Source: Nitzschia sp. pyKryTriq1
Taxonomy: Eukaryota; Bacillariophyta; Bacillariophyceae; Bacillariales; Bacillariaceae
Reading direction: 5' to 3'
Assembly (NCBI GenBank): GCA_956465555.1
Contig: OY101119.1
Location: forward strand, 1,054,001-1,118,000
Length of the DNA: 64,000 nucleotides
Shown: piece by piece, positions 1-64,000 of the stretch
How the letters are laid out: each line of letters starts with the position of its first letter
How positions within the stretch are numbered: position 1 is the first letter of the stretch
The notes under the pieces: generated by a model
Told to the model about the DNA's origin: nothing
Databases searched by the model: none
What the model saw: only the letters and a program-made list of their open reading frames with translations
Position numbers and translations under genes: made by a program

Positions 1-2
1 TG

Positions 3-1004
3 ATGCTTCCGAAAGACTCGACGCATCTACAAAGTCGACTTCAAATCAACGAGATCATGACGCGACTTTCCTCCACCGGTTTCACTCACATCGGGTTGAC
101 CCATACAATTTATGGGAGGCCAAAACCCGTCGACGACAGGGCTACCAAGGCCATCCCATCAACTCTCTGGTCTACGAGTACAGAGCAAAAGGATGGATCG
201 GAACCTACGAAAAAGAAGAGAAAGACGACCCAAGAGTCTTCTTCTTCCAAAGAAATCGACCATCCAATCAAAGTGTTACGGAGGATTCATGCTGTTCTGG
301 AAAATCTCTCAGACGTGGGATCCTATTTAACCAACAGCTCGGATGCCGGCCTTCTCAACGAGTACGATTTGATCTCGGTAGCACCTCGTAATGAAACCAC
401 CTTCCAGTCGGTGTGTGCATCCGCTACAATGGTGGATATTGTGACCCTGGATTACAGTAGTGCACGAGGACTCAAGCTTCCTTATAGGATCAGATCGGCG
501 GACGTTCAAGCCGTCGTCGATCGGAAAGCAGCCTTCGAAATCAATTTTGCTCCTGCCTTGCTCAAATCCAAATTTCGCAAAGCGTTAGTCCAGACGTGCA
601 GAGAGCTCCAGACAGCCTCACTGGGAAAGAAACCGCTAGTCCTGTTTAGTTCGGGGGATCGCACGTACGAAGATTCAGATGTCGGTGTCATGGCGCTACG
701 AATGCCAGGTGATTTGAGTAACTTGCTTCAAGTCCTACTGCAATTCGATCCTACCACCGCCAACCGAGCTATTGGTCAAGCGGCACTAGATGTTCTCAGC
801 CGGGCTGAGGATAGGAGGTGGGGAAAGACCGATATTGTAGATGTCTCCATCGGTGCTCCGAAAAAAGTGCCGAACGAATTAAGAGAGTCCATTACTGTCG
901 AGCAAAAAGCCACGGGATCAAAACCTGGTTTGCCCGAGAAAGGAGACGACTCTTCAGAAGACGGCGATGACGGTAACGAGGATGGCTTCATCTCAATGTT
1001 TTGA
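3..1004 (+). CDS. RPP30: RNase P/MRP protein subunit p30 (RPP30), 5' end possibly cut
   Basis: This is a protein subunit of nuclear RNase P and RNase MRP, which trim the 5' leader of precursor tRNAs and process pre-rRNA. The family signature is a TIM-barrel fold; here I see the core YDLISVAPRNE, then DIVTLDY, LPYRIRSADVQAVVDRK and FEINFAPAL, followed by a late helix RAIGQAALDVLSRAEDRR, all in the order found in human RPP30 and archaeal Rpp30. The tail (residues ~300-333) is acidic and low in complexity, as is common for nuclear proteins. The first in-frame ATG is at base 3, so the true start may lie outside the window. No intron is needed. Its 3' end faces the aminotransferase gene across 37 bp. 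Confidence 0.85.
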   Translation: MLPKDSTHLQSRLQINEIMTRLSSTGFTHIGLTHTIYGRPKPVDDRATKAIPSTLWSTSTEQKDGSEPTKKKRKTTQESSSSKEIDHPIKVLRRIHAVLENLSDVGSYLTNSSDAGLLNEYDLISVAPRNETTFQSVCASATMVDIVTLDYSSARGLKLPYRIRSADVQAVVDRKAAFEINFAPALLKSKFRKALVQTCRELQTASLGKKPLVLFSSGDRTYEDSDVGVMALRMPGDLSNLLQVLLQFDPTTANRAIGQAALDVLSRAEDRRWGKTDIVDVSIGAPKKVPNELRESITVEQKATGSKPGLPEKGDDSSEDGDDGNEDGFISMF

Positions 1005-1041
1005 TTTTTTAATACTGACAGTCTATTAATTCATCGTTCGC

Positions 1042-2754
1042 TCAGCTTTGAGCGTCCGTTCCAGCGACTGCCACAGTGGCATTATGAGACGACTGGTTGG
1101 TTCCTATTTCTTTCATCTTTCGCAGAGCTTGAGCCGCCGCTTCAATAGTCTCATCAGTCTTGCAAAATGCTACGCGAATGAAGCTGTCGGAGGCCCCTTC
1201 CTCCGCCTTTTTCAGTGAGAAGAATGGGGACGATGGAATACATAGCAAACCGACTTCTTCTGCCATCCATTGGCATAAGGCCCAATCTTGCCGAGCGACG
1301 CCACCAGGAGCGGCCTCGTTGGCAGACATCACGTACTGTTCGGGGATCATGTCAGCGATTTCCTTACCAGCACGAGCAAAGATAAAGAAACCGCCACCTG
1401 GGGTCTTTTCGTAGTCTGGTACTGCAAAGCCAGCCCCCCTCAGTGCGCTTACTAGCAAGTCTCGCTTTCTTGTGTATTTGGCTTTCAAATAGCCGTAATA
1501 AGACTCGTATCCCTCGTATGGTTCATCGGCTCGAGAAAGCGACCGTGCCAGTGCTTCTTGTATGACTGTAGAAGCACAAAACTGAACGTACGGAAGTAAC
1601 TGATGAATGGGAGCTATGAGCCTCTTGGGGCCAATACACCAACCGGCTTGCCATCCCGTCGCTGAGAACGTTTTGCCTGCTGACGAAATCGTAATTGTTC
1701 TGTCCCACATGCCTGGCAACGAAGCAAAGTGAGTGTGACCGCGACAAAGGGACGATTCTCCTATCGTCGTTTCCTTCGGAGGTGAATGCACTATGTATTT
1801 GTAGACTTCATCCGATAGTACCACACAGTCAGGACCAGCCAGCTCCAGTGATTCAGCAATTGTTTCCATCTCGATTCGAGAAAAAATCTTTCCAGTGGGG
1901 TTGTGGGGAGAATTCAGAATGATCGCCTTGGTTCGTGGTGAAACTACCTTGAAAAGTTCCTCCTTGTCTAATTTCCAGTCGCCACCGCTTACAGCGCCGT
2001 CGACTTCCTCTTCGTACGGTTCGAATCGGAGCGGGACGTAAACAGGTTTGCCTCCAGCAAGTTTCACCTGATTGACATACAAGTCAAAAAAGGGTTCAAA
2101 TAGAACAACCTCGTCGCCTAAAAGCAGTCAAACAAAGATCGTCAGTCGTGATGAATCATCGCCTCCCGGGCCCAAGAAAATTCAAGTCCAAATACTTCAC
2201 TTACCCGGTTTGATCAAAGTCTGAAGACTCAAGTAAAGCGCTTGGCTCGCCCCAACTGTAACTGCGACTTCTTCCATTGGCTTGATTTCTTGTTTCAGAT
2301 GTATCGAATATCGTCTTGCTAGCTGCTGGACTAGATTTGGGTGCCCAGCTGGTCTAGTGTACTGGTGTGGAGACTGAGCCGAATCGAGTACTGCCTCCAC
2401 CAGACTGTCGACGGCGAATTTGGGAGGCAACCAGTCAGGAAACCCCTGGCCGAGGTTGATGGGATCGTATTCCTGTGCTATCCGCCCAAATTCTGTCCAC
2501 ACTGTCGGTGCCGAACTGATTCCAAGCCTCAGTGTTGCCTCGCCAGGGCTGAAAGTGATCCCCTCGCTTGCCACAGAATTTGAAGGTAGAGATGATTCTT
2601 CATTTTCGTCTCCAATCGTCTGGGGTAGACGAGATCTCTGAGAGGATTGACGAACTTGGGTTGGGACAAAGGCGTTTGTCGTCAGGCACGTCTGCAGAAA
2701 TAGAACTGCCAACAGAGATTTCGGAACTCGTTTATTTTCCCTTGTGGATTTCAT
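1042..2754 (-). CDS. Plastid-type class I/II aminotransferase (kynurenine/glutamine aminotransferase family)
   Basis: The gene has two exons, 2754-2205 and 2117-1042, around an 87-bp intron with GTAAGT donor and TTTTAG acceptor; joining them restores PGKGDEVVLFEP. It is a PLP-dependent fold-type I aminotransferase closest to kynurenine-oxoglutarate transaminase: INLGQGFPDW near the start, NSPHNPTGK, SDEVYKY, the PLP lysine in SSAGKTFSATGWQAGW, and the carboxylate-binding arginine in FIRVAFCKTDE. Starting at 2754 gives a hydrophobic leader ending TNAFVPTQV, an ASAFAP-like plastid signal. An in-frame ATG at 3012 would add 86 residues with no family match and would bury the signal, so I prefer 2754. 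The substrate is probably kynurenine, glutamine, methionine or an aromatic amino acid; sequence alone does not decide. Confidence 0.85.
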
Positions 2755-3513
2755 TTTGCTATTTTTCTTTTCCACCAATTTTCTATGAGAATGTTCATAC
2801 AATGCAGCAGAACAAATAAAATAAAGAGCTTTGAGATGCGGTGGGAGCAATTCCTTGGCGTTTGTTTTGTTCCATTGTTCGTCTGATGAAGACTGAAGAT
2901 GATGCGAGATGCGATGAGTGAGTCCAACTGTTGTCGTCATCCATCGTTGTTGTTGGGGAGGGTGTTTTTGTAGCCACGTAAGCGCGTTTTCGAATGGGAT
3001 TGCGTCAGTCACGAATCAACTATCATCACGACTGGAATAGTTCGAACCAGATCTGAAGATCTGCGATCGATTTAGTCGCTGATCTCAAAGATGCATGCTC
3101 GTCGTTGTCTCTATTACTACTTGTACTCTCAGAGAGTAGTCTAGCTAGTGGAGTGGTGTCTATTCGTACTTGTACTCATACTCTCCAGAGACATTACATT
3201 AAATATTTCCTAAACAAAGTAAAAGTTCTTGAGACACAAAATGATTGTAGGTGCAAATCAAGCGTGGTGGTGGTGTTGACCTGAGCTTCTTTCTGAGAAC
3301 CACATTTCAGTTTTTAATGCTGGTATAGAGGAATCTTCGAGGACCATAAGTTGGCATTATAGTATTTAAATTTTTTGTGTGAAAATGCAATGGAACTAAC
3401 TTTGAACCTGTGTCCTTCTCGGGATAGACCATTTTTGGCTGTTCCTCTCTCATGGATCAGAACAATGTAAATTCGCGGATGGTACTGAAACGGAAGAAAG
3501 CAAATCGACGCTA
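2755..3513. other. Intergenic region upstream of the aminotransferase
   Basis: No convincing gene is seen. The region must hold the aminotransferase promoter and 5' leader and the 3' end of the next minus-strand gene. Around 3119-3190 there is a short run of CTCTCAGAGAGTAG and TACTCTCCAGAG words, one of the AGAGTAG-type tracts that recur in other gaps of this window. Confidence 0.5.
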
Positions 3514-4077
3514 CTAGACAATCCCATCGCGATGAACCATTTCGTATTCTTCTTCATCTGGGTCCTGGGTGGATCTTGATTGACGATTCTGTAGTTGTTG
3601 TTCCGACGCCGGTTCCTCTTGCAAGGCAAGTTCGTCGATATCGGATCCATTGACGATTGGTGTTTGACTCCCATTATTATTACAAGACATTTCCACGGGA
3701 ATGCCTGTGAAAATCTCGGGGGCGTCCAAAGGTGGCTGCACAAGAAACACAGAACCAGCCGTGGCGTTCTTTGGAATTGTGACGCATATCAGCCGATCTT
3801 TCACAATTGGGCAGGCAACGAGAATCTCGTCCCCAGGGTCCTTTCCTTCAGGAACCACCACACTGATAAGTTGCTGCTGTTCGATCACCTTTCTGCTCAC
3901 GGCTTGTAGCGCGTTGCCCCCGGTTCGAAGGAACACTAGATCTTGGCCCAACGCCTGCTGTTGCAGAGGAATTCTTCGATTTGCGGGGTAGGTTTTCCAG
4001 TCGTCCACTCGAGCTCCTTCGGCCTCCACGTATTCTTCGTCGGTGCTTATCAATTTGTATTCAGTAATTGTTGCCAT
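3514..4077 (-). CDS. Hypothetical 187-residue acidic-tailed protein
   Basis: I do not recognise the family. The protein begins MATITEYKLIS, has no signal peptide or membrane segment, and is intronless. Its middle (residues ~70-120) carries two similar beta-strand units, VVVPEGKDPGDEILVACP and VTIPKNATAGSVFLVQPP, a pattern of the type VxxPxxxxxGxxxxVxxP that appears as repeats in many uncharacterised algal proteins. The last ~60 residues are acidic and rich in Gln and Ser (EEPASEQQLQNRQ, DPDEEEYEMV) and probably disordered. Its upstream side faces the EamA transporter across about 750 bp, so the two may share a divergent promoter. It is likely a real gene because the start has a good context (CCATGG on the plus strand) and the frame is clean. 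Confidence 0.55.
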   Translation of the reverse strand: MATITEYKLISTDEEYVEAEGARVDDWKTYPANRRIPLQQQALGQDLVFLRTGGNALQAVSRKVIEQQQLISVVVPEGKDPGDEILVACPIVKDRLICVTIPKNATAGSVFLVQPPLDAPEIFTGIPVEMSCNNNGSQTPIVNGSDIDELALQEEPASEQQLQNRQSRSTQDPDEEEYEMVHRDGIV

Positions 4078-4827
4078 GGTTCAAGTATTATTGTGACTAG
4101 AATCAGTTCGTGCTGTACTTCTTTCTTGGTGTTGTGGGACATGTCGCGATTGCATGCGTTCTGTTGTTGATCGCCTTGATCGCGTTGCTTTTCGGGTCGT
4201 GCTTGTGTGCTTCGCGTCATGTCAGATGCCGCGCGTTGCGGCCAAGCCTCAACGGCTATGTAGGTAAAAACGCGAAACCGAAGAGTGAGGAGTCAGTCGT
4301 CAGTCCTATGAGTCGTCGTCGTCAACTTTCGCTTTCTGTGGATGAAAAATCGCGCGGTTTGGGGTCTCTGCCCAAGCAACCAATCAGATCCCTGTCTTCG
4401 GCTACGGGTACAGTACGTACATACCTGTAGCGTACGTACGCGTACCGGTACCGGTATGTAGGCCGCGGCACGGCGGGGAGCGGGAAGAAAGGAGAAAACT
4501 TCTCAGCTTTTCTTTCCCCTTTCCATTTCGTGTGACGACACACCAGTGACCATCACATCTGAAATCTGAACAACAGTCCTCTTCAATCAGCAAGCACTCT
4601 GGCTTTGTGAATTGTAAATGCTTTCATCATCAGGCTCCTTTACTCGGGCTCTGACATGCACCATTGTCCATTACCCGCTACCGACCTTCTAAGAAGCAAC
4701 GCTATTTGTGACTTCAATATCACAACAGGAAGTCCTTGGCTCGCCACATTCACATCGATTTTTGGCCGGTGAATTCTCACTTTCTCACGTGTGAAATTGA
4801 TACAAAGGAAGCCCGTATTATTTCACA
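4078..4827. other. Divergent intergenic region with GTAC-rich tract
   Basis: This lies between two divergent genes and presumably holds both promoters. No gene is supported; the several open frames here are short, overlap each other and are made of basic low-complexity sequence. A GTAC-rich self-complementary tract lies at 4405-4462. Confidence 0.5.
4405..4462. repeat. GTAC-rich palindromic tract
   Basis: The tract contains tandem GTAC words, including CGTACGTACG and TACCGGTACCGGTA, which are self-complementary. The same words recur in at least nine other gaps between genes in this window. Confidence 0.7.
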
Positions 4828-6132
4828 ATGCACGAACGTCGACGATATGCCGCCGCCACAACCACAAATGTGGAAAACACTCCCATACGAGTAGCTGTTG
4901 CTCCGGCCACTGGATCCAAGTTCCCCCGCCGAATCCGCCGGAAAAGTAGTCGCTTGGGTGGAGCTCAGATCATGGAGCTAGGCTTGTGGTCTTCTCGTGC
5001 GTTGTTGCTGGTGGTGGCCGGCATGTATTCGACCAATTATGCCAGTGTCAAGTACTTGGAGACAATGTGCGTGCGCCCGCCTTGTGATCACGACCCGGCC
5101 GAAATTGCCTTTTGCCGATTTCTCGTGTCTGCCATGGTCTGTTTACCGATTTTGTGGGCCAATCGAAAGCAACTACCACTGATCAAAGCCGGTCTGGAAT
5201 GTGGACTTTCTGTGTCCATTAATTATATTTGTCAAGCAGAGGCACTAGAGTTCATTCCGGCAGGGAAGTGCTGTTTCATTGGCACTTTGACTGTCGCCAG
5301 TGTTCCTATTTTGAATGGGATTTTTCTGGGAAAACCCATCAAACCGATAAACCTCGTGAGCGCGGCCATTGCCTTGTTGGGGGTTGCAATTTTGGAAAAC
5401 CTCATCCCGACGGGTCTTGGTAAAGCGGACTCCATGGAGGCACCTTCTGGAGATGGAACAGGAGCTTTGCTATTTGGTTTGGGCAAGGGCGATTTGCTTG
5501 CCATGGGGCAACCAATAGGCTTTGGCTATTCTGTCATGAGAATTGACTACTACCTGGAAAAGTACTCTCACATGCCCAATCGAGTATTGACCATTACGGC
5601 TGCTCAATGTGTGGCCGTATGTGTACTCACATTTTTATGGGTCCTCTACGACAATGGAGGTACGGTCCCAGATATGTCGTACATGGTGGAACTACACCAT
5701 ATCATGGCCTTGGCCTGGACCGGAATCATTACCAGTGTCGGGGCCATTATCCTTCAGGGCACGGCGCTCCAAAAAGCCTCGGCCACAGATGCGGCACTTA
5801 TCTTTTGCACCGAGCCTATCATGGCGTCACTCTTTGCGGGATGGCTCTTGAACGAAACTCCAGCCGCATCGACCTATGTAGGAGGATTCGTCATTATTGT
5901 GGCTTGTGTCTTGGGCAGTCTTTCCGACGTTGGTGGTGGTCATGGGGAAGGAAGTTCCAATCAGAGAAAACTCAAGACGAAATCCAGCAATATTGTAAAT
6001 GATTCCCTCCTACCAACAAGAATGAATCCAATTTTTGAGAACAATGAAAAATCGAACACGAGTATACCGAGTTTGGCAGATGTCAGAGATTGCCCGTCAG
6101 CTTCTGGAACTCCCAGCAAAGCGGGACTATGA
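4828..6132 (+). CDS. EamA-domain (drug/metabolite transporter superfamily) membrane protein
   Basis: The 434-residue product is a polytopic membrane protein of the DMT superfamily with two EamA halves. About ten hydrophobic segments run from residue ~50 (LWSSRALLLVVAGMYSTNY) to ~380 (TYVGGFVIIVACVLGSL). Typical EamA features include the ANYxxxK-like start of helix 1, GKCCFIGTLTVASVPILNG before helix 5, and the second-half ALIFCTEPIMASLFAGWLLNE. The first 50 residues are basic and could be a targeting extension; the last ~50 are polar. Family members export or import small metabolites such as sugar phosphates, nucleotide sugars or amino acids; the substrate and membrane cannot be told here. 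It is intronless, and its 3' end faces the MPP6 gene across 130 bp. Confidence 0.8.
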   Translation: MHERRRYAAATTTNVENTPIRVAVAPATGSKFPRRIRRKSSRLGGAQIMELGLWSSRALLLVVAGMYSTNYASVKYLETMCVRPPCDHDPAEIAFCRFLVSAMVCLPILWANRKQLPLIKAGLECGLSVSINYICQAEALEFIPAGKCCFIGTLTVASVPILNGIFLGKPIKPINLVSAAIALLGVAILENLIPTGLGKADSMEAPSGDGTGALLFGLGKGDLLAMGQPIGFGYSVMRIDYYLEKYSHMPNRVLTITAAQCVAVCVLTFLWVLYDNGGTVPDMSYMVELHHIMALAWTGIITSVGAIILQGTALQKASATDAALIFCTEPIMASLFAGWLLNETPAASTYVGGFVIIVACVLGSLSDVGGGHGEGSSNQRKLKTKSSNIVNDSLLPTRMNPIFENNEKSNTSIPSLADVRDCPSASGTPSKAGL

Positions 6133-6262
6133 GAAGTACCATGGCGATACTTCATCCGCTATATTACATACATCGTAGATTAAAATCATTGAAAGCAGCA
6201 AAAAATGGTTTTGGATTCCAATCCTGTATCCTGTCTATATTATCCTCTCGTTAGCTAGGTAT

Positions 6263-6976
6263 CTACCGCCGTTGTCGTTTCGTCTTGGCCTTATCTCGGA
6301 GATTCCCTACTGGTCGAGACGAGTCCGATCGCTTCTTGACAATATCTTGATATCGCTGTATTAGCTCTTCATCAGAAACCTTGGCTTTTCTTGGTCGATC
6401 CGAGTGATCTTCCAACGATGCCTTGGATTCCTTCCACGCTTCTTCCATAGCACTATTGAAGCCCCCAAAGGACCGCCTTCCAATCAACGCGGCCTGCATT
6501 CCATACATGTCTACAGGAGTCGCTACTTGGTACTTTGAATTGCTAGTCGAATATGTAATGGGCTCATCGTCGACTTCCATGGCATCTCCTGAATGCTCTC
6601 TTCGATCATTCGTACCGGTAGAAGTAACCACAGGTGAAGTGGGTTGAGGTAGGGGCGAGGCGGCTGAAGTAGTCAGAGGTGCGATTCCAGGAGTGCTGCT
6701 GTCAGCTGGCGTTGTACTACTATCCATGGAAACCCGTGTCCTTTCGCGATCTTTTTCTTGCTGTCGCGTCTCTTCTTTTCGTTTCATAAACCTCATATTC
6801 ATGGTAGCACCAGACAATCGTTTGGGAGTCGTCGATTTGGATGATGATTCTTTGGGGGAGGATAGCATATTGCCCGTCCCCTCGAGTGGGGAGTTTGCCG
6901 CCTTGGACTTTTTGGACTGCTTATTATTCGGAGATTTCTTGCCGGAGTCCGGTGGAGCTGATCCAGGTTTCCACAT
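6263..6976 (-). CDS. MPHOSPH6: M-phase phosphoprotein 6 (MPP6)-like nuclear exosome cofactor
   Basis: Three short blocks in the right order identify this as MPP6, which docks the RNA helicase MTR4 on the nuclear exosome and helps 5.8S rRNA maturation. They are MNMRFMKRKEE (residues ~59-69, the N-terminal RMKFMQR block), YGMQAALIGRRSFGGFNSAMEE (~157-178, the GRxSFxGFNPxVE block) and KVSDEELIQRYQDIV (~199-213). The C-terminus is a basic KAKTKRQRR. It is 237 residues against about 160 in humans; the extra length is a disordered Ser/Pro/Thr-rich insert between the first two blocks and an N-terminal extension. No intron is needed. The blocks are short, so I am fairly but not fully sure. Confidence 0.72.
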   Translation of the reverse strand: MWKPGSAPPDSGKKSPNNKQSKKSKAANSPLEGTGNMLSSPKESSSKSTTPKRLSGATMNMRFMKRKEETRQQEKDRERTRVSMDSSTTPADSSTPGIAPLTTSAASPLPQPTSPVVTSTGTNDRREHSGDAMEVDDEPITYSTSNSKYQVATPVDMYGMQAALIGRRSFGGFNSAMEEAWKESKASLEDHSDRPRKAKVSDEELIQRYQDIVKKRSDSSRPVGNLRDKAKTKRQRR

Positions 6977-7556
6977 GGTCGATTGATTATTCGATACTTT
7001 GGATACTTGTGGGCTTGACTGACGAGGTAATCGGCAAGCCTTCAGAAATATTCTTCTCGTTTTGTCGCTTCGTTTCCACTTATTGTCCCTATAGCCTTTA
7101 TATCCAAGTTGACCGAAAGATGGACTATTCGCTCCTGTGCTTATACTGGAGGTGTGGTAAACGATCGAGGAAAAATGATGAGGCCTCCATCACCCCATGG
7201 TCGAAATTGAAATTCCAAAACCAAAACTACTCTAGAAAAATTGTCTTGGTTGGAGAAGAGAGCGCCCAAATTGATCCGTCTGTGCGGCTGACCATCGTTT
7301 TTGCCTCCTCCTGATCAGTGCAGTCGTTTTATTTCAACGACTCGACTCACTCGAGCACTAACAAAATCCAACACGCGGCACATCGCGCGCGCCGGACGTC
7401 GGATGGCATCACCAACAACGCGATCCTCGCGCGGCCGGCGGCCGGGGTCAAAAAATAATAACAAAACTCGCAAATAAGAGTCACAATTTTTGGTTCAACG
7501 CGTTGGAACAGATCTTAACTTTTTCTTCTTTGTGCAATTGTAAAACCACCGCAACC
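6977..7556. other. Divergent intergenic region (MPP6 / protease)
   Basis: No gene is supported between these two divergent genes. A CpG-rich stretch (7365-7445, with GCGCGCGCCGG and GCGCGGCCGGCGGCCGG) lies about 110-190 bp upstream of the protease start. Confidence 0.45.
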
Positions 7557-9445
7557 ATGCTCTTTCGAAACATTTCCCTCTATTTGTTGTTCTTGTCCAG
7601 CGCCGCTGCCGCTGGAAGCTTGCGTGCTCCGATGGAAGCGGAAGGCGAGGGTTGCCCGCACATGAAGCTTTTCAAGGCTTGGAGCGAGACCCACGGCAAA
7701 GAATATGGGTCAGATGAGGCCATCAAGGAGCGCATGAAGATCTGGTTGGAGAATGACAGTAAGTTCGAGTGATCTGGAGAGTGTCTCTCAAGTCGTTGGA
7801 GGACAAAAGCGGCAGAGAAACCCTTGAGATTCCAACCGCATCCTGATGGGTCAAGAGTCAAGAGGTCTCGTCGCAGAATACTGTAATTATTTCTCGCCTC
7901 CGATGAGTCGGATCCGTTGTGGTACTGGATCCACGTAGGCTTCTACGTGAAACGCCAGAATTCTGCTTCCGCGCGCTTGGACAGACGTCAGGATGTGTTC
8001 TTTTTCTTAATTTCCAACCTTCTCCCATGAATGCATCCATCTGACCCATCTTTTTCTTTCGCATTGGATCTATCTTGACGACTCTTGACGACTATAATAA
8101 CAGAACGCATTGAAGCTCACAACAACCAAGAGCCGAAGCCTTCTTACTTGTTGGGTCACAATGAATTCTCGGATATGACTCAGGAGGAGTTTCACCAGCA
8201 ATTCAACCTTGGTAAATTCAGCAACGCCGAATTTGCCAAGTTGTCGGCACAAGAGCGATTGAGTTCTAACTTTAAGACTATGGATGCTCGTCATTTGGTG
8301 GAAGATCGTCCCGCTGAGGTTAACTGGATTGCCTTGGGTGGTGTCACTCCTGTGAAAAATCAGGTGCGTACATTACGGAATTCCTTTTCTAATAACAGTG
8401 ACAATTCAGAAAACCTGAAATCTATGTTACCAACCGGCATTGAGCCTTGTAACAATTCTGACAATTCATTTCTTGCAACAATTCGAAAAATAGGGTGCCT
8501 GTGGATCCTGCTGGGCGTTTTCGACTACCGGAGCCTTGGAAGGTGCTTTGTTTATCAATACTGGAGAATTGGTGGCCTTGTCGGAGCAGAACTTGTTGGA
8601 TTGTGACCACAAGGATTTGGGTTGCAATGGTGGACTCATGGACAACGCGTTCAAGTTCGATGAGGTGCGAAAAAAATGAGATGCGCATTGGTTGTGCTAT
8701 GTGTATTCGTCCAGCAGCAGCAACACACTCACGATTTCCTCTCTTTACCCTCGCTCATCGTCGCTATACTTCTACTCCCACTGCTGATCACGGCGTACTT
8801 TCAGAAGTCGGGAGGTTTGTGTTCCGAGGAGGATTATCCTTACGAGGCCAAGCAAGGTGCCGTGTGCAATCCCACCTCGTGTGTGGATGTGCCCGGTTCC
8901 GAAGTCAGTACCTTTTACGACGTTCCCCCCAGTGATCCAGACGCACTCATGGCTGCCATTTCCATGCAACCCATTTCGATCGCCATCCAAGCCGATCAAT
9001 TTGCCTTCCAATTCTACAAGACCGGAGTTCTCACTGACGATTCTTGCGGAAGCAGGGGACAGATTGATCATGGTGTGTTGGCTGCTGGATATGGAACGGA
9101 TCCCGAGACCAACGAGCCTTATTGGCTTGTGAAGAACAGCTGGTAAGACATTATTGTGTGGGCAAGTTTCGAACAATGCTACATCCTCCCGCAGACAAGC
9201 TAATAAATGATTTTTCTTTTTCTCTTTATCGATTCTATCAGGGGCGAGACTTGGGGTGAAAATGGATACATCCGTATGTCGCGCAACAGTCAAAACGAAT
9301 GGGGCATGTGCGCTATTTTGGTAAGTCTGTCGCTGGCTCACGAAAAAACGTTTGATATCATGATGAGGATTGGGTTCTCACACAAAACAACAATGCTCAT
9401 TCTCTCCGACTTTAGAAAATGGCTTCCTACCCCGAGGTTCAGTAA
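7557..9445 (+). CDS. Papain-family cysteine protease (cathepsin L-like), six exons
   Basis: Exons are 7557-7758, 8104-8363, 8494-8664, 8805-9142, 9242-9320 and 9416-9445; every junction is GT-AG and the joined frame gives 359 residues. The product is a secreted or lysosomal endopeptidase precursor. It has a signal peptide ([14 protein letters not shown]), an I29 inhibitor prodomain (residues ~30-95, with [17 protein letters not shown] and [10 protein letters not shown]), then the C1A protease domain. The catalytic set is intact: oxyanion Gln in [14 protein letters not shown], the nucleophile Cys in the same motif, His in [11 protein letters not shown] and Asn in [18 protein letters not shown], typical of cathepsin L types, is present. 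Intron 1 is 345 bp, far longer than the window's usual 75-130 bp. The last exon encodes only nine residues. Confidence 0.92.
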
Positions 9446-9837
9446 ATTATATTGTGCTACACACAAACTTGCCACGCGGCCATAAAAACGTAAAACTACG
9501 GCAGCCATTCAATGGCTATCAATGGCCGACATGAATTAGAATTCGCTTTTGCTTTTCATTGTACGCGCACTGTAGTCTATGTCCACGGTCATTGCTCGTG
9601 ATGACAAGCAAAGATCTCGGCAATCTGCTGCCATGCATGTCCTCAGTATTTCTGGCCCACGCTTCCCAACGTAAAATGTTGTCACATCCACGATACACTC
9701 CATGCGACGATGTAGCGTAGCTTGACGATCCTTTCGAATTGCTCTAGTAGCACAGTAGACACAGCACGGCCTTCTTCTTGATCGAAACTCCTGTCGTCCA
9801 TTTCTTCTGGTTTTCTTTGCGGGAAGACTTCATTGTA
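9446..9837. other. Intergenic region after the protease
   Basis: It holds the protease 3' end and the promoter of the next plus-strand gene. I see no gene or clear repeat. Confidence 0.4.
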
Positions 9838-10971
9838 ATGAAGTTCACAGGCCATGCCCCAGGCTTGACCTTTGCCGACACGGAGGCTGATTGTCCACCT
9901 TCCCTGTTACAGAAGCTGGATCCTACTGCTACCGAGGAAACTATGCGTTGCTGGGTCCTAGTGCAAGGTGGGGAAAGCAAAGCTCTGTGGGCGGAAATTT
10001 TTCTAAATATTCCAGGTTACTTTTTAAGCATTCTGGCTTTTGTTCCAAATCCAGACGAGATCCAGATCCGTTTTAGAAGCAAGAACTACGGGGCAGTACT
10101 CCCACTAGACCAAGATATTACGGCATTGACCCTGGAAGAGAGTTTCAGTGGAGACGAGTCGGGCCCACCATCGTCTACCGCATCCGATGAGCAGGCCACC
10201 GACCCTGGTTCTTCATCATCGCAAGCCGCAAATTTGTACGATCCAATCACCGGCAAGGCTGTGCAGAATATCGAAGATCCATGCAATGTTGTTTTCTACG
10301 CCAAGAAGATTCAAAGCGAAGACTCCATGTCTCTACGTGTCAGCAAGTCTGGACTCGAGGCGTACGTGGCATGCGCTCTGAATGATGGGAAAGATATCTT
10401 CCGTCTCAAAGTTGCGCGCGGTGTATTGTGCAGTGACGAACGAAAACGTTCCTTTTCTCTCACACCAACCGTTTGGGCAGATTCACTTTTACCACAATCT
10501 CGCACTCTTACTCAGCTTTTTCTCAAAGCTAGTGAGATCGATCTGCGACGAAGGCAGCAGCTTTCAAGTTTGGAAGACGACCAGGATCTGTCGACTCGTG
10601 TTCAGTTTTGGCTCTCGGATATGTTATGTTTCCACGAGAAGGCATTGGAACGTCTGACATTTGCTAGTGAGAATGGTCCTGCCGATGGTATTCCGCCATT
10701 CATGTCGCGATTTTACTTTGAAGCAGCAGAAGCTCGGAATCTCGGGAAATTTATCATGCCAAACGGGATGGTGATACAAGACAGTCTCTATGCCCAACAA
10801 GCGGTTGGATGCGATTCCCAGCACATCAATCTTGGTATTGTACTCTGTACTGCTTTCGATATAGAAGCAAGATTCCACATGGAGGCATCCTTTCAGCGAA
10901 TGAAAGCCCATTGGTTGAGAAAACGCCGAGAGGAAATGGAATTGATCGAGTACCCACGCTCGGATTTTTAG
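9838..10971 (+). CDS. Hypothetical 377-residue soluble protein
   Basis: I do not recognise the family. I start it at MKFTGHAPGLTF (9838); an in-frame ATG at 9778 would add 20 residues. There is no signal peptide or membrane helix. The N-terminal half (residues ~30-180) alternates short hydrophobic strands (FLSILAFVPNPDEIQIRFRS, LRVSKSGLEAYVACALNDGK) with a Ser/Asp-rich linker near 105-130. The C-terminal half looks helical (WLSDMLCFHEKALERLTF, FDIEARFHMEASFQRMKAHW) and ends with a basic KRRE. It is intronless and its 3' end lies 61 bp from the end of the convergent HAD gene. Coding is supported by the length of the frame, with no stop for nearly 1.2 kb. Confidence 0.6.
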   Translation: MKFTGHAPGLTFADTEADCPPSLLQKLDPTATEETMRCWVLVQGGESKALWAEIFLNIPGYFLSILAFVPNPDEIQIRFRSKNYGAVLPLDQDITALTLEESFSGDESGPPSSTASDEQATDPGSSSSQAANLYDPITGKAVQNIEDPCNVVFYAKKIQSEDSMSLRVSKSGLEAYVACALNDGKDIFRLKVARGVLCSDERKRSFSLTPTVWADSLLPQSRTLTQLFLKASEIDLRRRQQLSSLEDDQDLSTRVQFWLSDMLCFHEKALERLTFASENGPADGIPPFMSRFYFEAAEARNLGKFIMPNGMVIQDSLYAQQAVGCDSQHINLGIVLCTAFDIEARFHMEASFQRMKAHWLRKRREEMELIEYPRSDF

Positions 10972-11032
10972 TGCCTTGACGTCAACGGTAGATATTGAAC
11001 GCGTTGATTCCCTTTTAGTCTGGTTTGTCTTG

Positions 11033-12026
11033 CTACAGGATTCCTCTTTCCCGCAGTTGTTGAAGAGTCGATTCGGCATCGATGTGATGAATGAAGACTC
11101 CGCCCGCCTTTTCCCAGGGCTCCCGTGCGCATTCTCGGTCATCGATGAGCACACTGATAGGTATTGTCGTGATAGAGGCGGGCAAAGAAAAAGTGAGAAA
11201 TGTCCACGTAACATGACATCATCCATACTGTAGAAAGATTTCGTATTGGGACTTACGAGCGACCATCGCATTCCATGTGCTTGTTGTTCGACCAGCAAGT
11301 AATAATATTGGTCGCACCGTCTTTCGGAGTATTTCCGTTGACACTTGCATGGTCCTTGTGCCCCGCCGCCATATCGACGTGATGAAGATCTTGCAGTCCT
11401 AGCTCACGTTTGCACCAATTGTATTTTTCGACGCGTGAGCCCTTGGGGTATGGCACACCGGTCAAAATATCTGGCCTCAAGTGCCGAATTTCTTCCCACA
11501 ATCGCTTGCCGTCTTGGGTCCAGTCCAGGTGCTCGTAGAATGCATTGGCTCGGGCAATGTGCTTCCACATGGTACCCTTGACCAGTTTGGATGAAGGAGT
11601 CTTCAAAAGTTGATGGACACCCTTTTCAAAGTCGACTAGGACACCATCGAGATCACAGTAGATCTTGTGGCTCATGGCTGCGACATCAGCGAATGAGGCG
11701 GACAATTCGGTGGAGGAGGAGGATCTCCTGGGATGGTTGGGACCATTGCCAACGGCGGTGTGATTGGAAGCCCGGGGTTCCATGTTGAGACGAGTCAGTG
11801 GTACCGTCTTGGAAAATTGTTGATGCTGGAAGGAGCGTCGGCTCCGAGGGGCCGTCATGCTTTTAGTAATTTCTTCGGGAAGGAATGCCGATCGTCTTTC
11901 ATGGCGTGCACTGGCGAATGCGGCCGCCGAGGATGGGCCAGTCGTCTTCCAGGCAAAAGTCCCCGGGAGGACGAGCAGGAAAAACAGAAATTTGAGCTGG
12001 CTCATTTTTGTTGTCATTATTGTCAT
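11033..12026 (-). CDS. HAD-superfamily hydrolase with N-terminal targeting leader
   Basis: Two exons, 12026-11257 and 11153-11033, flank a 103-bp GT-AG intron; joining gives DGRSVLIDDRECAREPW and a 296-residue product. The catalytic motif I is DLDGVLVDF (aspartate nucleophile and acid/base) and motif IV is VLIDDR, as in HAD phosphatases of the 5'(3')-deoxyribonucleotidase and swiss-army-knife groups; a Ser/Thr motif II sits in LTGVPYP. The N-terminus (MSQLKFLFFLLVLPGTFAW) is a signal peptide ending in an AxAF-like site, followed by a Ser/Arg-rich stretch, so plastid or secretory delivery is likely. The catalytic domain begins only at about residue 120. The substrate is not evident. Confidence 0.75.
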
Positions 12027-12690
12027 CGTGGTTTGAATGAGGACGACGACTCATCGATTGTAATGAAAAGGTGAGAAGAGAGATTTCATGTTGGGCGTTG
12101 TTGCGATGATGGGCCCATCATTACTTCCTGTTTCCTGAAGACGGAAGGAGATGGTCTTCGGAATTTCAGGGTGGAGAAGATCAAACTGATGAAAACTTCC
12201 GGCACCAGATGGGGGCATATTCAAAATCTCAAAAGATACTATTTTACTTAATGTTTTCGCGAGCAATCAATCTTTTGCTGCATTGTGGATATTATTATTA
12301 TTTCCAATATTACGTCATCCAACTGTTCGGTTTTGTTTCTTTCTGCAGGAAACTGCCTTCGAGCGATCGGGAGGACGAGCACCCGTCATGAATGATGTTG
12401 CCGGGTTTTACGTCAAGCACGTGCGTTCGAGGTCGATGTCGGGTTCGCGACAGTATTCGCCAACTTCGCGTTCCGCCCGCCGCCGCCGCCGGCCGCCCCA
12501 TTATTCCCGCCCGCCCGCCGGAGATCAGAGCGACAAATTCGATTCGAAACCTGGAACCGAACCGGAGATCGAAAAATGATCTCTTAGCCATCCATTTTTT
12601 TATTCTCAAAGACAATGGTCGTCGGTCGTCGACAAGTAAGTCGGCTAGCCTGGATCATTCCTATTGCTGAGATGGCAGTTTTGGGATAGA
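12027..12690. other. Divergent intergenic region (HAD / oxygenase)
   Basis: No gene is supported. A GC-rich run of CCGCCG and CCCGCC words (12475-12530) lies in the middle, and an A/T-rich ATATTATTATTA stretch at 12288-12312. Overlapping open frames on both strands here are low-complexity Arg/Pro/Ala sequence and are not credible. Confidence 0.45.
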
Positions 12691-13824
12691 ATGAAGTGGG
12701 GAGCTCTCAATATCATCACCTCCTTTGTTAGTATCAATCCTGAGGAAGGACGTCCCTTGAAACGAGTTCGACAAACTTTGGTTGCTAAGCAGCACGTCGT
12801 ATCATCAGCCGACGGAACGAATCATCACTTCTACCGCCAACATCCCGTCATGACGACCACTTCCTTGACGGAGCAACAAAAGCCAACACCGTCGTTCCAG
12901 CCCAAAAATGACAAGAAGAATGTTGCATCCCGTGGTGAATATGGAGGGGACAAGGATGATCTAATATATAAAAGCGGAATTCCTACCCTTCGTTCTTCGG
13001 CCCATCGAGTCAAATTTGATGTCAAACGACGAAAGCATGATCCTAAACCCAAAGATCGAAACGGAAACGAAACAACGACGACATGGCTACCAGAATCGTT
13101 ATTAGTGGAAGATGTTTTTGATTACGATCTTGAAAAATATGATCTGCGAGGTGCGATTATAACATTGCTGAAGAGCTGCGACGAATCTATTGTCGGCACC
13201 TTTGAAACGCATGCAGATGGAAGAGAGTCGCGCTTGGAGGACTTTCGAGTGCCGGTACCATCCGTTTGGCGGTCTGTCAATGGAGGTTGTTGTGAGAGTG
13301 CCCAGAAATACTTGTCCGATGCCGTAGCCTCGAACGCCGAATTTTTGACAGTATTTGAACGGTTCGTCGACGAAGTCGCCCTTCCGTATTTCAAAAAGAG
13401 ACTCCTTGCCACGGGAGCTATCGAGAGCGACACCCCAATAACTTTTTACTATCAACACCCACCGACTATGCGGTTGCAACCAGGACCGGGGTGGGCCAAA
13501 GTAAAGCCCCATAATGATGCCGAGTACGGTCACCAGAACGGAGAGCTAAATTTTTGGGTGCCGCTTACGGATCGAATGGTGACGGGAGTGGATCTTTGGA
13601 GTGAGACTACGTTTCGAGCCGACGACTATCATCCAGTCGAGGCAAAGATTGGACAAGGCATTTCTTTTCATGGATCATCCTGCCGGCACTACGTCAACGC
13701 GAATGAATCAAACAATACTAGGGTGAGCCTGGACTTTCGAATTGGTGTGCAAGGATTCTTTGACCCATTTTGGCAAATGAAAGGGACCACGGACGATCAT
13801 GGACGGCGAGAAGTTACAATATAA
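12691..13824 (+). CDS. StrG-like 2-oxoglutarate/Fe(II)-type oxygenase
   Basis: The 377-residue product has a double-stranded beta-helix domain in its second half. An HxD iron site is seen in PHNDAEYGHQNGELNFWVP (H274, D276), a distal His in CRHYVNANES (H333) and an arginine that would bind 2-oxoglutarate in TRVSLDFRI (R344). The block NGELNFWVPLTD...GQGISFHGSSCRHYV..N resembles StrG from streptomycin gene clusters and related bacterial and algal proteins of unknown chemistry. The first ~120 residues are basic and low in complexity. The reaction, probably a hydroxylation or desaturation, is inferred. I start at the first in-frame ATG. A possible upstream mini-exon (12615-12635, then a 43-bp intron) keeps frame, but the intron would be shorter than any other here. 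Confidence 0.7.
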   Translation: MKWGALNIITSFVSINPEEGRPLKRVRQTLVAKQHVVSSADGTNHHFYRQHPVMTTTSLTEQQKPTPSFQPKNDKKNVASRGEYGGDKDDLIYKSGIPTLRSSAHRVKFDVKRRKHDPKPKDRNGNETTTTWLPESLLVEDVFDYDLEKYDLRGAIITLLKSCDESIVGTFETHADGRESRLEDFRVPVPSVWRSVNGGCCESAQKYLSDAVASNAEFLTVFERFVDEVALPYFKKRLLATGAIESDTPITFYYQHPPTMRLQPGPGWAKVKPHNDAEYGHQNGELNFWVPLTDRMVTGVDLWSETTFRADDYHPVEAKIGQGISFHGSSCRHYVNANESNNTRVSLDFRIGVQGFFDPFWQMKGTTDDHGRREVTI

Positions 13825-13881
13825 AAAAGTCAGCTAGCGTACGGCACTGACGATGACTGATATCTTTCTTTCTTAAAATAT

Positions 13882-14920
13882 CTAGACATCCTCGTCGTAC
13901 ACTTGAAATCGGCCAGATAACACCCCCGTCTTGGTTCGGCCGGACGGAGCTTCGTCCTCTTCATCGCTGTCAGGCCCTTCATATTCAATGGCACCCGTAT
14001 GTTCCAACCATCTTCCAAGTCGACTTGTCGGAAATTGATCTGGATCCTTGGTATTGGATAGCCCATCGAACCCTATCAAGCGGTCAATCGTTTTGCCGTC
14101 CTTGAAGACCAGTAAGGTGGGTAGCGTCTGGATGGCTAGCTTGGCCACGAAGAATGGCGCCTTTTCTCCATCGATCCTCACAAACTTGCACGACAAATGA
14201 AGCGGGGCGATGACCCTCAAATGATGGTCCATGATTTTACACCGTTCGAATTCATCGTGGAAAAAATGAACGACCACATATTTGGAAGATCCAGTGCATT
14301 CGGGCAAGAACTCATCCTGGGAAATGGTCCGAACCTCACCGTGACCCTTTGCTTTATTTTCATCCAATTTCAGATGATTTCTTTTCAATTCTGCAAGTCG
14401 TCGTTGCCGGAAGGCTTCCAAAGCTTGATCATCGTCGTCGTATTCGCTGTCGAAATCACTGTCATCATCAGCATCGGCTTCCTCATTATCAGCTTTGTCT
14501 GTCTTTTTCTCGTCTGATTTGGAAAATAACGCTTCCTCGGTAGTTCCATTTGCTCCCATGGTATTGGTGGGAGTAGGTTGTACCATTTGTTGTTGTTGTT
14601 GTTGTTGTTGTTGTTGAGAGAAATACTGCTGGCTCGGAACTTCACCTCGAGGATTGGTCACTCGAAGCCGTCGATCCAAATTTTCCGACAATGTTTCCGC
14701 TTGGATTCCAGAATCGTCACCATCCAAATCTCCCTAAAGAAATAAATGATGGGAACCAACAAGCAAGAGGTGAGAAAACCTGCAAACAATGCTATACAAA
14801 AAATACACATTTTGAAGAATTGAATGGACCTACTGGTTGGGCGAGAAACGGGGTGAACGGATTCAGCCCCTGAAATTTGGAGCTCTTGGCTCCTGGTGCA
14901 GCATTTTGAAGGCTCGACAT
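13882..14920 (-). CDS. TXNDC9: Phosducin-like protein 3 / TXNDC9
   Basis: Exons are 14920-14834 and 14733-13882 around a 100-bp intron (GTAGGT donor, TTTAG acceptor); the protein starts MSSLQNAAPG and is 312 residues. PhLP3 proteins bind the CCT chaperonin and help fold tubulin and actin. The N-terminal region is helical and acidic, with DDDDQALEAFRQRRLAELK typical of the family; the C-terminal thioredoxin fold includes VVVHFFHDEFERCKIMDHHL, where the single Cys replaces the CxxC redox pair, and LPTLLVFKDGKTIDRLIGFDGL. A poly-Gln run of about ten residues (CAA/CAG repeat near 14589-14619) interrupts the N-terminal region. It ends 57 bp from the convergent oxygenase. Confidence 0.88.
14589..14619 (-). 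repeat. CAA trinucleotide repeat coding for poly-Gln
   Basis: About ten near-perfect CAA codons (TTG repeats on the plus strand) lie inside the PhLP3 gene and code for a Gln run. Such runs are prone to change length. Confidence 0.85.
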
Positions 14921-15500
14921 GGCTCCTTTTCAAATCTTCTGAGAAGCAATACAGTCCTATATTCTGCGGATTATGGATACTCAAGAATACGTCTTGCTAT
15001 AAGGAAGTCTTCTACAGTAGCTCTACCGGTAGACTACGAGAGGAGAAGTAAAAAGAATGTGAACGATGAAGCAAGAAGCAACGGCAGGCAGGTATAAGGG
15101 CCACAAAAAGTAACCCCACGATCGCATTGGTTCAGTAGTTTACCCGTATGTACTTTACATCAGCCGCATCAGTCAAAGGGGTCGTCAATTCACACCAGTA
15201 TCTTGGACCTCTCGGATGCCCCAAACAGTGATTTAACTAGTGGTACTATTATGCTAACTCGTGTCCAATATTGCGAGCTCTCAACCAAAGCTCGAGGATC
15301 TTCGTGGCGATGATGTGAGCTATGATACCGGTACCGGTACACGGGTACGAGTAAGAGATAATCATCGGCCGTCGGCCGCATCGTTTCAAATTCTTTTTTC
15401 GTCGTAACTCATAACATCTCACTTTCCTTCCGCCACATTCCCTTTCTGACCAGATCAAGGACTTGTCCTGACCTACAGTACTGGTACTAAGTAACGAAGC
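14921..15500. other. Divergent intergenic region (PhLP3 / toroid protein)
   Basis: No gene is supported. A GTAC-rich tract with TACCGGTACCGGTAC lies at 15325-15352. Promoters of both flanking genes should be here. Confidence 0.45.
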
Positions 15501-17018
15501 ATGATGGAAAGACCAAGGGTTCCATCTCTGCGACGGAGGCAGGGACGAAGGCTTCATCTCATCAGTCTGCTGCTAGTCGCTTTGATCCTCATATTGGCAT
15601 TGGTCCGTGCTTCTGCCGCCGGTACAAGTAGCGTCACAGTTGAAATTACCCCGGAACGATTAGATAGATTTATCGAGTATGCAACATCCTACTTGGTTCG
15701 GATATCTCATACTGCCGAGCAAGATCCTCAGCATCCAGGTCACTTTACCTATATTGCTTACTTGGGAGAAGAATTGCAACTGGACGGATTTGACGAAGAG
15801 CCTCAGACCGCCTACAATTTACTGCGGCACAACGGCGCCATTTACTCCTTGGCCTTGGCCTACGAACGTCGCTCGTCAAATAATAATAATGACAATGAGC
15901 AAATCAAAGAGGCCATGCTCCGAGGAATCCACTTTCTAAAAACGGCAGCAATGGGGCCTGTTCCAGATGTACAGGCAGGTGAAGACGGAAAGTTACTACC
16001 GGATATATTAGCGCCCTGGGAAACCAAGAAGTTCGGAGACACCCAAGAAAATCCACGCAAAGTAGCCAAATTGGGTGGGGCAGGATTGGGGCTGATTGCG
16101 TTGTGCAATGTCGAACGAATAGTACCTGGTACCACTGACCTCACATACATGCGGCAAATTGGCAACTTTATCCAGTTTATGCAGAATGAAGACGGTTCCT
16201 TTACCAGTAAATTTGATTCGAAGGACGGGAAAGACACATCTTGGACATCTTTGTATTATCCTGGAGAAGCAGCTTTGGGACTGGTGTATCTATTCGAGCT
16301 AGAAACCGACGACGACTACCGAAGAAAGTGGCTTGATGTTGCAACAGCGACACTGCTCTACCTGGAACGACTGCGAAGAACGGAACCCTTGAACAAAATC
16401 GAACCTGACCATTGGGCATTGCTGGCGTCAACGCGGCTGCTTCCAAATTTGGACGTTGCCTCAGTGGAGTACTGGTTGGTCTACAACCATGCGGTTCGTG
16501 TGGTGCAAAGCATGCTAGCTCATCACACGGTGGAAGAATTGGCAGAAAACAATGGTTGCTTTTCTTTCGATCGTCGAACTTGTCCCACAGCCACAAGATT
16601 GGAAGGGTTACTTGCCGCTTTGAGCTTTGTCAAAGACTACGAGATGTACATTGATGAAGAAGGGCATACAGTGCTTCCCCTTCGAGAGCGAATGATGCGT
16701 GACATCAATCTCGGAATCGACTTTATGCTGCAATCCCAACAACAAACAGACGAAAACAACATGCAAGGGGCGGTGCCATTTAAGTTTCCAATGAAATACG
16801 AAAGTGATATGGAGGTTCGAGTAGACTATGTCCAGCATAGTATGTCGGCTGTCATTGCCTATGAAGCCGCAGTATTTAAAGACAAGCCGTCGGTTCTGTT
16901 TGCAGCAGGCGCCATGATGAACGTGGTGAAATGGCTGGTAGCATTTTTCTTGCTTGCTGCTGTGATCTTGCTCATACTACCGTCTGCGAAAAAGAAATCT
17001 CGTCGGTATAATGAATAG
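15501..17018 (+). CDS. Membrane-anchored alpha/alpha-toroid (six-hairpin-like) protein
   Basis: The 505-residue product has an N-terminal hydrophobic segment (LISLLLVALILILALVRASA, residues ~20-40) and a C-terminal one (VVKWLVAFFLLAAVILLILP, ~475-495) followed by KKKSRR, so it is probably luminal with one or two anchors. Between them are repeated helical hairpins of the six-hairpin glycosidase type: YNLLRHNGAIYSLALAYE, KLGGAGLGLIALCNVER, FIQFMQNEDGSFTSKF, SLYYPGEAALGLVYLFE and HWALLASTRLLP. The LYYPGEA motif is shared with a bacterial and eukaryotic family of unassigned function. A role in sugar-chain modification or binding is possible but unproved. It is intronless. The last five residues are polar and it ends before a 700-bp repeat-rich gap. 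Confidence 0.65.
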   Translation: MMERPRVPSLRRRQGRRLHLISLLLVALILILALVRASAAGTSSVTVEITPERLDRFIEYATSYLVRISHTAEQDPQHPGHFTYIAYLGEELQLDGFDEEPQTAYNLLRHNGAIYSLALAYERRSSNNNNDNEQIKEAMLRGIHFLKTAAMGPVPDVQAGEDGKLLPDILAPWETKKFGDTQENPRKVAKLGGAGLGLIALCNVERIVPGTTDLTYMRQIGNFIQFMQNEDGSFTSKFDSKDGKDTSWTSLYYPGEAALGLVYLFELETDDDYRRKWLDVATATLLYLERLRRTEPLNKIEPDHWALLASTRLLPNLDVASVEYWLVYNHAVRVVQSMLAHHTVEELAENNGCFSFDRRTCPTATRLEGLLAALSFVKDYEMYIDEEGHTVLPLRERMMRDINLGIDFMLQSQQQTDENNMQGAVPFKFPMKYESDMEVRVDYVQHSMSAVIAYEAAVFKDKPSVLFAAGAMMNVVKWLVAFFLLAAVILLILPSAKKKSRRYNE

Positions 17019-17745
17019 ATCCTACAGTAGGCACTCTACGAGCAATAGCTCTACTACTAGAGAGTAGAGAGTGGATTTGGGAGAGGGAGTGTTCTCACGA
17101 CAAGTAATGGCGACCCGACCCATGACTGACGACTCACTCTTGACTAACCTCTACTCTACCGGTAGGGACCCTACTCCCACTGTCTCTCTCTAGAGTAGAG
17201 TTGTCTCTCTCTAGAGTAGAGTTGTCTCTCTCTAGAGTAGAGTTGTCTCTCTCTCTCTCTACTAGAGAGTAGAGAGTAGAGAATAGAGCTCTACCACCAG
17301 AGAGTACTCGTAGACTATTAGAGATTAGAGAGAGACGATGAAGTCGTGCACACGATCAAACTGGACGACTCCCTCGACTATACCGGTACATACTTATACA
17401 GTACAATAAGTACCAGGCTTACGAATTTTACCAACCTATCTTTTGTCGCTGGGCTGCGGTCGACGCACGACGAATAATAATGTTGACAAGATCAAAAGGT
17501 CAAACCAAACGCGAACCCGAGAAGCATTTCATCTCTTGACCAACATGCATTGACACACGGCGAACTTTTGTGACGATTGGCATACCAGGTACCATATAGG
17601 TATCATACTCGTAGACTACCCCTGGTGTGGAACTATTCTCGCGCTTGCGAGAGAACGTACTGTACAAGTGGTGGTACAACTGTCGTCCTTCTCGACATTA
17701 TTTCCACGAAACTCTGGTCGAGCCAAACTATTGTAAAATATCAAC
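17019..17745. other. Repeat-rich intergenic region
   Basis: No gene is supported. Most of 17017-17340 is built from AGAGTAGAG and CTCTACTCT words, including a 21-bp tandem repeat, and a GTAC-rich stretch lies at 17380-17412. The rest should hold the promoter of the vezatin-like gene. Confidence 0.55.
17181..17265. repeat. 21-bp tandem repeat, three copies plus a partial fourth
   Basis: The unit reads TGTCTCTCTCTAGAGTAGAG plus a final T. Copies lie at 17181-17201, 17202-17222 and 17223-17243, and a fourth decays into plain CT repeats. Each unit contains a CTCTAGAG self-complementary core, so each can form a small hairpin. Confidence 0.9.
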
Positions 17746-19497
17746 ATGAACGATCAACTGCTATCGCATCTGGAGACTTTTGACTCGGATGAAGAATTCT
17801 CTGAGAGCCCCGCGCTCCGAGTGGAAGAACATGTGGGGCCAGTCCTCCATGAGATGATGAATCCATTCGACATGCACCTGCTCAAGCTCAAGAATATCTG
17901 TCGACGGTTCGCCAGACCGGCAACCTGCAAAGAAGCCGTCATCAAGTTTTTCTGGCTGCTGCCAGTAGGGATTTTATTGGGGGACTACATTGGGCTCTTG
18001 TTAAGCTTGAGCTTGTCAACGATTGGGCTACTTGTCAGTATGGTGCAGCCAGAGCCTCATCATCACCATGAAGAAATGACTGGCCATGAGTATTCCATGC
18101 ACGTCCAGGAAATCAGCTTTTCCAATAAAAGAAGGGGCGTTGATGAGGTACACAGTATCACGAAGAAGCAAGTGCAAGATTACCGGAAGGAAATTTCGAG
18201 GTTACTAGGGCTGATTGGGGCTCCAGCGTTGGATTGGAGGGACCAGGACACCACTCTGGACGACGACGCTCGAGGAATTTCGTCCGAGGCGGCAAAGTTG
18301 ATGGTCAAGTTCTTGGAGGCACACGTTCAATTATTGCTCACAGTCGACGAGGCTTATCGTTGGCTTCAAGTCAGTGCTAGTTTGCATCTGGGACTCGGAC
18401 CTCGATCGCAATGCGTCGAACGAGTGGAACGTGCATCAATTGCCCGAGAATTTCGAAATGGACGACGCCAAAGTATCGGTGGATCTTTGATCTCGGATGG
18501 AATCCGAGATTCTGCCAAGGAACCTCAGCGTGGGTTGTGCAAGTCTGTATTGTCTCTTTCGATGGTTCGGCAACACCTTGCCAAGGCCATGGTAGATCAG
18601 TCATATTCAATACTACAAGTCTGGCACCGCAGCCAAGAGGATCTGGATGTTTCTCAAGAGATCTCTAATGCAGAACCGTTAGATATCCCTGACGTCGTCG
18701 ACTTGCTGTGGATCAAGGGAGCACGACAACAGCTGGCTGTTGTTTTGAGCGATACAGTGAATGCCTACTGCACCACTCGCACACTCGCCATTCTCACTGT
18801 TGATGGCGACGTTCAATCTGTACTAGAAGCTTCCATGTCGAATGCTCGAAATGCCCGGGAGTATTTGCTGTGTAATCTCTTGTTGGGGAAACGCCGAGCG
18901 ACCAACCCTCTCCCCAATCCAAACGATCCTTTATTGTTGTCGCTCATGCAGTATCGTGAACAATTGGATGCTCTGTCGGGAGCAATATGGTCATGTCAAC
19001 AATACACAAACACCGGGCTGTTATCCAATGAGCATAGTGATGATGGTGCGCGCACCGAGTGGTGGGCCAAAGTCCAGCAACTGGGTGAAACCTGCCGTGC
19101 TATGGAATCGGAGATTGGGCAGCGTTTTTTCGCCGTTCTGCCTCGAGATGGGCACGATCATGACGAGGAGCAATCCACTGGTCAAGATGAAGCAAAAGTA
19201 GGAGAATCGGCACAAGGTGAATACCAAACGTACCAGAGAGAGGATGATGGCTGGGATAGCCCATCCGAAAAGAAAACGGAGGATCGAAAACTACTCCCAA
19301 CGAAAACGCTTGTATTTAAGGGTCACGGGGCCAAACAGGAACGACCCAAGCACTCAGCAATTGCGAGTAAAAGGGGAGGGGGGAAAGGGGAAGGGTCACT
19401 TATTATTGCTGCCTTACCACCAAGGGATACCGTTTCGGAACGGCTAATGATTCGAGAATTACATAATCGAATTTCTGTGATGAGGCCGCCGGAAGAG

Positions 19498-19528
<31 letters not shown>

Positions 19529-19683
19529 TAGAAACGGAGGCAGCCAAGGCCGCGCGACTGGGTCGGGCCCCAGTCGCACCTCTATTCCTTGGAGCCTCTG
19601 GGTCTCTATTGAGTGAATTAAAGCAAATGATACCAGCATCTTCCAAAGGGGGGGAAGAAGAGCAGGTTCTAGTAGGTGAGTAA
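17746..19683 (+). CDS. Vezatin/Inp2-like membrane protein (tentative)
   Basis: The 645-residue intronless product has an acidic N-terminus, one hydrophobic region at ~65-100 (FFWLLPVGILLGDYIGLLLSLSLSTIGLLVSM) that could be a hairpin or a single helix, then a long helical domain. The layout, with DEAYRWLQVSASLHLGLGPR, ARQQLAVVLSDTVN and a late VFKGHGAKQ...LIRELHNRIS-type block, recalls the vezatin/Inp2 family, membrane receptors for myosins. I infer this from memory of the family pattern, not from strict motifs. A His/Glu run (HHHHEE) follows the membrane segment, and a run of ten or so Asp (GAC repeats, 19498-19527) sits near the C-terminus. An alternative is an unrelated lineage-specific membrane protein. 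Confidence 0.5.
19498..19527 (+). repeat. GAC trinucleotide repeat coding for poly-Asp
   Basis: A perfect run of GAC codons inside the vezatin-like gene codes for about ten Asp residues. Confidence 0.9.
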
Positions 19684-20281
19684 GATACACGAAAAAGTCG
19701 ATTCTGTTGTGGTCACACCCACGGTGATTTACTTTACGTGTAGTCTACTCGCATTCAAAACATTTTTATTTGTTCTCCTCGGAGATTAGTAGAAACAGAT
19801 AGAGGCGCAAGCGCAATAAAGAAATGATGGTCCCACTTTTCTTACTCTACTACTATGCTAGAATAGTTTACTCGTACAGTAGTTGTAGTTGTGTCGCTCT
19901 CCGCTCTCGTACTCGTATGAAAGTTTGCGTGCAAGTAGACTACCGGTACGCCGGTGGACTACTTCTTGTTCGGGTACGAGTGAGTACCAGGTACCAGTAC
20001 TTGTAGCGAGAAAGATCGATGGGTGGTCGGCACGAAGTCTGTCAGTTTTCATTTCGGGTACCCAGTTGTCGTAGGTTTCTACGTATCGGGCGAGGCGGCA
20101 TCGCACCCACGCATCGGCATTGGTCCACCCGCCGTGACCGTGGTTTTGAGATTTCTGGATCTTGATGAAGTGACCCAACTCTCCCGCAATTTTATAATGT
20201 TCTCGCCATTGTTTCCATTGTTTCTTCTAATGCATCGTCATCGTCGCATTATTTACAGTACTGGAACTACTGCTGACGACC
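19684..20281. other. Intergenic region before the oxygenase-HD gene
   Basis: No gene is supported. A GTAC-rich tract lies at 19936-20004. The remainder should hold the promoter of the fusion gene. Confidence 0.45.
19936..20004. repeat. GTAC-rich palindromic tract
   Basis: It contains TACCGGTACGCCGGT and GTACCAGGTACCAGTAC, the same self-complementary words found in other gaps. Confidence 0.7.
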
Positions 20282-22162
20282 ATGAGCTATACTAACGCCA
20301 ACGCTAGTACGAATACGAACACTGAAACTCGTCCTTTGTCCGTCCCCATCATTTCCTTGATTTCCCCGACGGTTGTCGACGAGATCGATCGAGCGTGTTC
20401 GACGGTCGGTGCATTTGTTCTCATCGACCACGGAATTCCCACCGAACTGTTGGATGCCGTGCTCCAGACGGGGCATTCCTTTTTCGAGCTCCCCGAGCAA
20501 GTTAAGGAAAAGTACAATCTTCAAAAGTACGGCGCCAAATGGCGAGGCTACATGCCGGTCGGAGGAGAACGCTCAGTCCACGGCACGCTCGTGGACTACA
20601 AAGAAGGCCTGTACATGGGCGACGAGCACTCTCCGGAAGATCCCAAGGTCAAAGCTTCTATGCCCACCTTTGGAAGCAACGTCTATGCGGACGCGGAACT
20701 AGGCGAGATGCGACCACTCTTCAACGAGTATCACCAACGCATGAAGACACTGGGAGACACGATGATGGACACTCTGTCGCAGGCACTAGGACTCGAGACG
20801 TCGTACCTGCAGACGCACGTCACCAAACACGACCCGGTGATCTTGCCACGAATGTTTCGGTATCTTCCGCAGGCCCCTGACAGTCACGAAACGCAGTGGG
20901 GCATTGGAAGACATTCCGACTACGGCTTGTGGACGATGATTCTGACGGATCAACCCGGTCTCGAAATTCAAATCGAGGCAACGAAAGAGTGGGTTCCAGT
21001 GCCCCTAGTCGAGCACGGCATCATTATGAATGTGGGAGATGTCTTGGACCGTCTCACTTCGGGGCGATATATTTCACCCTATCACCGGGCGCGCAATAAC
21101 TCCTTCAAGAAACATCGACTATCCTTGCCCTTCTTCTATGATCCGGCCTGGGATGCCAATCTCTTGACCTTGCCTCTTGAGGAGGCCGCCGCGGTGAAAT
21201 TGAATCCACCACCACGCTGGGAACATACCAAGATTACTCGAGATCTCGATGGCTCCGTGGCCTATTCTGAATTTCTCGCCAAAAAGGTGGCCAAGGTCTT
21301 TCCGGATTTGGTCCCGCCAAGCTACTGGAAATCCCTTTCCAGTACGTCGGCCCCTTCCACTCGTCATGCTCTTATCGTGGAGAGCCCGGATATTGTAGTG
21401 ACGCAGCGAGTTGTCAAGGAACTTCAAGACTTTTATGAGGACAATCCACAAATCAAAGCCTCCCACGGCTGGTCTCATGTTCAGGCCGTCTATCACCATG
21501 CTTGTGAGGCAGTCATTTGTCACAAACCACCCTTGATTTCACAAACCGCCATGGAAATCCAATGTGCAGCCCTTTTGCACGATGTGGACGATCACAAGTA
21601 TTTTCCAGCGCACGAAGATTACGAAAATGCACGGGAGATTCTCGAGCGTGCCAACATACCCTCCAAAAGTGTCGAGACCATTCTGTACATGATTTCTTTG
21701 GTGAGCTGTTCGGAAAATGGCAACCATGTACCTTTGGAGATTCAAGAGTCTGGAAACTATCACTTGTTGATTCCCCGATGGTCCGATCGTCTCGAAGCCG
21801 TCGGTAAGGTGGGAGTCGTTCGTTGCTTTCAATACAATCAAGAACGACGCCGTCCTTTGGCGTCGCCTCGCTCCCCGCGAGCACAATCCCGGGAAGAACT
21901 CTGGGAATTGGCGACACCCCAACGATTTGAAGCCTATCAAGAAACCGGAAATTCGGACGATATGATCTCCCATTATTATGACAAACTCTTACATATTGCT
22001 TGTCCTCCCAAAGAGTTGGTCCGCAATTCGTATTTGGAACGCATGGCCGAAGAGTCCTCGAAAGAGTTGGTAGAAGTATGTCTGCGATTTGGAAAGACGG
22101 GACAAGTCGATGAAGACTTTATTCGGTGCCTTGCCGAAGAGTTGAATATGGAACAAGTATAG
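20282..22162 (+). CDS. Isopenicillin-N-synthase-like oxygenase fused to a YpgQ/YedJ-type HD phosphohydrolase
   Basis: This 626-residue intronless protein joins two enzymes. Residues ~20-340 are a 2-oxoglutarate/Fe(II) oxygenase of the IPNS/DOXC type: VPIISLI at the start, GAFVLIDHGIP, iron ligands H211 and D213 in GRHSDYG and H268 in YISPYHRA, and the R279-x-S281 cosubstrate pair in HRLSLPFFYDP. Residues ~360-600 are an HD domain: H399 in HGWSHVQAVYHHA, H433-D434 in CAALLHDVDDHKY, and D502 in RWSDRLEAVGKVGVVRCFQY, followed by SHYYDKLL. The order matches bacterial YpgQ/YedJ, metal-dependent phosphohydrolases reported to act on nucleotides. All predicted metal ligands are kept in both halves, so both may be active. 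There is no targeting leader, so it is probably cytosolic. Substrates are unknown. Confidence 0.88.
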   Translation: MSYTNANASTNTNTETRPLSVPIISLISPTVVDEIDRACSTVGAFVLIDHGIPTELLDAVLQTGHSFFELPEQVKEKYNLQKYGAKWRGYMPVGGERSVHGTLVDYKEGLYMGDEHSPEDPKVKASMPTFGSNVYADAELGEMRPLFNEYHQRMKTLGDTMMDTLSQALGLETSYLQTHVTKHDPVILPRMFRYLPQAPDSHETQWGIGRHSDYGLWTMILTDQPGLEIQIEATKEWVPVPLVEHGIIMNVGDVLDRLTSGRYISPYHRARNNSFKKHRLSLPFFYDPAWDANLLTLPLEEAAAVKLNPPPRWEHTKITRDLDGSVAYSEFLAKKVAKVFPDLVPPSYWKSLSSTSAPSTRHALIVESPDIVVTQRVVKELQDFYEDNPQIKASHGWSHVQAVYHHACEAVICHKPPLISQTAMEIQCAALLHDVDDHKYFPAHEDYENAREILERANIPSKSVETILYMISLVSCSENGNHVPLEIQESGNYHLLIPRWSDRLEAVGKVGVVRCFQYNQERRRPLASPRSPRAQSREELWELATPQRFEAYQETGNSDDMISHYYDKLLHIACPPKELVRNSYLERMAEESSKELVEVCLRFGKTGQVDEDFIRCLAEELNMEQV

Positions 22163-22870
22163 TGACGGCACTGGACTGGACTGGACTGGACTACCGTCGT
22201 CGTGTATCAATTAAAGTGAACGGGGCACCACTCTCACTCGTTCTTGTTGAGGGGTGATTCATGGATGGATGGAGTGTATTCTATTCTTCAGCTTCTCCTG
22301 TTCGATGCAAAGTGTCATCAAGTACCCAAAATATAGACTAGCCTAGATATAGATTTTCGAGCTAGCTACGTGTGTACTCGTAGTATACTATAATCCATCT
22401 ACTAGCGCTTGCTACTCGCTAGAGCTCTACTAGAATGAGTAAAAGGACACTGTGTCAACTAAGATCTGTCTACCGGTACAGTATTACTCTACTCTAGAGT
22501 CTGAGTACCTGGTACGCAACATTAGTTGAACGGGACTACTGACTCTCCGTCGTCGTCTTCGAGTTGTCGGAAGAAGAATTCATCATCGAATTTTGTTGTC
22601 GACTGATTTGACTGAATTTTTTCTGACTGCGACGGCCCTGCGCAGGCGGCCGGCACGCCTCTCGTTGCTGTTCGCTGATGTAACAAGCAAACAGCCAAAA
22701 AAACAAAAGCCCCCCTCCCCCCTCGACCATGAGCACATTCCATCCGAGTCCTTGTTGCGCTTGCATTGTTTCATCGACCTTGGACATCACGACGGCACCG
22801 CTCCGAATCCCAACAAAAGTGAAGCGTGTGTGCGTGCACAATCCTTGACGCATTCGTATATTCGTTCAAA
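22163..22870. other. Intergenic region before Nup85
   Basis: No gene is supported. A five-base CTGGA repeat occurs four times at 22170-22191, just after the stop of the fusion gene. CTCTAGAG-type and GTAC words occur at 22470-22515. In-frame ATG 22826 upstream of Nup85 is discussed with that gene. Confidence 0.45.
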
Positions 22871-25456
22871 ATGACGATGCCCGAAAAGAAAATACGCGCC
22901 GTAGCATGGGACCCAAAATCCCCCGCCACACTGATGATTCCATCAGTGGACCCCACTTCGGGGGGTGACGTTCAACAAATGGACACGTTTCTCTCCCATG
23001 ATGGTGTCGGTTGCAATGCGCACGAGACCTCTGCTTTAATGGAACTGTTGAATGCTCGCGATGCCTATATAGAAAGCGATGCTGGAGATGCAAGCGCCGT
23101 TCGATCCGTATCGCGAGCGTACCGCAAGGCGCTGGCCGATTGTGTCCGGGGCTGGGAGGCGGACGTGGCTGCGGAAGCAGAAAATGCCGCCACCGCCGAG
23201 GACATGGATGAGGAGGGCAAGGAGCAAGAGAATTTAGAGCTGTTGAAGATAGCCTATGCTGTCACGCACTTGTCGGAAACTTTCCTTTTGACGCCCGCCA
23301 ATGAATCCTTCATGGTGGACTACTATGAAAACACGTCGAGTCTACCAGGAGCTGTAACGGCAGAAACGGTTCGTTACTTGAGACTCCATCACATGGCTGA
23401 CCCTACAGCCTTTGTCGATGACGCAATCATGGAAGATCTAGAAAACTCCATGCAGCCAGATCAACTTGATGGTGGAGAACCCTACTGGAGTTTAGTTGAG
23501 AGCTATCTCGTAAGAGGTTGCTTGAATGATGCCTGGGCCTTGCTAAGTCGTCACTCCCTCCGACGACGCGCTGCAGAAGCGCTGACATTTGAGGGGCTTG
23601 ATGAGTATCAAGCCGCGACACTGGCACAGGATCAAGAAGGATTTCGGGCCCTGGAAGCACTCTTGCTCTCGGCACCTTTGCCAGGCGGACGAACGGACGA
23701 GTTTGATGCCGACTTTGAGTTGGACGAATACGTCGGCCGTGAGGAAGAGCTGTTAGAGGGCGTGCCGCCATCTGCTTTTCGTCTGTGGGAATCCAACACG
23801 AACAATCGCAGCTCGGGTGATTTCCCAGTCAGCTTTCAGGCGAATGCGGCCCTTCAAGTGTATCAGTCATGGCAACAAGCTGTCAAAGCACTGCCAGAGG
23901 TTCAGAGCCTCAAACGCCGGATCCCTCAACTCCAACGAATTTTTGCCATTTTGACGGGAGATTTTACTGGACTTGAATTTGAATCGTGGGCCGAGGAACT
24001 CTGTGCCGAGCTCATCTACAAGTTGCCAAACATTCGATTAGTAGACATGCACGTCAGAGCATCGCGTATCATGCAAAAGTATGATGCATCTGAAGGTCCA
24101 GGAGGGTTTGATGAGGTGATTCTTAGCGTCATGAAGGGCAACGCAGGTCGCGTGGTGGAAGTAATGCACGAATTGGGTGGAGGGAGTGGAGCTGCGCTTC
24201 CTGCTGTCATGGTACGTTGTCGTCCGCTTTGGCGGCTGTCTAGTGTTAGCCTCGACCGCTTTGAAACTAACCGTTGCCACTTTTTATCTGCAAAGACTTC
24301 TCTCCTTTGCAATCTGCTTGACGACTCTCGAATTATGCCAAAATTGTCGACCGAATACTCGATTCGGACAGAACTCTTGCTCAGTGCTGCCTTTGCAATC
24401 CGATCGTCCTTTGCCATCGAAGGGCATCCGGACGTTGGAACTCGCCTCGTCGTTCGACTTCTTCTTCCTCATATCAAAGTCGACAGTGACTTGAGAATCA
24501 CGGCCAATATGGTGGATACCCTGGAACATCATTTTCCGCAGACGGATGCGGAAGCCAATTCTTTGCTGGATATGTGTCGGAAATTGGTCGAGCGTAAGAA
24601 TACTCGCGTGTTGGATGGGTGTGTGAGTATCGCTCTGGCGCGCTATCGATATTTTCTCGATGATGCACGCCCTGGAGGTGCGGTGCATTGGCTTCTGACG
24701 GGGATGGACTTGGAAGCCTTGGCGCTTTACGGTGCCAAACGAACGGGTACTTGGCAGCAGGCCCTCGCCACAAGTGTATGCTACCGGGTGTTGGTGACAT
24801 TCTGTATGGAGACGTCAGAGTCTCTCCTCAAAGGATTGCTTGGAGAGGGAGAAGGGGTTTCCATCCTCTATGCACGGGGAAAAGAAATGGTGGTGGCCTG
24901 CGAGGAGTCAGAGGTTGCTTCCTACATTACAGCTGTGAAAGTACTGGAGTATGTTGTGACAATGGCAGGAGCCGTCGCGGAACGCAAGGATGACGCACTC
25001 GTGGCTAGTTGTATCATTTCCTGTTTGGAAGAGCGTACGAACGAAGAAGACGACGGGGTTGTTTCATGCTTGGCAAGGTCATCTATGCACTGGGATCTTA
25101 TTCGACTTGCCAAGGTCATTATTGGTCGCAATTCGGAACGGGAAAAAGTAGAAGAAATGCATCTGTTTACGGCTTCCTTTGACGTTCGTGGAATGCAGGT
25201 TCTTCTGGAGAAGTTGACTATTATCACTGCTGTACTCGAGATGGAGGGCCAACCTTCCTCTTCGGAAGATATTCAACAGATTCGACTGGCTTTTGCGGAA
25301 GGTCTGATGCGGGCTTTTGTCGCTGAAAATGCTGCAAAAAGGTTTGCTTCCAAACACACATCAATCGTTTCAGTGGAGGGAGTTTACGCCGCAGATCTGG
25401 GCAAAGTGAGCCGAGAAAAGCAAGAACTGGTGGTTCAAAATATGCTAGACTTTTAA
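22871..25456 (+). CDS. NUP85: Nucleoporin Nup85 (Nup107-160/Y complex)
   Basis: Nup85 is a scaffold subunit of the Y complex of the nuclear pore. The match runs end to end with animal Nup85: the N-terminal blade that completes the Seh1 propeller (KIRAVAWDPKSPATLMIP), SVSRAYRKALADCVRGW, ITHLSET-like AYAVTHLSETFLLTP, the crown helices YWSLVESYLVRGCLNDAWALLSRHS, FESWAEELCAELIYKLPNI, and a long alpha-helical tail. An intron at 24212-24295 (GTACGT donor, TGCAAAG acceptor) is 84 bp, a multiple of three, with no in-frame stop; I remove it because the 28 residues it would encode break a family helix and the joined text ALPAVMTSLLCNLLDD fits. I start at MTMPEKK; an in-frame ATG at 22826 would add 15 residues. 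Confidence 0.85.
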   Translation: MTMPEKKIRAVAWDPKSPATLMIPSVDPTSGGDVQQMDTFLSHDGVGCNAHETSALMELLNARDAYIESDAGDASAVRSVSRAYRKALADCVRGWEADVAAEAENAATAEDMDEEGKEQENLELLKIAYAVTHLSETFLLTPANESFMVDYYENTSSLPGAVTAETVRYLRLHHMADPTAFVDDAIMEDLENSMQPDQLDGGEPYWSLVESYLVRGCLNDAWALLSRHSLRRRAAEALTFEGLDEYQAATLAQDQEGFRALEALLLSAPLPGGRTDEFDADFELDEYVGREEELLEGVPPSAFRLWESNTNNRSSGDFPVSFQANAALQVYQSWQQAVKALPEVQSLKRRIPQLQRIFAILTGDFTGLEFESWAEELCAELIYKLPNIRLVDMHVRASRIMQKYDASEGPGGFDEVILSVMKGNAGRVVEVMHELGGGSGAALPAVMVRCRPLWRLSSVSLDRFETNRCHFLSAKTSLLCNLLDDSRIMPKLSTEYSIRTELLLSAAFAIRSSFAIEGHPDVGTRLVVRLLLPHIKVDSDLRITANMVDTLEHHFPQTDAEANSLLDMCRKLVERKNTRVLDGCVSIALARYRYFLDDARPGGAVHWLLTGMDLEALALYGAKRTGTWQQALATSVCYRVLVTFCMETSESLLKGLLGEGEGVSILYARGKEMVVACEESEVASYITAVKVLEYVVTMAGAVAERKDDALVASCIISCLEERTNEEDDGVVSCLARSSMHWDLIRLAKVIIGRNSEREKVEEMHLFTASFDVRGMQVLLEKLTIITAVLEMEGQPSSSEDIQQIRLAFAEGLMRAFVAENAAKRFASKHTSIVSVEGVYAADLGKVSREKQELVVQNMLDF

Positions 25457-25575
25457 GGAATACTCGTACGAGGAATGGATTGGTTGGCATCTACACAGCG
25501 ATCTCGAAGGAGGCGTGTTCTCGTATCTATTCGTACTCTATGACTTTTTCTAGCCGGTATTTTTTGCTTCGCTTC

Positions 25576-25989
25576 TTAATCCTTCTTGACAGTGACGATA
25601 AGAGGACCAACATTGTCCCCAGTGGCCTCGTTGTGCTTCACGTGTGTCGCTATTTCCAACAACAACAAGAAAATAATGTTGTTAGTCTCCTGACATTTCC
25701 GGGAATACAAGACGTACAAAAAATACACCACAACCAGCAATCACTACGCACCATCGCACAGAGGAAAGGTTCCCGAAAGCCAACAACGGCAGTAGACCTT
25801 CTTCCCCTTCTCGATCTCGTCCATCGTCGCAACCTTCGGGCTGTCAAGGTCGACTTTCAAGTTAATCTTGCCTTCACCTTCCATTGGCTCGTAGTCGCCA
25901 GCGGCAAGACGAGTCTGGACATGGTTGCTCGGGGCAACGGTGAAAGCAGTAGCTTGGCAAATGAGTAGGGAGGTAGCGATAAACTTCAT
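25576..25989 (-). CDS. Plastid-targeted CDGSH iron-sulfur domain protein
   Basis: Exons 25989-25752 and 25649-25576 flank a 102-bp GT-AG intron; the product is 103 residues. It opens with a signal peptide and an ASAFAP-like site (MKFIATSLLICQATAFTVAPS), so plastid import is likely. The domain reads [40 protein letters not shown]; the two CxC cysteines, the third cysteine and the histidine that hold a 2Fe-2S cluster are present. With the only canonical splice junctions I can find, the usual Gly of the CDGxH motif is Ala. CDGSH proteins move electrons or clusters. An open frame continues upstream to 26394, but that stretch has no family match and lies in a shared promoter. Confidence 0.8.
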
Positions 25990-26417
25990 CTTGGTCGAAC
26001 AGTAATGCCGGATAAATAACACAATTTGGGGAATGTTGTGAGGTCTGATGACTTCGCTTGTTTCTTTACCTTGCTCTCTCTGTCGCTTGATGGGTGGTGA
26101 TTGATGGCGATGATTGTCGTGCGCCGATCTCGAAGTCAATCTTCTTTGTTCCTGCTGTGTCCTGTGGATGACGCACGCGTGAAACGGATCTTTCCTTTTA
26201 GTCCAATTAATCAATAGCATTTGCGGTTTGCGGTAATATCCACGAACACAATCCGGGATTGAATTTGGATCTGGGATTTTTGAATTTGGAGATTTGGGGT
26301 TGGGGAAACCGAAGCGGCAGAAAGCAGAACCCTGTTGCCTCTTGGCATCACCCCAGCGGGCACCGAGCCCACAAAAGAGGCTTCCATTCTCCATTCAACA
26401 AAGAACAACGTGCTATC
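25990..26417. other. Divergent promoter region (CDGSH protein / HNH-like protein)
   Basis: Two genes diverge from this 428-bp gap, so it should hold both promoters. No gene is supported inside, though both flanking frames stay open into it. Confidence 0.5.
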
Positions 26418-27440
26418 ATGGTCATTTTGACATCTTCGAAGACTCTGTTCCTAGCGTCCTCCGCCGGTATTCTTGGTTTTGCTATTGCTGCAAGATTTGC
26501 TCATCGTTTTTGGAATGAGCGATCTGAGAGCAAAGATGATGGAGGCAACGACTACTCTAGCCCAGGAGAATATGAAGGTGGTCGGGACAAAGTACCCACG
26601 CATTTACAAAGACTTTTGTATAAGGAGAAGCGACGGAAGGAGAGCGTTCGATTCCTTGCCATGAAGAAGCCCATGTATGACAACATCGAAATGTACAGTC
26701 CGGACGATGCCCTGCTTTGCACAATTTCTGAGAAAAAGGCAGCATGGTACATTCGCAAGAATCTTGCGACCTGGAAGACAGAGAATAAATCAATACAGCT
26801 CCTATTTAAGCCACAAAAACAGTCTTCGGAAGCAAATACTTACAATCAATCGCATAAGAAGAACATCTGTGTTGTTTGTGGAGACTCTCAGAAGTTTATG
26901 CGACACTACGTTGTTCCTTATTGCTACCGTACACTCTTTCCGACAAAGTACAAAACTCACACACCACACGACATTGTCATCCTTTGCCCCAACTGTCATT
27001 TACACAGTGAGCAAGCCACTCAGAAACGACAGAAAGAGCTAGAAACGTCTCTCCGTCAAGATCCTACCACGTCGGATCCGCACATTCCGGACCGAAATCT
27101 TCGGAATGTCAGAAGTGTGGCGTCGGCCTTGTCAAAAAGGAGAGAAGAAATCCCACCAGAGAAGGTGATAGAATATGAAGTGCTTATCAAGCAACATTTT
27201 GGATTAGACTCGTCTGCATGGCTGTCAAAAGAACTGCTTCTGGAAGCCATGTCGATGGAGACCAGCATTCCAAACCCAAATTACATCCCAGGTCCTCTTG
27301 TGGTTGTAAGCGCCTTGGCGAGCGACGCAAACTCGATCGAGAAGTTCATTATTGAATGGAGGAACCACTTCGTTAAAACTATGCAGCCACGATTTCTACC
27401 AGTAGGCTGGAGTGTCGATAACCCTGTCCATATTGGTTGA
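26418..27440 (+). CDS. Membrane-anchored protein similar to the C-terminal region of EXD2 (HNH-like zinc/nuclease fold)
   Basis: The 340-residue intronless product starts with a hydrophobic helix (LFLASSAGILGFAIAARFAH, residues ~9-28). Its body resembles the C-terminal half of EXD2, not the exonuclease half: MYDNIEMYSPDDALLCTISEKKAAWYIRK matches the YDNCxLxAPDGxxLCTCDxxKAxWYL block of EXD2, and NICVVCGDSQKFMRHYVVPYCYRTLFP...SHDIVILCPNCH is the CxxC...H...H...CxxCH layout of an HNH-type fold. The DEDDy exonuclease domain that precedes this region in animals is absent. EXD2 sits on mitochondrial or nuclear membranes, so the kept anchor is notable. Function could be nuclease or zinc-dependent scaffold. 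The start at 26418 follows ATC and begins the hydrophobic helix. Confidence 0.7.
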   Translation: MVILTSSKTLFLASSAGILGFAIAARFAHRFWNERSESKDDGGNDYSSPGEYEGGRDKVPTHLQRLLYKEKRRKESVRFLAMKKPMYDNIEMYSPDDALLCTISEKKAAWYIRKNLATWKTENKSIQLLFKPQKQSSEANTYNQSHKKNICVVCGDSQKFMRHYVVPYCYRTLFPTKYKTHTPHDIVILCPNCHLHSEQATQKRQKELETSLRQDPTTSDPHIPDRNLRNVRSVASALSKRREEIPPEKVIEYEVLIKQHFGLDSSAWLSKELLLEAMSMETSIPNPNYIPGPLVVVSALASDANSIEKFIIEWRNHFVKTMQPRFLPVGWSVDNPVHIG

Positions 27441-27707
27441 GGGCGTTCAATGAGACAGGTTGTAACATCACGCAGTTCAAAACAGGAATGCACGCGTTTT
27501 AACTCGTAGACAACTGGACACGTCTGCTCTCTGTTGCAGACTGAACTTGTGTACTCGTAGTTTGACTAAAAACTATTGTGCTAATGACTATTGAATAGAA
27601 TAATGCTGTATGTTCCGTAAAACAAGCTGCCTACACAGTTATCAGTATGAACGAAAGCGGTCGCGCAGTAACTCACTTCGCTCAAAGCAAGTGCAAAACT
27701 ACTCTGT

Positions 27708-28856
27708 TTACTCGATGGTGAATCCATTCGCGCAGACATCGCCCTGCTTGGAAGCTTCGGCCATGAACTTCTTGCCTTGAGCCTTGTAAACCTTCTTGGC
27801 AGTTCGGGCAGCGCGCTTCTTGGCAAGAAGAGCTTCCCTGTTGGCAACGCGATCCTTCTCGGCAGTTTGGGCCATGCGCCTCTTGTTGGCCGCAAAGGGG
27901 TCGATCTTCTCCAACGCAGCAGTGTTCTTGAGAGGATTGGCCTTGGGGTCGTAAATCTTGTTGGCGGGCTTGGCGGGATTTACAATGGATTGAATTTCAT
28001 CGGAGTTGATGATACGGGCCAAGTCAGCGTTTGTCATGATGGCATCAGGAATACGCTTTCCGTTCTCGCCGTAGATTTCATCCAAGGAGTCCAAAGCAGC
28101 TTGAGACCAGACGCAGAAACGTCCCATGTGGCCACCAGGGGCCAATTGAAGGAGGTTCAAGCGGTCCACACAGCAGAGCTCGACACCGGGCAAGTTACGG
28201 AAAGCTTGCTCAACACCGTCGTTGGACTTGTAGATGACCAAAGGTCCACGACGCATGACATATCGGCGTCCACGCATCTTACCCTTACCGGCACGGATAA
28301 TCTTGGAGTCGCCAGCCTTCTCGACATCGTCGAGGGCACCGACAGCGGCAAGAATATCCTTGGCAACAGAGGTCTTCTTGGTGGACTCAACGGCAGTCTC
28401 CAAGACAAGAGGAACTTCGGGGACCTCATCGATAACGTGTCCACGAGCCATGACAAGGGCAGGGACGGCAGACGCAGCCAAAGCGGAAGCGACGGCGTAA
28501 CGCTTTTGGTTGATGTTGATCTTCTTGTGCCACTTGCGCCAGGTCTTGGTGGGAGCGAACATGCGTCCTCCACGGCACATGTTACCGAAGGCACCTTGTC
28601 CAGAGCGAGAAGTACCTCCTCCTCCTACACGGGGGATACGGGCGACAGCACGTCCAGTACCCCAAGAAGAGGCAACAACTTGCTTTCCAGCGCGGATGGA
28701 TACGGCATAAGCTTGACGATGGTTCTTGTTCATGTTCGTGTGGACGAATTGAACAATATCGGAACGAAGCGGGGCCGTCATGACAGCGGGGAGAGTAGTC
28801 TCTCCGGACTTGTCACCGGAGAGGGAGAAAACGCTTACGAGAGGACGGGCGGCCAT
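27708..28856 (-). CDS. RPL4: 60S ribosomal protein L4 (uL4)
   Basis: This 382-residue intronless gene codes for uL4, a large-subunit protein whose long loop lines the peptide exit tunnel. The start [12 protein letters not shown] and the blocks [85 protein letters not shown] and [15 protein letters not shown] follow eukaryotic L4 without gaps. The C-terminal tail ([19 protein letters not shown]) is the usual basic extension. An ATG at 28970 lies upstream in frame but the added 38 residues have no match. The opposite strand is open for 494 codons, an effect of codon choice in this highly expressed gene. Confidence 0.97.
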
Positions 28857-29089
28857 GGTGGATGGTTTGTTTTTATTCCAACAAGGGATTTGAATAGGCA
28901 GGAAGCAGAAGCGGAGGCACAGAAGAGAGCAGGCGCCGATGAGGCGGCAGAGGCAGAGAGGGAAACGCAAAACAAAATCCAGGGCCCAAAAGCACGCAAC
29001 TCTTTACCGTCTTACTATTATTTTTTTACTCCGACGACGACTCAGTCGATCACAAAACAAACGCAGCAGCGCAGGAGCACCCACCCCCG

Positions 29090-29193
29090 TGTACCGGTAC
29101 CTGGCTACCGAACCGGTCCGCTGCGTACCAGTACTCATACCAGTAGGGACAGGTACGGTACACCTGGTACAAGGACCATGTACCAGTACGAAC
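29090..29193. repeat. GTAC-rich palindromic tract
   Basis: It is made of words such as TACCGGTACC, CGTACCAGTACTC and GTACCAGTACG, related to those in other gaps. Confidence 0.7.
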
Positions 29194-29423
29194 TCCGTCA
29201 AGCGATAGGTGTGCGCACGCACGCGCGCGATAATAATTCCAGCCGTAGGCGCTGGTACTAAAATGTAGCTGCCGGATTTTGTTTTGGCGTTTTTTACCAA
29301 ATTCCGACGGGGAAGAACCACACAACGGGCGAATTGGGGTGGGAAACATTCGATCGACGCGAGAGTGAGAGAAGAATGAATGATGAAGCGGAGAAGGGCG
29401 AAGGAGCAAGCCTCTCGCTATTC

Positions 29424-29462
29424 TACTCTCTACTAGAGTAGAGAGAGAGAGAGAGAGAGAGT
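29424..29462. repeat. CTCTACTAGAGTAGAG hairpin with GA microsatellite
   Basis: A self-complementary CTCTACTAGAGTAGAG is followed by about a dozen GA units. Confidence 0.85.
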
Positions 29463-29621
29463 TGTTAGTACCCGACTACTTTTACTTTGTAATTCCCGTC
29501 TGCCGATAGCAATAGACATTGCATAAATATACTGCGGGTGGAGGATATGTTACGATGAGCTGTGAAAAGTTTCATGTATTTCTGTGACGATCTCTTCGAG
29601 AGTGAAAAATTTCGTTTTGTC

Positions 29622-30560
29622 ATGCCTAGTTCGATCTTGTTGGTACTATTTTCATTAGTGGTGCCCTGGGCGCTAGGTCTTTCGCCTCCATCCCCACAGC
29701 ACAGCAGAAGATCAGAGAAAGCGACTCAAAATAATGGGCAGGCTTTTAGGGACTCGAAAGAGGAATCTAATGAAAAGACAGTCGTCTTATTGTACAACAA
29801 ACCAGCGAACGTAATCACTTCCCATGTTTCAGAAGACTCGAGAAGTACTGTGTACGACGAAGTCCAGAGCATGAATGGTTTCTTAATCCCGCAGGACCAC
29901 GCACCCCGCAACCAAAATAATCTTTCATCATTTTCCTTCGAGGAAGTTACAGGCATTCGATCCAAACTCCACGCGATCGGTCGTTTGGATGCTGATACAA
30001 CAGGGCTCTTATTGTTAACCAATGATGGTGGTTTGGTGCATCACGTAACGAATCGAAATGCACCAACCCATCAAGAAAACTCGTCATCCTTTGGTCCAAT
30101 CACCAAGACATATGAAGCCCTCATAATGGGTCATCATGATGAAATCTCTCTTGAGTCCTTGTGGAAAGGGGTTGATATTGGCGCTAAATATGGGGGGATG
30201 ACAAGGCCAGTGGATGATCTGCAAATTTTGGATCATCCCAACCACAAATCAACACTCATCTCGCTGACGATTTCGGAAGGAAAGAACCGACAAGTACGAC
30301 GCATGTTTCACTCCTTGGGTTCGGGAGTGATGAAGCTAAAACGGACGAGAATTGGGGAACATCTGACTTTGGATGGAGTGGAGGAAAATACTTGGCGAAT
30401 TCTATCTGAGCAAGAAATACGGAACTATCTCGGCTGGAACGTCCAGGAACTCGAACAAGCACGCGCCGATCCTACAAGACAGAAAGTCTTTCCTATGCAC
30501 CAAGCTGGATCGGCAGGGAAACAGAGGCGACGCCAGACAAGGCGTAATACTAAGAGATGA
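29622..30560 (+). CDS. RsuA/RluB/E/F-family pseudouridine synthase
   Basis: The product (312 residues from 29622) isomerises uridine to pseudouridine in rRNA. The fold markers are VVLLYNKPANVITS, the catalytic-aspartate motif AIGRLDADTTGLLLLTNDG, KTYEALIMG and the C-terminal ISEGKNRQVRRMFHSLG with GVMKLKRTRIGE. It lacks the S4 RNA-binding domain that RsuA and RluB carry, so it is closer to RluE-like short forms. I start at MPSSILLVLFSLVVPWALGLS, a signal-peptide-like leader suggesting plastid or secretory-route delivery and hence organellar rRNA; an in-frame ATG at 29562 would put 20 residues before it. The C-terminus ends in a basic QRRRQTRRNTKR. No intron. Confidence 0.85.
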   Translation: MPSSILLVLFSLVVPWALGLSPPSPQHSRRSEKATQNNGQAFRDSKEESNEKTVVLLYNKPANVITSHVSEDSRSTVYDEVQSMNGFLIPQDHAPRNQNNLSSFSFEEVTGIRSKLHAIGRLDADTTGLLLLTNDGGLVHHVTNRNAPTHQENSSSFGPITKTYEALIMGHHDEISLESLWKGVDIGAKYGGMTRPVDDLQILDHPNHKSTLISLTISEGKNRQVRRMFHSLGSGVMKLKRTRIGEHLTLDGVEENTWRILSEQEIRNYLGWNVQELEQARADPTRQKVFPMHQAGSAGKQRRRQTRRNTKR

Positions 30561-30765
30561 TATCACGACACATGATGGCCACAACGCCGGTCCATACTTT
30601 ATAACTCTCGAAGGAACGGGTTAGCATTTACCTCAGCGGCTTCTAAATCCACGCTTACTGGATGGTGCTCTAGGTTAACAAATTGTTGTTCTAAAAATTC
30701 CAAGTCGATGCATCGACCTGGTCGCATAGGGCCGAAGCGCGGAATTAATGTAGCCCAACAAGCAT

Positions 30766-32168
30766 TTACAAGAAGTAGTCCGGTGTTCTTGGACTTTTAT
30801 GCCAGGTTTCATCCCGTGGTGCAGGATCAAATTGCGAACTGTAAGAAGAAAATGGTTGTTAGGAACATTCAATAGAAGAAAGCAAGCAAGTCATCGTCAA
30901 GAAGACAGAGCGCATAACACGTACAATTTGCAGTGATCGTGGATTGTCTCCTTGCCGCATTGATCAACCGAGTCATCGACCTCCATAATAGCAGCCTGGT
31001 TACCACATCGGTAACAGTAATTTGGCGCCGAGAAAACAGTGACAACTTGTCTGTTATGCTGCCACTGGTATCCTTCCATGACAAGCTGGTGGGCACGTGA
31101 AATAAAGTGGAGTCCGTTGATGTGAGTGAACTGCTCCGTAATATCTTGACCAAACGTGTAACCGGCTCCCCGCGGTGAGATACCCCAACCACATCTTTCA
31201 GAAGAAAATTGTGTAAGCAATATGTAAGAAAATTGAAATGATCGTGTCTGCGACAGAAAGTAGACAACCAATAGACGTACCGGTCATCTGGGTCAGACCA
31301 GACCAAGTCACACATAGGTCCCTCGTGGGGAACCTCTTGTACCCTATCAAGGTCACGGGCATGGTCAAGTGTATCAATCGATGGCGAGAGCCCACCATGC
31401 AAACAGAATATACGATCAGCAACCACTGCGGTCATGGGTAGGTAATCAAAGGTGTCCGTGAAATGTTTCCAGACATTAGCATTTCCGTACTTCCGAAGGC
31501 ATTCATCATAAAACCCATACACCTGGGTAATTTGGCGACTTTCGTGGTTTCCCCGGAGAATCGTAATACGATTTCGGTATCTGACTTTCAAAGCTACAAG
31601 GAGTGTGACAGTCTCAAGCGAGTAATATCCTCTGTCCACGTAATCACCCATGAACAAATAGTTCGTCTCCGGGCACTTCCCTCCAATACGGAAAAGCTCC
31701 GCTAGATCATAAAACTGCCCATGAATATCTCCACAGACTGTGACGGGTGCAGCTACAGGTTGCACATTGTCTTCCTCTTGCAGGATTTCTTTTGCCTATC
31801 ATACGAATACGAAAACAAAGAAGAAAAATAAGATGCAAATTTTGGACGGGGGAGGCGGCCAGACGCCGGAATCGGCACAGCTGGTCACAGGCGAAAATCC
31901 ACGGTTCAACAATGAAGAAATGTTCCATCATCTGGCTCTTCTAGCGCAACGCTCGCAACTATTCGCATGCTTCCAACAGTATCATCAGCAGCCAAAGTTG
32001 CCGGGACGCCACGCGTCGACACTCGTCCGGCGCCATCTTCTCGAAGGAGCTGGGACACAGCGTACTGCTCACCTTTTCGCACAGCGCTTTTACTTCATTC
32101 TCCGCTAATGTGTCGCCTTTCCGCAACCTCTCAATCTGCTCATCGATCTCTGATGACGACGAAGCCAT
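30766..32168 (-). CDS. PPP2C: Protein phosphatase 2A catalytic subunit
   Basis: Four exons, 32168-32073, 31795-31281, 31194-30925 and 30838-30766, all with GT-AG introns (277, 86 and 86 bp), give 317 residues. It is the Ser/Thr phosphatase PP2Ac: [64 protein letters not shown] and [12 protein letters not shown] keep every metal ligand, and the tail is exactly TPDYFL, the target of carboxyl methylation and holoenzyme assembly. That tail separates it from PP4 and PP6. Between the Asp-Asp after MEV and FDPAPR the protein carries about eight more residues than animal PP2Ac (with [12 protein letters not shown]). The last exon is easily missed because it is short. Confidence 0.95.
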
Positions 32169-32910
32169 TGTGAATAACAATACCGCTGGATCACCACGTT
32201 TGTAGCTCTCTAGAGACTCCCCGTTCAAACGATGCTATTGTGGCTGTATCACTTGCTTGGCTTTGATTCCAGAACGCAGACCGCCACCACCACCACCGAG
32301 AGCCTGGGGCCCCGCGTCGTCGTTCGTTCTTGTTGGGCATCTCGCCCGTTGAGAGCATGCTGTGCTCTGCTCGCGATGATCGGCACACGGCGAAGCGACA
32401 CGTTTTTTCGTGCCTCTGAACGAAAGAGGCCATGCGTGGCACTCGTGATGGGATTTACGCGCTGAAATCCTACGGGGGTAGGCACGATTTATCGGGTCTT
32501 TTATTCGCCAGTCCGTCTCATCGGGGGTCATTTACGGCTGGCTCCCGCGCGCGGCCGCCCACGGCGCGAGAGGATGAGAAATGAGGACGGAGGAGTGGAT
32601 GATGAGTGTGAGTGATAGATGATCCAGTAATGGTATGTACCAGTACCGGTATGTACAGTACCGATACCACATACCGCGCGGAAGGAAATACTCGTAGCCA
32701 ATCAGATTGTGGGCACTGTAAATTGTACAGTAAACTCATCCATCCAATAGTTCGTTCCAAGATACCGTACGAGTACCAGGTAGCGGTACTTGTACTGTCC
32801 TCATATGCAGTACTACCGGTAGCTTCCTTCGTAAGTCTCATTATTTGTTGCATCGGTCCATTCGTATTGTAGTGAAGAACTAGTAATATTTACGCAAACA
32901 AATTCAAAGA
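32169..32910. other. Divergent intergenic region (PP2A / DUF501)
   Basis: No gene is supported; overlapping frames at 32230-32540 on both strands are low-complexity. A GTAC-rich tract lies at 32632-32822. Both promoters should be here. Confidence 0.45.
32632..32822. repeat. GTAC-rich palindromic tract, interrupted
   Basis: Words such as GTACCAGTACCGGTATGTACAG and GATACCGTACGAGTACCAGG are spread over about 190 bp with unique sequence between. Confidence 0.6.
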
Positions 32911-33849
32911 ATGTCAGACCCAATGGTGGATATCAAAGAGACGGCAGGAGCTGCCACAAAAGATCTAATTATGAAAAATAATAATAATGAGAGGAGACCC
33001 AAATTAGGGCGGAAAGGACGTCGCAAACGAAAACGGATTGCCGAAATTGAAGCGGCAGCAGTGGTGGCCGCCATTGGCGAAAATTCACTCCCCGAGCAGT
33101 CAGCTGCCACCATAATTCCCAAAGATCGGGACTATCAGTGGCCTGCTGTGAGGGAGCTCTGCACTTTGAATGATACCGACAAGAAATCATTGATCGCGCA
33201 GCTAGGATACTACCCAGGCAATGCCTTGTCGGTGGCAGCCCGCGCCAATGAAGCATTTCCTGAAACGATATTCAAAGATGATACCTCCCCGCTTGTTTTG
33301 AAGCTTTATCCGCTGGTGCTACGAGATGAAAGTGATGGGACCAAGACTAGACGAAAGCGAAAACATCAAGAAGACAATAAGGCGTCCTCGGGGATGGGGG
33401 AGGACAAGGTATCCAACAAAGATTATTTGGTAGAACCCTTTCCTACTATTTTTTGGGTTACCGATCCTCGCTTGAGAGCACTCATCTCAAAGATTGAAAT
33501 AGAAAACAGGGGTAGTCAGTACGAGAAAAAACTTAAAAACGATACAGAAGCGTTAGAGTCGATGAAGCAAGCTCATCTCGCCTACGGGAAGGAACGACTT
33601 TCATTGATAGCGTCTCAAGATCGAGAATACATCGAAAAGCGAGGGTGGGAATCTGCACTGGACATATCTCGAGGAGTAGCCGGTATTCGAAACTATTCGG
33701 CTGTCAAATGCTTACACGCGCATGCAGCTCACTTTTGGAGTGGATGCCAAGAGAACTTAGTTGGTCAGTGGGTCGCCGAGGAAGTGGTGTCACTTTTACA
33801 GGAAGGCGATGATTCAGCCAAACAGTCATCACCGTGTACAGATAAATGA
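32911..33849 (+). CDS. DUF501-family protein
   Basis: The 312-residue intronless product belongs to DUF501, a family common in actinobacteria and also found in algae and plants; its function is unknown. The family core is at residues ~170-300: PFPTIFWVTDPRLRALISKIE, a helical QAHLAYGKERL, and VAGIRNYSAVKCLHAHAAHFW...NLVGQWVAEEV, which matches the GxxxxVKCLHAxxAxxLxGxxNPVG motif. The first 45 residues contain KLGRKGRRKRKR, a plausible nuclear or nucleolar signal, and a Lys/Arg-rich spacer splits the family's N-terminal part from its core. Its final 21 bases overlap the last codons of TRMT11 on the other strand. Confidence 0.78.
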   Translation: MSDPMVDIKETAGAATKDLIMKNNNNERRPKLGRKGRRKRKRIAEIEAAAVVAAIGENSLPEQSAATIIPKDRDYQWPAVRELCTLNDTDKKSLIAQLGYYPGNALSVAARANEAFPETIFKDDTSPLVLKLYPLVLRDESDGTKTRRKRKHQEDNKASSGMGEDKVSNKDYLVEPFPTIFWVTDPRLRALISKIEIENRGSQYEKKLKNDTEALESMKQAHLAYGKERLSLIASQDREYIEKRGWESALDISRGVAGIRNYSAVKCLHAHAAHFWSGCQENLVGQWVAEEVVSLLQEGDDSAKQSSPCTDK

Positions 33850-35386
33850 TACCAGCCAACGGCTCAGCTTCTCGTTCAGCGGTTGTTCCCTGCAAACCTC
33901 GAATACTAGCCCGGCTCTTTCTGTCAATTCCTTATCTGGGAGCATTTCAGCTAGGGTTTCTTCGTCGGTTACTGGCACAAATGCCACAAGTCTCCCACCC
34001 TTCTTCAAAAGTCGGTAACCGGCGTCGCGGTCATTGGCGATACAAGCAAATAGCTCTTCCATGGGACTATTTTCATTGAATCCGGTAGATTCTCGAATCC
34101 CATACGGTGGATCCGCCACGATAGCATCAAACGGCTGTGACCCGATGATCTCTCTAGCTTGGCGTCGCATTTCGGGATCAACGCAATCTCCTTGAAGAAG
34201 GGCTTTTGGCTGGGATAGCTGGCGGGTGGCAAAATCTGTATGGATATCTTGTCGATTCACCATCCAGTCACTGGCAATCTCGATTCCTACTGTTTCACTT
34301 TCAGGGGCGATCATCGCGGCCGCCAGTAATGTGGCGCAGGACCCTGCATATGGATCGAGAATCCGTGAACTGTTGGTGATGCGCGCGACGTTACAAAGGG
34401 AAAAAGAGGCGATTGGGCACAACGGTGTAGTCGTTATGCAGATTCGAGTCGCTGGAGCAATGGATGATGTCTGTATGGAAGATATTATGAGCAACTAGAC
34501 ACACAGGACAACCGCCTGTCGATTAGTCAAACATCAAGTAGGAACGTACCCTTGGGCCTGATGCTATCCGACGGGCCAAAGTCTTGCTTTTCTCTACAAG
34601 ACCGTCAAAGATGTAAACCTTAGTGTCTGGCTCTAGGAGATTCACTTTTCCCCCAAATAGTATCAGTAAATCTTTCAAAGCAGTGAGACCTGCCTTTTCC
34701 AGTGCCATAGATCGTGCTCGAGAGCCGTATCGCTTTTCCCGGCCCACGTCAGAAGTGTTCGGATCCCGGTAGTTTCGTGCTCGAAAACACCAAGTCATCT
34801 TTTCATGCTCTCCACCCGTGTACATATCTTCGAATCCCCCATCTTCAATAGCCAACGGAGCCAACTCTGTCAAATCGTCTGCCGAAGCTACAATTTCATA
34901 GACCGCATGCACCAACGAACATCGTTCCACCGCTCGGATGACACTACTTCGTGATATTGGAATTTCTAGATTTTCTGTGGAGAACTGCAAATATTGCATA
35001 GCCTCGTTGAAATGTTCAATGTTGACATCTGCCATTACAGCTTGACCAGTGTAGTCAAGAGCATTAGAAAACCTGATGGAGAGTGGATTGTCGTGGCTAA
35101 TTCCCAGTTCGGCTTCGAGTGCAGAAATGAACTCCAGCTGACGGAACGGTTTACTGTAGCCGCTGTCCTTTTCTCCTCGCCAATGAACCAGCAGCTGCCG
35201 TGGGGGTATAATCGAGCCGTCATCATTATTGGATGTCATGATATCGTTGGAGGTAGCAATCGTTGCTGTAAGTTCCGAATTTTCTAGATATCTTCCTTGA
35301 GGGCCGTGAAAAATTGTGTTGGGATGAAAGGAGCTACACAGGACCACCAGATTAAAGAATATGGAGAAATTATGCATCCAGGACAT
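33829..35386 (-). CDS. TRMT11: tRNA guanosine-N2 methyltransferase TRMT11
   Basis: Exons 35386-34550 and 34470-33829 flank a 79-bp GT-AG intron; the join reads ASGPRTSSIAPATRICITTT and the product is 492 residues. TRMT11 with TRMT112 makes N2-methylguanosine at position 10 of tRNAs. The N-terminal THUMP-type part begins at LLVHWRGE; the Rossmann methyltransferase has TTTPLCPIASFSLCNVA, motif I RILDPYAGSCATLL, and the catalytic DPPYGIRES. The chosen start gives a hydrophobic N-terminus (MHNFSIFFNLVVLCSS), unlike cytosolic homologues; alternative in-frame starts are at 35554 upstream or at MTSNNDDG downstream, so the start is uncertain. The 3' coding end overlaps the convergent DUF501 gene by 21 bp. 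Confidence 0.85.
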
Positions 35387-35899
35387 GCTTTCTGATGAAA
35401 TCGCCACCTCAAACCAACAGTTCACCCTCTTTGAGTGCGATCTGGTAGATCGATGGGGCTGCAATTTTTTGCGGATAGCAGTGTGAGAGAAAGGATGAAG
35501 GATGAAGAGATAATAATAAGGGCTTCTTGTCGCCAGCTCGCAGCCCGCAGCCATTCAAAAAAGAAAAATAATAGGCAAGCAGACAGATTGGCTTGGACTA
35601 ATTTGACCACTCCGTTTTCCCGGTTCGACCTCTTTGACTCATCATTATGGGAGCTGGTCGGAGGAGTCCATAGAGTCCGTTCAGTCCATCGGCGACCCCG
35701 ACGACGACGAGATAGATAGATGATATCTCGTGATCATCCAATTTGAAATTTTGTTTCAACAACAGATGATGGCAGATGGAGGACACATCATGACACAAAA
35801 TAACAATAGAGGATCGCATATTGCGTCTTCAACAGCCGTCTACTGGAGTGATAGACTAGTTTCTCAAGAACTATATCTCAAGCCAACGTCAATCCATCG
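35387..35899. other. Divergent intergenic region (TRMT11 / PPR protein)
   Basis: No gene or clear repeat is seen; it should hold both promoters. The TRMT11 frame is open to 35554. Confidence 0.4.
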
Positions 35900-37318
35900 A
35901 TGACGCTCCCTGAGCTAATATCTAGAATACTTTCTCGCAATTTAATAGAAGAATGTGCGAAACGTATGCCCTCCCCCCGCATCATCCGTCAATCCTGGAA
36001 TGGTTCCCTCGCTGTGGTCTGTCATCAGCGTCGACAGTTCGCTTCTCTTGTCCCTTTTGCTGAGCGACACATTGCCTCCACTGCTGGTATGAAGCGGGGG
36101 CTGTCGTCGGTCCCCGCATCGGTAGACAGCTGGTGGCAGGAGTCAACATCAAGGCTATTGGATTCCAACGTCCATCCAGTGGGATCCTTTGATACATTGC
36201 TATGGCACAAGTCGGAGACGATGATCCTTTATTGGCTAGAAAAAAGCAGCAGTGGCCTAAATATTTGCTTTCGGCTTTTGGATCGATTGGCGCAGGAAGC
36301 AAGCGCCAATCCAAAACCTCAATTCCAATTGAATATCTATTTGATCCATGCCATTCTTGGATCCTGGAACAAAAAATTTCAAAAATTTCAAAGCACCATA
36401 CTTCCGTCCCAGATTTTAGCCAAACTTGAAGATTGCCTCTCGATGGCACCTGGGCTGTTCGAACCGAATATTGCTACCTATACCCTCATCTTGGATGGAG
36501 CGTCGTACTGCCCAGACCCTGCGGAACGCATTCGTTTCTCGGAGGAGCTACTTGGGAGACTGATGGAAGAGTCGAAGCAACGTCCTAGTCTGCGTCCCAC
36601 TGAAGTTACTATCGGTACCGTTCTCAAGGCATGGTCGAAGAGTGGGAATATCCAAGGAGCCGAGAAAGCAGAGGCTTTGCTGCGACGAATCATTCAATTG
36701 AAAAGCGACGATGCTCAATGGCAGGACCTAGAAGTCAACACGATCCATTACACAACCGTAGTGAGTGCCTATGCCAATGCAGGAGAACCAGAGCCCGCGC
36801 AACGTCTGCTCCGTGAAATGTTCGAAGAATACTTGGTGCGTGGTAATTCCAAGGTAAAGCCGAACATTCGTTCTTTCAATTCTGTGCTGTCGGCGTGGTC
36901 CAAAACGTCGTCACCGGATGCCTTTGAATCAGCCGAGGAATTGTTTGTCAAGATGGGGGAGCTTTATGAGAGTGGCGCCCTGGAAGAACCTCGTGGTGTG
37001 ATAAGTTACAACTGCCTGTTGAACGCACTTGCGAAGAACACGCACCGTGTCTCGGATGCTGTTGACAAGGCAGAGTCTTTGCTTAGTGATCTATTGCAAG
37101 ATTCCAAGTCCGATCCATCGAATATTTCCATGCACCCTACGCTGGTTACATTCACGGCTCTCTTTCGTATCCTTGCCGCCAGCAACCATCCAGAGAAGGC
37201 AGAAAAGGCAACACAGTGGCTTGAAAAGGCCAAGGAGCACGGCATCTCGGATGAACGTTTTCTTCTCGATCAATACCATACGAGACTACTTCGGCAAAAG
37301 AGGAACCAAAAGAGCTAG
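35900..37318 (+). CDS. Pentatricopeptide repeat (PPR) protein, 472 residues
   Basis: The product carries several P-type PPR motifs, helix pairs that bind organellar RNA one base per repeat. Clear units include FEPNIATYTLILDGASYCPD, LRPTEVTIGTVLKAWSKSGN, VNTIHYTTVVSAYANAGEPEPAQRLLREM, KPNIRSFNSVLSAWSKTSSPDAFESAEELFVKM and PRGVISYNCLLNALAKN. The spacing is looser than in plants, as is usual in stramenopiles, with inserted Lys/Glu stretches. The first ~45 residues are Arg- and Ser-rich with few acids, fitting a mitochondrial presequence. There is no intron. The RNA target is not predictable. It is related in style to the longer PPR gene at 47.6 kb but is not a close copy. Confidence 0.85.
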   Translation: MTLPELISRILSRNLIEECAKRMPSPRIIRQSWNGSLAVVCHQRRQFASLVPFAERHIASTAGMKRGLSSVPASVDSWWQESTSRLLDSNVHPVGSFDTLLWHKSETMILYWLEKSSSGLNICFRLLDRLAQEASANPKPQFQLNIYLIHAILGSWNKKFQKFQSTILPSQILAKLEDCLSMAPGLFEPNIATYTLILDGASYCPDPAERIRFSEELLGRLMEESKQRPSLRPTEVTIGTVLKAWSKSGNIQGAEKAEALLRRIIQLKSDDAQWQDLEVNTIHYTTVVSAYANAGEPEPAQRLLREMFEEYLVRGNSKVKPNIRSFNSVLSAWSKTSSPDAFESAEELFVKMGELYESGALEEPRGVISYNCLLNALAKNTHRVSDAVDKAESLLSDLLQDSKSDPSNISMHPTLVTFTALFRILAASNHPEKAEKATQWLEKAKEHGISDERFLLDQYHTRLLRQKRNQKS

Positions 37319-37432
37319 TTGTTCATGAATATTCATATTCACAGGCTACCTTGATTGTTAGATGAATCTCTTGCTCTTACGGTAATAGTCACATCTAGCC
37401 ATATTTTCGATCTTGAGAAGGTAGTCCGCGCT

Positions 37433-39032
37433 TTATTGAGTTGCATCGTCGAACCTACAGATGGGAGCTGTTCGAGTTCGGGCCATTTCAACCTTGTGTC
37501 CGAAGAGATCTCGAATATTACTGATGCGGTATTTGATCATTGTAGGACGTTCGAGGGAAAGACCCCAGGCGATGACTCGCACATTTTCGGGCAATCCCAT
37601 GGGTCGCAACATTTCAGGTCGGAACATTCCCGAGTTCCCAATTTCAGTCCACTTCTTCAAGTCAGGGTGATAACCAAAGATTTCCATAGATGGTTCCGTG
37701 TACGGGTTGAACGCTGGCTTAAAACGGAGTTGGGTGATTCCGATCTTCTTGAAGAAAGTCTCGATTGTTCCTATCAAGTCACCCAAAGACAAATCGTAGT
37801 CTGCTACCATACCTTCTACTTGATGAAACTCGCACAAGTGAGTTGCATCCATGGTCTCGTTGCGAAAGACACGGTCGATCGAATAGTATCGAGCTGGTTT
37901 GAACCCACCGGGCTGGTTAGCCAACTTGTACAACATTTGAGACGAAACGGCGGTGGTGTGTGTTCGCAGCAAGTTCTTCATTGCCTCCTCCCGCTTGAAG
38001 TCATATCGGTAACCGATGGATCCAGCTCCTCCGACTTCATGCATAGACTTGACTCTTTCATAGTATTCCTCAGGGACACTGATGGTTTGTGCTGGCTCCT
38101 TGATGAAGAATGTATCGTGAGCATCCCGAGCAGGGTGAGATTGCGGCTGAAAGAGCGTATCGAAGTTCCAGAAGGAGGATTCGACCCACTTGTTGGTGGG
38201 CATTTCGTGGAATCCCATTTCCATCAGAATCTTTCGGAACTCTGCTCGAACCTTCAATAGCGGATGAAGGTATCCTCCACCAACTTTTTCTCCAAGCGTC
38301 AAGAAGTTGTACGGCTTGAACTGTGCCGTCTGCCAAGCACCCGAATCCAACATTTCTTTGGTCAAGTCTGCAGCCTTTTTGACACGCTGGGGAGCATATT
38401 GTGGTCCCCTAGTCACTTTATGAGATTTCCGGGTCACCAAAGTAAGAACCTTTCGGCGCTTGAGCTCTTTGGAATCCTTTCAATTGAGAAAAACAAGTGA
38501 ACATGAGATGATTGCGTCAATGATCCAGTATGGATACTTATTTTCAAAAATGCTCGCGTACCTTATCTGAGATGGCGCTCTCTGCGAACCCAGCCTCGGC
38601 GAGCTTCTTCAAGAGAACCTGCACTTCGTCCTCGGCTTCGTCGTTTGTCTTCAAAGGAAAGAGATCAGCGCCGTCCTTCTTGGCCCATTTCTTTTTCATA
38701 CAGTTGCCCATACCAATCTTCGCCACATCCTTGCCAACCTTGGCTTGCAAGTCTGGAAGGGACAGTTTTCCAGCCTCATTGAGTGCCTTGAGGACGATGA
38801 CTTCTTGAGATCCGTTGTCTAGAATAGATTGTCCCTCATCCGTCAAGGTATAGAAACTCGCAGACAGATTCTCTGCCTGGACGTATTCCTCGGCCAACAG
38901 AGATTTGATGGCACCCACAACCGCAGCGTGGTCCAGTTTTGATTCTTCCGACCAAGGAAAGGTGTCTTCGATGACGGCATCTGGCGATGAGGCCAAATAG
39001 GTCAAGATTGCTCTCTCGCTGGCTTCCGTCAT
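37433..39032 (-). CDS. FARSA: Phenylalanyl-tRNA synthetase alpha subunit, cytosolic
   Basis: Exons 39032-38562 and 38476-37433 flank an 85-bp GT-AG intron; the join reads [22 protein letters not shown], giving 504 residues, near the 508 of human FARSA. The N-terminal winged-helix domains ([15 protein letters not shown]..., [17 protein letters not shown]) bind tRNA. The class II catalytic core contains [22 protein letters not shown] (motif 1), the motif 2 loop [19 protein letters not shown], and motif 3 [21 protein letters not shown]. It works as an alpha2-beta2 tetramer. An in-frame ATG at 39113 would add 27 residues with no match; the start at 39032 aligns with family starts. Its 3' end is 114 bp from the PPR gene. 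Confidence 0.95.
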
Positions 39033-39633
39033 GGTTCCGTGTTTGCTATGGGCGAAAAATGGTACAATAGACAACTGGTGTTTGTACTTCAGCACGGGCT
39101 TCCCCCTCGCCATGGCCGAGAGATGATGTGCAGTGAGCAGGTTGTTTTGTTGAGCAATAAAGTCACTTTCAATTCGTAGCGCGTTGTTCCACGTGAAACG
39201 TGGGGCCGGGGTGAGATCCCGTTTACTGGAATCCTGGTACTACCTTGACGTACATTTTACGTAGAATTCTGAGTATCCGTCCTTCGCCCGTGAAAGTCTA
39301 CTAAAGAGAGATGATTCATTGCTCTCGACCGTCAAGGTAGTAACTAAATTAGACTGCACTTTTTCGCTGCTTTACGATACTACCAGAGCCACTAGTAGAG
39401 TCAACAACTAAGAAGTAGGTGACTGAGACTGCTTGTCTTCTGAAAACCTTGTTGCTTGGAAGAATCCTATCCAACACTCGAGGTGAAGGACAAGAGGATG
39501 CGGCTCGATCATTAAAGATTGCCTTTAATGCAGTCTTGGCACTAACTACTATCAGTGCACACCACTTAGTGACATAAAACTAGTCAAGCCATTAATTCAT
39601 CATCTCCACACCTCCTCGGTTCGCTCGTTGACA
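39033..39633. other. Intergenic region between PheRS alpha and the kinase
   Basis: No gene is supported. A perfect 8-bp stem hairpin, CATTAAAG-ATTGC-CTTTAATG, is at 39510-39530; it could be a kinase-side 3' element or chance. Confidence 0.4.
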
Positions 39634-40992
39634 TCAACGCGTAAAGTTTTCACCTTGCGTGTTCATTTCAAACTCGTCCATAAAGGCACTCAATTCATCC
39701 GGCTCTTCGTTGTTGTTGCCACTGCCCACATTGGCAGAAGGCGCTAAACTTTTCGGAGCACCAGCGCCAGCACCCTTGTAGTGTTCACCACCTGTTTGCT
39801 CTCCAAATTGGTCTAGTTCTGCCATGACATCGTCCACAGTCGCATTGTTGGATGTGGAAGAAGCCAAGACCTGGGATCCGTCGGCAAATACCCAGGTCGT
39901 ACCAGCGGGCCGGTTGTTTTCTACAGTCGACATGATAATCGAGATTGGAGTGTTGCCCGGCATGCTACCGGACTTGTTATTCGCAATTTGCTGGGACATG
40001 GACGTGGAACTTCCCACATCTTCTACCATTTCACATACTTGTTCCACTAACGCCGTCCGCCGCGCATTTCGAGTTGCCTCATCTTGCAAGCCGTCCAATT
40101 GCTTGCTGGTGAGCAGTTCTTGAGATTTGGGGCGTTTGGCCGGGTTCTTTTGTAGGCACTTTTCGACCAGTTGTCGAAAGTTTTTAGTGAAGTCTTCATC
40201 CACTTGGTCCGTTTCGTCTTCCATTCCATCTTCCTCGTCATATGTGTCCAGGGATGGTGGATCTTCTTGAATGGTGAGAATCAACACCTTCATCGGAGGA
40301 TACCGGGCATACGGGGCGTAGCCTTTGGCCAATTCCAGGGCGGTAATACCCAAGCTCCAGATATCCGCCTTGTAATCGTAGCCATGGATTTGTTCCATGA
40401 CTTCGGGTGCCATCCAGCAGGGTGTCCCGACAAACGTCTTGGCCTTTTCTTGGTGAGTTCCGGCGTTGACTAGCCAACCGGAGACGCCAAAGTCTGCAAT
40501 CCGCACGTGCCCATCGGAATCGATCAATATATTACCAGCCTTGATATCTCGATGAATTTGACCATTATCATGAATATATTGTAAGCCCAGAAGGGTTTCG
40601 TGTAAAATGTAGAGAATGTGATCTTCCATCTTGGCAGCGGGCTGCCCCATCTCTCGATACTTTCGTCGAGCACCGTCCAAGCAGTGGAGACTGGAGCCCT
40701 TGCGCATAAGCTGGGTAACTAGCCATAGATCCGTAGCTTTGACAAAGGCGGCATGGCATGGCAAGACGTTCGGGTGACTGGAAAGGCGCATGGTCTGGAC
40801 TTCCAGTCGGATTTCACTCAGATTGCTGTCAACGTGATCCAGATTCAGAACCTTGATGGCGCATTCTCGTTTCTCTTTGCCGTCCTCGCCTTTGGCGTCG
40901 GCTCTCCAGACGGAAGCGAAAGCTCCTTGTCCGATCTTTCCAATCAGATCATAGAGACTGGGGTCCGTGGGCCACTCAGCAGGGTCCGTCAT
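39634..40992 (-). CDS. Ste20-family (OSR1/SPAK-like) protein kinase
   Basis: The 452-residue intronless product has a complete Ser/Thr kinase domain (residues ~14-300): glycine loop IGQGAFASVWRA, CAIKVLN, IHRDIKAGNILID, IADFGVSGWL, activation segment KTFVGTPCWMAPEVM and DIWSLGITALELAKG. GTPCWMAPEV and the HRDIKAGNIL form mark the Ste20 germinal-centre group, and the tail phrase TTWVFADGSQVLAS resembles the region after the kinase in OSR1/Fray types. The RFxV-binding CCT domain of animal OSR1 is not visible; the C-terminus is acidic and low in complexity (PDELSAFMDEFEMNTQ). It likely acts in osmotic or ion signalling, but that is inferred. Confidence 0.85.
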   Translation of the reverse strand: MTDPAEWPTDPSLYDLIGKIGQGAFASVWRADAKGEDGKEKRECAIKVLNLDHVDSNLSEIRLEVQTMRLSSHPNVLPCHAAFVKATDLWLVTQLMRKGSSLHCLDGARRKYREMGQPAAKMEDHILYILHETLLGLQYIHDNGQIHRDIKAGNILIDSDGHVRIADFGVSGWLVNAGTHQEKAKTFVGTPCWMAPEVMEQIHGYDYKADIWSLGITALELAKGYAPYARYPPMKVLILTIQEDPPSLDTYDEEDGMEDETDQVDEDFTKNFRQLVEKCLQKNPAKRPKSQELLTSKQLDGLQDEATRNARRTALVEQVCEMVEDVGSSTSMSQQIANNKSGSMPGNTPISIIMSTVENNRPAGTTWVFADGSQVLASSTSNNATVDDVMAELDQFGEQTGGEHYKGAGAGAPKSLAPSANVGSGNNNEEPDELSAFMDEFEMNTQGENFTR

Positions 40993-41538
40993 GGTTGATA
41001 TACGGTATTGTACAATAAATTGAGGGGGCGTGGAGGAAAGGAAATTTTAGGATTGCGAGCTCTCTACTCGTACAGTAGAGAATGGAGTGATTCCGGAGGA
41101 AATTTGATCAGCAAATCTTCAAGGATTATCGTTGGATCAGCACGCTATGACGACTCGGGGTTATTGCAGCGTGCACACCGCAATTCTCACTGCTGTTTGT
41201 CTTCTGGTTTGTGGTTGTTTGCCGATGATGAAAGGGTCCAAAAGCATGCCCGTTGGTATTTGCGCCATTGTCAAGTTTAGCTTTTTGACATGAGAGGGAC
41301 ATACGATTTTCCCATAGCTCGTACAGGATTCTACGTAGCTGTTGTACATGGTACTTATATCTCTGTGGCCGGCCCGCGCGCAGTGTTGTTGGGAAGATGA
41401 TTTCTTTCCCCTCTTCTTTTTACGAGATACGACGATGATCCCCCTGTTTTGGATTTCCTGGCCATTCGCAACACAACACACAACAACAAACTTTCACTTT
41501 TCATCTTTCACCACAACATCATAATCCCTTATTGGAGC
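40993..41538. other. Divergent intergenic region (kinase / COG7)
   Basis: No gene is supported. A CTCTACTCGTACAGTAGAG hairpin-like word lies at 41061-41080. Both promoters should be here. Confidence 0.4.
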
Positions 41539-44405
41539 ATGGCGGATAATCCTTTGATGTCGCCAACATCGGCGCCCTCGTCGGCCGTAAACTTGGCGGG
41601 GTCCTTAGACGAACGTCTGTCTCAGCTGCTGTCTTCCAATTCTCAGTTCAGTGTGGCTGCCTACTTGAATTTAGCACTGAGTCAAGTGTCGAGTGCCGCC
41701 GATGCCAAATCTCCCGCGCCCGGCGTCGATTCCTCTCTGCAAGCTCGAATGGCCGAGCTGGCCTTGCAACTGCAGCTTCAAACTCAGTCTTGCCATGAAG
41801 ATATAGGAAGAATCGGAGCTGAACTGCAAGCCATCCTCCCCCGATGCGCTGCCGATGTCGGTCGGGTCGGTGTGGGGTTGGAAGGAATGCGGATGGATGC
41901 TCAGGCACTCTTGGAACAGACAGCGATGGACGAAGAAGAGCAAGAGTTGACTAGCAGCTTAGAGACCCTCAGTACCTTGCATGCTCTCCAGTCTAATCTG
42001 TCCAAGACAAAGGAGGTTCTCACTGCAGCAGCCACTTGGGATTCCACTATGAGCTCCATTCCTCCCTTGCTGGCGCAACAGAATTTGACCGAGGCAGTCA
42101 ATGCGTTGGCACAGCTGGAAAACGGAGAACGGGCTTTGCGTGGCATGCCACACCGGGAGGATCGGCAACTGGCGATCGCCAAGATTCGACAGCAAGTTCA
42201 GGTGTTGTTGCAGCCCCAACTGAAGCACGCCTTGCAGAATATGAATACACGGTTGGCTCCTCTCCAGCAATGCGTCACATTGTACGAAAAGCTAGGCAAG
42301 ATGGATTCTTTGCGAGAAGAATACGTCAAGACGCGGCCGGGTGCTCTGCACAAGTCTTGGTTTTCCTTTTCTCCGTCCTACAATGCGGATACAGGGGAAC
42401 GAAACATGGAAGCGTCTGACAAGAGTGACTTTGCCACTTGGTTGCCCAACTGGTACGATATGGTTCTACAGCTCTTGACGGAAGAACGCCGGCAGTCGGC
42501 TACCGTGTTTGGAGCGGAAGCTGCGCCAGAAATTGTGGTCAATGTAAGATTTGTGTCGTTGGGTTTACTGAAGTCGTGCGTCGAGTTGTGGTCGACCTAC
42601 GAGCTAACTTTGTTTTTGTGCTTTAGGTCTTGCGAGAGTGCTTTCGTCCCATTCTTCCATCCTTTCAGAGTCGCCTTGAGACGGCCTTTTCGTCAAACCC
42701 AACTTTGACTTCCAAAGGATCCTTTGAATCTATTTGTGCAGCGTATGAATCTACCCTGCGCTTTCTTTCTTTGGCCTACGAGTTGGTGGCTGGAGCCTTT
42801 CTGGATTTGGCAGAGTCTGGCATGGCGAAAAAGGGTGATACTGGTGTAGGACTCTACAATGATATGTCGGCTGTCTTTTTGCATGTGGCGAGTCCCTTTG
42901 CCAACTATCAACAACGTTTTGATCAGCTGGAGGGAAGACATTTACAAGTAGCTACTACTTCAGTGGCCAACGATATGCGACAAACCGTTGCCGCCGTTTC
43001 GTCCCAAGCAGCGGCATTAGAAACCCTGCAGGAGGCCACAGGACGCCTCAAGGACCTGGCACCCTTTATTTTCCCTTTGATGGAGGGCTCCTTGGTACGC
43101 TTCGAGCTCTTGTGTGGAGGTTACCATCTTGCACCTGCCTTGGGTGTGGTCGACAAGACTTTGACCAACCACGTGGGGGAAGTCGTCATCGCCGTCCACA
43201 CCCTCTCGGCTGCCATGGCTGCGGACACCAATCATCTTGCCGAAGTCTTTGATGAGCAACATGTCCATTGTGCTATGGAGGTCTTGCAATTGGCCGGGCA
43301 TTTCCGCAGGGATCTTTTGACATTTGAAGACAAGACTCGAGATAGATTGACAATCTTGTCGGGGCGAATCGTCGACCATAATCAGCGAGACGCCGAAGTG
43401 GAAAAGGCTATCTCGGGCAAGACTACTATCGTGGCTGCTTCCTTTTCCTTGCCTGATTCCCTGTCTGTTGTGGAAATTGATTCCATTTTGACCAAGTTGA
43501 TCTGTGGGGATGAGGGAAGCGGAACCGCACAAGAAACCGACGAAAGCAATCCCACCTTGGCAGTCTTGAATCGTCTAGCTCTTGCACCTGAAGGTGAACG
43601 TGGCATAATCTTGTACCCCGAGGCGGAAGAAGCGATACGACGGCTAGCTCACAGCTGTCACACGTTTGTGTTCGATGTGTGCTCCGCTGTCCCACGACGA
43701 CAATTGTCCACCATGTCCGACATGTCGGCGTGGAATGAGGCAGCATCCTCGGATGCTTTTGATTCCTATGGAACATTGCCTCAGGCGTACATTACTCAGG
43801 TCGGCGAGCACATGCTTGCTCTGGTTCAAGCCTTTGAACCGTTTGCTGCGGACCAGGAAACACTATCGATCGCAAATGAGGTTATGGACGGCGTTAAAGA
43901 TGTGGCACTACAACCATGGGGCGACTTTGCATCCTCAGCTGGTATCCATGGCTCCGATTCGATCATTGCACTACTCATGAATGGAAAAGAGATCGGAGAT
44001 TTCGTACTCAACAACTCTGCTCTCTCGGAAGAAGACGCCGAGATGGAGGAAGGTACCAGTGAAGCTGAACGAGCTAGTGCCGCCTTTTGCAACGCTTGGT
44101 TGGACGTGGTCGGCTTGGCAGTGACCGGGCGTTTGCTTGAGAAGATAATGAGAATCCCACAGCTCACTCAAAAGGGTTGTGAACATCTCAATGCAGACTT
44201 GAACTATTTGATTAATGTCTTCTCCGCGCTGGGCGTTGCCGGGCATCCTCACCCACTGGTCAGCCATATCGCAGAGCTGGCGACTTTGAGTGACCAAGAT
44301 TTGCGGGATCACATCTTGGCTCGCGACCGTACAAAGACTGTAGAAGGAGCGCTCCGGTCTGTGGAAACCAGAGTGGCTCTATTGCGAGGGGTTTTAGTAA
44401 ACTAG
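41539..44405 (+). CDS. COG7: Conserved oligomeric Golgi complex subunit 7 (COG7)
   Basis: Exons 41539-42543 and 42627-44405 flank an 83-bp intron (GTAAGA donor, CTTTAG acceptor), giving 927 residues. COG7 is part of lobe B of the COG tether that retrieves Golgi enzymes by retrograde vesicle transport. The N-terminal helical bundle has the family's run of coiled-coil blocks (LQTQSCHEDIGRIGAELQAILPR, QSNLSKTKEVLTAAATWDSTMSSIPPLL, LENGERALRGMPHREDR) followed by YYEKLGKMDSLREEYVK-type text and a long alpha-solenoid to LNYLINVFSALGVAGHPHP near the C-terminus. It is longer than human COG7 (770) through inserts in the second exon. The start follows GGAGC and lies in a region where the other strand has no gene. 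Confidence 0.85.
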
Positions 44406-44452
44406 AGTACTCACTTGCAGCTGTATTACTCCCCCAAAACGGCGTTACTTGT

Positions 44453-46851
44453 TTAGATTTCTGCTCTCCTCGAGATATTTTTCTCCAGTCGTGCGAGGCG
44501 CATTGAATCTTCGTTCATCTTTTTTTCCATCTGGCTGAGTCTCTCATTCACGTTCGATTCAAATCGAAGTAGCGTAATCATTATCCTATCCAGCTTTTCC
44601 GTCACGATATCATTATGCTGAGGGGACGAAGAAGATAATTCTCCACCCTGTGAAATCGTCTCGGATACAATTGTTGCCTCTGTATTGACAACATACTCGG
44701 TAAGGGAGCCAGGGCTGCATGTTCCGTGACCATTGTCGGTATTCTTGGTTGTCAAGACGCGTAGTCGAATCTGTCCCGCCGCGCCTATCTCCAAGTCCAA
44801 AGCATTGACCTTCCAACCCAGTTGCCTTTTGATCTGCACGGGGCACATTTCATCACAACTTGCCGGATTGGCCGACAACTTACCACGTGTCATCGGTATG
44901 CTTAGCACCCGCACTTCGGAGGACGAAGGTGGCTTTCCAGCCAAAATAATTGCATTTTCTGTCCCTTTCATCGACACGGCTTCGAAACACGAAGGGAATT
45001 CCAGCGGAAGATCATGCACGTGGGTTGTAACAGAGTTTGCCGAATCAATCGTCGTGGCGATGTCAGAAAGCGACACAATCACAAGTTGGGCTGGTCGTCT
45101 TGGATTGTCGCGCATACGTGGTCTATTTTGAGGGTGCCTTGGACTTCGACAGTTCTTGTCATTGCTCCGAAAGGACATAAGAGATGAATCGTCGTTCCCA
45201 GTGAATCCTATTCCAGCTAGTGGAGACATTATCGAGTCGGACATAGATCGACTCAACCATTTGCCGCTCATGTCCAATACTGCAGTGTCGGGAGAAGCAA
45301 TTGAGATGTCAAAATTCTCGTCCCAAACTGCTGAATCATTGGATGATATTGCATCTGCGCCTCTTGGAGTCTGCAGGGATGACTCATCAAATGGCTGGAA
45401 TGGGCTCAAACCCTTGCGCAAATGGTCTTCGCCGTGTAAAGTGAGAAGTACATTGGCCATGACGTCCCGACGTGCGCGTAGTACAGCATTCTTAGTTTCT
45501 TCCGCTGTCCATTGCGGAGGCAGCCTGCGCCGTTCTGCGTTCAACGTACTACTCGGTGACACTTCGTACGGTAACGGTGACAAGAGCTGAGTTTGTGGCT
45601 CTCGAGAGACACTGAGAGGCTCGCAAGGATAGCAAAGAATTGCAAATTTCACGGGCTCATCAATATTTGTCGACGTCTTCGACCCCGCAAGTGGTATTAC
45701 CAATGATGGGGTCCCCGTCGAGTTTGGATTGAAAGGAACCGTCATGATATCTTTGGGTTTGAGCATTTGCTTACTCCACTTATTTAAAGAAGGCAAAGCA
45801 ATGATTTTCATTTCTGAGTCGAACAAAGCAGCAATTGTGCAAAATGGAAGGCGCCCCATTCTTCGAACTGCAATGGATATCCCCTTTGCAGAGCCTACTC
45901 CTGCAATATTAAGAAAAAAAAACGTGAGAAGGGCATCATATCAGTCTAGTTGGCCCGATACTGCTAATGGGATTGAAAAAACGTACCCGTCAGAACCAAT
46001 GATCTCTTCAGTGCACGGGTGGGACCTCGTGTATCAAAATGGAAAAGTGGCGACTTGTGACAAACAAGAGGGCATGCGAGAACATCGATCCGGTGGGAGC
46101 GAACGAGAGGATTGATGGAGAGAAAGGCGGCGTACAGGACAGGATCTGGAGCATATAATGCCTTTCCTTCGTCGTCTCTTGTGTTGTCCAAATAGAGAGA
46201 TACCTCCATGAAAGGACCGGTATCTTCCACTGGCCCCCGAGAAACTTTGCCAAACTCTGCAACATGAAATGCATCCAGGTTCGATTTCCTTGAAAGGATG
46301 AGCGAATGAACTGACATTCCGGACCGCTTTGACATTACAATCAAAAGAGCGCCCAGAGTCTCTGAACTTGTATAGCTCGTATTTGTAAGGCTGGGTTCTC
46401 GTTGAAGGGCAGTACTCAGTGGAAGGGGTAACAATTGAACTTTCCGAATTTCATCTTCAAATTCAAAGCGAAAGTACGATTTTGTCTGATAATCTAAGTC
46501 AGTATGGGCCGGATCACAGCAAAGCTCCACGATATGATTGCCACTCGGGTCGACCTCGCTCAAAAATGCCGATAGCTGCGCCTCGGATGATTCATTATAG
46601 AATCTTTGACCCGAGTCAATGGTGTAGATCTTTGAGCTACAACTCTGTCCCCTGAGCACAGAAGTATGCAAGGCTCCCATAGGTTCGGGAAGCAGACACA
46701 TCGTCACGTGGTTATGTTGTGGAAATATCTGCTCCACCGCAACTCTATTGGACGCAAAGCTGGTTTGGGATGATGCCGTCTTTGGTCCTTCTCCTTCACT
46801 CCTGCTGCCATCCATCAACTGACTGTGATTGCTCACTAACGAGACCGACAT
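44453..46851 (-). CDS. Hypothetical 770-residue protein with C-terminal coiled coil
   Basis: Exons 46851-45987 and 45900-44453 flank an 86-bp GT-AG intron; the join reads LVLTGVGSAKGISIAVRRMG. I do not recognise the family. The first ~450 residues are rich in short beta-like segments (KIYTIDSGQRFYN, ALLIVMSKRSGMSVHSLILS, PFMEVSLYLDNTRD, LPFCTIAALFDSEMKIIALP), which would fit a beta-propeller without clear WD motifs. A disordered Ser/Asp-rich stretch follows, then strands again, and the last ~50 residues (VTEKLDRIMITLLRFESNVNERLSQ..., RLEKNISRR) form a coiled coil. A propeller plus coiled coil suggests a scaffold, for example in a transcription-factor or trafficking complex, but this is a guess from shape. 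An ATG at 46866 would add five residues. Confidence 0.6.
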
Positions 46852-47568
46852 TTTCAATTGACACAAATTTGGTGTGATGTATTCAAGTTTTTATGATTCG
46901 ATCAGTAGACTAGTGCTGCCCAAATTTGTGATGTCTGTCGCATGTTTTTTGGTTTGGGTTCCGTTTTCAGGACGACTTTTTCGTCTTTGTGGGACTTCGA
47001 GATCATTCCTTGCAACGAAAAAATGAGTGCCTCCATGTGCTCGAGGACGCCTGCCGCGCTTGATGAAAAATAAAACAAATAACGGCCATCCCATAATCCG
47101 TTGTTGCCGCCGACGTTTTGGGATTAGGGAGAAATAAAAGGGGAATATGATTTTCGAATTACGGGGATATGCCATCCTCCCCCGCCCCCGGGCGCCGAGC
47201 AATCGTCTACCGGTACAATACACTACCGTACCGGTACGTGTAGTCTACAGTACACGCCGCCATCGAGATGCCGAAATGTACCGTACTCATCGCAAGCTCA
47301 TCGTACACGTAAAAACACGCACGCACTTCAATTTGCCCTCAATTTTTTGTTGGATGCAAAAGTTGTACATACTGTAAAAAGAAGGCGGACGGCGGCAAAA
47401 GTTGTAGCATGAATTTGTGCAAATGCCCACAATTGAAGACGCACCTTGGAGACATCCTGCTTTAGCAAACAATCGATCATACCATTGCGCATCAAGAGCT
47501 CAGTGTCATATCCAGAGTTATTATTTGAGATGTCCACGATACTCACTCAATTTTTTATTTTATAAATC
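46852..47568. other. Divergent intergenic region before the long PPR gene
   Basis: No gene is supported. A GTAC-rich tract lies at 47206-47254 with a further GTACCGTAC at 47276-47285. Both flanking promoters should lie here. Confidence 0.45.
47206..47254. repeat. GTAC-rich palindromic tract
   Basis: It contains CTACCGGTACAATACACTACC and CGTACCGGTACGTG, similar to other tracts in this window. Confidence 0.65.
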
Positions 47569-50500
47569 ATGCGACGATCACGACGGATTCTACAAGTGCT
47601 CGGCTGCATACTCTTCCTCTCCTTCTTAGCCAAGCCCGTCGTCATCGAGGGTCTATCGTCAATCGGGCCAAAGTCAAGCCTCTGCCAACGAACTACGAAT
47701 AGGGCTGGCTTCAAGAAAGTGTTAATTTTGCAGAATGGTGTCTACGATGACAACGAAACCCCGTCCGTCATGGCTAATTATGACGACGTCGAGGACGACG
47801 ACGACGACGACGAAGTGATTACAGGTTCCTTTCTGGCCTCGCCGCTTTCCGAGGCTGAAGTCAGCGAGGAGGAGGAGAGGGATAGCTGGTATCCCGGGAG
47901 CTTTTCACGCCAGGAAAATTGGCTGGAAGAGGCTACGGCGGATCTCTTGGACCTTGAGGAGGTGCCACTTGGAACCCTGAACGAGGAAGATGTAGAGTCC
48001 ATTGCTGGCATAATGTCTGCATGGGTTCGTCGGCGGTCCCTAGAAGCCGCATTATCAGTAGAAAGACTGTTGAAACGGGTTGTCGACGATATGCGGGCAG
48101 GAAACAGCGACATTTGTGTGACTGCTCGGATGTACACCATTGTAAGTGATCAGAGGCACGGCGGTGCACCACCCAGACGGGCATCGGCCATTTTTTCAAT
48201 CGACAATCTAATGAATCATATTTCAAATGGTTAGGCAATTGATGCATGGGCTAAAAGTGGCGCGAGTCAGGGAGCCCAGCGAGCGCAACAAATTCATGAC
48301 GGTATGATTGCATTGTATAAACAAACAGGGGATCCCAATATCGCACCATCTACTGTGAGCTTTAACACCGTAATGAATGCCTGGTGCAAATGCTCGGATC
48401 CATCACCTGAGAATGCAGAAAAAGTGTTTCGAGAAATGGTGGAATATCAGGAGAGCGAAGTGAAGCCAGACGTCTTAACGTTTTCAACACTTCTAGACAC
48501 ATACTCTCGATCACGGCACCCCAACGCAGTTGAAAGGGCTGAAGAACTCTTTGAAATGATGAAAGAAGTTGGGGTCCAACGGAACGTGTATACTTACTCG
48601 GCACTTCAAAATGTTTATGCACGCTCTGGGAGGCCTGATGCGCCTGATTTATGCATGAAAGTTCTCGAACGCATGCTGAAGTTGTACAAAAATGGCGACG
48701 TATTTGCCAAACCAAATTGTGTCAATTACAATGCTGTTCTTCATGCTTACAGCAGGACTAACACAAGACAGTCTGCTGATAAGGCCAGCACTATGTTAGA
48801 AAAAATGGAAAGACCTGACTTCGATGGGGGGTACGATGTAGAACCAGATCGGCTCAGCTACGCCCTCACCATTTTAGCTTGTGCAAGATGCCCGGATGCA
48901 TTCCACGGAGCACAGTTATCGGAAGCGAACTTGGAGAAGATGGAAGAGCGAGCGCGAATAGAAGCGAAAAAGCGGGAAGAAATCTCGAGCGCAGCACCCC
49001 CTTCTGTAACCTTGGACCTCGAATCTTTTAACGTCGTCCTTACCGCAATTTCAAGATCGAGACAACCGGATGCTGCGTTGCGAGCGATTCGCATCGTAAA
49101 GCGCATGGAGGACTATGCCAAACAGGGACAGGAATCTATTGCACCAAATGCTCGGGCATGGAATGCTATTCTCCATTGTTTTTCCAGATCACGTGATGAA
49201 GACCGGGGGGAACGGTCGGAACAAATTCTGAACCATATGTTTGAGCTTCATAAGAAAGGGGTGAAAAATGTCAAACCAGATGCTTTTTCGTTCGCTGCTG
49301 TACTATCTACGTATCAGCGCTTGGGCACACCCGATGCCTGTCTACGAGCTGATGCCATCGTGAGGCATATGGAGGAACTCTACGAAAAGGGAGAGCTGGA
49401 AAAGCATCCCGATGTCTTCCATTACACTATTTTGTGCACCGCATGGGCCAAATCCAAACGAAAAGAAGCAGCCCCTCGGGTTGTCGAGATTCTTTCAACC
49501 ATGAAAGAGAAGCATCGTGCAGGTATTCCCCACATTAAACCAAACGTTCGGACGTACGATAGTTGCCTCGATGCTTTGTGCCGAGCAGGTGATATCGAAA
49601 AGGCGGAACAATTGCTCTACCACATGCTTGCTCTGGCCAGAGACGGCGATAAAGACGCTCTCCCAGACTCATTTTCTTTCAATTGTGTCATCAGTGGTTT
49701 TACGCGGAGTCGAATGAGGGACTCTGGACTGCGTGCAGAATCTTTGCTGGATCGTTTTCTGGAATTTTCCGAAGAGTTTCCAAGCGTCAAGCCAGATACT
49801 CGCTCCTTCACGCACATAGTCGCTCACTATGCGAGACAGGAAAAGATGTTAGATGCTCCCTACCGAGCTGAGTATGCCCTGAATCGACTTCTTTCCTTGT
49901 TTCAGTCTGGACATGATTATCTTGCACCCAATGTCTTTGCCTTTACAACTGTTATGGACGCCTACGCGCTTCACAAGCACAAAGATGCAGGTGAGAAGGC
50001 CGAACAGCTGGTGCGTACCATGCGCAAATTGAAGCGACAGTATAACCTCGACGAGTTGGAAATCAACACTGGTGTGATGAACAATGTTCTCAATGCATGG
50101 TCATGTAGTGGCCATGAAAATGCTGGTTACCGTGCCGATGCCATCCTCGATGATATGGAGACGAGAGCGGATCTCGAAGGTGAAACTGACGTCCTACCAA
50201 ACGCTCGTACCTACAGCTTGTTGATGACAATTTGGTCAAAAATGAAAGTTGGGCATAAAGCGGAGCGAGCCTTGGAGATCTTGAACCGCATGAATGAGCG
50301 AAAAGAGCAGGGCAAGCTCAATTTCCCAGCAAATGATCTCTCCCATTCGATCATAATGAACGCTTGTGCTCACACCAAAGCTGATGTCGAGACAGAAGAG
50401 CGCGTCTTTCAAATCGCCGTCAAAATGATGACGGAGCTTCTTCGCGGCGACAATCCTTCTGTTGTCCCTACAAGTACAACATTTGGTTGGTTCTTCCAGG

Positions 50501-50847
50501 CTTGTGGTCGGCTGCAAGTCGACAGGGCTGTCAAAGAGGAGAATCTTGAACGTTCTTTCTCTGCTTGTTGTGAAATGGGACTTTTGAATGATTTTGTTCT
50601 AGATCAGTTCAAACAGGCCGCTTCCGATGAACTTCTTCAGAAAATGATGGGAGCCGCACTAATCAAACTAACGAAGGACGATGCCACCCACAGCCGGAGT
50701 GCCAAAGAAAGGCTATCACTTCACCACTTACCTTCCGAGTGGAGGAGATCGTTCCAAAAACAAAGGAGCAACGCAGGCAAGCATATTGGCCACAGTCCCA
50801 AAAGACGGATTGTTACGAAAGGTAGTTTTTCCCGAAATAGAAAATAA
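47569..50847 (+). CDS. Long pentatricopeptide repeat (PPR) protein, 1061 residues
   Basis: Exons 47569-48141 and 48235-50847 flank a 93-bp intron (GTAAGT, TTAG); the join reads ARMYTIAIDAWAKSG. The protein is an array of roughly fifteen or more PPR units of 37-50 residues, most in the form VTFSTLLDTYSRSRHPNAVERAEELFE, YNAVLHAYSRTNTRQSADKAS, WNAILHCFSRSRDEDRGERS and FSFNCVISGFTRSRMRDSGLRA. The recurring SRS..PDA turn between helices is typical of stramenopile PPR proteins. The start region (ILQVLGCILFLSFLAKPVVIEGLSS) is signal-peptide-like, and an Asp run (DDDDDD) follows near residue 70, so plastid delivery is possible. It should act in organellar RNA processing or translation; the target is unknown. 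Confidence 0.9.
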
Positions 50848-51431
50848 GGAAACGAATAACATACTGTAGAACTCTCCTTCTACTACTTAGTTGATACAGT
50901 ACCGGTACGCGTACAGTAAGAAGAATATTCGTATTTACGAGTAATAAGACCCTCTGTTTACCTCTAGACTATAACTAGTAGTAGGGAGAGGAACTATCTC
51001 ACACAACATAGTCAAGGAACAAGGCCACAAAAACGACCACCAGCAATCAATCTCATTCTTGTCGTGGTTGTCAAAGCGAAGAACCAAGCAAAGTTCTAAA
51101 AGAAAGTTTCAAAATTGTCACACCGATTTTGAGAATGATGAGGCGACCAGTACGGTACCTGGTACTTGTACCGTACTGACTGTCGATATTACAGTATGAC
51201 GTCACATATTCGTGACTCAATCACTCAAGCTAACTGTCTAGAGAGTAAACTATATCTCACCTTTCTGCTAACCCAACAAGAGATACCAATGCATATTCAT
51301 AGTCGCAAAGCAAATTAGAAGGAAAAGAAGTTCGTGGATGCGACGGAAGCTTTTGGGGCGATCATTTCTTGGCGGGCATTTCGCGCGACGCTACATAACC
51401 TATCATAACGGTACCGTCAACTGACTGTCTG

Positions 51432-51993
51432 GAGCATCCGGGGAATTTTCTGAAACAAAAAAAAACGCGCGTTTTACAGCGCTTTTCGTCGCTCTACTAC
51501 TGGACTACAAGGTCGAAGATTATTTCTTCGTACGAAGAAATAACATTCAACCGGACAAGGGTTGTAGCCGTGGATCCGTCTCGTCTCCTAGCCTCTTGTG
51601 TGGCGCTAGATAGACCACGTTGAATTAGATTTTGCTATTGCTATTTCATTCTTCGTACGAAGAATTTGTCGTACGACAAATTCTTCGTACGACAAATTCT
51701 TCGTACGACAAATTCTTCGTACGACAAATTTGTCGTACGACAAATTCTTCGTACGACAAATTCTTCGTACGAAGAATGAAATAGCAATAGCAAAATCTAA
51801 TTCAACGTGGTCTATCTAGCGCCACACAAGAGGCTAGGAGACGAGACGGATCCACGGCTACAACCCTTGTCCGGTTGAATGTTATTTCTTCGTACGAAGA
51901 AATAATCTTCGACCTTGTAGTCTAGTAGTAGAGCGACGAAAAGCGCTGTAAAACGCGCGATTTTTTTTGTTTCAGAAAATTCCCCGGATGCTC
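51432..51993. mobile_element. 562-bp fold-back (MITE-like) DNA element with 234-bp inverted arms
   Basis: The left arm (51432-51665) and right arm (51760-51993) are inverted copies that differ at only two positions by eye. The ends start GAGCATCCGGGGAATTTTCTG and are flanked on both sides by CTG (51429-51431 and 51994-51996), which fits a 3-bp target duplication. Between the arms is a 94-bp array of 16-bp units. There is no coding capacity, so it would need a transposase from elsewhere. The superfamily is not decided: a 3-bp duplication fits Harbinger-like or CACTA-like families, but the termini match neither consensus that I know. Each arm also holds its own perfect palindrome, TTATTTCTTCGTACGAAG... 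Confidence 0.8.
51648..51777. repeat. Array of eight CGTACG-centred palindromes at 16-bp spacing
   Basis: Eight CGTACG cores lie exactly 16 bp apart. Each is flanked by TTCTT/AAGAA or TTTGT/ACAAA half-sites in varying pairs, so some 16-mers are perfect palindromes (TTCTTCGTACGAAGAA, TTTGTCGTACGACAAA) and others are hybrids of the two. The outermost two cores belong to the inverted arms. Confidence 0.9.
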
Positions 51994-52002
51994 CTGCAGT
52001 TT

Positions 52003-52012
52003 TCTCTCTCTA

Positions 52013-52072
<60 letters not shown>

Positions 52073-52080
52073 TCTACTAC
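52003..52080. repeat. Palindromic CT-TA-GA microsatellite
   Basis: A CT run is followed by about 14 TA units and then a GA run, so the whole tract is self-complementary. It starts about 10 bp after the fold-back element ends. Confidence 0.9.
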
Positions 52081-52213
52081 AGTAGTAGAGAGTGAAGGAG
52101 TGAAGCAAGATGCCAACATCAACACGACTACTACGCGTACCAATATGACGAGACAGACAGACAGACAGTCGTGCTCGTTTTGTCCCATGTTTACCGGTAC
52201 TTACAATCCAAGA

Positions 52214-53584
52214 CTATAAGTTCATCTCTATTTCATACTTCTCTGCTTTCGAAACGAGATGGCACGCCCTGACGACGTTTTGGTAGCGTGAAGTGATGGC
52301 TTCGCAATCATGGTCATTGAACATTGCGGAAGTACTGTCGTGATTAATAATGGTGGCTTGATCCAGCAAGACCTGATGTTGTTCCCCCGTATTTGCAGTG
52401 GCCTTTGCCACACTTTCGAGCGTATCTAGCAAGTGACATGAAACGGCACAGTTATCGCGCGCTGCTTGTCGTACTTGCTCGACAGCTGCACATACCAAAC
52501 CCTTGTATTCTGTAACGGATTTGATGACGCGTATATGGTCTTCTCCGTCGCGTAGAACTGACGCAGGCAGCGGCCTCGCAAAGACCGACTCTAGCGTTGC
52601 ACCGAGGTAATCTATGCAATCAATTGCTGTAAACGGATCATTAATGCCAGGAGAGAGTGCTCTCAGACAGACTTCCACAAGTTGACGTATGCCATATTCA
52701 AAGTCTTGTTCTGGTGTGCGCTGGAATCCAATATAGATACATTTTTGTACCGCGTGAATTAGGGCTTTGTCATTTTCGTCACCACCTTGAATGACTCGTA
52801 CGGCTGTTCGTCGTGACGTGATGAACCATCCCGAGCGACACACGACCCAAAGAAGAACGTCATACCGATGGGCGATCTGTGTCAAATTTTCATAGTCAAT
52901 CGCTTGGATGTATCCGTCCTTTCTGGAGCATATTGCCCATCCCAGGTCGTCTGGTGGCTCGGGTAGTCGTTCTTGCTGACCAGCATCAGGGCAGGGGAAT
53001 ACGCTAGCAATAGTTTCTTGTATGCCTTTGTAGGCGTCCATTAGAACTTGTTCTTCTTGAATATTGATAAGCACATGCTGAATAAAGTAGATAAAGAAGA
53101 ATAAACTCGCAATCGCCAGCAGCATGGCAACTATCGATGACAATTGTGGCACAAACTCTACTCCGGTTTCAGGTTCGGTACGCGGTCCTCGAATAATGAA
53201 AAGACAATAGACAAATGTGCCCATGAGAACTCCTAGGCATAGCTGACTGGGACGATCCTTCATGAAATTCCGCAGCAAGCGTGGACCGAATTGTTGTGAC
53301 GCCAATGTCATGGTCACCATGATACTCGAAAACGCTGTTGCCGCGAGAGACAGTGTCGATGAGGCGATTGTCGATAATAAGGATTGAGCACTTGCAACCG
53401 ACCAAATCTTCAGAGCAGGAGACTTATCCAACAGATTATCACCATAGTCAGTGTCCACGAAGAGTGTTAGCTGAGAGAGTACAACGGCGACAATCACACC
53501 TGCCGCTGGCAAAGTCCATGCCGAAGCTTTGATCTTTTCTGTATGATGACTCAGCCATGTCTTTATCGACTTTAGTTTGAGCAT
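52214..53584 (-). CDS. DUF2254 predicted membrane protein, bacterial type
   Basis: The 456-residue intronless product matches the DUF2254 family of bacterial inner-membrane proteins along its whole length. It has four hydrophobic segments: ~25-45 (WTLPAAGVIVAVVLSQLTLFV), ~75-95, ~112-132 (QLCLGVLMGTFVYCLFII) and ~148-172 (LSSIVAMLLAIASLFFFIYFIQHVL). Between and after them are the family blocks SSIMVTMTLASQQFGPRLLRNFMKDRPSQL, RKDGYIQAIDYENL, GFQRTPEQDFEYGIRQLVEVCLRALSPGINDPFTAIDCIDYLGA. The function is unknown; a channel or transporter role has been guessed. No leader for organelles is seen. The lack of introns and the bacterial match suggest transfer from bacteria. It lies next to the fold-back element. 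Confidence 0.85.
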   Translation of the reverse strand: MLKLKSIKTWLSHHTEKIKASAWTLPAAGVIVAVVLSQLTLFVDTDYGDNLLDKSPALKIWSVASAQSLLSTIASSTLSLAATAFSSIMVTMTLASQQFGPRLLRNFMKDRPSQLCLGVLMGTFVYCLFIIRGPRTEPETGVEFVPQLSSIVAMLLAIASLFFFIYFIQHVLINIQEEQVLMDAYKGIQETIASVFPCPDAGQQERLPEPPDDLGWAICSRKDGYIQAIDYENLTQIAHRYDVLLWVVCRSGWFITSRRTAVRVIQGGDENDKALIHAVQKCIYIGFQRTPEQDFEYGIRQLVEVCLRALSPGINDPFTAIDCIDYLGATLESVFARPLPASVLRDGEDHIRVIKSVTEYKGLVCAAVEQVRQAARDNCAVSCHLLDTLESVAKATANTGEQHQVLLDQATIINHDSTSAMFNDHDCEAITSRYQNVVRACHLVSKAEKYEIEMNL

Positions 53585-54100
53585 GCTCCCCGAAGTGTGT
53601 GTAATATCCGCACTCGCAATCTTTTGACAAAGAATGTGACCATGCCTGTTTGATCTTTGAGGAGGAGGAGGAGGGAGGAGGTGATGAGAATGGGGCGAAT
53701 GAAAAACAGAAATAATGAGAACACGCTCATACGAGTACCGCGCTACGCTGCGCGGTACGTGTACCAGTACTTGTACTACGCAGGTACCGGTACGGTACTC
53801 GTACCATCATATGTACCTGGTACAAGCACCGCGCGGTAAATTCTTAAGCTGTGACTTCGACTCAAATGACAATTAATTCACATCATCATCCTTGGGTTTG
53901 TGGGTTTCGCGATTCGCGAGCTCTTTTTTGAATTTTTCAGAGGTCGGAGTTCGGAGTGTACAAAAGCCCCTTGCTTTGAGTACAATTTGTACTGGAGTCT
54001 ACCTAGCGCGGTTTGATCGATCGTTGTTGGCTCATCATCATCACGTCGGTCGAAAGAAAAAACAACGTTCGCACAAAATACAAAATACAAAAACACCTTG
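53585..54100. other. Divergent intergenic region (DUF2254 / APC7)
   Basis: No gene is supported. A GTAC-rich tract lies at 53733-53828. Both promoters should be here. Confidence 0.45.
53733..53828. repeat. GTAC-rich palindromic tract
   Basis: It includes GTACGTGTACCAGTACTTG and GGTACCGGTACGGTACTCG, the same word set as other tracts. Confidence 0.7.
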
Positions 54101-56013
54101 ATGACAATGACGATGGAAGCTTCCAGTGGCGATGGCTACTATCAAAGTGCCCCAACCGCCCTCCAAGAAGAATGCTACAAGCTGCTACAGAACAAGCAGT
54201 ACAAGAGCTGCGAAATCTTGGCCCGCTTGGAACTCTCCAGAGCCGAGCAAGAAGGTCGTGATGCTCGCGTCGCGTGGTCTCTGTTGGGCGAGTGTGCCCA
54301 CTGCCAGCAACAGTACAATCGAGCCATCTCCTACTATCGGCGCATTCAATATGCCTTTGTGAGTGGTGTTTCGATAGCGTCACAGAGCTCTTATGCGAAC
54401 AAGTATCGCCTCAAGGAGGCTCAGTGTCTGCAGGCCCTCGGCAATGTCGTCGAAGCTAGTTCTGTGCTGGAACGGATCCCGAGGTCGGAGCGCAATTTAA
54501 CCACGAAGATGTTGCTAGGAAATTTGTATTTGGCGAGTGGGCGCAACACCAGTGCTTGTGAGTGCTTCTTTGAAAGTCTCCTTTTGAATCCATACGCCGT
54601 GGAGGCTATTGAGTGGCTCACTGTCTTGGGCGCTGAAAAGCAACTGGTTTTGGATGCCATTAGTACCGGTATGGCTCGAAAGAAAAATGAAATGGAGCAC
54701 GAGGACTCTTCTTCAGCTGTCATGGAATCAGCTATTGAAGACCTGGTTACTGCTCATTTCGCCAAACAGAGACACCAAACTGCTCTGGCACTTCAGCAGT
54801 TCACGAAACTGGAACGAGAGTTCCCAAACAACGTGTATTTGCTACTCAAAATTGCCACGCTGCAGGTGAGGAATAGTTCTGTCCGTCTGACATGAAAATG
54901 ATCTCGATTGTCGTCTTACTATGATTCTTACTGTTGACCTTTCCTGTTTTCATTCTTTTTCAGCATCAAATGAACGACGAAGATGGAGCGGCAAGAACCT
55001 TTGCCAAAGTTCGGAAAGTAGAGCACACCAATATTGACTGCATGGACCAGTACGGGCAAATACTTGCGCGACAGAACGACTTGGATGAATTGAATCAGTT
55101 GGCGGCATCGCTTTTAGAAATTGATGATAAGCGCCCCGAAGCTTGGTCGACGCTGGCATTGTACCATGAGTCTCGCAACGACCACGAAAAAGCCCTTGCG
55201 TTTGTGGAAAAGGCAATTACGATTGATCAACGGCACGCGTTTGCACATCGGTTAAGAGGCGCGATTCTTTTGGCCGATAATCGACCAGATCATGCTGCTG
55301 TTTCTTTTTTCCGATCCAATGAAATTATTCGGGATGTTACAAGTTATGAGGGTCTCGTCGACTCGTATCTGGCTGCAGGGAAGTATAAAGAAGCCATTTG
55401 CGCCGCGAAGGAAGCTATTTCGACCGCCCCACGAGATCCTAGAGCTGTGACGCTGGTGGGATTAGCCCTGGCACAAGGACAGATGGGGGCAGATAGTATG
55501 GATGGTATGGAGAAGGCAAAACGAGCACTTCGCAAGGCATTGGCACTCGACCCGGGTGCGTTGAGACCACTCATGGCTCTGGTGACAATTCATGCTCACG
55601 AAAAGGATTACGATACTTGCATCGAACTCTTGCGACGGGGAATTGAAGGAATGACAGAGGCAAGCACAAGTCTGCATGGCCAAGATGTTTTGCAAAGTCG
55701 TCTAGGAGAGATTTATATGCTCAGCGAAAATTACAAGGATGCCATCGCGTCTTTTCACGCCGCTCTCGCACTCAATCCCATGAGTACAGGTACGTTCGTT
55801 TCCCCCCAAATACTATTATCGGCATGGAACCTTTGCCGATTCAATCGAGACTCTAACCGTTCTTTCTCTTGCTTGGGCCCTTTAGACGTTCAGCGTGCGC
55901 TTGATCGACTGGAAAAGACTGTGCGAGGGATCGATCAGAATGACCAATCGGAAGAGATCGTGGAGGATTCTCCATCTGTCGAAAGCCGCGGCCGGGGGCG
56001 GCCCTCCTATTAG
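54101..56013 (+). CDS. ANAPC7: Anaphase-promoting complex subunit 7 (APC7), TPR protein
   Basis: Exons 54101-54865, 54964-55789 and 55886-56013 give 572 residues; introns are 98 and 96 bp. APC7 is a TPR-superhelix subunit of the APC/C ubiquitin ligase. Family blocks include [47 protein letters not shown], the [21 protein letters not shown] block, and [26 protein letters not shown], in the same order as human APC7; TPR units follow to [26 protein letters not shown]. The second intron is a multiple of three and has no in-frame stop, so a retained form would add 32 residues before [11 protein letters not shown]. The true start is 54101, in the run ATGACAATGACGATGG. Confidence 0.82.
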
Positions 56014-56138
56014 CAAGAAAGAAGCCCTAACGATTAAATTGAAAGCTCTGCATTATCATCGAAGAAATCGTGTAGATAGTTTATAGTTGTCTTACTGGTA
56101 CAGGGATTATTCTAATAGTTGGTTTCTGATATTTGCGT

Positions 56139-57888
56139 CTACGATCGTCGGCGAGCTGCCCCGTTGGTTTTTCGACCCCGACCGTGCTCTTCTTCCAATC
56201 GGAACATCGCATTCAATTCCTTTAGCGTTGTTTGCTTGTCCTCGATGGAGTCTGTCTTTCGCAAGTGAGCCATTGGTCCATGGAGCAGCTTATTCACAAT
56301 TCCCCTCGATAGTCTTTCTACGGCCTCCAGTTCCTTCTCCGATAGGTTAGCATTAGCAAGCTTTCGTGTGCATTTGTCGAGTTCTTCCTCGCGATAGCTG
56401 TTGGCGCGTTCCCTCAATTGGTTGATCGTAGGAATGGCTGATAGCGATTCGCGCCAGGCCACAAATTGACCGGCCTCTTCACGAAGCAAGTGTTCGGCTT
56501 CGACCATCTCCCTTTGACGCATAGCAGTATTCTTGGCAACAACAGCTTTCAGGTCATCGACGTTGTAAGCAACAACATTGGGAATCTGTTTGATGAAAAG
56601 ACGAGAAAAAGTCCGGTGAGATTAAGAGCCGAAACAAGAAAAGGTTGCCAAAAGTGAAAGGGACTTACGTTGTTGCAGTCTTCTCCAACATTGCGCGGAA
56701 CGGCAATATCGACAAGCATGATGGGACGTCCACTAGCCAAACCATTCTCTTCCATCTTTTGCTCATCAATAACGTAGTCAACGCAAGAGGTAGCAGTGTA
56801 GACAATGTCGGAACGTCCGACAACATCCCAAAGATCGTCCATGAGCTTAATTTCAATGTCAACGTCAGGAAACTGTTCTTGCAACTCTTGCGGTCGGCCA
56901 AGCGATCGGTTGACAATGGTGATTTTCTCGAGTCCTCTCGAAGCCAAGTGAGTGATCAAGAGGCGGGTCATCTTTCCAGCTCCCACAACCGCCAATCGAG
57001 CCTCAGAAAAGGGTAAGTTCAAATCTTGCTGGGAAAGCATTTCACTGAGCTCGACAGCTGCAGACGAGATGCTAACAGATCCCTTGGAAATAGCGGTTTC
57101 TGATCGGACGCGTTTTCCCGCGGCAACAGCGTTGTTAAGCATACGTGACAAGACCTTTCCTCCACATCCATCTTCTTCGATCGAGTGCAAATGGCACTGA
57201 CGCACTTGAGACAGAATTTGTCCCTCACCAACAATCAACGAGTCAAGACCACCAGCCACTCTCATAATGTGCCACACGGCGTCGTCTCCCGAAAGCATAA
57301 ACAAATTTTTGCGAAGAGTCGAGACAGGAAGACCAGAACGATCAGCCAAGTACTTGGTGACACTGGCCATGGCAGCACGAGCGTCGGTAGCTGCGTAGTA
57401 GACTTCGAAACGGTTGCATGTACTGAGGACAGCAGCTTCGGCTACATCACCCCCCGAGCAGATGTCGTTGGAAGCCTCGTTCCAATCAGCCTCGGGAATC
57501 GCAAGCTTTTCACGCACTTCAACTTCCGCATGATGAATCGATAATCCGACACAGTGGACTTGCAGACCTTTCGATGCTGCCTCCAAACGCTCCTATAAAA
57601 ATAAAGAATATAAAATGATAGAAGGAAAGAAGGATGTGAGAAGTAATAAACTAAGACATGGCACGGTCCACCTGATAATTTGATACTGACCTCTCGAGTC
57701 TTTCGCGGTCTCACTTCTCCTGCGTCGATGACTTCATTGACTTCATTGGTCGCAACCATTCGCACCAAATTGGAAGAAGCAATCGCTGATCGACGGCTCT
57801 GAAGGCACGCAGATGGAGCAAAAGCTTCCGCAGACTGCATGCCAGCAAGAGCAAGAGCTGCCGCAACTATTGATGATTGGAACTTCAT
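56139..57888 (-). CDS. HEMA: Glutamyl-tRNA reductase, plastid
   Basis: Exons 57888-57691, 57592-56669 and 56585-56139 (introns 98 and 83 bp, GT-AG) give 522 residues. The enzyme reduces glutamate on tRNA-Glu to glutamate-1-semialdehyde with NADPH, the first committed step of plastid tetrapyrrole synthesis. It begins with a signal peptide and a clear ASAFAP motif (MQSAEAFAPSACL) plus a transit stretch. The catalytic domain has VGLSIHHAEVEVREKLAIPE, the nucleophile Cys in LSTCNRFEVYY, VGEGQILSQVRQ, then the NADPH site AVVGAGKMTRLLITHL and VDIAVPRNVGEDCNNIPNVVAYNVDDL, and a helical dimerisation tail (ERLSRGIVNKLLHGPMAHLR). All parts are present. It is convergent with APC7. Confidence 0.95.
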
Positions 57889-58595
57889 GTTTTATAATGA
57901 TGGGTCTTCAACAAACACAGCAGGGAATGAAAATAACCTTTCTAAACTTGGAACTTCGAAATGATGACCACCAAAAAGAGTGGTTTCCTCTTGCGCGGTG
58001 AAGAAGGCGGGCAAGATCGAGATCGAACTACCAGCCGAAAAAGCATGGAGCAAGGAAGCTCGGAAGGGTTGGCGAGAGCTGCGGTACGTTTCGTACTTCA
58101 CGTAGAAAATGTACGGCAAGGCGCAAACGAGAACTTTTCCCGGTACATACTGGTACAAGTTGTGAAATGTTTTGGCGGCATGTCTTTTCAGCTTCAACAA
58201 CCGGGTTTCTTTCTTCGCTTCAAAATGAAAATTCTGTCCGTCATCCTTCAACGTTCCACTGGATACTCTTCTCCATGATGACGTAGCCGCCGGCGGGCGG
58301 GCGGGGTTCCCCGATAATATAATCCATTCCCTCATTATTGTTCCCCCCGCGCCGCCAGGTTCACTGAGTTGGTCCTGTCGTTCGATGTTCGTCGAAAACA
58401 ACATTTTCGATTTTCGTGAAGATGAAACGAAGAAGAGGAAAGAGGATGAACGATGACGATGTAGCCGAGAAAGATTGGTGGCTGATACCGATTGTCGATT
58501 ATTTGATTCGATCACGCAAAAGTACAAGTAGGACTAGTTGACCCGCAGACGGTACTTTCCAACAAAACCAACAGTTTTCCGGTCTTTTCGCAATC
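57889..58595. other. Divergent promoter region (HEMA / COA7-like)
   Basis: Both flanking genes diverge from here. A minus-strand frame (58527-57892) and a plus-strand frame (57961-58278) overlap one another and have no family match; the former would stop four bases before the HEMA start. I treat the region as a promoter. Confidence 0.5.
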
Positions 58596-59675
58596 ATGGG
58601 CCAAGGACAATCTCGTGCCGATGTCTCTCCGACAAAAACCTTTACTACTGCACAAGATTCTTCTTCCAATGGATCATCAACGACGACGGGTACTTCGGGT
58701 GACGATCAACCCCTTTACCCCGACCCTTCTGGTCACGAATACGATGCGATCGATAAACTGCAAGCAGAACTTCCCAACATCATTGATGAAGAAAGTCGGC
58801 AACAAGTGGATGACTACATCCAAGCCTGTGACGGTGGCAAGGGTCCAATGGTGGCATGTTTCGCTGCCGGCGAGTACATCAGCATGTTTGAACGAAAGGT
58901 GAGCGTCTCCTCGGCCGCTGAGTTTCCTTTGTTAATAACACCTTCTGACAGGAAATGTCGTTGCTCGTTCGATGATTCCATGGATTAGCACAAAGAAGCT
59001 TTTGATCTATTTGAAAATGTCTGCTTTCGACCACTGAAAGACAAGTCTCCTAATGGAAAAGAAGTGGATGGTACCAAGGCGTATGCTCCTGGCTGTTTCA
59101 ACATGGCAAAGGTTCTCATGACTGGAAAAGGTGGGGTACCCGCTGATCGGAAAAAGGCGTACGATATTTTTGATAGGGCGTGTCGTGCGGATCATGGAGG
59201 TGCGTGCCATATCCAGGCCAAAATGCTGTTGTCTCCACCAGGCGCACTAGGGAAAGGCGTACCGTATGATCCATACAAGGCCATGGACTTGTACCAGAAG
59301 GTGTGCGATACTGGCGATTCCGTTTCTTGTTTCACTCTTGCAACTATGCTGTTACGCGGGGATAAAATCAGTAAACAGGCTCGGAATGCCACACCTCAGG
59401 AAATGACGGGGAAACAACCGGTAGTCAAACGTACCAACGAAGATGATAGATCGCGGAAAGACGATGAAGATTATATTCCGAGGGATCCAAAGCGAGCAGA
59501 GCAGCTACTGCTCTCGGCCTGTTCAACGAGCTCCCATGCCCCAAGTTGCTTCAACCTAGCTGTCATGTACGAGAACGGAGACGACGGTGTACCAGCAGAC
59601 CCTGTCAAGGCTGAGGAATACAAAAAGAAAACCGAGAAGCTGACTCAGGTTCTTGGCGGATTTGGTGGAAAGTAA
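58596..59675 (+). CDS. Sel1-repeat protein similar to COA7
   Basis: Exons 58596-58898 and 58989-59675 flank a 90-bp GT-AG intron, giving 329 residues. The protein consists of Sel1-like repeats with paired cysteines as in COA7, a factor for cytochrome c oxidase assembly in the mitochondrial intermembrane space: AYAPGCFNMAKVLMTGKGGVPADRKKAYDIFDRACR, GGACHIQAKMLL, YQKVCDTGDSVSCFTLATML, LLSACSTSSHAPSCFNLAVMYENGDDGVPAD. The spacing of Cys across repeats matches COA7-type disulfides. The N-terminus, MGQGQS, is a possible N-myristoylation site, and residues ~10-45 are Ser/Thr-rich and disordered. The role as an assembly factor is inferred from the family. Confidence 0.75.
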
Positions 59676-59729
59676 AATAATCTACACAGATCCTGCGAAG
59701 ACATTGATGGTGTTGTTAATACATACAGC

Positions 59730-60533
59730 TTAGAAAACTAAAGGGAGGATATTCTTTCGCGAAGCAGGCCATTCCTTTGACGAGAATTTTTGTTTATTCC
59801 ATTCGTTTTGATTGCATGATCGGGCACTCAAGTAGGCCATCATCCCAGCAAAAATGAGATAGGCCGTGATTTGTTCGCTCGCGACTGCAATACCCAGCCA
59901 TCCAATCAACTCAAACAGATAGTGCGGAGCAGCGACATACTCGAAAAGGCCACCCTTGGGGGCGGTGTACTTCTTTTCTCCTCCCTTTGGGCTTTGATTT
60001 GATCGCAAGCTTGCCAATAGATAGTGATGATAGAAGTTCCCAATTATACCAATCGCGAACAAGAAAGTGCCCGCATATAAATTACTTTCGCTTGGGTTGG
60101 CGTTCGAGGTGCAGCAGATCATTGCTCCCTGGAATGCGTATGCAAATCCAATCATTTTCGCTGCAGCCTCGACTGTCGACCCAGAGTATTTGTGCAAGTA
60201 AAGCACTTCCAGAGTTCGTTTCAGGAAATGCGCCATGACCATCCATGCTGCGATGTTAACTTCGCATTGAGTTGTGAATCCTGATGAAGCAAACATAATG
60301 TACGCCGCTGAAATTACAAGCGCCGGAAAATAAATGAGCAGCATTCCTGCCTTGGACGGGATCATTTTTTCTTTTTTGACATTTTCGATTGAGGCCGCAA
60401 ATTTACTGTAGGGCATGGCGGATGTCCTCTCGGTCAGATACATCATCGGAATATTGATGAATTGAATCACATTGAGCAGGAGGAGCAGAGGGTGTGAGCT
60501 GACAAATGGAGATCCGGTGAAAGCTTCAAACAT
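59730..60533 (-). CDS. Steroid 5-alpha-reductase family membrane protein
   Basis: The product belongs to the 3-oxo-5-alpha-steroid 4-dehydrogenase (SRD5A) family of NADPH-dependent membrane reductases, which includes enoyl-CoA reductase and polyprenol reductase. Hydrophobic helices fill most of the chain. The family block is HFLKRTLEVLYLHKYSGSTVEA, followed by FLFAIGIIGNFYHHYLLASLR and the C-terminal PKGGLFEYVAAPHYLFELIGWLGIAVAS, with catalytic-site Tyr and His in place. The C-terminus here ends NILPLVF. I start at MFEAFTGSP (60533), where the family similarity begins; an in-frame ATG at 60662 would add 43 polar residues. It is intronless and ends 54 bp from COA7. The lipid substrate is not evident. 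Confidence 0.8.
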   Translation of the reverse strand: MFEAFTGSPFVSSHPLLLLLNVIQFINIPMMYLTERTSAMPYSKFAASIENVKKEKMIPSKAGMLLIYFPALVISAAYIMFASSGFTTQCEVNIAAWMVMAHFLKRTLEVLYLHKYSGSTVEAAAKMIGFAYAFQGAMICCTSNANPSESNLYAGTFLFAIGIIGNFYHHYLLASLRSNQSPKGGEKKYTAPKGGLFEYVAAPHYLFELIGWLGIAVASEQITAYLIFAGMMAYLSARSCNQNEWNKQKFSSKEWPASRKNILPLVF

Positions 60534-61000
60534 GATCTTAGGTAGTCGAATATTGATTGATGGGCGTGTCGAGAAAATGGAATTGTGTGATGTTGTGCAC
60601 TCGAAAGGGAAAGCCTTCGTCCTCATCGGGGAAGGAGCTTCGTTGATGATCTCGCAGTCCAAGTCGTCGGCTTCTTTTTGTGAGGTTGTTTTGTGAGGTG
60701 GTCGTCGTGCCGTCAGCGTTGATCGGCGTGCTCGATTTCCACGTCACGACCGGCACAAGTAAAAAGAATGGCTGTAAATATTACGAAGTAATAATAAATA
60801 ACATGGGCTTGACCATTAGACTACGAAATTCGAAAATTCGTCAAGCCTAAAAAAGATTTCCAAGATCCAAGACCGCACCGCGAACCGCTATTTACTCTAC
60901 GGTAGAGAGACAACCGGTTCAGTACCAGTATCAGCCATTCTTCGCATCCATCATTCATCACGACCAACCACGAAAGACACCATTACTATCACCACCGACA
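60534..61000. other. Divergent intergenic region (SRD5A-like / lyase)
   Basis: No gene is supported. It contains the promoters and an in-frame extension of the reductase to 60662. No notable repeat is seen. Confidence 0.4.
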
Positions 61001-62251
61001 ATGATTTACTTGTTCCTCGCTTCCCTTTGCCTTGGCAACCTCACCACGTTGTTTGGGATGGCCCTCCCGGCCCCTAAACGGCTACAGCAGCTACTCCAGT
61101 CCGAAATGGATGGGACTCGCGTAAATGAAATGCCGATTCTTCTCCCATGTTGTTACGATGGACTGACAGCTCGCTTGGTGACACGTGCCGGTTTCGAGGC
61201 CACATTCATGACAGGCTTTGGTGTTTCAGGTTTGTAATATTTCAATCTGCATCATATTTCTCATGTTCGGATATACTTTCCTCTGATAGCAAAAAAATGT
61301 CTTCTCCTCTCAAGCCGTCAATGGCTACCCAGATACCCAACTCGTTTCCTACGGAGAGATGCAGTCAGCAGCATCCACAGTTGCAGAGGGCTTGTCGAGT
61401 GCTGCTCTAGAGATGAACATCGATCCACTGGTCTGTATCGCAGATGGCGACACGGGTTACGGGAACGCCGTCAATGTAAAACGGACGGTCTTTGGGTATG
61501 CGCGAGCTGACATGGCTGGAATCATGATTGAAGACCAAGTTTCACCCAAAAGATGTGGTCATGTAGCTGGGAAAGCAGTTATTCCATTCGATGAGGCGGT
61601 ACAACGAGTGAAGGCTGCGTGTGATGCAAGGTGAGAACAAATTTTGCGGGAAATATTTGGCTTTTGCATTGGCCCCATTCCACGTCGCTCATGATTACGC
61701 GAAAGAGACGAGTACAGTTCACAATTTGGAGAGGGATCCGGACCATTGATTTTAGCGAGGACTGATGCACTAAAAACTGACGGATTCGAAGCAGCTATTG
61801 AACGATGCTTGGCGTTTCGCGAGGCAGGATGTGACATGACCTTTTTGGAGGCCCCCGAGTCAATAGAGCAAATGGAGGACTACTGTCGACGTGTGGGCGG
61901 CGCTAAGCTAGCGAATATGCTGGAACAGGGAGCCACCCCGGTGCTTCCCCCTCAAACATTGAAGAAAATGGGGTACACCATGGCCGCTTATCCTCTTACG
62001 CTACTCTCCGCCTCGATAAAAGCTATGACTGCCTCACTGGATCGCATACAAAAAGGAATGCCGACTGACGACATCATATCGACGTGTAAGTTTCTTTCGA
62101 ATGCGAAGTATTTAATGTCTTCGCAGTCTACTAAGCATTGAAAACTCAACCATGATTTTTAGTCTCTGATACAAAGGACGCCGTTGGCTTTACCAAGTAC
62201 AGTGCGGAGGAACAACGATACAAAACAATGGACAATGGGGGACATTGCTAG
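61001..62251 (+). CDS. Isocitrate lyase/PEP mutase superfamily enzyme (methylisocitrate lyase-like)
   Basis: Four exons, 61001-61229, 61315-61630, 61706-62085 and 62163-62251, with GT-AG introns of 75-85 bp, give 337 residues. The enzyme is a TIM barrel of the ICL/PEPM superfamily: VLVPCCYDGLTARL-like start (LLPCCYDGLTARLV), GYPDTQLVSYGEM, the metal motif IADGDTGYGN, and the active-site loop MIEDQVSPKRCGHVAGK with the catalytic Cys of lyases, then LILARTDA and FLEAPES. The KRCGH Cys favours a C-C bond lyase over a phosphonate mutase. The first ~20 residues (MIYLFLASLCLGNLTTLFGMA) are a signal peptide, unusual for this family, suggesting the secretory route or plastid. The end GHC is short and polar. 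Confidence 0.82.
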
Positions 62252-63090
62252 CTGAAAATAAATCGCTCTAGTAGTAGTACCCATATATATCATCATTTTA
62301 AATGTGGATCAAACTGTACTTGTTGTTTCGAGACTCTACTATGGAAAATAGACAATAGCAACTCTATATTGCAGTCAGTCAGGTCACGATGTCGACATTC
62401 CGGCAACAACATCGGATGACATCATCATCATGGTGACAACACCCGACCCAGTACCCACCAGTACCGGTACAACACTACCTGTACCAGTACGGTACAGTAC
62501 TGTACTGGTACACTATCCATACCGGTACGTTGTACCCGGTACGTCTACAGTACCAGGTACCAGTACCTGGTACTGTAATCTCTCATCAGGCACGACCGCC
62601 GGTGGCACCATCGCCAGCAAAGTACAAGTATCATAAAGTGGCGGTGAACGACAGATGAGAGGCACACTCTCGCTCTTTCTGTTCGCCCTCTTTTGGGCAC
62701 TAATTGGCTAATTGGCGCGCCCCGGTGCTCGATCTGGCGAGGCCATCGCGCAAAGAATTGTCCGTAGAATTGACTACTGAACATATGTGACATCATGGGG
62801 AAATATACATATTCAACTCTGAATGTTTCATATGTTATTCACATCATGCATTCTTTTATCAGGTCATGAAGGTTTCAGAATGAATCGGGCGAGAGATTGT
62901 ACAGTTGACTAGTCTCAATTAATTTTGGGCCTCAGAGGCGGCCGGCGTCGCGCTCCTTTTTTGCCGCCTCTGTCCTAATAAAGCAACAGCTCCGTCGGAC
63001 GAAAATCAGCAGCCGCGGCGCCGGAGCCAAGTTTTGTGCTTGTTCCAATACCATCACAACCCAGAGCCCTCGCGTTGGGGAGCGAGTGGC
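62252..63090. other. Repeat-rich intergenic region before the F-box gene
   Basis: No gene is supported. A dense GTAC-rich tract lies at 62449-62576, the strongest in the window. The rest should hold the F-box gene's promoter. Confidence 0.5.
62449..62576. repeat. GTAC-rich palindromic tract, densest copy
   Basis: About a dozen GTAC cores lie within 130 bp, in words such as GTACCGGTAC, GTACCAGTACGGTACAGTAC and TACCAGGTACCAGTACCTGG. Long self-complementary pairs are possible within the tract. Confidence 0.8.
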
Positions 63091-64000
63091 ATGATGATCG
63101 GGGGTTCTTTGTTGGCCGTTTTGCCTAAGGGCTTCTTTAGTTGGCCCAGTGCTGTGGAAGAGGGATCTAGGGGTCAACATGCGTTGTCGGTGGTTGTAGA
63201 TGACAATGGGGATGGGCGGAAACGCCGTCATGAAAAGGTGGATTCGAGCGACCGCGTTGGCGGCAGTAGTACGCCCACGCTGGTTTCTCCGGCTCGCAGA
63301 TTTTCGTGCGGTGACGTGCAGAGCACTTCGGACGATGGAAATGATCGACCTCTGAAACGATTTCGAGGACGCAGTAGACTACTAACAGTTCCAAATTTAG
63401 TAGATGCAACTCCGGACAAGGAGGGCAAGAAGCAGCGCTCTGGCTTTATCAACACTGTACCAGAGGATGTTGTCGCGCATTGCCTGTCGTTCCTGGGGAC
63501 TGCAAAGGACCGCTTTGCACTGCAGACTACCTGCAAACTTTTCCGCGACATTTCCAATTCAGATGCCATGCTTGAGAAAGTCGACATCAGCGGGGACGTT
63601 GAAACCGGAGAGCACGGTATCATTCAAGAGACCGACACCCCTTCTTCCGCAGCAGCCACATTGGCACCATTCGCACGCGCGGGAAACTTGGAAGCACTCT
63701 ACATGTAAGTTCCCTACTGCGCTTACGCGCGGACTACGTAGAAGTGTCATCATTATTTTTTATTATTTCGGAAGAACAACATCTCTCACCATCAACCTTG
63801 ATCCCTTCTTTGTCAATCACGATAACAGGTTGGGTATTGTGAAAAGCTATTGCTATCAGGATCTAAAGAACGGGATCCTTATGCTTAAGATGGCATCGCA
63901 GCGAGGATTTGTGCGATCCTCGTACACGCTGGGCATAATATTGAGAGATGCCATTCCGGGGGAAGCTTCACATTTTATGAACCTTGCTGCATCAAACGGG
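63091..64000 (+). CDS. F-box protein with Sel1-like C-terminal part, cut by the window end
   Basis: Exon 1 is 63091-63704 and exon 2 starts at 63829 and runs off the window; the 124-bp intron is GT-AG and the join reads LEALYMLGIVKSYCYQ. The N-terminal half is basic and Ser-rich (RKRRHEK, PLKRFRGRSR) and could enter the nucleus. An F-box at residues ~130-170 reads NTVPEDVVAHCLSFLGTAKDRFALQTTCKLFRDISNSD. Past the intron, GILMLKMASQRGFVRSSYTLGIILRDAIPGEASHFMNLAASNG is a Sel1-like repeat pair. This F-box plus Sel1 layout is frequent in diatoms, where a MYND zinc finger often follows; that part lies outside. It probably recruits substrates to an SCF ubiquitin ligase. Confidence 0.78.

Follow-up and report, generated by a model that had tools for sequence, protein, structure and literature searches.

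A single open reading frame of Nitzschia sp. pyKryTriq1 joins a predicted PaIPNS-like 2-oxoglutarate oxygenase to a predicted YpgQ/YedJ-type HD hydrolase

A stretch of 64,000 nucleotides of Nitzschia sp. pyKryTriq1 DNA (hereafter the window) contains one open reading frame in which a predicted PaIPNS-like Fe(II)/2-oxoglutarate oxygenase is followed by a predicted HD hydrolase of the YpgQ/YedJ family. The frame runs from ATG 20282 to TAG 22160–22162 on the plus strand with no internal stop over its 626 codons in the standard code, and the closest in-frame stop upstream of the ATG is at 20228, with no ATG in between. At the stop-trinucleotide frequency of the window, the chance of an open frame of this length is approximately 4e-10 per start, and the frame had the highest coding score among the six frames in 30 of 30 sliding windows. 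Matches to an oxygenase and to an HD protein were both recovered within it, which confirmed the fused frame reported in the original prediction; the residues named there for the two sites (H211, D213, H268, R279, S281, H399, H433, D434, and D502) were all in place. The gene is probably a real fusion joining two enzymes with sites that are predicted from sequence to be active. We favour a bifunctional protein in which both predicted sites work, and we put the probability of this reading, whether the substrates are related or not, at roughly 0.6. The features of the frame are listed in Table 1.

Table 1 Features of the oxygenase–HD frame in window coordinates
Feature	Position	Strand	Remark
Oxygenase–HD fusion ORF	20282..22162	+	626 aa, single open frame
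PaIPNS-like Fe(II)/2OG oxygenase domain (predicted)	20363..21310	+	residues 28–343
H211-x-D213, two iron ligands (predicted)	20912..20920	+	both invariant in 15-row alignment A1
H268, third iron ligand (predicted)	21083..21085	+	invariant in 15-row alignment A1
R279-L-S281, R-x-S motif	21116..21124	+	S281 aligns with PaIPNS S270
K335-V-A-K338-V-F-P341	21284..21304	+	K335 and K338 align with PaIPNS K321 and K324
Linker, residues 344–367	21311..21382	+	right edge inferred from helix 369–387; no in-frame Met
YpgQ/YedJ-type HD hydrolase domain (predicted)	21383..22162	+	about residues 368–626; sequence match 392–616
H395 (YpgQ H25 position) and H399 (metal ligand, YpgQ H29)	21464..21478	+	via relatives
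H433-D434, metal ligands (YpgQ H58-D59)	21578..21583	+	via relatives
R499-W500-S501-D502; metal ligand D502 = YpgQ D124	21776..21787	+	changed context
R514 and Y518 (YpgQ R136 and F140 positions)	21821..21835	+	via relatives
H564 (YpgQ H158 position)	21971..21973	+	via relatives

The next long frame downstream of the fusion (22826–25456, plus strand) matched a Nup85-like nucleoporin in Pfam (7e-15). Elsewhere in the window, a frame on the minus strand (52214–53584) gave a nearly full-length match to a DUF2254 membrane protein (1.2e-108), and another minus-strand frame (25744–26394) carries a C-terminal CDGSH-type iron-sulphur motif that scored 28.5 bits against a Pfam cut-off of 29.5 bits. Two long plus-strand frames, 12664–13824 and 17746–19683, the latter with an aspartate run near its end, had no Pfam match. 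PPR, EamA, and glutamyl-tRNA reductase matches were also present in the window; with the Nup85 match, they are consistent with nuclear DNA of a photosynthetic eukaryote.

In the N-terminal half, Pfam recognized DIOX_N at residues 28–124 (6.4e-22) and 2OG-FeII_Oxy at residues 192–288 (2e-17). The R-x-S motif of such oxygenases binds 2-oxoglutarate, and its R279 and S281 are invariant across the 15 rows of alignment A1. Among the best 60 of 71 matches in a sequence search of the PDB, 9ovh (Anc357) came first at 6e-63 and 6jyv (PaIPNS) second at 9e-57, whereas isopenicillin N synthase itself, which converts ACV without 2-oxoglutarate, was far weaker (about 1e-13). An AlphaFold model of residues 1–360 (pLDDT 80.4 and pTM 0.83, from 23 alignment rows) placed 9ovh and 6jyv jointly first in Foldseek (1e-31). 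An isopenicillin-N-synthase-like oxygenase had been proposed for this half; the Fe(II)/2-oxoglutarate domain was upheld, but its closest natural counterpart among these matches is PaIPNS and not the true synthase. In PHROGs, the oxygenase part matched phrog_30382 (2.4e-12), which is annotated as function unknown.

The two leading matches differ in kind. Anc357 is not natural but a reconstructed ancestor resurrected in a study of ethylene-forming enzymes, and the accessible part of PMC12329707 reports that it formed almost no ethylene (0.6 nmol). The same part of that source describes 6jyv as PaIPNS of PAO1, which binds 2-oxoglutarate, with a reported charge-transfer band at roughly 530 nm, and turns it over uncoupled to succinate; in the assays described there it was not an ethylene-forming enzyme, and neither its function nor its substrate is known. 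A lead toward purine catabolism, in which 6jyv was taken for PA0147, a gene near purine genes, was dropped since the molecule name of 6jyv, "probable iron/ascorbate oxidoreductase," is the label of PA4191. PA4191 has 334 amino acids, whereas the fusion adds an HD domain at the C-terminus.

PaIPNS shares the iron ligands of the fusion's oxygenase and groups with it in a tree at 99/98, apart from the viral 2-oxoglutarate oxygenases compared. The tree had 38 rows: 14 bacterial sequences, 21 from viral contigs, PaIPNS and SpoC (both fragments), and the fusion protein. The bacterial rows were taken from 12 of 14 fetched regions (L036 and L038 were excluded for broken frames) and from L001 and L002; L003 was unused. 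The grouping with PaIPNS appeared in 100% of 200 bootstrap trees, one SpoC row not being counted. The branch of the fusion's oxygenase is long (2.02), and its placement was flagged as unsure by the tree tool. Moreover, of the 104 columns with a conservation of at least 90% among the 14 bacterial relatives, the fusion keeps 68 and changes 36, including E210R, which adjoins the iron ligand H211; these changes and the long branch count against the preferred reading. The pocket residues that are named for PaIPNS in the accessible part of PMC12329707 are identical in the fusion at 9 of 10 positions (G95, E96, Y194, S281, P283, K335, V336, K338, and V339), the exception being L91, which is replaced by R97. 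The position of Arg316 in the L-Arg site of the ethylene-forming enzyme (K324 in PaIPNS) is occupied by a lysine in the fusion, K338.

Viral 2-oxoglutarate oxygenases of this general type appear to be frequent. Among the 80 viral-contig loci (L052–L131) listed for the pattern H-T-D-[YF]-G, 75 hold a frame with a match to the oxygenase half (E ≤1e-4), with about 24 to 37% identity and, in most cases, a length of 279 to 325 amino acids; the loci with no matching frame are L077, L081, L111, L128, and L131. One viral contig carries two such oxygenase genes (L065:549-1628 and L065:2807-3802), which are sisters in the tree near the PaIPNS-like group. A W-R-G-Y oxygenase motif, searched as one DNA pattern, had no match in viral contigs.

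The C-terminal half was searched alone with phmmer against the PDB and matched 2qgs (6e-13, residues 392–603), and hhalign against six YpgQ/YedJ-type sequences gave 98.6% and 8e-16 over residues 393–616. The two halves were folded separately; in the full-length alignment (A4), HD rows seemed to be placed onto the oxygenase half. The predicted model of the HD half was modest (pLDDT 67.1 and pTM 0.69, from 10 alignment rows), and the first 16 chains found with it in Foldseek all belonged to the YpgQ/YedJ family (E 8e-5 to 2.4e-2, eight of them at ≤0.001); these YpgQ/YedJ entries also answered the YpgQ/YedJ profile search. We set the start of the domain near residue 368 on account of a predicted helix at residues 369–387, where bacterial members carry an N-terminal stretch. 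No Pfam HD family was listed at a limit of E 10, at which the HMMER filters drop most matches above 0.1. NCBIfam gave no match for the whole protein and the YedJ model at 0.093, far below its cut-off, for the HD half; PADLOC gave no match for the fusion protein, and PHROGs matched the HD part to phrog_3921 (2.5e-4), annotated as function unknown. Queried by itself against plasmid records (tblastn, 1e-5), the HD half gave no match, whereas a YedJ query matched 182 records, which indicates that this half is divergent.

The HD half resembles the HD (d)NTP pyrophosphohydrolases YpgQ (Bacillus subtilis) and YedJ (Escherichia coli) in fold family, in the positions of the metal ligands, and in those of H25, R136, and H158. 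The accessible part of PMC8177086 gives H29, H58, D59, and D124 as the metal ligands of YpgQ and H25, R136, F140, and H158 as its proposed substrate contacts. All four ligands of the H...HD...D pattern are kept in the fusion (H399, H433, D434, and D502), H395, R514, and H564 are identical to the YpgQ contacts, and the F140 position is Y518, a Tyr also found in four of the six other rows of alignment A3; these equivalences were mapped through relatives and spacing, YpgQ itself standing outside the alignment. The fusion differs from its YpgQ/YedJ relatives in the attached oxygenase, in several short insertions, and in the residues before the last ligand, where QDA is replaced by RWS (residues 499–501). 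QDA is kept in nine of the nine other sequences of alignment A6, a conservation that applies to the set compared and not to the family as an established defining trait. Residue 396 is Gly in the fusion and Asp in all nine relatives compared (D396G). The HD activity might be changed or weakened by D396G and by the RWS replacement next to D502. The RWS-D motif, searched as two DNA patterns, had no match in viral contigs, which gave no support for its occurrence in giant viruses. Taking the two halves together, we consider it reasonably likely that both sites are active.

Other systems also partner a 2-oxoglutarate oxygenase with an HD-domain protein. PhnY/PhnZ and TmpA/TmpB are known tandems of a 2-oxoglutarate hydroxylase and an HD-domain enzyme, and the fusion might be such a pair on one chain, in which a phosphonate would be hydroxylated by the oxygenase and the product cleaved by an HD di-iron oxygenase. 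However, the enzymes of those pairs are described as being in tandem, and their HD partner is a six-ligand di-iron oxygenase. Six ligands in the order H...HD...H...H...D are required in HD oxygenases and also in YqeK, where H83 and H109 follow H50; the di-iron oxygenases PhnZ, TmpB, and MIOX thus have two extra His ligands between the HD motif and the last Asp. Between the HD motif and D502, the fusion has His at 438, 444, 482, and 494, but going by the spacing in YqeK none of them falls where the first extra ligand would lie, as the region between 444 and 482 has no His. The sequence and fold searches point to the mononuclear YpgQ family, and a phosphonate pair is highly improbable.

The junction of the two halves bears on whether they form one protein. 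The significant HD sequence match begins only at residue 392, and 48 codons separate it from the end of the oxygenase match at residue 343, or approximately 24 when the HD domain is taken to begin at its predicted N-terminal helix. A linker of 24 codons stays open by chance with a probability of 0.44 at the window's stop-trinucleotide frequency and is uninformative alone. Its coding score is slightly negative (−0.09 per codon over 24 codons; −0.02 for codons 341–380). In addition, the third-position GC content is 0.63 in the first part of the frame and only 0.49 thereafter (p 0.0002 by permutation), whereas the 12 other long frames picked in the window all differ by ≤0.06 (p of at least about 0.2). 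The likeliest break is at codon 305, codon 357 is nearly equal, and codons 187 to 405 lie within two log units. We read this step as the joining of two evolutionary histories; a joining artefact would fit it too. Such an artefact, in which an error of sequencing or assembly united two adjacent genes or the first exon of an HD gene was missed, would also agree with the low-scoring linker and with the finding of no relative joined in the same way in the prokaryote, plasmid, and viral collections. By contrast, the 48 codons (about 24 with the helix) leave little room for a gene end, a promoter, and a start, and the two halves share one reading frame. The translation holds no in-frame Met between residues 249 and 424, which leaves the HD half without a visible start of its own ahead of H395 and H399, and the four out-of-frame ATGs ahead of the HD ligands each open an ORF of ≤33 amino acids. 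We regard it as very likely that the oxygenase and HD halves are one single protein; an artefact is unlikely and keeps its small share because the GC step is compatible with it.

We searched for fused relatives in prokaryote, plasmid, and viral DNA, collections that say little on a eukaryotic fusion. Among prokaryote contigs, 22 stretches gave one relative with the oxygenase only. Three scans of viral contigs found no fused relative, one of them giving a single distant oxygenase. The peptide-pattern scans among these searches detect close relatives only. Plasmids gave 272 matching records, in none of which one place covered 80% of the protein, and phages gave one record with the oxygenase half only. 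Within 58 genomes of one phylum, 42 gave a match, which in 14 cases had an E value of 5.2e-51 or lower, but no match extended past residue 387. No paper title on an oxygenase–HD pairing was found in the open-access literature, outside which most subscription journals lie, and this agrees with the earlier statement that no described enzyme is known to have this pairing. The fusion is probably a real and unusual combination of two familiar enzyme types, and none of the collections searched contained it.

Bacterial relatives of the oxygenase were examined for a partner at 17 loci (L001–L003 and L025–L038), with flanks of ≤9 kb, often shorter at contig ends. The oxygenase frame was recovered at 15 of them (not at L003 and L036). 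None of the frames picked in the 17 loci matched the HD half (blastp at 1e-3, which is coarse for a divergent query), and the only two non-oxygenase families common to at least three loci were both limited to L025, L026, and L029. A profile built from two rows, the HD half and YedJ, had matches in 2 of 56 genomes from the one phylum. Thirteen genomes of this phylum that gave a strong oxygenase match were also covered by the search for YpgQ-type proteins, and only one of them (G037) had a YpgQ-type match. The lack of a widely shared neighbour or a nearby HD-matching frame, the rarity of genomes with both proteins, and the unlike third-position GC of the halves all favour a fusion fixed by chance, in which two enzymes with unrelated substrates merely share a promoter and a chain. 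The retention of both sets of catalytic residues, however, suggests some benefit of joining. A chance fusion competes with the idea of a shared pathway and not with that of a single protein, and we give it a real chance, short of even odds. The same neighbourhood and genome results offer nothing specific for a modified-nucleobase or damage-repair substrate, which had been suggested originally; the accompanying idea of two steps, oxidation and then removal of phosphate, is possible.

For the bifunctional protein, the following mechanism may be proposed. One gene would give a two-domain enzyme, of which the N-terminal domain would bind Fe(II) and 2-oxoglutarate and use O2 to oxidise a small substrate, and the C-terminal domain would bind a divalent metal (Mn in YpgQ) and hydrolyse a nucleotide. 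This nucleotide would most likely be a (d)NTP, or else a cyclic nucleotide, as reported for a plant relative. According to the accessible part of PMC6692503, Arabidopsis CN-PDE1 (At1g17330) is a cGMP phosphodiesterase that its authors place in the YpgQ/YedJ orthologue family, a family with reported members in every major lineage of eukaryotes, SAR among them; the role of the bacterial YpgQ-type hydrolases in the cell is termed unclear there. Since CN-PDE1 belongs to this family, both (d)NTPs and cyclic nucleotides are candidate substrates for the HD half; the likeness of CN-PDE1 to the HD half is this family assignment, not a comparison of its sequence, and the results in that part of PMC6692503 do not mention an oxygenase domain. 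We tentatively propose that the two domains may serve a common pathway, with related substrates that would probably derive from nucleotides.

Membership of the cGMP-hydrolysing CN-PDE1 and of SAR relatives in the HD family (PMC6692503, in its accessible part) is also consistent with a sensor–effector protein, in which the oxygenase would sense O2, iron, or 2-oxoglutarate (the carbon–nitrogen state) and control an HD phosphodiesterase that lowers a cyclic-nucleotide or nucleotide pool. Against this, the catalytic residues of the oxygenase are all kept, which gives no indication that catalysis was lost for sensing; no such sensor was found among paper titles in the open-access literature, and the RWS-D change is left without an explanation. 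We regard a sensor–effector protein as doubtful. Equally speculative is a single-chain algal switch, in which an oxygenase dependent on 2-oxoglutarate, O2, and iron would control or feed a (cyclic-)nucleotide hydrolase with a new RWS-D variant; if true, it would link the carbon–nitrogen or oxygen state to nucleotide signalling. The bifunctional protein of our preferred reading would matter for both enzyme families, which are poorly understood: their natural fusion hints that their substrates or regulation meet and offers one protein for testing both, and, if conserved, it could reveal what either family does.
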